Source: Ferrimicrobium sp.
GTDB taxonomy: Bacteria; Actinomycetota; Acidimicrobiia; Acidimicrobiales; Acidimicrobiaceae
NCBI RefSeq assembly: GCF_027319265.1
Contig: NZ_DAHVNP010000049.1
Span: forward strand, 75,558-110,188
Length of the DNA stretch: 34,631 nt
Direction: 5' to 3'
A model generated the notes under the pieces. It was not told the origin of the DNA, did no database searches, and was given only the letters and a program-made list of their open reading frames with translations. A program made the position numbers and the translations under genes. Below are positions 1 to 34,631 of this stretch, in pieces (position 1 is the first letter of the stretch; each line of letters starts with the position of its first letter).

Positions 1-921
1 CGAGGAGAACCGCAGGCGTCGACCTGCTTCTTGCTGCAAGGTCGAGGTCATAAAAGGAGCGCTGGGCGATCGACGATACGGCTTCTCCTCCACCCGTGTC
101 ACCTTGAATGCAGCCCCATCGAGGCCGGCCGCCAAGAGGGTGGCATCACCATGGCTGAGTGCAGCGACTCCTTGGTCCAGCGCCGCGGGGCTGAGGCCAC
201 CGGTGGGAAGAAAATCCCGACCCTGGGCTACCCGCTGACCATCGACATGGGTCAAGCGGGCACGAAACTCGCGTGCCTCGTCAGCACCGGCCAGTGTCGC
301 CTCAAGATCGGCATAGCTTGAGGAGCGGAACTGCATCCGCTCGCGTTCTCGCTCAACCAACAGACGAGCCGCAGGCGACTGTACGCGTCCCGCTGAAAGC
401 TTTGGCATCACCTTTTTCCAGAGCACCGGAGAGACCTCGTACCCGTAGAGTCGGTCGAGGATACGCCGCGCCTCTTGTGCATTGACAAGATGCTGATCGA
501 GTGCACGTGGCGACGCGAGAGCCTCGGCAATCGCGTGGTCGGTGATCTCATGAAAAACCATCCGGTGGATCGGGACCGATGGTTTGAGCACTTCAAGAAG
601 ATGCCAAGCGATCGACTCCCCCTCACGGTCCTCGTCAGTGGCGAGATAGAGCTCATTCGCATCCTTCAAGAGCGCTTTGAGCTTCTTCACCTGTTCCTTT
701 TTTTCGGCAGGGATGATGTAGAGGGGAGTGAAGTTCTCCTCCACATTGACGCCGAGTCGCGACCAAGGTTGCGCCTTCGCAGCGGCTGGGATGTCCTTGG
801 CGGAGCGGGGAAGGTCGCGGATGTGTCCTACTGAGGACTCCACGACATAGCCATCGCCAAGGAACCGGGCAATGGTGCGCGCCTTGGTCGGAGATTCAAC
901 AATGACTAAGGGTTTTGGCAT
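1..921 (-). CDS. topA: DNA topoisomerase I, N-terminal part (runs off the window)
   Basis: Type IA topoisomerase, which relaxes negatively supercoiled DNA through a transient 5'-phosphotyrosine break. The frame is open from the ATG at 921 to the window edge (307 codons). It was read directly from the minus strand. The N-terminus (MPKPLVIVESPTKARTIARF) is the TOPRIM start, with the catalytic Glu in VESPTKA. The acidic TDEDREGE motif of TOPRIM lies near residues 95-102, followed by IAWHL. Further on are LSAGRVQSPAARLLVERE and, near the edge, PFMTSTLQQEA, both typical of TopA. The active-site Tyr (FMTSTLQQ comes before it in the fold) and the C-terminal zinc or basic domains lie outside the window. 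It is 32 bases downstream of the permease stop on the same strand and may be cotranscribed. The upstream RBS is poor (only a GA-rich run). Identification is secure. Confidence 0.95.
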   Translation of the reverse strand, partial: MPKPLVIVESPTKARTIARFLGDGYVVESSVGHIRDLPRSAKDIPAAAKAQPWSRLGVNVEENFTPLYIIPAEKKEQVKKLKALLKDANELYLATDEDREGESIAWHLLEVLKPSVPIHRMVFHEITDHAIAEALASPRALDQHLVNAQEARRILDRLYGYEVSPVLWKKVMPKLSAGRVQSPAARLLVERERERMQFRSSSYADLEATLAGADEAREFRARLTHVDGQRVAQGRDFLPTGGLSPAALDQGVAALSHGDATLLAAGLDGAAFKVTRVEEKPYRRSPSAPFMTSTLQQEAGRRLRFSS

Positions 922-953
922 ACATCACGCTCTCTCTACTGCAGCTGTTCACG

Positions 954-3320
954 CTATTTCGTAGTCAACGGTAAGAATTCGTACAAGGGATTGATCATAG
1001 CGAGGTGGCCATCCACCTCTACCACAGTTCCCTCGGCGCTCACATTCATACCCGAGTTCAGGCCCGGAATCGCACTTCGACCAGGAAATACCAACATCAA
1101 TCCACCACTCGCGTCCTCAAGTCGGGCCGCCGTCGATGGAGTGCCATGGTAGGAACTCATGCGGATGGAGGATACACGACCGATCACCCGGGTTCGCTCT
1201 CGTAGTTTGAGTCCAGCAATTTGGGTCACCCCGTCAGCAACCTCGTCCTGGGTAACCGAAGGATCCAAGGAGGGTTCATCGGTACGAAGTGCCGTCCTGC
1301 CCGGCGTACCTGTTGGTGTCGGTGCTGGCTGGCGAGCTGGCTTTACGCGATGGGGTATCAGGATCGGTGTCGCATGAGGAAGCTGCGCAATCACCTCAGC
1401 GAGCGATGCGGAGGTTTGATCATGGAGCAGCGAACCAGAGAACCGTGGGTAGATTCGATGTGGGATGAGCACCGATACCTGCGAATCTCCATCGCTCAAC
1501 GCATCGAGTACCACCTGGCCCGCAGCTCTACGCAACCTGCGGTCCTGACAGTCGAGCAACTCAAGCGGGGTGCGTCCAAGCCCTCCCGACTCCCAGCTTG
1601 CGGCCAGCGCCTGGGCATGTTTTTCGTCGGTCACAAAGTGAAGCGCCGTCACTGAGTCCGCTGCGAGGATCCTTGCATAGTTGAGCGCTGTCACCGTCGC
1701 CACATCGACCTGGTCAACTAGGATCAGCACCTTGTGCTTGCGCGGCAACACCTCATGTTCGATCGACGCGAGCCCAGCGCTCAGTGCTGCTTGCTCGGAG
1801 TCATGAGAGTGCTTGAATCGCGTGAAGATCAGGACCAGCACCGGAACAATAATGACGATGGTCCAGGCACCAGAGGTGAACTTAGTCACGATGAAGGTGA
1901 TGTCCACTGCCCCTGACAGGACAGCCGCTGCTCCGTTGATCGCCGCGCGACGCCTCCAACTCTTCTCGCGCGTCATAAAGTGGTGCTTGACCATACCAGC
2001 CCCGGCGATCGTGAAGCCAGTAAAGACACCGATCGCGTAGAGCGAGATCAAGGTATAGACGTTGGAGTTGGTGGCAACCAGCAGGATGACGGAGACAACC
2101 GCGAGAGCGACGATCGCTGTCGAGTACACCAATCGATGCCCTCGAACGGTAAAGCTCTTGGGCAGGAATCCATCGGAGGCAGCGAACGAGGCCAGAAAAG
2201 GCAGGCCCGCGAAACTCGTATTGGCGGCCAACGTCAAGATGCCCATCGTGAAGATATCGAGGGCAACGTACAGAATACGACCGATCAACGAGGTGCCAAA
2301 GACCGCCTTGGCGATCTGGGAGAGTACGGTCGGGTCACCAGAGAGGTACGGAGTTGCATGGGTGACCGCCGCGAGTCCTGAGACACCGAGAAGAAGAGTA
2401 CCAAGGATCACGCTCATCACCACCAGCGTGATGCGGGCGTTGCGAGGTTGCGGGTCTCGGAAGACGGAGACCCCGTTGGAGATCGCCTCGGTTCCCGTGA
2501 GTGCTGTGCCGCCGCTAGCAAAAGCCTTCAAGAAGATGAAGACAGACGCCCCAAGCAAGAGACCAGCACCGGCGGTACCGGCTGGATAGACCCCAGCTCC
2601 AAAGTGGGTATAGACCGGAAGATGGCCGAAAATCCCACGAAAGATGCCGACACCAATCATTAAGAACATCGAACCAATAAAGAGATAGGTTGGCACCGCA
2701 AACGTCTTACCGGCCTCCCGAATACCGCGCAGGTTGCCATAGGCGATCCCAATCACAAAGATCACGGTGATCACGGTCACATACGGCGTAAGTGCCGGCA
2801 CTGCAGAGGCGAGCGCATCCGCACCGGCTGAGATCGACACCGCCACGGTCAAGGTGTAGTCCACAAAGAGCGAGGCGGCCGCCACCCTTGCGAGGCCGGT
2901 GCCAAAGGTGTCGCGCGCGACCACGTACGCCCCCCCAGCCTTGGGGTAGGCCTTGATCACCTCAAGATAGGAGGCGGTCACAAAGATGAGAACCACCAGA
3001 ACCAAAAAAGAAACCGGTACCACCAGTGCGAAGGCGGCGAGTCCCACCGCTGGAACTAGCACACCAAGCATCGCTTCGGTAGCATACGCCGACGATGACA
3101 TCACGTCGGAGGAGAGGATCGCAAGAGCGGTTGGCTTGCCGATCCGCTGTTCATCGAGGTCCTCGGTCACCAAAGGTGGACCAAGTAGCCGATTCTTAAT
3201 CCGGTAGCTTAGCTTCTCAGGTACATTGAACGACTCAAGCCGAGGCAGCACACGCGGAGGACGAACCTCGAAACCTCGTTGGAATCGACCATGCGCCGAA
3301 CCGGAATCTTCATCGGGCAT
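954..3320 (-). CDS. KimA/APC-type potassium transporter-like permease with USP-like and C-terminal OB-fold domains
   Basis: Predicted 788-residue inner-membrane permease of the APC superfamily. The ATG at 3320 is preceded by GAGGAG with 8-base spacing; an upstream TTG lies inside that Shine-Dalgarno and is less likely. About 12 hydrophobic segments span residues 70-490. The residues I recall as lining the K+ sites of Bacillus KimA are present with the same spacing: D72 and Y79 (LSSDVMSSSAY), D154/T158/S162 (VDYTLTVAVS), T275/E278 (ALTGTEA), and the later Tyr in LYAIGVFTGF. Annotation pipelines would probably call it 'amino acid permease'; potassium is the better guess, helped by the divergent trkA genes. 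Residues about 530-665 resemble a cytosolic UspA-like domain. Residues about 700-785 resemble a small actinobacterial OB-fold protein (IGRV...IPGL..GM...GTV...INPLYEFL). Substrate is inferred, not shown. Confidence 0.85.
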   Translation of the reverse strand: MPDEDSGSAHGRFQRGFEVRPPRVLPRLESFNVPEKLSYRIKNRLLGPPLVTEDLDEQRIGKPTALAILSSDVMSSSAYATEAMLGVLVPAVGLAAFALVVPVSFLVLVVLIFVTASYLEVIKAYPKAGGAYVVARDTFGTGLARVAAASLFVDYTLTVAVSISAGADALASAVPALTPYVTVITVIFVIGIAYGNLRGIREAGKTFAVPTYLFIGSMFLMIGVGIFRGIFGHLPVYTHFGAGVYPAGTAGAGLLLGASVFIFLKAFASGGTALTGTEAISNGVSVFRDPQPRNARITLVVMSVILGTLLLGVSGLAAVTHATPYLSGDPTVLSQIAKAVFGTSLIGRILYVALDIFTMGILTLAANTSFAGLPFLASFAASDGFLPKSFTVRGHRLVYSTAIVALAVVSVILLVATNSNVYTLISLYAIGVFTGFTIAGAGMVKHHFMTREKSWRRRAAINGAAAVLSGAVDITFIVTKFTSGAWTIVIIVPVLVLIFTRFKHSHDSEQAALSAGLASIEHEVLPRKHKVLILVDQVDVATVTALNYARILAADSVTALHFVTDEKHAQALAASWESGGLGRTPLELLDCQDRRLRRAAGQVVLDALSDGDSQVSVLIPHRIYPRFSGSLLHDQTSASLAEVIAQLPHATPILIPHRVKPARQPAPTPTGTPGRTALRTDEPSLDPSVTQDEVADGVTQIAGLKLRERTRVIGRVSSIRMSSYHGTPSTAARLEDASGGLMLVFPGRSAIPGLNSGMNVSAEGTVVEVDGHLAMINPLYEFLPLTTK

Positions 3321-3372
3321 CGTAACTCTCCTCAACGCTCGCTTATGGACGACGATAGTACAGCCTATGCTG

Positions 3373-3400
3373 AACTTAACCGGTGGGACAAGGCTAAGTT
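3373..3400. promoter_or_regulatory. Imperfect inverted repeat between divergent permease and trkA genes
   Basis: AACTTA (3373-3378) and TAAGTT (3395-3400) are perfect complements, and CC (3380-3381) faces GG (3392-3393) one base further in. The repeat sits in the 112-base gap between the permease start (3320) and the first trkA start (3433), where both promoters must lie. It could be an operator shared by the two K+ loci or a chance AT-rich repeat. No recognisable c-di-AMP riboswitch fits in the gap. Confidence 0.3.
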
Positions 3401-3432
3401 AATCTGGTCTTTTTCGGCGTAATGGAGGTAAG

Positions 3433-4098
3433 GTGACATCCGACCGTATTCTGGTCGTTGGCTGTGGGCGAGTGGGTGCAGAACTCGCTACCCAACTGGC
3501 GACACAAGGGCATCAAGTGACGATCCTCGATCGCACGGCGCGCTCCTTCCGAAGGCTGGCCGACCATCCAAATATCACCAAACTCGAGGGTATGGGCTTT
3601 GATCCCGAGATTCTCAAGGAGGCCCATATCGAGGATGCCTATGGACTTGCCGCAGTGACATCTGGCGACAACACCAACATCTTGAGTGCCCGCATCGCAC
3701 GCGAAGTCTTCGGTGTCCCCAACGTGGTCGCCAGGATTTACGACCCTCGCCGAGCCGTTGTCTACCAACGCCTCGGTATCGCCACCGTTGCCACCGTGAC
3801 TTGGACAACCGGACAGGCGATCCGGCGCCTCTTTCCTGAGAACACCCCGGTTGACTGGACCGACCAAAGTGGTACCGTCTCTCTCATGGAGGTTTCCTTG
3901 CCGTCCTCACTTGCTGGGGTTCCACTCGCCACCCTCAATGTCGGCAATTCGGTCAAGTTTGCCGCCCTACTGCGGGGTTCTGCAACGAAGTTCGTCGAAC
4001 GCGAGCTCATCGCCCAGGAGGGCGACCGGGCTCTTGTGCTGGTCACCGCTGAGGGTACTGCCCAGCTCAAAGAGATCCTCACAGGAGGGAAAGAATGA
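3433..4098 (+). CDS. TrkA family potassium uptake regulator, first copy (RCK_N + RCK_C)
   Basis: Cytosolic 221-residue gating subunit of a Trk/Ktr-type K+ system or of a KimA-like partner. The start is GTG, with GGAGGT at 3424-3429. Residues 5-40 form a Rossmann NAD(H)-binding unit (ILVVGCGRVGAELATQL, then acidic D at the end of strand 2 in ILDR). Residues about 140-215 form the RCK_C/TrkA_C lobe. It overlaps the next trkA by four bases (ATGA), so the two are translationally coupled. This tandem trkA layout next to a divergent permease matches ceoB/ceoC of mycobacteria from memory. No TrkH/TrkG channel gene is in the window, so the partner membrane protein may be the neighbouring permease. 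Confidence 0.9.
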   Translation: MTSDRILVVGCGRVGAELATQLATQGHQVTILDRTARSFRRLADHPNITKLEGMGFDPEILKEAHIEDAYGLAAVTSGDNTNILSARIAREVFGVPNVVARIYDPRRAVVYQRLGIATVATVTWTTGQAIRRLFPENTPVDWTDQSGTVSLMEVSLPSSLAGVPLATLNVGNSVKFAALLRGSATKFVERELIAQEGDRALVLVTAEGTAQLKEILTGGKE

Positions 4099-4778
4099 AC
4101 GTCACCATCGTCGGTGCGGGTAAAGTGGGGACATTCTTGGCCAAGGATCTCCACGAGGCGGGACATAACGTGCTGGTCATCGAGCGTGATGAGACACTGG
4201 TCGCCCATCTCTCCCATGAGATTGCCTGCCGTTGGCTCGTTGGTGACGGATGTGAGTTGTCGACCCTGGCCACCTGTGGACTCTCAGAGTGTGACGTCCT
4301 CGTCGCCTCAACCGGCGATGACGAAGATAATCTCGTCACCTCGCTCCTCGCCAAGCAAGAGTACGCAATTCCACGGGTCATCGCCCGGGTGAACCACCCA
4401 AAGAACCACTGGCTCTTCACACCTGCTTGGGGGGTTGATGTCGCCGTCTCGACTCCCCACCTCATCTCGTCGCTCGTCGAGGAGGCGGTCTCAGTAGGAT
4501 CTATCGTCCGCCTCTTGCAGTTCTCGCGCTCGGGTGCTCGACTGGTAGAGGTCACGCTCGCCCCAGGGTCACCAGCAATCGACCGTACCATTGAGGAGCT
4601 CGCCCTCCCCCGCTCGGCCTCCGTCGTAGCCGTCGTACGGGACGGCGACTTAGCGGTTCCGCGAGGTGACACGCTCCTACGTGAAGCGGATGAAGTGATC
4701 TGTTTGACGACCGACGAGACCGACGATGCCATCCGTATCGCCCTCATCGCTCAACCGCTCGTCACCAAGTCAGAATAA
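4095..4778 (+). CDS. TrkA family potassium uptake regulator, second copy
   Basis: 227-residue cytosolic RCK protein. The N-terminus MNVTIVGAGKVGTFLAKDL is a classic GxGxxG dinucleotide-binding turn, with the ribose-binding acidic residue in VIERDE. A second half of about 80 residues (ARLVEVTLAPGSPAIDRTI and onward) is the TrkA_C ligand-binding lobe. The start has a good RBS (GGAGGG, four bases before the ATG) embedded in the end of the first trkA gene. The two paralogues are only moderately alike and probably form a hetero-oligomeric ring. It is followed after 12 bases by the HAD gene on the same strand. Confidence 0.9.
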   Translation: MNVTIVGAGKVGTFLAKDLHEAGHNVLVIERDETLVAHLSHEIACRWLVGDGCELSTLATCGLSECDVLVASTGDDEDNLVTSLLAKQEYAIPRVIARVNHPKNHWLFTPAWGVDVAVSTPHLISSLVEEAVSVGSIVRLLQFSRSGARLVEVTLAPGSPAIDRTIEELALPRSASVVAVVRDGDLAVPRGDTLLREADEVICLTTDETDDAIRIALIAQPLVTKSE

Positions 4779-4790
4779 GAGGCACCAACG

Positions 4791-5588
4791 ATGGAGGGCG
4801 TGTTCTTTGACCTGGATAAAACGGTTATTGCACGTGCATCAATGCTGGCGCTCGGTACGAGATTCTTCCAGGAAGGTCTCATCACCCGTAGAACGGTCGC
4901 ACGGAGCCTCTATGCCCAGACGGTCTATAAGTACTTAGGTGCCAACGAACGCAGGCTCAAACGGCTCGAAAACGCAGTGCTCTCGCTGACTCAGGGTTGG
5001 GAGCAATCGATGGTGCTTCGGGTCGTCACCGAGGCCCTAGGCGAGATCATCACACCCTTGATCTACCGGGAGGCGATGGACCTCATCGACCTACACCACC
5101 TCGCAGGGCGTAAGGTCTTTCTCGTCTCTGCCTCCCCGGAGGAGGTAGTCGGACCGATGGCCTCCTTCCTAGGCGTCGACGGCTTCATCGGATCACGTTC
5201 ACGGGTCGACGAGGCCGGCAAGTACACCGGTGAGCTGGTGTTCTACGCCTATGGCCCCTACAAAGTTGAGGCGATCGCGACTCTGGCGGCAGACCAAGAC
5301 ATTGACCTCGCACGTTCGTGGGCGTACTCCGACTCCTACACAGACCTTCCCATGCTCGAGATGGTTGGACACCCGGTCGCGGTGAACCCAGATCGTGTGC
5401 TCACCAAAGTAGCCAAGGAGCGTGATTGGGAGATCTTGGAGTTCAAGGAGACAACCAAGGTCTCACGACCCTACCTCGTTCGAACCCTCCGAAACGCCGC
5501 TCTCGTAGCGGTCGTCTTACTTGGTGGTTCAGCCCCATTTCTTGGCCGCTCACTTGTGCGACGCCGCCGCACGCACCAATTGTCGTAA
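4791..5588 (+). CDS. HAD superfamily hydrolase, subfamily IB (SerB-like phosphatase)
   Basis: 265-residue protein with HAD motif I at residues 7-11 (DLDKT; both Asp are the nucleophile and acid/base), motif II in the VSASPEE segment (Ser after VFLV), a Lys in GPYKVEA as motif III, and motif IV in YSDSYTDLPML (acidic Mg2+ ligands). This is the pattern of the HAD-IB (PSPase-like) group common in actinobacteria. A hydrophobic stretch near residues 235-255 followed by RRRR suggests a C-terminal membrane anchor, as in LPLAT-linked HAD proteins. The substrate (phosphoserine, a lipid phosphate or other) cannot be told. It lies 12 bases after trkA, probably in the same transcript, and its RBS is weak (AGAGGC). 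Confidence 0.8.
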   Translation: MEGVFFDLDKTVIARASMLALGTRFFQEGLITRRTVARSLYAQTVYKYLGANERRLKRLENAVLSLTQGWEQSMVLRVVTEALGEIITPLIYREAMDLIDLHHLAGRKVFLVSASPEEVVGPMASFLGVDGFIGSRSRVDEAGKYTGELVFYAYGPYKVEAIATLAADQDIDLARSWAYSDSYTDLPMLEMVGHPVAVNPDRVLTKVAKERDWEILEFKETTKVSRPYLVRTLRNAALVAVVLLGGSAPFLGRSLVRRRRTHQLS

Positions 5589-5998
5589 GAATCAAGCATC
5601 CTCAGAAGATCTCCACGAGATCTCAACCGCTCTGGGCGTGTGCGCAACCATCGAACTCGTGACGCACGTCCAACCCCAGAGGGGCAAGAGGAGGTGAGTT
5701 CACCCGCAGCACGCGGTTAGGACGCCTCGGGAGAACCTTCGATGACAGCGGAGCGACCGCCATCGTCGTGGCTTGCTCAAGAACGGCTTATCCGGCTCGG
5801 TGATGCGCTTCTCTGCTGACAATCCATCGCCGCTAGGTTCACCAAGCATGTGGAGGCACCGTCGACCCAGTTGCCGACCGACGGGCCACAGGAGCGAAGG
5901 ACTGATCGCCGACCACAAAGGGACCGCTAGCCAGCTCCGCCATCACACGACCCTATCGACCCGCCGACACGGCTCCGACACGGCTCGTCGTGTGCCTC
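5589..5998. other. Gene-poor stretch with a foldable element at 5630-5681
   Basis: About 410 bases with no convincing CDS: the small open frames have no RBS, low-complexity composition or both. One structured segment stands out. CTCTGGG (5630-5636) pairs perfectly with CCCAGAG (5675-5681), and inside it GTGTGCG (5638-5644) pairs with CGCACGT (5663-5669) using two G-U wobbles, closing an 18-base loop. I checked by eye for RNase P RNA, SRP RNA and tmRNA signature motifs and saw none. There is no clear U-tract terminator. It could be the 3' untranslated end of the HAD operon, a small RNA, or decayed sequence. Confidence 0.3.
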
Positions 5999-6079
5999 TT
6001 AGGCGAGCGTCTCTCGCACCTTCTTGGCAGCAACAGCCACAAGGGCACCGACGATAGCGAGAAAAATGAGTTTCTTCAT
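5999..6079 (-). CDS. 26-residue single-pass membrane microprotein (DLW-39-like)
   Basis: Minus-strand ATG (6077-6079) to TAA (5999-6001), encoding 26 residues. The N-terminus MKKLIFLAIVGALVAVAAKK is followed by VRETLA. Two Lys, a hydrophobic span of about 15 residues, then basic residues: a minimal inner-membrane anchor. AAGGG precedes the ATG directly, so the RBS is close but plausible. Actinobacteria commonly carry a tiny MKKLL... membrane protein (the DLW-39 family), which this resembles in its start but not in the DLW motif, which is absent. It lies 40 bases after the sigma factor stop on the same strand, so it may be a cotranscribed last gene. Function unknown. Confidence 0.5.
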   Translation of the reverse strand: MKKLIFLAIVGALVAVAAKKVRETLA

Positions 6080-6119
6080 CCCTTCACTATAAAGCTTGCG
6101 CCTAGCAAATACGTTCAGC

Positions 6120-7052
6120 TCACCCCGTTAGGAGGTCGCGCGCTCCAATATCTGCGGAGGGGTGACGCAACTTTGACATGGCCCGAGACTCAATCTGGCG
6201 AATCCGCTCGCGTGTAAGGTGAAAATATTCTCCCACCTCCTCAAGCGTCCGGGGTTCTCCCCGATCGAGCCCATAGCGCAACTTCAAAATATCGCGCTCT
6301 CGCTGATCGAGCGGAGAGAGCAGGCGGGCAATCTCCGACGGAAGCATCGCCTCTGCCACCGCCTCAAAGGGTGACGAGGCAGAACGATCCTCCACTACAT
6401 CGCCGAGTTCGGCATCGCCGTCGTCACGAAGAGGCTCCGACAACGAGACCGGATCGCCACGAAACTTCAGGGACTCGATGAGCTTATCATAAGGGAGATC
6501 GACCTCTTTGGCGAGTTCATTGACGGTGGGGCTTCGACCAAGTTTGAGCTCGAGTCGCATTTGGGCACGTTGGACGCGAGCGAGCGAATCACCAGCGTGG
6601 ACTGGCAACCGTATGGTTCGCCCCGTATTGGCGATCCCACGATTGATTGCCTGACGGATCCACCACGTGGCATAGGTGGAAAACTTGAAACCCTTGCGCC
6701 AGTCAAACTTCTCGACCGCATGAATCAGACCCATATTGCCCTCTTGGATCAGATCCAGGAGCGGCAATCCCGAGGCCTGATAACGCTTAGCGATCGACAC
6801 AACCAGCCGCAGGTTGCCCTGAATGAACGCCTGCTTAGCGGACTCACCTCTGCGTACGATGATCAGTAACTCTCGACGGCGCTCAGCCGTTAGCCCCTCG
6901 CCGTTGAGCTCCTCACGAGCCTCGTTCGCGTCCTCCATCTCGCGGCCAAGACGACTTTCATCATCCTTTGAGAGAAGTGAATGGGTACCGATATCCCCAA
7001 GGTACAACCGAATGAGATCCTCTTCGTCGCGCTCCTGTCGTTCCCTGCTCAC
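6120..7052 (-). CDS. Primary-like (group 2, RpoD family) RNA polymerase sigma factor
   Basis: 310-residue sigma-70 family protein without the long acidic region 1.1 of housekeeping SigA. Region 1.2 is at residues 11-40 (DLIRLYLGDIG). Region 2 at residues about 75-140 contains the core-binding and -10-melting sequence (GNLRLVVSIAKRYQ, DLIQEGNMGLIHAVEKFDW, FSTYATWWIRQAI). Region 3 is central, and region 4.2 near residues 262-295 (TLEEVGEYFHLTRERIRQIE) is the -35-binding helix-turn-helix. The length and the near-consensus region 2.4 point to a group 2 stress or stationary-phase sigma (SigB/HrdD-like) recognising promoters close to those of SigA. The start is a GTG with GAGGGAGA upstream; the frame is closed by a TAA a little further upstream, so this start is well constrained. 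Confidence 0.9.
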   Translation of the reverse strand: MSRERQERDEEDLIRLYLGDIGTHSLLSKDDESRLGREMEDANEAREELNGEGLTAERRRELLIIVRRGESAKQAFIQGNLRLVVSIAKRYQASGLPLLDLIQEGNMGLIHAVEKFDWRKGFKFSTYATWWIRQAINRGIANTGRTIRLPVHAGDSLARVQRAQMRLELKLGRSPTVNELAKEVDLPYDKLIESLKFRGDPVSLSEPLRDDGDAELGDVVEDRSASSPFEAVAEAMLPSEIARLLSPLDQRERDILKLRYGLDRGEPRTLEEVGEYFHLTRERIRQIESRAMSKLRHPSADIGARDLLTG

Positions 7053-7139
7053 AGCCGGTACGTCTCCCTCTGCCCGCTCGATACCAGGGCTTTACGCGTG
7101 CTTCGAACGACCAAACCCGGATTCGATTCCACATTAAAA

Positions 7140-7166
7140 ACTCTACCGAATAGCGCCATAATCCAA
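7140..7166 (-). promoter_or_regulatory. Candidate promoter for the sigma factor gene
   Basis: On the minus strand, TTGGAT (7161-7166) and TAGAGT (7140-7145) are separated by 15 bases in the 133-base gap before the sigma gene. This gives a 5' leader of about 80 bases. The spacing is short and the -35 is imperfect. The same TAGAGT hexamer also occurs just before glnA and the second permease. Confidence 0.3.
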
Positions 7167-7185
7167 GCCATTACGGCAAAACTGC

Positions 7186-7608
7186 CTATAAATTTGCTGC
7201 TGCTCTCCACCAATCGAGATCTCCGTGTAATTGCCGAGCAACAAAGGCAAGATTGCGATTGCCCCAGCCTCTGTCGCCAGCCAGAAGAGCGAAGACCTCA
7301 TGGAGTGCCGCAATCTCCGTGTCCGGCGACGAAGAGAGGTGAGATTCGAGCGGCTCAACCGCTGACGTGAGGTCGCGGAGAAGCTCAGGGGTTGGATGAG
7401 GAGCAACGGCGATAAGGTCTCCAACAGCAATACCGAGCCAACGAGAGAACTCGATATGAACGAGACGGCGCTCCGGGGCAGTCGCAACGATCAGCTGTGC
7501 CAGTATCATGCAACGCCGTGCAACCCTGTCGATCACCACCCGGACCTCGTCAAGCGCGAGTGGCTGTGCAAAACCGCCAACCCAATCGGGTACTCGTTGG
7601 CGTTCCAT
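7186..7608 (-). CDS. Hypothetical protein translationally coupled to nadE
   Basis: 140 residues, soluble and probably mostly helical; no motif recognised. The ATG at 7608 comes three bases after the nadE TGA, which argues strongly that it is a real, coupled gene. It is rich in Trp/Leu/Arg (PDWVGGF at the start, DLDWWRAA at the end) and has a central segment PHPTPELLRDL. No Cys-based metal site, signal peptide or membrane span is visible. The conserved order nadE, this gene, sigma factor on one strand suggests a small operon followed by a separate sigma promoter. I do not recognise the family. Confidence 0.6.
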   Translation of the reverse strand: MERQRVPDWVGGFAQPLALDEVRVVIDRVARRCMILAQLIVATAPERRLVHIEFSRWLGIAVGDLIAVAPHPTPELLRDLTSAVEPLESHLSSSPDTEIAALHEVFALLAGDRGWGNRNLAFVARQLHGDLDWWRAAANL

Positions 7609-7611
7609 GGC

Positions 7612-9339
7612 TCACACGTATCCGGAGCTAATCGGCATGCGTCGATCCTTCCCGAATGCCTTCGAGGAGAGGCGGACTCCGACCGGACTCTGTCTTCGCT
7701 TGTATTCATTCCGACGAATCAGCGCATCGACCCGCGCTACCATCTCGGGGTCAAAGCCTCGTCCAACCAGTTGTGCTACCGATTGGTCCCGATCGACGAG
7801 CGAGACCAGCACCTCATCGAGGACGGGATAGTCGGGAAGTGTATCGGTGTCGAGTTGATCTGGACGCAGCTCCGCACTTGGGGGCTTGGCGAGGATCTCG
7901 GTGGGGATAACGATCTGCTGCTGGTTCAGATGCGCTGCGATGGCGTACACCTGGGTTTTATAGAGGTCCTTGATCACCGCGAACCCACCAGCCGTGTCGC
8001 CATAGAGGGTCGAATACCCCACCGCCAGCTCAGACTTGTTACCAGTCGTGAGAACCAATCGGCCACTCCCGTTGGAGAGCGCCATCATCAGCATTCCGCG
8101 AATACGGCTCTGTAGGTTTTCATCGACAAGACCCTCGACAGGTAGCTCGCGCGCCAGGATCTCGGACAGGCTGCGATGGGCTGCCTCAATCGGCAGGGTG
8201 ACGAGTTCGCAGCCGAGGTTCTTGGCAAGCGCAGTCGCATCGGTCAGGGAGCCTGGTGAGGAGTAGCGAGATGGCAAGGCAACCAACTGCACGGCCGAGG
8301 GGTCGAGCGCCGCTACCGCAAGGGCGGCAACAAGCGCCGAGTCGATACCACCCGAAACCGCAACAAGGACGCCAGGGGCATGATTCTTCCTCACATAGTC
8401 ACGCGTCCCAAGCACGATGGCCTGCGTCACCTCCTCCGGATCGAAACCCTCGATAGGCGCCTCCATGGGTTTGGACAGGCCAATCGAGCTCACTGGTCTG
8501 GCATGGGTGGGTCGAGTCTTGATTATCCGCCGTCTAGCTGGCTCGACATCGGACCTCAAACCACCTCGGGGATCGAGAAGGCGCTTGCGGTAGCGGGCCT
8601 CCTCCCCCAAGAAATCAACGACCAACAGATCCTCGGTGAAACGAGCCGCTCTCGTCTGGACACTGCCGAGCGCATCGACAAAGAAGGAGCCGCCATCAAA
8701 GACCAGCTCGTCTTGACCACCGACCAGGTTGCAGTAGAGAATCGCCACCGACGCATCGGAAGCTCGGACCTCCATGAGCCGCTCTCGAGCTGCCTGTCGA
8801 CCCATCTCGTATGGGGAGGCGTTCGCCACGAGCACCAACTCAGCACCCATCGCCGACGCCTGCGCGATCGCGCCTTGTGGAGACCATGCATCCTCGCAGA
8901 TGGCAAGGCCTAGCGGGACACCGTTGACCTCGAGGAGCTGTGGCTGGGGGTCGCCGGGTCGGAAATACCGGCATTCATCAAAGACGGTATAGTTGGGCAG
9001 GATCTGCTTATCATAGGTCATCTGCACCCGGTGATCAAAAAGTACCGCGACGGAGTTATGCAGGTCATCGCCGCGTCGAACAAAACCGATCACCACCACG
9101 ATATCGTCACCAACGTACTGGGCTACCTTGGCAAGTGCGGCATCGTTGGCATCGACAAACTGCGGTTGGAGGAGAAGATCCTCCGGCGGGTAACCAGTGA
9201 GCGTCAGTTCTGGGAAGAGCAGAACATCGACCCCAAGCGATCGCGCCTCCTCGATGGCGGAATAACAGCGATCGACGTTCTGTTCGATAGCTCCGACGGC
9301 AACATTAACCTGTGCGCAGGCAAGTTTGAGAGGACTCAC
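7612..9339 (-). CDS. nadE: Glutamine-dependent NAD+ synthetase
   Basis: Converts nicotinate adenine dinucleotide to NAD+ using ATP and ammonia channelled from glutamine. With the GTG start at 9339 it has 575 residues. The first 250 form a nitrilase-like glutaminase with the E-K-C triad visible: E44 (LFPELTLTGY), K111 (YDKQILPNY) and C148 (AICEDAW). The synthetase half starts near 300, with the PP-loop SGGIDS at 329-334, then TTGNKSELAVGY and GDTAGGFAVIKDLYK. An open frame extends upstream to 9675, but that part overlaps the divergent ABC gene and is not homologous. The GTG is six bases after TACCAT (9346-9351), a possible leaderless -10; no clear RBS is present. The stop is three bases before the downstream gene. 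Confidence 0.93.
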   Translation of the reverse strand: MSPLKLACAQVNVAVGAIEQNVDRCYSAIEEARSLGVDVLLFPELTLTGYPPEDLLLQPQFVDANDAALAKVAQYVGDDIVVVIGFVRRGDDLHNSVAVLFDHRVQMTYDKQILPNYTVFDECRYFRPGDPQPQLLEVNGVPLGLAICEDAWSPQGAIAQASAMGAELVLVANASPYEMGRQAARERLMEVRASDASVAILYCNLVGGQDELVFDGGSFFVDALGSVQTRAARFTEDLLVVDFLGEEARYRKRLLDPRGGLRSDVEPARRRIIKTRPTHARPVSSIGLSKPMEAPIEGFDPEEVTQAIVLGTRDYVRKNHAPGVLVAVSGGIDSALVAALAVAALDPSAVQLVALPSRYSSPGSLTDATALAKNLGCELVTLPIEAAHRSLSEILARELPVEGLVDENLQSRIRGMLMMALSNGSGRLVLTTGNKSELAVGYSTLYGDTAGGFAVIKDLYKTQVYAIAAHLNQQQIVIPTEILAKPPSAELRPDQLDTDTLPDYPVLDEVLVSLVDRDQSVAQLVGRGFDPEMVARVDALIRRNEYKRRQSPVGVRLSSKAFGKDRRMPISSGYV

Positions 9340-9345
9340 ATAGTC

Positions 9346-10311
9346 ATGGTAGCCACTGACCTCGGCACCCAGAACCCTGCAATCGAAGTCAAGGATCTTG
9401 TGAAGACCTATCCTGGGGCGATCGCTGCAGTTCGTGGCGTGAGTTTCTCCATCCCTCGTGGCAGCATCTATGGGCTTCTCGGTCCCAACGGCGCAGGAAA
9501 GACAACCACCTTTGGCATGATCACCACCCGGGTGATTCCGACCTCTGGGACGGTGATGATCAACGGCATCGACGTGGTCGCCAGACCCGCCCAGGCCAAG
9601 GGCTTCCTCGGCGTCGTTCCCCAGTCCAACACCCTTGATCGATCTCTGAGCGTCCGAGAAAACCTCACCTTCCACGGCAGATACTTCGGCATGACCGCCA
9701 AAGATGCCCGCGCAAAGGCTGATCAGCTACTGGTCCAGTTCCGCCTCCAAGAACGTGCGGCTGCACCAGTCGGGGCGCTCTCGGGAGGAATGGCGCAACG
9801 ACTTATGGTTGCACGTGCCGTCATGCACAGCCCAACCATTTTGGTACTCGATGAGCCCACCACCGGCCTCGACCCGCAGAGCAGGCTGGCGCTCTGGGAG
9901 ATCCTGCGCGAGCTCAACACCGCCGGGCAGACCATCCTCCTCTCTACCCACTACATGGATGAGGCCGACGAGCTGTGCGAGAAGATCGCCATTATGGACC
10001 ATGGGCAGGTGCTTGCCCTTGACACTCCCGCTGCGCTCAAGCGGTCCTATGCAAAGCAAGCGCAGATCTCACTCGATCTCCAGGGGGCCGATCCGGAGGT
10101 GGCGACGATGTTGGCACGAGCGCTGCCAAACACCACCGTCAGTTTTGCTGGTACGCAGCTCACCATCTCCACCGATGACCCTACCGATCTCCTGCCAATG
10201 CTGGTCAAGGAGCTCGTAGCCATGGAGATCACTTACCGCAATCTTTCAGTACGACAGGGATCGCTCGAGAGCGTCTTTCTCGCGCTCACAGGAAGGGACC
10301 TACGAGAATGA
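9346..10311 (+). CDS. ABC-2 type exporter ATP-binding protein (DrrA-like)
   Basis: 321-residue cytosolic ATPase of a drug or lipid-type exporter. Walker A is at residues 46-54 (GPNGAGKTT), the Q-loop follows in VVPQSN, the signature is LSGGMAQRL, Walker B is ILVLDEPTTGLDP, and the switch His is in LLSTHYMDEA. The C-terminal 90 residues are the variable domain of the DrrA/CcmA type. The ATG at 9346 has GAGAGGA about 11 bases upstream, inside the first codons of divergent nadE; the two start codons are only six bases apart. Its TGA overlaps the permease ATG (ATGA), so the two form one transporter. Cargo unknown. Confidence 0.88.
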   Translation: MVATDLGTQNPAIEVKDLVKTYPGAIAAVRGVSFSIPRGSIYGLLGPNGAGKTTTFGMITTRVIPTSGTVMINGIDVVARPAQAKGFLGVVPQSNTLDRSLSVRENLTFHGRYFGMTAKDARAKADQLLVQFRLQERAAAPVGALSGGMAQRLMVARAVMHSPTILVLDEPTTGLDPQSRLALWEILRELNTAGQTILLSTHYMDEADELCEKIAIMDHGQVLALDTPAALKRSYAKQAQISLDLQGADPEVATMLARALPNTTVSFAGTQLTISTDDPTDLLPMLVKELVAMEITYRNLSVRQGSLESVFLALTGRDLRE

Positions 10312-11123
10312 GTTTGACTACCGCCACGCGTTCGCACTATGCCCAGACCATCTGGTCACTCGTCGTCCGAGACATCCGGGTGCTGGTCTCCCGCTGGGTC
10401 ATGTTCTTGGTGCGGGTGATCTCACAGCCCATCCTGATCGTCTTCGTACTGGCCTACGTGTTCCCTAAGATCGGACAGGGGATCGGGGGGAACGCCGCCG
10501 CTGAGGCAAAGTTCTCCACACTCCTGGTCGCTGGCGTCGTCGGGATCTCCATCATCACCCAAGGCATTCAAGCCGTTGCCCTCCCACTCGTCCAGGAGTT
10601 TTCGTTCACGCGTGAGATCGAGGACCGGGTGCTAGCGCCCGTTCCTATCTGGGGCGTTGCGAGCGCAAAGATCATCTCCGGCGCCCTCCAAGCGCTCATC
10701 GCAGCGCTGGTCGTCTTTATCGTCTCGATCTTCATACCGGCCACCACGGTGCATCTTTCCGTCAATTGGCCACTTGTGCTCACCATCATCCCCATCGCCG
10801 CAGTGCTCTCGGGGGCGCTTGGGCTCGCCATCGGTACGATCGTTCCTCCTACACAGGTCGCTTTTATCTTCGCAATCATTCTGTTGCCAATGACTTTTCT
10901 CGGCGCCGTCTACTACCCCTGGACCAGCCTCGGCACTATTCCCTGGCTCAAATGGGCGGTCCTGATCAATCCGTTGATCTATATCAACGAAGGGCTGCGC
11001 GCAGCGCTCACTACCGGCATCCCCCATATGAATCTGTATGGGGTCTATGGGGGGCTGATCGGCTTCTTTCTCCTCCTTCTCTTCATCGGCATCAGAGGTT
11101 TCAAGAACCGGGTGATCAGTTAA
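10308..11123 (+). CDS. ABC-2 type exporter permease (DrrB-like)
   Basis: 271-residue membrane subunit of the exporter encoded just upstream. Six hydrophobic segments are visible: one near residues 35-55 (SQPILIVFVLAYVFP), then clusters at about 70-90, 115-140, 150-170, 180-200 and 240-262. EFSFTREIEDRVLAPVP between segments 2 and 3 is the coupling-type loop typical of ABC-2 (DrrB/NodJ) permeases. The start overlaps the ATPase stop by four bases. About 110 bases separate it from the next ABC operon, which has its own promoter candidate. Confidence 0.85.
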   Translation: MSLTTATRSHYAQTIWSLVVRDIRVLVSRWVMFLVRVISQPILIVFVLAYVFPKIGQGIGGNAAAEAKFSTLLVAGVVGISIITQGIQAVALPLVQEFSFTREIEDRVLAPVPIWGVASAKIISGALQALIAALVVFIVSIFIPATTVHLSVNWPLVLTIIPIAAVLSGALGLAIGTIVPPTQVAFIFAIILLPMTFLGAVYYPWTSLGTIPWLKWAVLINPLIYINEGLRAALTTGIPHMNLYGVYGGLIGFFLLLLFIGIRGFKNRVIS

Positions 11124-11179
11124 GACACCTTGTTGAGATATACTTGAACACAGCAACTATTCAGCCCGCTATCAGTGTC

Positions 11180-11207
11180 TTGATGCATAATCTCGGTAGC
11201 CTATCTC
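11180..11207 (+). promoter_or_regulatory. Candidate promoter for the second ABC exporter operon
   Basis: TTGATG (11180-11185) and TATCTC (11202-11207) are separated by 16 bases, and the ATG at 11235 follows a strong GGAGG at 11221-11225. The arrangement is plausible for a SigA-type promoter with a leader of about 20 bases. Confidence 0.35.
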
Positions 11208-11234
11208 GCAACTACCTTGAGGAGGAAGTGACCA

Positions 11235-12167
11235 ATGATAGAAGCACATGGCCTTACCAAGACCTATGAGGGGACTCTGGCGGTCGATCACCTCGACTTC
11301 CAAGTGGTCGAGGGACGGGTCACCGGTTTCCTCGGGCCGAACGGAGCGGGCAAATCGACGACGATGCGGATGATCATGGGTCTTGACCACCCAAGCGAAG
11401 GCTCTGTACTCATCAACGGTCAACACTTCTCCGAACTGAAAAACCCGCTTCGGACCATCGGAGCCCTGCTCGAAGCCAAAGCCTATCATCCGGGTCGCAC
11501 CGCTCGCAATCATCTCTTGGCGCTCGCCGCCACGAACCATATCTCCAAACAGCGTGTTGACGAGGTGCTTGACCTCGTAGGGCTTACCTCAGTCGCAGAT
11601 CGGCGAGCGGGCACCTTCTCGCTCGGCATGGGTCAACGACTCGGCATCGCCGCAGCCCTGCTCGGCGATGCCCCGCTCCTCCTCTTCGACGAGCCAGTCA
11701 ACGGACTCGATCCTGAGGGAATTCTTTGGATTCGCCACCTCTTGCGCGGTTTGGCAGCAGAGGGCCGTGGCATCTTCGTCTCCAGCCACCTCATGAGCGA
11801 GATGGCGCTCACGGCTGATCATGTCGTGGTCATTGGTCGGGGCAAGCTTGTCGCCGACACCGACATGACTAACTTCATCGACGCCAACTCAGGCAAGACG
11901 ACGCTGGTACGAACGCCACGTCGAGACGAACTCCAAGCCCTGCTCGCCCAACGGGGCGCGACCATGACCAACGTCGACCCAGACGGCCTACAAGTAACTG
12001 GCCTTGAGACCGCAGCTATCGGTGAGATCGCCTTCTCGGCAGGCATCGTACTCCATGAACTCGCCAGCGTCTCCGCTAGCCTTGAGGACGCCTTCATGAG
12101 CCTGATGCAAGATGACGTTGAGTTCCAGTCCCATACCGCAGTCCAGCTAGAAGGGGAGCGCGCATGA
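11235..12167 (+). CDS. ABC exporter ATP-binding protein (BcrA-like)
   Basis: 310-residue ATPase distinct from the upstream one. Walker A is GPNGAGKST (residues 35-43), Walker B LLLFDEPVNGLDP, switch His SSHLMSEM. The signature is SLGMGQRLG rather than LSGGQ, the variant usual in the bacitracin/lantibiotic self-protection (BcrA, NatA-like) group. A C-terminal segment after residue 220 (about 90 residues, ending in a region rich in Leu and Glu) is typical of this class. RBS GGAGG; the ATGA junction couples it to the permease. It may export an antimicrobial or lipid, but nothing in the neighbourhood fixes the cargo. Confidence 0.88.
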   Translation: MIEAHGLTKTYEGTLAVDHLDFQVVEGRVTGFLGPNGAGKSTTMRMIMGLDHPSEGSVLINGQHFSELKNPLRTIGALLEAKAYHPGRTARNHLLALAATNHISKQRVDEVLDLVGLTSVADRRAGTFSLGMGQRLGIAAALLGDAPLLLFDEPVNGLDPEGILWIRHLLRGLAAEGRGIFVSSHLMSEMALTADHVVVIGRGKLVADTDMTNFIDANSGKTTLVRTPRRDELQALLAQRGATMTNVDPDGLQVTGLETAAIGEIAFSAGIVLHELASVSASLEDAFMSLMQDDVEFQSHTAVQLEGERA

Positions 12168-12967
12168 GTGTGACCACCACAACCCAACGTCGCCAGAGCT
12201 TTGGTGACCTACTCGCCTCGGAATGGGTGAAGATCCGCTCAGTGCGCTCTACCATTCTCACCCTCCTTATCACCGCGATCCTGACCATTGGCATCTCATC
12301 GCTTGGGGCGTGGGCGATCGCGGCGAACTGGAATCACGTTAGCCCAGCACAGCATCTGGGCTTCGACCCGACCTCACGAAGCCTCTCGGGCGTGCTCCTC
12401 GGTCAGCTTGCCCTTGGCGTGCTCGGAATTTTGGTCTTTACGGCTGAGGTCGCGACCGGCACCATCAGTGCGACCTTGACGGCGGCGGCCTCTCGGTCCA
12501 AGGTCCTTCTCGCAAAAATTACGATGTTCGCCATCGTGGCGATCATCGTTGGCGAGATCGTGAGTTTTGCCAGCTTCTTCGCCGGCCAAGCTCTGCTCTC
12601 GGGCACGACACCGACCGCATCGCTCGGCGGCGCCAATGTTTTGCGTGCGGTCGCGGGTACCGGCCTGTACATGGCGCTTCTCGCGCTCTTTGCATTAGGT
12701 CTTGGCGTCATCGTTCGCCATACCGCTGGCGCGATCACCACCTTTGTCGCGTTAGTCTTGGTGCTGCCACTGTTGGTGACAGCGCTGCCAACCTCACTCG
12801 CAAACGCTATCAACAAATTTCTGCCCTTCACGATCGGACAGACGATGATGAGCGTGCACTCCCAACCAGATACCTTCAGTGCATGGCTCGGTCTCGGCCT
12901 CCTCGCCATCTATACCATTCTTGTCCTGCTGATCGCCAACTGGAGACTGACCAGTCGAGACGCCTAA
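12164..12967 (+). CDS. ABC exporter permease (ABC-2 superfamily)
   Basis: 267-residue membrane partner of the preceding ATPase. After a short cytosolic start containing the characteristic LLASEWVKIRSVRST, there are about six hydrophobic segments (near residues 27-50, 80-100, 118-145, 155-180, 185-210 and 240-260). LASEWxKxRSxR is the usual N-terminal signature of this permease group in actinobacteria. It ends the plus-strand run; the next gene is convergent. The 133 bases between the two stops contain no strong hairpin plus T-run terminator that I can see. Confidence 0.83.
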   Translation: MSVTTTTQRRQSFGDLLASEWVKIRSVRSTILTLLITAILTIGISSLGAWAIAANWNHVSPAQHLGFDPTSRSLSGVLLGQLALGVLGILVFTAEVATGTISATLTAAASRSKVLLAKITMFAIVAIIVGEIVSFASFFAGQALLSGTTPTASLGGANVLRAVAGTGLYMALLALFALGLGVIVRHTAGAITTFVALVLVLPLLVTALPTSLANAINKFLPFTIGQTMMSVHSQPDTFSAWLGLGLLAIYTILVLLIANWRLTSRDA

Positions 12968-13100
12968 CGCCCTGTCCCACTTCTCCTGGGAGTCGATGGT
13001 CAGGTAGACATCAAGCGTTGCCACCTCTCTTTTGTCTTCGTCAACGCCCTGATCATTTACGCTGATCGTTTGCTGTAGCCATCTCCACGACCACAGACGA

Positions 13101-13922
13101 TTAGAGCGGCAGAAGTCCTCCGCTGGGAGCTGACCCTGGCAAAACTGACGCAGCAAGCGGCGGGCGAATCCTCAACGGCGTTCCCCAACCTGGGAACGTC
13201 ACCGTCCACTGGGTGTGATACGTCAGTCGATCGTGAGTGAGCACGGCCGCCACCTCGAGGCCGCGGACGTAGCCAGCACCTACATAGACCGTGTAACGAA
13301 GCCGTTGGATGCCCACAAGCGCCTGTTTCAGTGTTGCTGGGCCGTGTCGTAAGGTGGTGGCAATCTGCGCTTTTGAAAGCTGTCCACTATAACCAAGACA
13401 GGTAGCCCCACTGATGACTTGGGACGCACTCGCATGCACGTGTCCAGTCAGGTTCATGACACCGACAACTGCGAGAATCTGGCCGATCTCCTGTTGGCCG
13501 AAGCCCACACTGTACCAGTGCCCACTGATCAGGCTCCATGAGTGACCCGCGACGACCCGCGAGGCGCCATAGGCCGACTCAACCCCACCGTTTGCCGCGA
13601 TGATCGCCACCTCACCATCTCGATCACTCGGATCCCAGGCACCATACACTGTCGGCCGATGCGCCACACCAGGTGCCTGCTCATGCACGGCGATCTCAAA
13701 ACGCATCGGCGTTGAGGAGAACGCTGTCACCGCCGCCGCAAGGGGAGCCGGGAGCCGAGGAGTGCGCGGATGATGAGCGTGATCGACCTTGGCCGCTACC
13801 GATGCTTTGGACGTTAACGAGGTCGTCTCATGGCTGCTGGTTCCGCACGACGCTAGAAGGAGCGCACCAAGACCGACGACACCGGTTTGCAGCCCCCACC
13901 GCGTGTGATACCAAGCCGCCAT
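13101..13922 (-). CDS. Putative secreted lipoprotein of unknown function
   Basis: 273 residues from the ATG at 13922, which has GAGGTGA about 10 bases upstream (an alternative GTG at 13946 overlaps that Shine-Dalgarno). A signal peptide follows: basic N-terminus, hydrophobic GVVGLGALLLASC with the lipobox LASC, then a Ser/Thr-rich linker. The mature part has alternating strands with repeated SGHWYSVGF, GYSGQ and TVYVGAGYV segments, and resembles the LppX/LprG-like or DUF-type beta-cup lipoproteins only loosely. I do not recognise a family. It is divergent from the Nudix gene, with a perfect inverted repeat in between. Confidence 0.7.
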   Translation of the reverse strand: MAAWYHTRWGLQTGVVGLGALLLASCGTSSHETTSLTSKASVAAKVDHAHHPRTPRLPAPLAAAVTAFSSTPMRFEIAVHEQAPGVAHRPTVYGAWDPSDRDGEVAIIAANGGVESAYGASRVVAGHSWSLISGHWYSVGFGQQEIGQILAVVGVMNLTGHVHASASQVISGATCLGYSGQLSKAQIATTLRHGPATLKQALVGIQRLRYTVYVGAGYVRGLEVAAVLTHDRLTYHTQWTVTFPGWGTPLRIRPPLAASVLPGSAPSGGLLPL

Positions 13923-13969
13923 CGTGTCAAAATCACCTCGTTCCACGCGTATCGCATACGGCCGCCGGA

Positions 13970-13987
13970 TAGCTACGACCGTAGCTA
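13970..13987. promoter_or_regulatory. Perfect inverted repeat between the lipoprotein and Nudix genes
   Basis: TAGCTAC (13970-13976) and GTAGCTA (13981-13987) are exact complements around the four-base centre GACC. It lies in the 89-base divergent gap, 25 bases before the Nudix start, where a -10/-35 region would sit. This is a good shape for a dimeric regulator site or a short RNA hairpin. Confidence 0.4.
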
Positions 13988-14011
13988 GTAGTGTAACCGG
14001 AGGAGGTGATC

Positions 14012-14452
14012 ATGATGGTGGTGCTCGCAGCAGGAGGTGCAATCTATCGTCCCACTGAGGCAGGTGGTTACGAAGTTCTGTTGGTTCACCGACCTCGTTA
14101 TGATGACTGGTCATGGCCCAAGGGCAAGTGTGAACCAGGAGAAAGCCTTCCCGAATGCGCCATTCGAGAGGTCGAGGAGGAGACGGGGATCTGCACCACC
14201 GTTGGCCCCATTCTCTGCGTCATCTCCTACCCGGACCAGCTCCAGAGGACCAAACGGGTCACCTACTATGCACTCGACATCGTAACGATCGGCGAGCACG
14301 AGCCCGACCACGAGATCGACCAACTCGCATGGATCAATATCGAGGAGGTCGATCAGCGACTGAGCGCCGCCAGCGACACACGAGTCACCGAAGCGCTTCG
14401 TACCCTCCTTGGTGCTCCCACAGAGGGATCACATCCCCAGCCTCCTCGCTAG
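14012..14452 (+). CDS. Nudix hydrolase (MutT/diadenosine-polyphosphate type)
   Basis: 146 residues. The complete Nudix box GX5EX7REUXEEXGU runs near residues 36-58 (starting GKCEPGESLPECAIREVEEE, then TGI), so the Mg2+-binding helix is intact. The start of the fold, VVLAAGGAIYR, matches the AGGxxxR opening of actinobacterial MutT1-like proteins, as does the WSWPKGK run, but the C-terminal histidine-phosphatase domain of MutT1 is absent. Two tandem ATGs (14012, 14015) follow GGAGGT at 14002-14007; the second has the better spacing. The substrate may be 8-oxo-dGTP, a diadenosine polyphosphate or another nucleoside diphosphate linked to X. Confidence 0.85.
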   Translation: MMVVLAAGGAIYRPTEAGGYEVLLVHRPRYDDWSWPKGKCEPGESLPECAIREVEEETGICTTVGPILCVISYPDQLQRTKRVTYYALDIVTIGEHEPDHEIDQLAWINIEEVDQRLSAASDTRVTEALRTLLGAPTEGSHPQPPR

Positions 14453-14707
14453 CAATGGTTAACCGATACTGTTCTTTGGTGGTAGATCACTCCAGTGGCA
14501 ACGGAGTACTCCGCTCCCGACAGCGAGAAGGTCAAGCTCTGGATCTTTACGTCCCACCAACCTCAATCAAGATATCACCGCCCCCAAGGCGGCCCTGACG
14601 CGATTGGCCATACCAGTTCCGCTCGCCAACGGTGCAGGCACCAAGTGGAGTGTGAACACGACGTTAACTGTCAAGTGCACACTGGTCTGACAACGCATGG
14701 ATCGCCA
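14453..14707. other. Upstream region of glnA with candidate GlnR half-sites
   Basis: About 250 bases with no credible CDS. TGAAC (14653-14657) and TTAAC (14664-14668) are separated by six bases, the 11-base period expected for the a/b sites of an actinobacterial GlnR box. The match to the consensus I remember (GTNAC-N6-GNAAC) is partial. The position, about 50-70 bases before the glnA start, is right for a nitrogen-control site. Confidence 0.25.
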
Positions 14708-14713
14708 TAGAGT
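14687..14713 (+). promoter_or_regulatory. Candidate leaderless promoter of glnA
   Basis: CTGACA (14687-14692) and TAGAGT (14708-14713) are 15 bases apart. The -10 ends six bases before the GTG at 14720, which places the transcription start on the G of the start codon. No Shine-Dalgarno precedes that GTG, which fits a leaderless mRNA. Confidence 0.45.
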
Positions 14714-14719
14714 AACGGT

Positions 14720-16051
14720 GTGGATCCAAGTAAAATGCATGAGGACAAACGTCGGTTTGTGCTGCACGTCGTCGAGGAACGTCGAATCAAATTTATTCAG
14801 CTCTGGTTCACTGACGTCCTCGGCATTCCAAAGTCCTTCCAGATCACGCCAGCCGAGCTAGCCAACGCCCTCGACGAGGGGATGATCATCGACGGTTCTG
14901 CAATCGACGGCTTCTCACGCATTCAAGAAAGTGACGTCATCGCCAGGCCCGACCCTGATAGTTTCACAATCCTCCCTAACCAGCCCCAGGTGGCGAGGAT
15001 GTTCTGCGATATCATCAACTTGGATGGCACACCATTCGAGGGGTGTCCACGCAATGTACTCAAACGTACACTTGATCGGACCCATGCACTGGGCCTCACC
15101 TTCTTCGTCTCACCGGAGATCGAGTACTTCTACCTCGACCCCACCACCACCAAGCCGCTCGATGAGGGCTCCTACTTCGACCTCTCCTTGAGCGACAAAG
15201 GATCAGAGATTCGTAAGGAAACTGTCTTCGCACTCGAGGAGGCTGGAATCGCCGTCAAGTACTCCCACCACGAGGATGGCCCCTCCCAGCATGAGATCGA
15301 TCTACGCGCGACCGACGCGTTGGCCATGGCCGACAACGTCATCACCACGCGACTCATCATCTCGCGTATCGCAGCGAACGCCGGCGTGCTCGCCACCTTT
15401 ATGCCAAAGCCACTCGCCGGCGTACAGGGTTCGGGCATGCATCTGCACATGGCGCTCTTTGATGCCGACGATAACCTCTTCGCCGACCCAACAACCGCAG
15501 ACGGTCTCAGTGCACAGGCTCGTCATTTTATCGCTGGGTTACTCGCCCACGCGGCCGAGATGACCGCTGTCACGAATCAGTGGGTGAACTCCTACAAACG
15601 CCTCGTTCCCGGGTATGAGGCACCAGCTGACATTGCGTGGGCACACCACAATCGTTCTGCGCTCGTGCGCGTCCCGATTGCCCCCTCGACACGCGAAGAG
15701 AACTACCAAGTCGAATACCGTGCGCCCGATCCGGCCTGCAATCCGTACCTCGCCTTCGCGGTGATCCTAGCCGCCGGCCTCGATGGCCTCACCAACAAAC
15801 TTGAGCTTCCCCGTGAGACGACAGAGAACCTGTTTACCCTGCCTGAGACGAAACGCGATGCCCTCGACATAACCCCCCTGCCTAGCACGCTAGAGGAGGC
15901 GCTGCTTCGCATGGAGGAGTCCACTCTCGTCCGTGAGACCCTCGGAGACCACGTCACCGAGTGGTTTATCCGCAACAAGCACTCGGAGTGGGAACGTTAC
16001 AACACTCGCATCTCTCAGTACGAACTGGCTCGCTACCTAAGGGTGCTCTAG
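14720..16051 (+). CDS. glnA: Glutamine synthetase, type I (GSI-alpha-like)
   Basis: 443 residues; makes glutamine from glutamate, ammonia and ATP. The beta-grasp domain (FTDVLGIPKSF, DGSAIDGF) is followed by the catalytic domain: metal-ligand Glu in SPEIEYFY (133-137) and HHEDGPSQHEID (184-194), GSGMHLH (237-243), NSYKRLVPGYEAP (290-302), NRSALVR (311-317) and YRAPDPACNPYLAF (333-346). The adenylylation loop reads ENLFTLPE, with Phe372 where GSI-beta enzymes carry the modified Tyr (NLYDLPP), so this enzyme should not be controlled by GlnE. Length and sequence fit GSI-alpha or unadenylylated actinobacterial GlnA. The start is GTG 14720 (leaderless promoter) or ATG 14735. It is followed directly by glnR. 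Confidence 0.93.
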   Translation: MDPSKMHEDKRRFVLHVVEERRIKFIQLWFTDVLGIPKSFQITPAELANALDEGMIIDGSAIDGFSRIQESDVIARPDPDSFTILPNQPQVARMFCDIINLDGTPFEGCPRNVLKRTLDRTHALGLTFFVSPEIEYFYLDPTTTKPLDEGSYFDLSLSDKGSEIRKETVFALEEAGIAVKYSHHEDGPSQHEIDLRATDALAMADNVITTRLIISRIAANAGVLATFMPKPLAGVQGSGMHLHMALFDADDNLFADPTTADGLSAQARHFIAGLLAHAAEMTAVTNQWVNSYKRLVPGYEAPADIAWAHHNRSALVRVPIAPSTREENYQVEYRAPDPACNPYLAFAVILAAGLDGLTNKLELPRETTENLFTLPETKRDALDITPLPSTLEEALLRMEESTLVRETLGDHVTEWFIRNKHSEWERYNTRISQYELARYLRVL

Positions 16052-16732
16052 TTGGCCACCGTCGCTGTCTTCTCCCCCAAAAACGTGGAGAGAGTGATCG
16101 ACTTCTACGACGATACCAGCTATGAATTCGTGGTTATCGGGCCAGAGGAGACCGCCCTTCCCGATCAGGTCGCGGGGGTGATCATCGATGCGACCACCGA
16201 TTTCGACCAGGCTGTCATGCTCTGCCGAGGGATCAGACGGCATCGAGAGAGTGACGTAACCCTCCTGCTCCTGATCGAGCGACATCAGGTGAAAGAACTC
16301 GCCCTGCGGGAGGGGATGATCGACGACTTTGCGGTCTCACCCTTTGACCGCAACGAACTCGCCGTACGTCTCCAACACCTTCTGGTCCGCCACGGCCAGC
16401 CAGAGGAGCACTCCAAGATCGCCATCGGTCCGCTCGTGCTCGACACCGACACCTATCAGGCGTCGCTTGCGGGGGCCCCCATGGACCTGACCTACATGGA
16501 ATACGAACTCTTAAAGTTCCTGGCAAGCCATCCCGGTAAGGTCTTTTCGCGAGAGACCCTACTGTCGAGAGTTTGGGGCTACGAATACTACGGCGGGGCA
16601 CGGACCGTCGACGTCCATATCCGACGGTTACGAGCGAAGCTGGGAGAAGGCTACGAAGCGCTCATCCAAACCGTTCGCTCCGTCGGCTACAAGTTTGGAC
16701 TCCCGACAGAACCTACAGACGACTCCGCGTAG
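16052..16732 (+). CDS. glnR: GlnR-type OmpR family regulator of nitrogen metabolism
   Basis: 226 residues. Residues 1-110 are a receiver-like domain that keeps one Asp (D46 in VIIDAT) but lacks the usual acidic pair near the N-terminus and the conserved Lys, as in the unphosphorylated actinobacterial GlnR. Residues 130-226 are a winged helix of the OmpR type, very close in pattern to GlnR (LDLTYMEYELLKFLASHPGK, then RVWGYEYYGGARTVDVHIRR, VRSVGYKF). The TTG start at 16052 touches the glnA stop (TAG TTG), with AAGGG upstream inside glnA, so the two are coupled. Close linkage of a GlnR-type protein to glnA strongly supports the nitrogen assignment. Confidence 0.8.
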   Translation: MATVAVFSPKNVERVIDFYDDTSYEFVVIGPEETALPDQVAGVIIDATTDFDQAVMLCRGIRRHRESDVTLLLLIERHQVKELALREGMIDDFAVSPFDRNELAVRLQHLLVRHGQPEEHSKIAIGPLVLDTDTYQASLAGAPMDLTYMEYELLKFLASHPGKVFSRETLLSRVWGYEYYGGARTVDVHIRRLRAKLGEGYEALIQTVRSVGYKFGLPTEPTDDSA

Positions 16733-16789
16733 GCTCTTGACTCCATATAGGCACCGCACTCCCCACCAGCGAGAGGCGTGACAGCGTGG

Positions 16790-17152
16790 TTACGAGAAGG
16801 AGGAGCCGCAACCGCAGGTTCGGGTCGCGTTGGGGTTAGTGATGTGGAACCCTGCTTCACTCAAGGAATCGCTGTAATCGAGCGAAGCACCCTTGATCAA
16901 CTCAGCCGACGCCGCATCAACGACGACTCGAACATCCCCGAAGGTCGCGGCAATGTCATCTTCAGCGAGTTCGCTATCGAAGAACATATCATAGCTATAC
17001 CCTGAACATCCTCCCGGAGCGACGGCTACCCGGAGGAACAGACCTTCCGCGCCCTCTTCTTCGGCGAGCAGCGCAGCAACTTTTGCCACGGCACGATCCG
17101 TCAGGGTAATCACTGAGGGCCGTTTGCCGATTTTTACCGATGTCATTGCCAT
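16790..17152 (-). CDS. A-type Fe-S cluster carrier/insertion protein (IscA/ErpA/HesB family)
   Basis: 120 residues from ATG 17152 (AAGGAG five bases upstream); an ATG at 17146 is also possible. The three Fe-S-binding Cys are present: one in GGCSGYSY and two in CGCGSSF at the C-terminus. The family strand SVITLTDRAVAKVAALL opens the protein and the acidic FDSELAEDD region is in the middle. Such proteins receive clusters from the SUF system and pass them to apoproteins. The gene is divergent from mrp, another Fe-S carrier, which makes a small Fe-S assembly locus. ErpA is the most likely ortholog class, but the exact name is uncertain. Confidence 0.88.
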   Translation of the reverse strand: MAMTSVKIGKRPSVITLTDRAVAKVAALLAEEEGAEGLFLRVAVAPGGCSGYSYDMFFDSELAEDDIAATFGDVRVVVDAASAELIKGASLDYSDSLSEAGFHITNPNATRTCGCGSSFS

Positions 17153-17183
17153 GATCACTCCTTCAAGACACTGTTATGACTCC

Positions 17184-17217
17184 AGTATAGCGCAGATCAG
17201 CATCGTCCTAGAAGGAC
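17184..17217 (-). promoter_or_regulatory. Promoter of the A-type carrier gene with an operator-like repeat over the -35
   Basis: On the minus strand, TATACT (17184-17189) is a near-consensus -10, and TTCTAG (17208-17213) stands 18 bases upstream as a weak -35. GTCCT (17205-17209) and AGGAC (17213-17217) are exact complements around AGA and cover the -35. A repressor of Fe-S genes could act here; the regulator is not identified. Confidence 0.45.
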
Positions 17218-17314
17218 CTCTTAGCGAACATCGTACCCACCACTGATTGTGCGCCATGAGGAACCTCCTGTGCCAACACCCTGACGAGAGCCTCATGCGT
17301 CAGCAAACCGTTAT

Positions 17315-17320
17315 TAGGCT
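17315..17320 (+). promoter_or_regulatory. Candidate leaderless -10 of mrp
   Basis: TAGGCT is seven bases before the ATG at 17328 and fits the TANNNT pattern. There is no RBS and no clear -35. It is one of five similarly spaced hexamers in this window. Confidence 0.35.
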
Positions 17321-17327
17321 AGGTACC

Positions 17328-18467
17328 ATGACTACGAACACGACGGCATCCGCCCAAGAGGCTCGGATTCACGACGTCGTCGATGCAGTGATGGACCCAG
17401 AACTCGGCTTGACCCTTGGGGAACTTGGCATGGTCAAAGCGGTAACGGTGACTGAGCACCAGATCTCGATCCTGGTCGCCTTAACAACACCAGGCTGCCC
17501 TCTCAAGAACCAAATTCAGAGAAGTCTCTCCGATGCCATCGATGACCAAGATCGTGAAGGGCGCCAGCTCAAAGTCACTTTTACGGAGTTAACCCGCGAG
17601 GAGAAGGAGCAAGCCATGCAGCTCGCTCGTAAAGGAGCACAAGCCACCGATCTCCCACCAGCACTACAGGGGACCCAACTGCTCGCTTTCTCCTCGGGGA
17701 AGGGAGGCGTTGGCAAATCGTCACTCGCTATCGCGGTGGCACAGAACATCGCCGAGCGAGGCTATCATGTCGGCGTTCTTGACGCCGACATTTGGGGGTT
17801 CTCGCAACCCCAACTGCTCTCAGCCCAGGCAGAGCGACTGAGCGCTGAAGGGGATGCCGTCGATTTCCACATCAATCCGTACCTTGCACCGACGGGGGCC
17901 GGAACACTCGCCGTGGTATCGATGGGCATGATGGTAGAACAAGCGGGATCGGCCATCATGTGGCGAGGTCTCATGCTATCGCGAGCGCTCCAACACTTCA
18001 TCGAGGATGTAAATTGGGCCAACCCCGACTATCTCATCATCGACCTACCTCCGGGGACCGGGGATGTTCCGATGACCCTTGCCCGTCTCCTGCCAACGAC
18101 GAAGGTCGCCCTCGTGACGACCCCTTCAGCACTCGCCAGCCATGTCGCCGAGCGTGCGGCCTCCTTTGCCATCAAAGCGAACCTGGCGCTACTCGGTGTC
18201 ATCGAGAACATGAGTTGGATCGACTGTCCCCATGGCGAACGCTTGACGCCATTCGGGCAAGGCGGCGGAGCGGCGATCGCCGCGCAGTATCAACTTCCAC
18301 TGCTGGCCCACATTCCCCTTGGGGAGTCTCTCCACGACATGCCAGCGATCATCGATCTCACCTCAGCGATCCTCGAGCAGATGGGTCGGCAAGAGGATGC
18401 GTTGGGAGCCTGCACCGCTCACCTTTGGGATGCATTGACAGTGGACGATCCGAGCCCTCTGCGATGA
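17328..18467 (+). CDS. mrp: Mrp/NBP35 family P-loop ATPase, Fe-S cluster carrier
   Basis: 379 residues from ATG 17328; in-frame starts at 17247 and 17295 exist but lack an RBS and homology. Residues about 10-90 are a MIP18/DUF59 domain (DPELGLTLGELGMVK, TTPGCPLK with its conserved Cys). The ParA/MinD-like ATPase follows with the deviant Walker A GKGGVGKSS at 124-132, LDADIWGFSQP and IIDLPPGTGD. Mrp proteins bind and transfer [4Fe-4S] clusters. The usual CPxC pair near residue 300 reads DCPHGE here, so the second Cys is missing; a homodimer could still share a site, or the site has shifted. It is divergent from the A-type carrier gene. Confidence 0.9.
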   Translation: MTTNTTASAQEARIHDVVDAVMDPELGLTLGELGMVKAVTVTEHQISILVALTTPGCPLKNQIQRSLSDAIDDQDREGRQLKVTFTELTREEKEQAMQLARKGAQATDLPPALQGTQLLAFSSGKGGVGKSSLAIAVAQNIAERGYHVGVLDADIWGFSQPQLLSAQAERLSAEGDAVDFHINPYLAPTGAGTLAVVSMGMMVEQAGSAIMWRGLMLSRALQHFIEDVNWANPDYLIIDLPPGTGDVPMTLARLLPTTKVALVTTPSALASHVAERAASFAIKANLALLGVIENMSWIDCPHGERLTPFGQGGGAAIAAQYQLPLLAHIPLGESLHDMPAIIDLTSAILEQMGRQEDALGACTAHLWDALTVDDPSPLR

Positions 18468-18560
18468 CCTACCGCTGAGCCGACCGCAACGATCACCGTC
18501 CCCAACGACAACTCCCGATCGACGCTGGAATCTTGTCAGTGGTTCAACTGATGGGCGGCA

Positions 18561-19733
18561 TCAAGCGAGCGCCGCAAACATCTTGTCGCCCTGGGCGTCG
18601 GAGGTTAAGGGAACCGTCGCCGGGGCCGCACCAAAAGCGAAACAACCCGCCGGATCGACCGCCAAACACACCTCAGCCCCGCGCTCAAAACGTTCTCGCG
18701 CGAAGACGCCAACGAGTTGATGCCCACCTCCGACTTCGACGACATGATCGTAGCCTCTACCACGAAAAGCGACATCGCAGATCCGGCCACGAAACTGATT
18801 AGTAGAGCTATCTGCAGTCTCGATATCCCTTAGCGTCGCCGCCGCTGTTCTGATGAAGACGCCCACGGGGTCCTTGTCCGATCCCGGTGAGAGCCCACCT
18901 ACCTGCGCTGTCACGAGGGCATCTTCGACACGAACGACCATCGTCCCGTTCGAACCCCAAGACTCCACGACGCCCGGCAATTCTCCAGCAAGGCCGGTAA
19001 AGCGTGCGACAAAAGGCGTCTGCGGAGACGAATAGAGTGCCTCAGGAGTTGAGTATTGAACGAGCCTACCGGCTTGTAGTACTCCGATTTTATCTGCCAG
19101 CGCAAACGCCTCTGATTGGTCATGCGTGATGTAGACCGCAGTGGAGCCGCATTCTCTCGTCAAACTCGCGATCTCCACCCGCAACCGTTCTCGCAGATCG
19201 GCATCCAGATTCGAGAGTGGCTCATCAAAGAGAAGGAGCCCCGGTTTGGCAACCAACGCTCGCGCAAGCGCCACACGCTGCTGCTCACCCCCAGAGAGAT
19301 CATTAGGATACTGATCGGCATGGGTGGCCAGGCCGACACGATCGAGCATCTCCAGCGAGGCCCGCCTTCGTTCATCTGCGCTCATTTTGAGCCTCCGTAG
19401 CGCAAAGGCAACATTTTCAATGGCCTTCATGTGTGGCCACAGTGCATAATCTTGAAAGACCATGGCGAGGTCGCGCCCCTCAGGCGGGTGGTGCTTCCCC
19501 GGCCCAGCAACCGTCTTGCCATCAAAGGCGATCTGTCCACTATCGACGGTCTCGATACCAGCGATCAGCCGGATCAACGTCGATTTACCACTACCCGATG
19601 GCCCCAAGAGGACGACAAACTCGCCCGAGCGTGCCTGGAACCTCACCTCATCAAGGGCGAGCTTCGTCGGCGTATAGCGCTTCGATACTCCGTCAATCCG
19701 AAGACTTGGAGCCGCTGATCCTGTTATGCCCAT
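18561..19733 (-). CDS. ABC importer ATP-binding protein (FbpC/PotA-type)
   Basis: 390 residues from ATG 19733 (AAGGAG seven bases upstream; a start at 19754 lies inside the permease gene). Walker A is GPSGSGKST (44-52), Q-loop VFQDYALWPH, signature LSGGEQQR, Walker B LLLFDEPLSNLD, switch His ITHDQSEA. The C-terminal 150 residues form a TOBE-like regulatory region, as in the ferric, spermidine and phosphonate importers (MalK-like CUT/FbpC branch). It is the last gene of a three-gene importer operon on the minus strand; its start overlaps the permease end only in the longer reading. Confidence 0.9.
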   Translation of the reverse strand: MGITGSAAPSLRIDGVSKRYTPTKLALDEVRFQARSGEFVVLLGPSGSGKSTLIRLIAGIETVDSGQIAFDGKTVAGPGKHHPPEGRDLAMVFQDYALWPHMKAIENVAFALRRLKMSADERRRASLEMLDRVGLATHADQYPNDLSGGEQQRVALARALVAKPGLLLFDEPLSNLDADLRERLRVEIASLTRECGSTAVYITHDQSEAFALADKIGVLQAGRLVQYSTPEALYSSPQTPFVARFTGLAGELPGVVESWGSNGTMVVRVEDALVTAQVGGLSPGSDKDPVGVFIRTAAATLRDIETADSSTNQFRGRICDVAFRGRGYDHVVEVGGGHQLVGVFARERFERGAEVCLAVDPAGCFAFGAAPATVPLTSDAQGDKMFAALA

Positions 19734-19743
19734 AGTGCACTCC

Positions 19744-21525
19744 TTAGAGAACATTCGCTCCTAACCGTCGCCAGCCCTTTGGGGCCAGAAAGCGGAAGAG
19801 CAGCGAGATGATGATAATCATGCCGAGATCGATGAGCAGTGCAACGATCGACAACGCCGTACCCTGCGAGAGGTTCGACTTCCCGAGCACCGAAATGATC
19901 GCAACAGCGACTGGCTGGGTACCAGGCGGCGCCAACAGTTCAGAGGCCGGCAACTCAAGAAACGTGGCCGCAAAAGTGAGCAACCACGCCCACAGCAAAC
20001 TCGGCCCAAGAAGCGGTATCGCACATCGCCACCACGATTTGGTCAAACCAGCCCCATGCACTCGCCCGGCGTCAAGCAGTGACCCCTTCACTTGGGCCAA
20101 TGGTCCCGCAAGCACACGGGTAGTCGACGGCAACGCTCCTGCGAGGTACGCCATGATGAGTATCAGAACCGTACCGTAGATATCGATACCAAGACTTGAT
20201 AGTATTGGCAAGTTATAGGCGAAAATATAGCCTGCAGCCAGCACCAACCCAGGCAAAGCGATCGCAGCAAGTACCGTGACATCGAGCAACTTGTCGATCA
20301 GTTTTGTACCTCTCCTCGAGAGTCGCCGTGCGATAACGGTGCCAAGGATGAGAGCAAGAAACCCATTGAGCACGGCCAGTTTGAAGGAGAATCCAAGAGA
20401 GCTCCCGAGGCCCGAGATCCCAAAGAGACCGCGATAGGCACTCAGGGTCAGATTGTGCAGGGAGAGTGTCGCGAAGGGCTTGAGCATCGAGGAGACAAGG
20501 GCACCGAGAATCGGCACACCGAGCGCAACGAAAAAGACCACCAACAACACTCCAAGCGCGATGAGTTGTCCGCGGAGAGTAAGACGCGTTTGCTTCGCCG
20601 ATCTCGTTCGTCCACCGAGGACCGCGTAGGACCGACTCTTGAGAAACCGTTTTTGCAGCGTCAATGCAACAGCCACCGCCACAACCAGCATCAAACCGAT
20701 GACCGCAGCTACACCAAAGTTGGCCGGGTAGGAAGAGAGCGCAACATAGAGGTTATACGTCGCTATCGGGAAGTGTGCATTGGGAGCGATCACGGCAGCG
20801 GTGCCAAAGTCAGCGATCGATTCGGCAAAGACGACGATGAGCCCGGCAAAGATCGAAGGCAGGATCATCGGCACCATCACCCGCAAGGTAGTCAGCCTCC
20901 CTCCGCCGTGCACTCGGGCCGCATCCTCAAAACTCGATCCCAGTGCCGCGATTGACCCGGCGACGGCGAAGTAGGCAAATGGCAACCCTTTGATAGCCAA
21001 TACCAAGGTATAGCCGACAGGGCCGAAGAAGATCTTGGTGTAGATCGGGCTATACAGACCGACCGCCGCCAACACCCCTCCTGGTCCAAGCACCACCTGC
21101 CAACCCACAGCGATGATATAACTCGGGACCAAGAGGACCGCCCAGATCGAGATGGACCATACTCTCCGGCCGCCCACATTGGTACGCTGGAGCAACCAAG
21201 CCAACAGGATCGCAAACGCGACCGCCAAGAGTGCCGCGAGGATCCCGACCACCAGCGAGTCCGCCATCCCTTGCAGCGTGACACCGGTAAGGGCCTCGCG
21301 GAAGGCGTTGATCGTAAACCATGCACTTCCTTGGTCAAAAAGACGGGGTGAGACGGCCAGGATCAAGAAACAGGCGGTCGGGACGAGCAGTACAACAACG
21401 AGCACCACCCAAAAGATTGGCCACCCCAAGAACTCAGCAAGGCGGCCCAGCCACCTTGAAAGGACCGAGCCCGAGCGCTCGTAGCGCTCGGGCTGCTCGA
21501 TCGGTCGCTCAATAAGTGCTACCAC
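19744..21525 (-). CDS. ABC importer permease, fused two-domain type (FbpB-like)
   Basis: 593 residues with about 12 membrane segments in two homologous halves, the layout of the iron(III)/thiamine/2-aminoethylphosphonate importers. Each half carries an EAA-type cytosolic loop: EDAARVHGGGRLTTLRVMVP and LDAGRVHGAGLTKSWWRCAIP. The first 30 residues are cytosolic and charged. The GTG start at 21525 has AGGT just upstream and follows the binding-protein stop by six bases. No substrate can be named from the permease alone. Confidence 0.88.
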   Translation of the reverse strand: MVALIERPIEQPERYERSGSVLSRWLGRLAEFLGWPIFWVVLVVVLLVPTACFLILAVSPRLFDQGSAWFTINAFREALTGVTLQGMADSLVVGILAALLAVAFAILLAWLLQRTNVGGRRVWSISIWAVLLVPSYIIAVGWQVVLGPGGVLAAVGLYSPIYTKIFFGPVGYTLVLAIKGLPFAYFAVAGSIAALGSSFEDAARVHGGGRLTTLRVMVPMILPSIFAGLIVVFAESIADFGTAAVIAPNAHFPIATYNLYVALSSYPANFGVAAVIGLMLVVAVAVALTLQKRFLKSRSYAVLGGRTRSAKQTRLTLRGQLIALGVLLVVFFVALGVPILGALVSSMLKPFATLSLHNLTLSAYRGLFGISGLGSSLGFSFKLAVLNGFLALILGTVIARRLSRRGTKLIDKLLDVTVLAAIALPGLVLAAGYIFAYNLPILSSLGIDIYGTVLILIMAYLAGALPSTTRVLAGPLAQVKGSLLDAGRVHGAGLTKSWWRCAIPLLGPSLLWAWLLTFAATFLELPASELLAPPGTQPVAVAIISVLGKSNLSQGTALSIVALLIDLGMIIIISLLFRFLAPKGWRRLGANVL

Positions 21526-21531
21526 TGCTAC

Positions 21532-22611
21532 CTACTGAACGATGTTGTTGGTGAACCAAGCGTTAATCGTGGCCTCGCGAGAACCCCACACGATTGGATT
21601 TGGATAGTCCGTAGGAATATTCTTCAAGTTCGGCACCTCTGAATGTGCTTTCGTCCCCTCGATGATGGGGTAAAAGAGCGAATCGCCGTGAGGATCACCG
21701 CTGAGCATCAGCGCTTGACCCTTAGGGCTGTAGACAAAGTCGGCAAATTTTTTCGCCTCAACAATCTCCGCCTTTGGAGCCTTACCGTCGATACCGATCA
21801 CGCCGGGAAGAAGCGCTGACTTATCGGGATAAGCGACCTTCAGATCAGGGGTAGTGAATGCAAACCCAATACCAGCGGAGTTCTGCACCAACGCCACTTT
21901 GATTGCTCCGGTCAGTAGCGCATGGAGCGTCACCTTATTGGTTGAGTAGATGTGCAGTCCGTTGGCCGCGAGCTTCTTGAAATAGGCCTCACCTTGCGTG
22001 ACGCCACCCTGTTGTTGCATGATGGAGGCGACTGCCGTGTAGGTCGGACCCGAAATCGCTGGGTTGTTCATCCCGATAGCACCCTTCCAGGTGGGCGTCA
22101 ACAGACTGCTCCACGAGGTTGGTGGGTTCTTGGTAACCTTGGAGTTATAGACATAGGCAGCGGCGATCGTAATCCCGGTCGGGATATAACTCCCATCAGC
22201 AGGAACCAACGTTTTGCCTAGCGACGTCAGCGTCCCCGTCGTCGGTTCGAAACCACGCAACAGATAGTGCTGTTGGTCGAGAGCCGCATAGGCGTCCGAG
22301 CCATCAGACCAGAAGACACCCCACTGAGGGTTCTCGGCCTCTGCCGATATTTTCGCCAAAAGCGTACCGGTTGAGTGGTTCACCATCTCCGTCGGAATCC
22401 CCGTCGCTTGCTGAAACCCTTTGGCCACCGCTGGTGCGTAGCCTTCAGCCCCGTAGACCACCAACGGCACCACGGGGGTCTTGGAGGCGGTCTTGGTCGT
22501 CGATGAGGTAGACGCCGTCGAACTTGATCCACACGCTGCGAGCACACTCGCCGCTCCTGCTAGCGCCAAACCAACCTTGAGAACTCGGGAGAACCGATTA
22601 CGTTGCATCAT
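21532..22611 (-). CDS. Periplasmic/lipoprotein solute-binding protein of the ferric-type importer
   Basis: 359 residues from the paired ATG at 22611/22608. A basic start and hydrophobic core lead to the lipobox VLAAC, then a Ser/Thr linker. The mature domain (PLVVYGAEGYAPAV, TGIPTEMVN, VFWSDGSDAY, PTSWSSLLTPTWKGAIGMNN) is a class II periplasmic fold of the FbpA/AfuA/PhnS group. The consecutive Tyr that ligate iron in FbpA-like proteins are not seen in the matching region (QNSAGIGFAFT), so ferric iron is not supported; a phosphonate, thiamine or small organic acid is equally possible. The long frame to 22671 has no RBS. The promoter lies directly upstream. Confidence 0.85.
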   Translation of the reverse strand: MMQRNRFSRVLKVGLALAGAASVLAACGSSSTASTSSTTKTASKTPVVPLVVYGAEGYAPAVAKGFQQATGIPTEMVNHSTGTLLAKISAEAENPQWGVFWSDGSDAYAALDQQHYLLRGFEPTTGTLTSLGKTLVPADGSYIPTGITIAAAYVYNSKVTKNPPTSWSSLLTPTWKGAIGMNNPAISGPTYTAVASIMQQQGGVTQGEAYFKKLAANGLHIYSTNKVTLHALLTGAIKVALVQNSAGIGFAFTTPDLKVAYPDKSALLPGVIGIDGKAPKAEIVEAKKFADFVYSPKGQALMLSGDPHGDSLFYPIIEGTKAHSEVPNLKNIPTDYPNPIVWGSREATINAWFTNNIVQ

Positions 22612-22618
22612 GGTCTCA

Positions 22619-22646
22619 AAGCTACTGAACGACCGTGAACCGGTTC
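22619..22646 (-). promoter_or_regulatory. Leaderless promoter and palindromic operator candidate of the importer operon
   Basis: TAGCTT (22619-22624, read on minus) is seven bases before the ATG at 22611. The 10-bp perfect palindrome GAACCGGTTC occupies 22637-22646, the -26 to -35 position for a start at 22611. A regulator bound there would compete with RNA polymerase. No RBS precedes the ATG. Confidence 0.4.
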
Positions 22647-22743
22647 CCAAGGCTCGGTAAACAGCAAGCAAACGACCGATGAATAGTTTGCACCCGGCGG
22701 TAAGCCAATCTGGATCCCGCGGTCATCGGCTCCCAAGGCACCC

Positions 22744-24387
22744 CTACGAGATCGCCACCCCATCTTCATCGGTGCAACGCTCATCACCAAAGGCGGGCAT
22801 CCGACTCACCTTCACGCCTCTCGCCGACGAGAAGGAGAGAAAAGCGCCCACGGGCTGATGCTCGAGTTCGTAGACATGGACCTGCGGGCTGCGGAGCCGG
22901 ACAATAGCGTCATGATCGTTATCGAGGTCACGCACGATACTGGCACTCCGTATCGGTGGGTCAATCTCGAATCCGTTGCGCGCCGCTACCACCACAAAGA
23001 TCGTGGAACTGCAGGCCTGAAAATGTTGATCGGGGGCAAAGATCGCAAAGACAGCGGCCCGATCGGCGAATCTACCGACAATACCCTCCGATACGACCAC
23101 CTCATCATCGGCTGGGATCGCGACCGTCTGTAGCTGCGCCGCAACTCGTGGAGGAACGGTCAACCATTGTGGAGGAATTCCGCGATCGACGTCGATACCG
23201 AGAGCTGCACTCATCACGGCCACAACCCCCATCGCCCCGCCAAGGGGCCATCGAGCCCATCGCGGTGACAACCGTAAGCGGGCCAATAACCACGTACCCA
23301 TCAGCACCGTACCCATCTCGAGCAGCACGACCTCTGGGAAGTTCTGAAAACCTCCGGATTGCAAGGAGAGAAAGGCAGCCGAATGTTGCAGGCCGTTAGC
23401 CCCAATCGCCAACAGAGTGACCATAGCGGCCGGTACAAAGAGCACACCGAGCACCCCTGAATACCCGAGCATCTCACCTATGGCACTGTGTCGCGAAGCC
23501 AGAACATGAAGCGGGAGACCAGGATGCGCCAGCACCCCTCCGATAATTGCCATCAACGAAGGGTTCTGGCGGTGGACCTGACTGAGATAGCCATAACTGA
23601 GCGCAAAGGTCGTCGATTGATGCGCTCCGAGGATGAGATCGACGGCGAGCCACCCCAACCCCACCGCAACGACCAGAAGGCCCTGGGCGCGCCGTTGTGC
23701 AAGGAGCAGAAGGCCTAGCCCCAATCCAATGACCAGCAATATCTCACTCGTACCCGCCAACAACGTCAGCCCGATCATGATCCACGCCAACAATGGCCGT
23801 TGTCTGAGAAAGCCAATCAATGCGAGAAGGAGGGTGAGGGCGGCGATCGACTGGAAGTGAAAATCAAAGGACGCTGTCTCATAGAGCCAAGGGTCAGTGA
23901 GGGTCATCAACCCAAATCCTGCCAGCATGACCAGCCGCCATGCAAGGGGGAAGTGCTGCTGGAGTATCACTCGAATAGCGACGAGGAGTAGTACCAGCGT
24001 GGTTGCCGCCAACGACAGCGATTGGATGACCAACAGCGTGATGCCAGAACGAGCCACGAGTCGTAGCGCTCCAAGCGGCCAAGCCAACAAGGAGAACTGA
24101 TCACGCCAGAACTGATCCTGGTAGATAGTGTCGAAGGGGTTGAGGTGGCCGTGAGCGATTAGGTACGTTGCCTGATTGACGATCCCATAGTCCTCTGACA
24201 GGTCAAAGTGATGAAACTTGTTGAGCGAATAGATCAGCAGTACCGCGAACTGGACAAGGGCACCGAGCCCAGCCAAGGCCCAAAGCACCCGAGTAGTGGT
24301 CGTGACCGAACCCTTGCGCAGGGGGCGCATCAAGTCGATCAGTCGTGGCTGATCGGAGTCTGTAGACTCCTCTGTTTCTGAAGACAT
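22744..24387 (-). CDS. DUF2079 family multi-pass membrane protein
   Basis: 547 residues. About 10-11 hydrophobic segments follow a charged 30-residue start. The family hallmark is in the first loop: FDLSEDYGIVNQATYLIAHG, then a DQFWRDQFS run, matching the DUF2079 pattern of acidic residue plus Gln around a periplasmic loop that recalls GT-C glycosyltransferases. The C-terminal 130 residues are soluble. The function is not established; a role in envelope glycan transfer is a reasonable guess only. It lies six bases after the Nudix stop and so is coupled to it. Confidence 0.8.
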   Translation of the reverse strand: MSSETEESTDSDQPRLIDLMRPLRKGSVTTTTRVLWALAGLGALVQFAVLLIYSLNKFHHFDLSEDYGIVNQATYLIAHGHLNPFDTIYQDQFWRDQFSLLAWPLGALRLVARSGITLLVIQSLSLAATTLVLLLVAIRVILQQHFPLAWRLVMLAGFGLMTLTDPWLYETASFDFHFQSIAALTLLLALIGFLRQRPLLAWIMIGLTLLAGTSEILLVIGLGLGLLLLAQRRAQGLLVVAVGLGWLAVDLILGAHQSTTFALSYGYLSQVHRQNPSLMAIIGGVLAHPGLPLHVLASRHSAIGEMLGYSGVLGVLFVPAAMVTLLAIGANGLQHSAAFLSLQSGGFQNFPEVVLLEMGTVLMGTWLLARLRLSPRWARWPLGGAMGVVAVMSAALGIDVDRGIPPQWLTVPPRVAAQLQTVAIPADDEVVVSEGIVGRFADRAAVFAIFAPDQHFQACSSTIFVVVAARNGFEIDPPIRSASIVRDLDNDHDAIVRLRSPQVHVYELEHQPVGAFLSFSSARGVKVSRMPAFGDERCTDEDGVAIS

Positions 24388-24393
24388 CGTCGC

Positions 24394-25233
24394 CTACGGG
24401 CCAGTGGCTGGGCGCGTGGGCAGTGCCTCTCCTGAGGCGAGAACGGTCGCAGAGGCCTGACGATACTCTGGGGCATCGGGAAGCGCGACCGCGACAGAGC
24501 CATCAGGTCGCCGGTAAAACCGTGGCTGAATTGGTGGGACACTCGTCAGTGCACGCGCGGCGTCGAGCAACGTCTCGACATCACCAAATGACGCAAGAAA
24601 CTCAAGGTTCTTGACCGTTGGCAGCACCAGCTCAAACTGACCTTGATAGTAGGCATCAAGGGCGCGCTCTGGGGTGATCCACACCTCGCCCACGATCTCG
24701 GAGCGGTCCGGCGTCGCCAGCTGTTGGGGTGGAACGCGCGCGAGGAAGAAGCGGGTATCAAAACGCCTTGGCGCGCCTTCTGGGGTGATCCAATGAGCGA
24801 CATAGATGAGCGCTCCGACATCAAGCACAAGATCGAGGTGCTGAACGATCTGGGCGAAGGAGCGTTCTCCCTCCACGAGTGCACGTCGTGCAACCCGCAA
24901 CTGGAGCTCAAGGTCGCTGGCAGGGCGACGGAGATCATCCACCACGAGGAGAATGCCCGCCTCCTCATAGGCTTCTCGCAGGGCGGCCACATAGAAACGA
25001 AGGGCATCCGTGACACCAAGACGTGCATCTGCCTCGCTGGGGTCTAACCCGGAGCATCGAGCAGTAAGCGTCGGATCACCATCATTCACATCCACCGATC
25101 CGCCCGGGAAGACATGAGCACCTCCGGCGAACGCGAGATCTTTGTTCCTCCGCAGGAGAAGGACCTCAAAACCTGCGGGAGCATCGCGCACCAACATCAC
25201 CGTGGAGGCCAAGCGCAACTGAGCAGTACTCAT
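24394..25233 (-). CDS. Nudix hydrolase with large insertion (NUDT19-like)
   Basis: 279 residues. The N-terminal strand [10 protein letters not shown], the [10 protein letters not shown] segment and REAYEEAGI (residues about 86-94) make up a Nudix box interrupted by about 40 residues, the arrangement of NUDT7/NUDT19-like coenzyme A or acyl-CoA diphosphatases. [10 protein letters not shown] and [19 protein letters not shown] are typical downstream elements. The ATG at 25233 is one base after the tRNA-Pro CCA, with no room for an RBS. Translation is therefore probably leaderless, from an mRNA freed by tRNA 3' processing. DUF2079 follows directly. Confidence 0.85.
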
Positions 25234-25234
25234 A

Positions 25235-25311
25235 TGGTCGGGAAGGCGGGATTTGAACCCGCGACCTCAGCGTCCCGAACGCTGCGCGCTGCCAAGCTGC
25301 GCTACTTCCCG
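25235..25311 (-). tRNA. tRNA-Pro (anticodon CGG)
   Basis: On the minus strand the cloverleaf closes fully. The acceptor CGGGAAG (25305-25311) pairs with CTTCCCG (25239-25245), followed by discriminator A and encoded CCA (25235-25237). The D-arm is AGCGCAGCTTGGCAGCGC, and the anticodon stem CAGCG/CGCTG surrounds TTCGGGA with anticodon CGG. The T-arm is CGCGGGTTCAAATCCCGC. The 5' end overlaps the receiver gene's last ten bases, and the 3' CCA is one base from the Nudix start codon. TACACT at 25321-25326 (minus), nine bases upstream, could be its -10. Confidence 0.95.
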
Positions 25312-25754
25312 TCAGCTACCAGTGTAGAGGCTTCTTCCACCTCGCGACTACTGTCGAGTGGTTGATATGAGTTGTCGAGGAAAAGGTTCCCATCGAGGAC
25401 CGCCTCCACGGCGTCAACCACCATCAGCGGATTCAAGGGCTTCACCAGATAACCATCCGCTCCGGAACGCTTAGCGGTAAAAACATCAGCTCGTCGATCG
25501 AGGAGCAAGATGATTCGCGTCGGCTCCAAACGGCCCGCATCTGCCTCTAGACGCAGATCAATGCAGACCGCGATGCCACCCATCGAACCGATCTGTGAAT
25601 CCAGGACCACGACATCGGGTTGGATCTCCGCGGCGGCGTCTCGGACTGCTCTGCCCGCTGACACAGCGTAGAGCGTGTGTTCATCGGCATCAAGGGTGGA
25701 GGCGAGCTCCTCTTCGAGCTCGGGTGAATCAGTGACAAGAAGGATGGTTGCCAT
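25302..25754 (-). CDS. Stand-alone response regulator receiver domain protein
   Basis: 150 residues, essentially one CheY-like receiver. The N-terminal strand [16 protein letters not shown] carries an acidic residue (D9), and the phosphorylatable Asp is in [13 protein letters not shown]. The conserved Thr/Ser and Lys come later ([12 protein letters not shown]). No output domain follows; the last 25 residues are an acidic, Ser-rich tail. The TAG stop (25302-25304) coincides with bases 8-10 of the tRNA. It starts 11 bases after the second ArsA-like gene, so it is in that operon. No histidine kinase is adjacent. Confidence 0.85.
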
Positions 25755-25765
25755 AGTTCACCAGC

Positions 25766-26851
25766 CTACTCGGGGACCGCGAAGGGTACCAAAGCACACC
25801 GTTGCATTGCATCGGCCACCTCTTCTAGCGCCGTGAGGTTCGAGACATCACTCGCGAGATCCTCAAGGAAATAAAATCCACCGAGCGCGAGATCAAGCCC
25901 CCATGACTCGATCGCCAAGACTTCATGTGCACGCATACGCGCCAGCCGTTCTAGGTCAGCACGGGCTTGTGCCGGTGCATGCGGATCGGACGGATCCGAC
26001 GCATAGGTTGGCGTCATGCGGTTGATCAGTACGCTGTTGACCTCGTGTCCTATCCCCTGTAAAAGCTCCACCATTCGACTCCCCGCCGCCAAGGAGTCAG
26101 GCGCCGGTGAGGAGACCAACAGATAACTCGTCGCCTCCGATGCGAGCAGCTCACTCGTCCTCAGTGCTCGTTCACGGAATCCCTCTTCGATCCCGGAAAA
26201 GGCCTGGAAGAAGCTCATGGTATCGTTGACGACATCGGCACCTACCACGCTTGCGATCTGTTTGACGAGGCCGCGAGTCGCCATCGCAATCGGTCGCAAG
26301 TAAAGAGGCGGAGGCTTGAGCATGAATTTGAAGACACGGTTGTCCAAAAACCCCGCGAGTCGACTCGGGGCGTGCAGGAAATCGATCGCCGCTTGGGCGG
26401 GTGGCGTATCGACAATGATCGTGTCGAAACGCTGACTCTCCCTGAGTTCCCAAAGCCGCTCAAAGGCCATGTACTCCTGCGTGCCCGACAACCGCGTTAC
26501 AAGATTACGGTAGACAGGATTCTCGACAATCTCCTTCTCCTGAGCCTCCGAAGAGGAGTAACGAGCGATCATCGCGTCAAAGGTCTGCTTTGGGTCGAGC
26601 ATCGCCACCCAGTAGTTGGGGATATCCTCGCTGGCAAGCACCGGCTCATTGCCAACCCGGTCAAGGCCAAGCGCAGAGGCGAGGCGCCGTGCCGGGTCGA
26701 TCGTTAACACACAGACGTTGCGACCCGTCCTTGCCAGCAAAAGCCCAACCGCCGCCGCACTGGTGGTCTTGCCGACTCCACCTGGACCAATACAGACCAG
26801 CGTCTCTTTGGAGCCGATGGCATCGAGAAGATCCGTCACTGCATCTCCCAT
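25766..26851 (-). CDS. ArsA/GET3-like ATPase, subunit with degenerate signature lysine
   Basis: 361 residues. Walker A reads GPGGVGKTT (22-30): Pro stands where the signature Lys of the deviant P-loop (KGGxGKT) should be. TIDPARRL, the A-loop with the FDTIIVDTPPAQAAIDFL switch, and GTQEYMAFERL match the actinobacterial ArsA-like partner that I recall as Rv3680 of M. tuberculosis. Its start overlaps the end of the first ArsA gene by 16 bases. The two probably form a heterodimer with one full site. No arsenic operon genes are nearby, so metal export is unlikely; protection against metabolic stress has been reported for the mycobacterial pair, as I remember it. Confidence 0.87.
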   Translation of the reverse strand: MGDAVTDLLDAIGSKETLVCIGPGGVGKTTSAAAVGLLLARTGRNVCVLTIDPARRLASALGLDRVGNEPVLASEDIPNYWVAMLDPKQTFDAMIARYSSSEAQEKEIVENPVYRNLVTRLSGTQEYMAFERLWELRESQRFDTIIVDTPPAQAAIDFLHAPSRLAGFLDNRVFKFMLKPPPLYLRPIAMATRGLVKQIASVVGADVVNDTMSFFQAFSGIEEGFRERALRTSELLASEATSYLLVSSPAPDSLAAGSRMVELLQGIGHEVNSVLINRMTPTYASDPSDPHAPAQARADLERLARMRAHEVLAIESWGLDLALGGFYFLEDLASDVSNLTALEEVADAMQRCALVPFAVPE

Positions 26852-27720
26852 CGATCCGCCTGATCAAAAAGATACTTAGCTGCTTTCGTTGGTTGCGTGG
26901 CGTTCTCCACGAAAGGAAACTCAAAAACAGGGACGGGAAGCAGGCCACGAACCACTTGGACCTGTGCCTGCGCAAAGTCCGAACGTGAGGTCAAATACTG
27001 ATTCGCGCGGTCTTCGGCCGAACCTGGCATCAGATCATCGAGTCGATGCACCATCGCGGGCATCCTGTTGACGACACAAGAGAGTACGTGGGTAGCTAGC
27101 AACGTTGTCAAGTTGGTGTAGACCTCGCTCGTCTCCTGCACTGGGGTCTCCTCCGGCAACGTCACCAGCACAACCCCGGTCAACTCCTGATCCCGCAACA
27201 GAGCGATGACGTCGGCACTCTGCGAAGCGATCGGCCCATCGGTCGCTATCGCACCGAGTCCATCAGGCGATGATAACAATGAAAGCAGATGACCAGACGC
27301 GGGCGCGTCCACGAGAACAAGATCATAGATGCCAGAGTTCACCAACTGCTTGATCTTCGCCAACACCAACAAGTCCCGGATGCCGGGGATCGCCGTCGAA
27401 ACGGCATCGATGACACCGGACTTCAACAGACGCTGGGCCAATGGACCAAAGCCATGGGTCTCAAGGTACTCCAACATGACGGCATCCGGCAGGAGAATGA
27501 CCTGTTCAATGCCGTCTGATTCACCACCAAATTCGTCAAAGAGCACCAGCAAGGGTTTCAGCCCCGCCGTCTGGGCGATACGAGCGATGAGACGAGCCAC
27601 ACTTGACTTACCCACCCCACCCTTGCCCGTCACGAGTACCAGCCGGGGATCGCCAATGAGCTCCGAGAGTATGATGCGCGCCTTCGCTGTCTGCACCCCT
27701 CTCACCTTAGGCGCGATCAC
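26836..27720 (-). CDS. ArsA/GET3-like ATPase, subunit with intact signature lysine
   Basis: 294 residues from the GTG at 27720; a later GTG (27705 or 27696) is possible. The Walker A with signature Lys, TGKGGVGKSS, is at residues 31-40; the start region carries a SELIGDPRLVLV strand. DLVLVDAPASGHLLSLL is the switch, and IPGIRDLLVLAKIKQLV matches the mycobacterial Rv3679 family from memory. Its end overlaps the second ATPase gene by 16 bases, so expression is coupled. The promoter is shared with divergent whiB: 90-odd bases separate the two genes. Confidence 0.87.
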   Translation of the reverse strand: MIAPKVRGVQTAKARIILSELIGDPRLVLVTGKGGVGKSSVARLIARIAQTAGLKPLLVLFDEFGGESDGIEQVILLPDAVMLEYLETHGFGPLAQRLLKSGVIDAVSTAIPGIRDLLVLAKIKQLVNSGIYDLVLVDAPASGHLLSLLSSPDGLGAIATDGPIASQSADVIALLRDQELTGVVLVTLPEETPVQETSEVYTNLTTLLATHVLSCVVNRMPAMVHRLDDLMPGSAEDRANQYLTSRSDFAQAQVQVVRGLLPVPVFEFPFVENATQPTKAAKYLFDQADRWEMQ

Positions 27721-27745
27721 CTCGATTAATGAACACTCCTCCAGC

Positions 27746-27775
27746 TTGACTTTTCGCGCAAAAAGCTTCTATGCT
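27746..27775 (+). promoter_or_regulatory. Promoter of whiB
   Basis: TTGACT (27746-27751) and TATGCT (27770-27775), 18 bases apart, are both close to consensus and are the best SigA-type promoter seen in the window. The predicted start near 27782 leaves a leader of about 40 bases, with GGGGGG just before the ATG at 27823. Confidence 0.6.
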
Positions 27776-27822
27776 GATCAGAACGGCCGAGAAGCGGCGA
27801 TTCGCTAACCATGGGGGGAAAC

Positions 27823-28095
27823 ATGACAGGCGAAAACTGGAGAGATCAGGCTTCATGTCGAGGTTGGGGATTAAACCTTTTTTTCCCGCCTGATGAGCCA
27901 AGGGGTGAGTCACCCGGAGAACGTCGACTGCGAGAAAACCAAGCAAAACGCGTCTGCCATGGTTGCCCAGTGCAGCAGGACTGTCTTGAGTGGGCATTGG
28001 CAAAGGGTGAATCTCGAGGCATCTGGGGTGGGCGTAACGAGTTGGAGCGCAAGGCGATGATCCGCGCACGACGACATATCCGGGTGGTCGTCTAG
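27823..28095 (+). CDS. WhiB family iron-sulfur transcriptional regulator
   Basis: 90 residues from ATG 27823, which follows GGGGGGAAAC; an ATG at 27811 has no RBS. The four cluster Cys are C12, C45, C48 and C54 in the C-x2-C-x5-C pattern (CHGCPVQQDC). The GIWGG turn is at 66-70, followed by a basic tail (RKAMIRARRH). WhiB proteins bind a [4Fe-4S] cluster and sense O2/NO or redox while contacting sigma region 4. Neighbouring ArsA-like genes make the WhiB4 subgroup the likeliest match. The gene is 83 bases before the second permease start. Confidence 0.9.
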   Translation: MTGENWRDQASCRGWGLNLFFPPDEPRGESPGERRLRENQAKRVCHGCPVQQDCLEWALAKGESRGIWGGRNELERKAMIRARRHIRVVV

Positions 28096-28167
28096 CCATC
28101 GGCTGCGCGAGCCAGCCACAACCAGGTGCTGGTCGACACTGTCGCGGGTAACGATTTGATACCCCAC

Positions 28168-28173
28168 TAGAGT
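28168..28173 (+). promoter_or_regulatory. Candidate leaderless -10 of the second KimA-like permease
   Basis: TAGAGT ends six bases before the ATG at 28180, the same hexamer and spacing as at glnA. No Shine-Dalgarno is present, and no clear -35. Confidence 0.4.
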
Positions 28174-28179
28174 CTGGCT

Positions 28180-30096
28180 ATGCCAGAGAGTTTGCCGCCC
28201 CCCGTCCCTCCGGAGAAGTCTCGGCAAGGCGGCGTCGCCAGCAAAGCATACAGGCTCGTCATTGGGAGACCTCTTCGCTCCAATGAGATGCAAACCGAAG
28301 AGATCTCGACGTTTTCGGGCCTTCCTGCCCTGTCGCTTGACGCCCTCACTTCGGTCGCCTATGGTCCCGAAGCGATCATGGTGGTACTCGCTACCGCTGG
28401 CCTCAGCGCGCTCCACCTCGTTTTGCCTATCACCATAGCCATCGTCGCGCTACTGGTCATCCTCATCATCTCCTACCGTCAGGTCATCGATGGTTACCCC
28501 GAGGGTGGGGGCTGTTATGCAGTGTCGAAGGCGAACCTCGGGCGCGGCGTTGCCCTACTCGCTGGCGCAGCCTTGATTGTCGACTATACATTAACCGTTG
28601 CTGTGTCGATATCAGCTGGTGTCGAGGCACTCGTGTCGGCATTTCCGACGGTCGCCTCCTTGACGGTTCCGCTCTGCATCGCCATACTCGCCATCGTGAC
28701 GCTCCTCAACCTCCGCGGGCTCGGTGATGCTGCTCGTGCCTTCTTTGGGCCAACAGCGATCTTCATCCTTGGAATTTTTCTCGTTATCTTCTTTGGTCTT
28801 GTCGACCCGCTGGACCCCCATGCTCGCCTCCAAGGGGTGTCACTCGTCACGCTCCACCCCATCGAGACAATCTCCATCCTTCTCATCCTCAAGGCCTTTT
28901 CATCGGGGTGCAGCGCCCTCACCGGAGTTGAAGCGATCGCCAACGGTGTCCCGACCTTTCGCAAACCCAGGGTTCGACACGCCAAGCGAACCGAACTCCT
29001 GCTTGGTGTGATCCTTGGCGTCATGCTGATAGGTCTGGCTATCCTTGCCGGACATTTCCACATTGGCCCACGGACCGACAACACGGTGCTCAATCAGATC
29101 ATGGTCATCGCCATCGGTCATGGCGTCCTTTATTACATCATCGCTCTCGCAATCGTCCTCGAACTCGCCCTCGCAGCCAATACTTCCTTCGGCGGGCTTC
29201 CACTCCTCGGGGCACTACTCGCCCAGGACGACTATCTGCCCCACCTCATGAACCTACGCAGCGATCGTATGGTGCTTGCACGAGGGATCATCATTCTCAG
29301 CGTGCTCTCTGGACTGCTATTGATCGGTGTTGGGGGCAACACGAACACCCTGATTCCTATGTTTGCTATCGGCGTCTTTACTGGTTTTACGCTCGCTCAA
29401 GCCGGAATGGTGGTGCATTGGAGTCGTGCAAAGCCGCCACGGTGGCGCTTCAAGGCAAGCCTCAACGGTCTTGGGGCAGTCTTGACAGCCCTGGCTACCA
29501 TCATTTTCATCGCCACCAAGTTCCTGGAGGGTGCATGGATTGTCATCATCGTCATTCCGCTCCTCATTCTCCTCTTTCGACGTATCAACGCCTATTACCA
29601 GCGCGTCCAACGCACCCTCGCCGTGGACACGAAACCAAGCGTGGATCGGGATGAATCCCTATTGGTCATCGTCCCAGTGACGAATATTTCACGACTGACA
29701 GCGACCGCTCTCGGTATGGCTGAGGAGCTCGGGCACGAACAGTTGGCGATCCGCATCCTCCTGCCCGACGATCACCAGCTGGCAACAGAACTCCAAAACA
29801 AGTGGGCTGACTGGGATCCTGGGGTGCCGCTGGAGTTGATCAAAACCGACTATCAGTCAATCACCCAACCTGTGAAAGCCTTTGTCATGAAGAAGTTGCT
29901 CGATCATGACCGCGTCATCCTATTGATACCTGTCGTTGAACCTTATAAGTTGCGCCATCGGCTCCTGCACAACCAGCTCAATCTCGTGCTCAGTTCAGCC
30001 TTTACCTCTGAACCGAGAGTCGTGGTTGCACGAGTTGTGCTCGTCATCGACGACCTCTCTGCCGCACCCAGTCAGAGACCAACCCCAGACGGCTGA
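28180..30096 (+). CDS. KimA-like potassium transporter permease with C-terminal cytosolic domain
   Basis: 638 residues. About 12 transmembrane segments occupy residues 60-465, then a cytosolic UspA-like domain follows to residue 620. This is closer to Bacillus KimA in length (607) than the other copy. Ion-site residues recalled for KimA are conserved with the right spacing: D54, Y61 (LSLDALTSVAYGPE), D135/T139/S143 (VDYTLTVAVS), T248/E251 (ALTGVEA). The Tyr in KimA's LYAVGVF reads Phe here (IPMFAIGVF), a visible difference from the first copy. Adjacent whiB is on the same strand, but the promoter is separate. Substrate K+ is inferred from motif identity only. Confidence 0.85.
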   Translation: MPESLPPPVPPEKSRQGGVASKAYRLVIGRPLRSNEMQTEEISTFSGLPALSLDALTSVAYGPEAIMVVLATAGLSALHLVLPITIAIVALLVILIISYRQVIDGYPEGGGCYAVSKANLGRGVALLAGAALIVDYTLTVAVSISAGVEALVSAFPTVASLTVPLCIAILAIVTLLNLRGLGDAARAFFGPTAIFILGIFLVIFFGLVDPLDPHARLQGVSLVTLHPIETISILLILKAFSSGCSALTGVEAIANGVPTFRKPRVRHAKRTELLLGVILGVMLIGLAILAGHFHIGPRTDNTVLNQIMVIAIGHGVLYYIIALAIVLELALAANTSFGGLPLLGALLAQDDYLPHLMNLRSDRMVLARGIIILSVLSGLLLIGVGGNTNTLIPMFAIGVFTGFTLAQAGMVVHWSRAKPPRWRFKASLNGLGAVLTALATIIFIATKFLEGAWIVIIVIPLLILLFRRINAYYQRVQRTLAVDTKPSVDRDESLLVIVPVTNISRLTATALGMAEELGHEQLAIRILLPDDHQLATELQNKWADWDPGVPLELIKTDYQSITQPVKAFVMKKLLDHDRVILLIPVVEPYKLRHRLLHNQLNLVLSSAFTSEPRVVVARVVLVIDDLSAAPSQRPTPDG

Positions 30097-30194
30097 CGCC
30101 CATCCGAGCCGTTTCTCCATGCGTGCAGTAGATGAGATGCTCTTCCGAGCCGTCGGGGGATGACAACCGCCTTATACCCCCCTAGTGACCCTTC

Positions 30195-30716
30195 TCAGAT
30201 GATTCCATCGCCGTTGGGGGTTGCCCGTCCACTGCTCAGCCGATCACGATAGGTCATCCAGGCATGGAGCAGGATCAAGAAGATCAGAATCGTGATGAGG
30301 TGGACACTCGTGCACCAGAGGCAGATCGCTCCGATCTCCACAATCTCGGCGTAGACCAGATAGAGGATGAACCCCACTCCCCCTAGTGCGACGATCAGGC
30401 GAATCAACTCAAAGGTCGTAGTCACCTTTGCTCTTGGCCACCAAGCAAGGACAGAGACGATGACGTAGTAACCAAGACCGAGCACGGCAACGGGGATGCC
30501 AACGATCATCGACTGTGGCGAGGTGGTGACCTCCTGGCAGTTGATGGTGGCGTTATCCGGGCACAGGAGCGATACCTTAGTGTCGTAGTGGGCGATAGTC
30601 AAATAGATCGCGACACCGACTGCCCCGAGGGCGAGAATACGCACCAGCCAGATCACCCACTGGGGGTAATCGGTTAGAGCTTCTTTTGGAGACTCTGAAT
30701 GAGTGAGGTTTTGCAT
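30195..30716 (-). CDS. VKOR family disulfide-forming membrane protein
   Basis: 173 residues with four or five transmembrane segments. The loop pair C52/C60 ([11 protein letters not shown]) and the active CxxC at C132-C135 (CLWC) are present, so the protein can pass electrons from thiols to quinone as in the bacterial VKOR-DsbA couple. ATG 30716 has AGGA six bases upstream and lies inside the previous gene, a 43-base overlap. A GTG at 30659 would remove the overlap but has no RBS. The gene is the end of the pair; its stop faces the second KimA-like permease. Confidence 0.9.
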
Positions 30717-31516
30717 ACCGATCCTGGTTGGTTATGGGTCATCACGCAGACCGCCGCGGTGATCTCGTTCACCGTCCCTCCAATGGACTTCGCCACCGGG
30801 GAACTCGGATCCGAGAGCGTCGCCGCGATGGTCTGCCAATTCAAGCCAGCGAGTACCTGGGGAGAGTAGCTCGCCCCATCGATCACAAACTTGTTGGCAA
30901 AATCGACAAACGGAATAGATCCATCATCCTGGGTTGTAGGGACATAGGGTGGCACATCGTAGATCTGGAGGAGGTCGTTCTCCTTCGCGGTGAGTGTCTG
31001 CAGTGGCGCATGGGTCCGTGTCTCTATCTCCCGAGTGACCAGCGACAGATACGGAGAGCTATAGCTCGCATGCACAAACGTAAAGGTATTCGTGTCAGGA
31101 TAGACATCGGTACCGCTCGACTCCATCAGTTCTAGACCCTTAAAGGTCCCAAACTTCGAGAGTGCCCCAACGATGGCCCAGCGCTCAGCCGCGCAGTACG
31201 GGCAAAAGTCCGCCCCTACATAGAGCAGTTCAGGCTTGCCATTTAGCGTAAGCGGCCTACCCCCTTTGATCACCTGTGGAGGGGAGACCAACGCCGGGTT
31301 GACACCTACCTTAGTGAGCACACTCTCGGGGATGTCGGTGACGCGTGCTAACACATCCTGGGGCACTGCAGAGCCCAGCACCGCAGATGTCGGTGACGAG
31401 CTGGACTGATTGGATTTACGAGTGAAGAGAAAAGCCACAACGATGGCGGCGATGACGACCACCACGAGCCCGACCGCTAGCGGTCCCCGGCTTCGCTTGG
31501 TAGTGGTAGTTGGCAT
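30674..31516 (-). CDS. Membrane-anchored thioredoxin-fold protein (DUF929 family)
   Basis: 280 residues. One membrane helix is near residues 12-32, a Ser-rich linker follows, and the extracytoplasmic domain has the active-site C105-P-Y-C108 ([12 protein letters not shown]). Another Cys pair lies near the C-terminus (AAVCVMTH...GSVCKTSL). DUF929 proteins are DsbA-like in architecture; paired with VKOR this is a thiol-oxidation module for secreted proteins. ATG 31516 has GGAG six bases upstream. The gene overlaps the VKOR gene by 43 bases. Two short inverted repeats (31527-31538, 31545-31556) stand in the leader. Confidence 0.83.
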
Positions 31517-31591
31517 AGACTGCTCCTGTTGGTCAACAATACGACTGACTTGTCAGCCTACTTGCCCTACCGATACGCCACTCCGTCCGTC

Positions 31592-31620
31592 ATATTCGAC
31601 GCGTTCAGCGAGCTTGTCAA
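31592..31620 (-). promoter_or_regulatory. Candidate promoter of the thiol-oxidation pair
   Basis: TTGACA (31615-31620 read on minus) is a consensus -35; GAATAT at 31592-31597 is a weak -10 at 17 bases. The leader from about 31585 to the start at 31516 contains two tandem small inverted repeats. Confidence 0.4.
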
Positions 31621-31677
31621 CCTCTCATGATCATCAGTCGCAAAGGCGTATCACAAAGAGGTGGGACCACGACGGAA

Positions 31678-32886
31678 CTAGCGAGCGCCACAGCATGATG
31701 GACCAAGGCGTTGAGGACGTTGATCAAAGACACTCGTCACGAGCTCATAGGGATGAGCCACCTCCCAAGCTACGAGGTCCGCACGGCTACCGTGTTCGAG
31801 GGAGCCGCGGTCGCTGAGCCCCAGCGCTTGGGCACCATGGCGAGTCACGCCAGCGAAGGCCTCGACCGGCCGCAGCCCATAGAGCGTCACGGCAAGGTAG
31901 GCGGCCAGCAAGAGACTGCTCGTCGGCGAAGTGCCAGGGTTGAGATCGGTCGCTACCGCCATCACAACGCCTTGAGCTCGCAACTCCGTCACAGGAGGGT
32001 TTGTGGGGAACCGCTTATGGAGCGAGGCGAATGGCAGCAACACCGCCACCGTGCCAGCCGACCGAGCAGCGACAATCGCAGCTTGCGAGAGGTGCTCGAG
32101 ATGATCGATGGAACGCGCACCAAAGCGTGTGGCGAGCTCTCCTCCCCCGACCGCACCAAACTGGTCAACGTGGGCCCGCAGGGGCAACCCAAGCTCCTTG
32201 GCACGCATGAGGTACGGAACGATGACAGCCGGCGAGAAGCCCTCAGGATCAATAAAGCAGTCGACCATGTCGATCAACCCCTCGCCAGCCAGAATCGGCA
32301 TCACCTCCTCGACAAGGAACGCGATGTAGTCGCTAGGGGCATCTGCGAAGGCGGCTGGCACCGTGTGTGCACCCAGGAAGGAGGTCACGACTTCGATGTC
32401 ACGGTAGCCCGAGAGTTCTCTGGCAATCGCAAGGAGTCGACGCTCACCCTCCAGAGAAAGCCCATAACCCGACTTAATCTCGACGCTGGTGACGCCATGA
32501 TCGGCCATCTGATCGAGGCGCCTTCGCGCCAATGTGACCAACGACTCTCGAGGGGCACTATTGGTGGCCGCCACCGTGGCCAGGATCCCACCCGACTGGA
32601 ATCGGTGCTGATCCAAAGCAAGGGGATCACGTTCAGCTAAAAAATCCCCAAGCCGATCACCGGCGTAGATCAGATGCGTGTGACAATCGACGAGGCCCGG
32701 GGTGACGAGTCGTGATCCAAGATCGAGAAGCTCAAGTCGCCGGGGAAGATCTCCTCGCTCGCCGCGTGGGCCCGCAAAGGCGATCCTGCCATTTTGGATA
32801 TGGATGAGCCCGTCTTGGACAAATCGAAGGGAGCCACTGGCATCCACATCGGCAAGTGAGCAGTTCCCAAAGAGTAGCTCCTCCAT
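31678..32886 (-). CDS. hutI: Imidazolonepropionase
   Basis: 402 residues; hydrolyses 4-imidazolone-5-propanoate to N-formimidoyl-L-glutamate, step three of histidine breakdown. Zinc ligands are seen in VDCHTHLIYAG (HxH motif), an Arg/His pair region (FLGAHTVP, RAHVDQFG), and the catalytic ATDLNPGTSP. It matches the amidohydrolase HutI family over the full length. Its ATG is directly after the hutU stop (TAG ATG), so it is translationally coupled. Downstream is 161 bases before the DUF929 gene. Confidence 0.95.
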   Translation of the reverse strand: MEELLFGNCSLADVDASGSLRFVQDGLIHIQNGRIAFAGPRGERGDLPRRLELLDLGSRLVTPGLVDCHTHLIYAGDRLGDFLAERDPLALDQHRFQSGGILATVAATNSAPRESLVTLARRRLDQMADHGVTSVEIKSGYGLSLEGERRLLAIARELSGYRDIEVVTSFLGAHTVPAAFADAPSDYIAFLVEEVMPILAGEGLIDMVDCFIDPEGFSPAVIVPYLMRAKELGLPLRAHVDQFGAVGGGELATRFGARSIDHLEHLSQAAIVAARSAGTVAVLLPFASLHKRFPTNPPVTELRAQGVVMAVATDLNPGTSPTSSLLLAAYLAVTLYGLRPVEAFAGVTRHGAQALGLSDRGSLEHGSRADLVAWEVAHPYELVTSVFDQRPQRLGPSCCGAR

Positions 32887-34551
32887 CTAGGCACCAACAG
32901 AGGGGAGTTTGAGTCCCCGTGCTCGGGCCTCCTCGATCGCCTCGTCGTAACCCGCATCAGCGTGTCGCATCACACCCGTACCTGGATCGTTAAAGAGAAC
33001 CCGAGCCAGGCGACGATCCGCTTCGGCAGAGCCGTCGCAGACGATGACTTGACCGGCGTGCTGGGAGTACCCCATCCCAACCCCTCCACCGTGGTGCAGC
33101 GATACCCAGGTCGCACCGCCCGCAACGTTGAGCATCGCATTTAGGAGTGGCCAATCAGAGACCGCATCGGAGCCGTCACGCATCGCCTCGGTCTCACGAT
33201 GAGGACTCGCTACCGAGCCGGTGTCGAGGTGATCTCGTCCAATCACAATCGGCGCTCGCAGCTCGCCACTGGCCACCATCGCATTAAAGGCTCGTCCTAC
33301 CCGTGCTCGGTCTCGCAGGCCTAGCCAACAGATCCTTGCCGGCAATCCTTGAAACTTGATCTGTTCTCTGGCCATATCGAGCCAGTGGTGGAGATGCGGG
33401 TCGTCATCGACCAGCTCCTTGACCTTGGCGTCGGTCGCATAGATATCCTCGGGATCACCCGAGAGCGCCACCCATCGAAATGGACCATACCCTCGGCAAA
33501 ACAGTGGTCGGATATAGGCGGGGACAAAACCAGGGATCTCGAAGGCACGTTCCACGCCAGCCTCATAGGCACCTTGGCGGATGTTGTTGCCGTAGTCAAA
33601 GGCGATCGCGCCCCGATCGACCATGCCAAGGATGGCCCGGATGTGCCGTCCCATCGAGTGCTTGGCATCGGTCACGAGTCGAGTGGGATCACTCGCACGG
33701 CGCCACTCATCGAGGCTATAACCCACTGGGAGATAACCTCGAAGGGGGTCATGAGCGCTCGTCTGGTCGGTCACCAGGTCAGGTACGATATTGCGCTCGA
33801 CCATCTCCTCGATCACTTCGGCCGCATTGCCCAAAAGACCGACCGAGGTAGGATGGCCCGACCGTTTCGCCTGCTCGAGGAGGCCCATCGCCTCCTCGAG
33901 CGAGAGCGCACGATGTTGGAGGTAACCCGTCTGTATGCGCAGTTCGATACGACTCGGATCACACTCAATCGCCAGCATCGAGAAGCCGGCCATCGTCGCC
34001 GCCAACGGCTGGGCACCTCCCATACCACCAAGACCGGCCGTAAGAATCCAACGACCAAAGGGGTCGCCACCAAAGTGGGTCTGTGCTGCTGCGACAAAGG
34101 TCTCGTATGTTCCCTGAACAATACCTTGCGATCCGATATAGATCCAGCTTCCCGCCGTCATCTGACCGAACATCATCAAACCCTTGGCATCAAGTTCATC
34201 GAAGTGCTCCCAGTTCGCCCAGTGCGGGACCAGATTCGAGTTCGCAATCAAAACCCTTGGCGCATCCGGATGGGTGGGGAACACTCCCACCGGCTTGCCA
34301 CTCTGCACAAGAAGCGTCTCGTCATCGCCCAACGTACGCAAGGTGGCGAGGATCCGATCGAAGGATTCCCAGTCCCTCGCCGCTCGTCCAATACCGCCAT
34401 AGACAACAAGATCCTCCGGATGTTCCGCTACCTCAATATCAAGGTTGTTTTGGATCATTCGGTACGGTGCCTCAGTGAGCCAACTCCGACAGGTCAGCTC
34501 TGTTCCTCTCGGTGCCTTGATCGATCGGTCTGGATCGTGTCGATTTCCCAT
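32887..34551 (-). CDS. hutU: Urocanate hydratase
   Basis: 554 residues, the usual length (about 550-560). Adds water to urocanate, with tightly bound NAD+ as electrophile. The nucleotide-binding Gly-rich loop is [16 protein letters not shown], the catalytic Cys is in [10 protein letters not shown], and [16 protein letters not shown]-type residues ([12 protein letters not shown]) occur in the C-terminal part. The start has AGAAGGGAAG upstream, inside the preceding gene; the preceding TGA overlaps the ATG by one base. HutH (histidase) is not in the window and could lie further upstream. Confidence 0.95.
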
Positions 34552-34631
34552 CAGTACTTCCCTTCTATCCTGGCGAGCGTAGCCCGAAGCTGCATGCCAA
34601 GCTCACGCCGCTCCTCGTCGATGTCGGTAGT
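34551..34631 (-). CDS. C-terminal fragment of an unidentified gene upstream of hutU
   Basis: The frame is open from the window edge to TGA (34551-34553), 26 residues ending ARIEGKY. The TGA shares a base with the hutU ATG. It is charged and helical ([20 protein letters not shown]), so part of a helical C-terminus. Too short to name; a further hut gene or a hut regulator is possible. Confidence 0.4.

Follow-up and report, generated by a model that had tools for sequence, protein, structure and literature searches.

The minus strand of the analyzed window, a stretch of 34,631 nucleotides from a Ferrimicrobium genome (G000), carries a receiver-domain gene, a gene for tRNA-Pro(CGG) and a Nudix hydrolase gene in direct succession (Table 1). 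The receiver frame runs 10 nt into the tRNA gene and is terminated there by a TAG (25304-25302). On the other side, the encoded CCA ends at position 25235 and is followed by a single base, 25234, and by the ATG of the Nudix gene (25233-25231). The overlap and the one-base gap, both described in an earlier note on this DNA, were confirmed by ORF and ARAGORN coordinates and are kept in all seven Ferrimicrobium genomes examined, with T as the gap base in five of them, A in one and G in one.

Table 1. Features of the tRNA-Pro(CGG) locus and its surroundings (window coordinates).
Feature	Position	Strand	Remarks
Receiver-domain protein gene	25302..25754	-	150 aa; stop codon TAG within the tRNA; ORF, Pfam, relatives, synonymous diversity
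TACACT, a hexamer of the TAnnnT type and probably the -10 element of the tRNA promoter	25321..25326	-	9 nt upstream of the tRNA
TAG stop codon of the receiver gene = tRNA positions 8-10	25302..25304	-	
tRNA-Pro(CGG), CCA encoded	25235..25311	-	ARAGORN
One-base gap between CCA and ATG	25234..25234	-	T in the window; T, A or G across the genus
Nudix hydrolase gene	24394..25233	-	279 aa; starts with ATG; neither SD nor TAnnnT hexamer of its own
DUF2079 membrane protein gene	22744..24387	-	6 nt past the Nudix stop codon
Two overlapping ArsA/GET3-type ATPase genes	25766-26851 and 26836-27720	-	upstream of the receiver gene

The receiver protein was assigned by Pfam Response_reg (44.3 bits, cut-off 30.2) and the Nudix protein by Pfam NUDIX (27.2 bits, cut-off 21.1). 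With regard to a pathway shared with the tRNA, these two were the only protein domains found with Pfam at the locus, and we know of no tie between tRNA-Pro and its neighbour genes. The DUF2079 gene probably shares a transcript with the Nudix gene, and the ATPase genes probably form an operon with the receiver gene. The tandem ATPases (25766-27720, minus strand) resemble mycobacterial BagA and BagB, with scores below the NCBIfam cut-offs. Receiver domains usually have Ser or Thr in the fourth strand; by eye, the receiver encoded at 25302-25754 seems to carry an aspartate instead, and the usual switching may therefore not apply.

A whole-genome tRNA screen was carried out for G000 only, the assembly of which is 95.9% complete. 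It covered 47 tRNA genes, a few of which lie at contig ends and are visible from one side only. tRNA-Pro(CGG) is the only one of the 47 into which an upstream ORF of at least 80 aa runs, and also the only one with a downstream ORF of at least 60 aa starting within 10 nt; the next-closest case is a GTG at +12 after tRNA-Tyr. By our own count, positions 8-10 read TAG in 26 of the 47 tRNAs, so that a frame entering a tRNA gene in the right phase often stops there.

Two sequence elements were observed near tRNA ends. A motif near CAGTTCAGAG is common to the downstream regions of several unrelated G000 tRNAs (L070, L075, L077, L078, L079, L081), and ten exact copies of CAGTTCAGAG were counted in G000 compared with two for the control; it is perhaps a trailer or terminator. 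Among the matches listed, AAGTATCCGTATG follows tRNA-like 3′ ends in G002, G009, G015, G025, G030 and G034, as would be the case for a single recurring element of the mobile or trailer type.

A strict two-box sigma-70 scan of positions 24300-25900 revealed no site, missing the TACACT box as well, and was replaced by a count of TAnnnT hexamers with control windows. In G000, 44 tRNAs have 100 nt of upstream sequence; 36 of them show such a hexamer at a distance of 4-24 nt, compared with 6, 9 and 4 in windows of equal width further upstream. For tRNA-Pro(CGG), all seven genus loci have TACACT with a spacer of 9 nt, and of 23 further loci in the order, 18 carry a TAnnnT at a distance of 7-17 nt before the tRNA (0-4 in six control windows). 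In the genus, the box forms codons 143-145 of the receiver gene; in G016, a genome outside the genus, the same box lies 8 nt upstream of the tRNA and outside the receiver CDS. The pairwise synonymous difference amounts to 0.07 in receiver codons 143-151 and 0.10 in codons 141-149, compared with a mean of 0.49 for nine-codon windows in codons 1-138, where the lowest value, 0.18, is found at the gene start. From this low difference and from the position of the box in G016 it follows that this DNA is held by the promoter and the tRNA. The comparison thus indicates that tRNA-Pro(CGG) has its own conserved promoter within the 3′ end of the receiver gene, and the receiver tail STLVADGK is the translation of promoter and tRNA sequence. 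With a promoter of its own, most transcripts of the tRNA should not contain the receiver.

The wider context was compared in 23 receiver loci outside the genus, which are the best-scoring ones and come from several families of the order, loci of 30 other genomes being left out. In all 23, tRNA-Pro(CGG) lies on the strand of the receiver gene and the receiver frame ends 12 to 826 nt before the tRNA (within 125 nt in 21); for this reason, the overlap is regarded as derived and not needed. In three of the loci (L048, L049, L056), a frame ending at tRNA positions 8-10 turned out not to be the receiver, which ends 826, 43 and 799 nt before the tRNA, respectively. Most likely, the overlap goes back to a lost receiver stop codon: the frame would now read through the tRNA promoter until it is caught by the TAG that is common in tRNAs at positions 8-10. 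The link between receiver and tRNA appears weak on these grounds.

Two genomes outside the genus are informative for the other junction. In Acidimicrobium ferrooxidans (G012), the GTG of the Nudix gene follows the CCA directly (gap 0) and the receiver stop codon lies 12 nt before the tRNA. In G016, where the tRNA gene does not encode the CCA, 19 nt separate the receiver stop codon from the tRNA and 54 nt the tRNA from the Nudix GTG; the abutment of tRNA and Nudix gene is therefore not obligatory. The receivers of the seven genus genomes, G012 and G016 form one branch with a support of 100/99 in a tree of 30 rows, for which the program gave a warning on the long row of G012. A class-wide pattern search in 395 evenly drawn genomes, with only three of the seven genus genomes included, gave matches in six (G000, G002, G004, G012, G066, G388). 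The last two were rejected: by eye, the match in G066 is a different tRNA-Pro with a GTG opening a short frame, and the one in G388 is a frame of 233 codons without Pfam match. Furthermore, 15 near-zero gaps in relatives were hand-picked among the matches listed. ARAGORN found a tRNA at 13 of these places, the exceptions being L140 and L145, and none of the 13 opens an ORF of at least 90 aa at the abutting ATG, the longest frames being 64 aa at +1 and 75 aa at +3. Taken together, the pair of receiver and tRNA-Pro(CGG) appears to be old in the order and the pair of tRNA and Nudix gene to be confined to a small clade of acidophilic iron oxidisers; for this reason, the three genes are not one conserved unit.

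These observations bear on the model of the earlier note, in which one transcript runs through all three genes, a cut at the 5′ end of the tRNA, which would be that of RNase P, removes the stop codon of the receiver, the Nudix mRNA is made leaderless, and tRNA processing and the expression of both genes are thereby linked. The geometry permits this, and the same model has been published for selB-selC (PMC8124441). It is nevertheless considered very improbable here, given the tRNA promoter and the receiver frames that end before the tRNA in all 23 loci outside the genus. Moreover, no tmRNA was found over the Rfam cut-off in the incomplete assembly of G000, a cut-off that only 9 of 14 control genomes pass, and two weak stretches were negative with ARAGORN. 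The earlier reading is thus partly supported: its Nudix half, a leaderless mRNA, agrees with the comparison of homologues described below, while the loss of the receiver stop codon found no support and cannot serve as the proposed link. The order receiver-tRNA-Pro-Nudix, for which recurrence in related genomes had been proposed as a check, recurs in all seven genus genomes examined, but its second pair was seen only in the small clade.

The absence of a ribosome binding site at the Nudix start, also claimed before, was confirmed by the calculated anti-SD pairing, which is about +0.1 kcal/mol in all seven genus loci, including that of the window, and +0.6 kcal/mol in G012; three relatives of one other genus have an AGGAGG SD with -11 to -12 kcal/mol. 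No TAnnnT hexamer occurs within 30 nt of the Nudix start in the seven genus loci or inside tRNA-Pro(CGG) in 30 of 30 loci, in scans that did not extend to other promoter types. Lacking hexamer and SD in and just after the tRNA, the Nudix gene should be transcribed from upstream.

Stand-alone homologues of the Nudix gene were found in 38 genomes of the order, of which 36 were counted; G054 (weak partial match) and L179 of G046 (anchor motif not found) were left out, and paralogues in the genomes are not part of the count. In 20 of the 36, a TAnnnT is located 6-8 nt before an in-frame start codon, with 0-6 in sixteen control windows of the same width; if only the nearest start is considered, it is 16 of 36 versus 0-5. 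By our own count, the 20 belong to 11 of 22 genera and include related genomes. The remaining 16 lack the hexamer at this distance, and three of these have a strong SD. A spacing of 6-8 nt corresponds to a transcript starting at the start codon and is the mark of a promoter-made leaderless mRNA. The Nudix gene thus seems to be often leaderless by promoter in the order and to lie at a tRNA end without such a promoter in Ferrimicrobium and Acidimicrobium. As judged from these comparisons, the Nudix message at the locus is very likely leaderless.

The homologues also bear on the position of the start codon. In most genus genomes, further in-frame candidates exist downstream, namely a TTG or GTG at codon 6 or the ATG at 25197 that the earlier note had considered. 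The residues before 25197 (R-x-A-[AS]-T) align with homologues whose start codons and hexamers lie upstream of them, a later start would probably remove part of the first strand in the Nudix fold, and a good SD is likewise missing at the 25197 ATG. It is therefore extremely improbable that translation begins later, and the ATG at 25233 fits the homologues.

The Nudix gene could also have a separate leaderless or short-leader transcript from a different kind of promoter, located in the tRNA or at the end of the receiver gene, as the hexamers beside the starts of over half of the homologues might suggest and as scans for sigma-70 and TAnnnT types would not reveal. We consider this improbable, since the 77 bases preceding the gap are fixed by the tRNA and neither the TAnnnT count inside the tRNA nor the two-box scan gave any indication of it.

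On the basis of sequence comparison, it appears fairly probable that the tRNA promoter and the 3′ cut of the tRNA replace the leaderless promoter that the Nudix gene has elsewhere, and that the receiver overlap is a by-product. RNA polymerase starting at the tRNA promoter would read on into the Nudix gene, and into the DUF2079 gene. Release of the tRNA by a cut in the CCA or directly behind it would leave a Nudix mRNA with a leader of 0-3 nt, which would be translated as a leaderless mRNA in this phylum.

Cuts of this kind are known from other actinobacteria. In Streptomyces coelicolor, most of the 12 tRNAs with encoded CCA are reported to be cut between the two Cs, as are some such tRNAs of Propionibacterium acnes, and both species have many leaderless mRNAs (PMC4681348, PMC3848588). 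At the locus described here, a cut between the Cs would leave CAUAUG in Ferrimicrobium and CAGUG in G012. This cut would be carried over by analogy from other actinobacteria, from which it is known, to an order from which it is not. For P. acnes, an obvious tRNase Z homologue is reported to be missing (PMC4681348, PMC3848588); in G000, no match over the model cut-off for tRNase Z was obtained, with only 9 of 14 control genomes reaching this cut-off. RNA folding of the tRNA-Nudix junction gave no signal: the minimum free energy fold of the tRNA with the first Nudix codons is not the cloverleaf and is no better than that of shuffled sequences (z 0.42).

Alternatively, the genes may be packed closely without function. 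Transcripts reaching the Nudix gene by readthrough, either from the promoter of the tRNA or from the operon of the receiver, would then be translated at a low level as uncut tRNA-mRNA, and trimming of the tRNA would destroy the message or have no bearing on it. In P. acnes, cuts lying a few nucleotides past the CCA are reported as well (PMC4681348, PMC3848588), and such a cut would destroy the Nudix start codon; the 54-nt gap in G016 and the small number of tRNAs abutting real genes, for which an excess over chance was not demonstrated (see below), likewise agree with mere packing. Nevertheless, the gap remains one base in all seven genomes while the base itself varies, it is zero in G012, over half of the Nudix relatives look built for leaderless expression, and initiation should be poor at an ATG that has no SD and is preceded by a folded tRNA. 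Close packing alone is therefore rated as unlikely, and the replacement of the Nudix promoter by the tRNA is preferred.

The phylum was searched for further start codons at tRNA ends. For gaps of 0 or 1, a strict tRNA-end pattern followed by RTG was applied to 149 genomes and gave 90 matches, 80 of them true tRNA ends. The frames of more than 250 aa comprise two Nudix genes, glmU after tRNA-Gln in G066, three ArgS frames and three rejected others. The ArgS frames, which follow tRNA-Thr (L250, L251, L253), were not counted, as the family match of L250 begins at residue 8, where an in-frame valine codon is located. L188 and L266 have no Pfam match; the cellulase match of L228 is weak and does not begin before residue 86, and its frame contains a later Met.

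The search for a gap of -1, in which the ATG and the CCA have the A in common, covered 119 genomes and yielded 58 matches. With the exception of one place of G512, these were analyzed, and 51 of the 57 proved to be true tRNA ends. In G076 (L302), the final A of tRNA-Ser(GGA) with its encoded CCA, around position 1525, is also the first base of a deaminase gene. Its product matches the Pfam families MafB19-deam and dCMP_cyt_deam_1 and looks TadA-like by eye. In G453 (L347), which represents a second family of the phylum, a gene for a GlmU-like nucleotidyltransferase (Pfam NTP_transf_3) follows tRNA-Gln. Rejected were L331, L332, L338 and L353 (no Pfam match), L350, an oxidoreductase that probably starts later as its match begins at residue 20, and L342, which reads into an EF-Tu with a later start by eye.

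Further glmU loci belong to genus g33 of the same order. In 7 of its 14 loci (L285, L289, L290, L291, L293, L294, L296), the ATG lies on the A of the CCA of tRNA-Gln(UUG), with a second ATG as next codon in L285. L292 has the same sequence at a contig edge, two loci have a one-base gap, three a longer one, and one could not be resolved; the glmU motif was not found in L286, L287 and L288. In L269 and L270, glmU starts one base past the CCA of tRNA-Gln(UUG).

In most cases, no gene begins at the start-like triplet behind a tRNA end and the real genes amount to a handful, so that an excess of gaps of -1 to +1 over chance was not demonstrated in the surveys of 149 and 119 genomes. Only tentatively do we suggest that in Actinomycetota leaderless mRNAs may repeatedly arise from the trimming of tRNA 3′ ends, with starts at -1 to +1 in unrelated genes (Nudix after tRNA-Pro, glmU after tRNA-Gln, TadA-like deaminase after tRNA-Ser). 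Where the A of the CCA is shared, only a cut between the Cs or further upstream, together with CCA repair, would yield a tRNA as well as a translatable message, and trimming would gate expression.

In mitochondria, tRNA punctuation operates genome-wide: the excision of tRNAs sets the ends of the mRNAs and yields leaderless mRNAs. The locus described here is similar in that tRNA excision would make a leaderless mRNA, but it is a single bacterial chromosomal locus with its own tRNA promoter, where the cleavage is deduced. The tRNA-mRNA operons of E. coli (tufB, secG) also have a tRNA and a protein gene on a shared transcript; in these, a leader is located between the tRNA and the start codon.

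In actinobacterial leaderless mRNAs, the start codon is reported to lie at or within a few nucleotides of the 5′ end, without SD (PMC4681348, PMC3848588, PMC4633059). Their 5′ ends are described as arising from transcription starting at the codon, whereas that of the Nudix mRNA would be produced by trimming of the tRNA. In a search of the literature, only one paper came close, a study of the selB-selC overlap in Alphaproteobacteria and others, which models a nonstop upstream and a leaderless downstream mRNA and also notes a tRNA-Sec that ends at position -2 relative to the start of selA (Mukai 2021, PMC8124441). According to this source, a bacterial ORF runs into a tRNA gene there as well and the downstream ORF begins at the tRNA end, so that nonstop and leaderless products from an overlapping tRNA are already published. 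As described in that study, the ORF takes in the entire tRNA or roughly its first half, as opposed to 10 nt at tRNA-Pro, and tRNA and protein cooperate, whereas the tRNA-Pro locus has its own tRNA promoter within the upstream CDS.

No published match was found for this promoter inside the upstream CDS, for the replacement of a promoter-made leaderless 5′ end by one that is probably made by a tRNA, or for the parallel in glmU. If confirmed, the locus would provide a natural system for leaderless translation with a monophosphate 5′ end, the gapless form being present in a cultured type strain, Acidimicrobium ferrooxidans, and the odd cut between the Cs of the encoded CCA in Streptomyces and Propionibacterium would have a use. 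The maturation of a tRNA would then define where a bacterial mRNA begins and render this mRNA translatable, as a counterpart of the tRNA punctuation of mitochondria.
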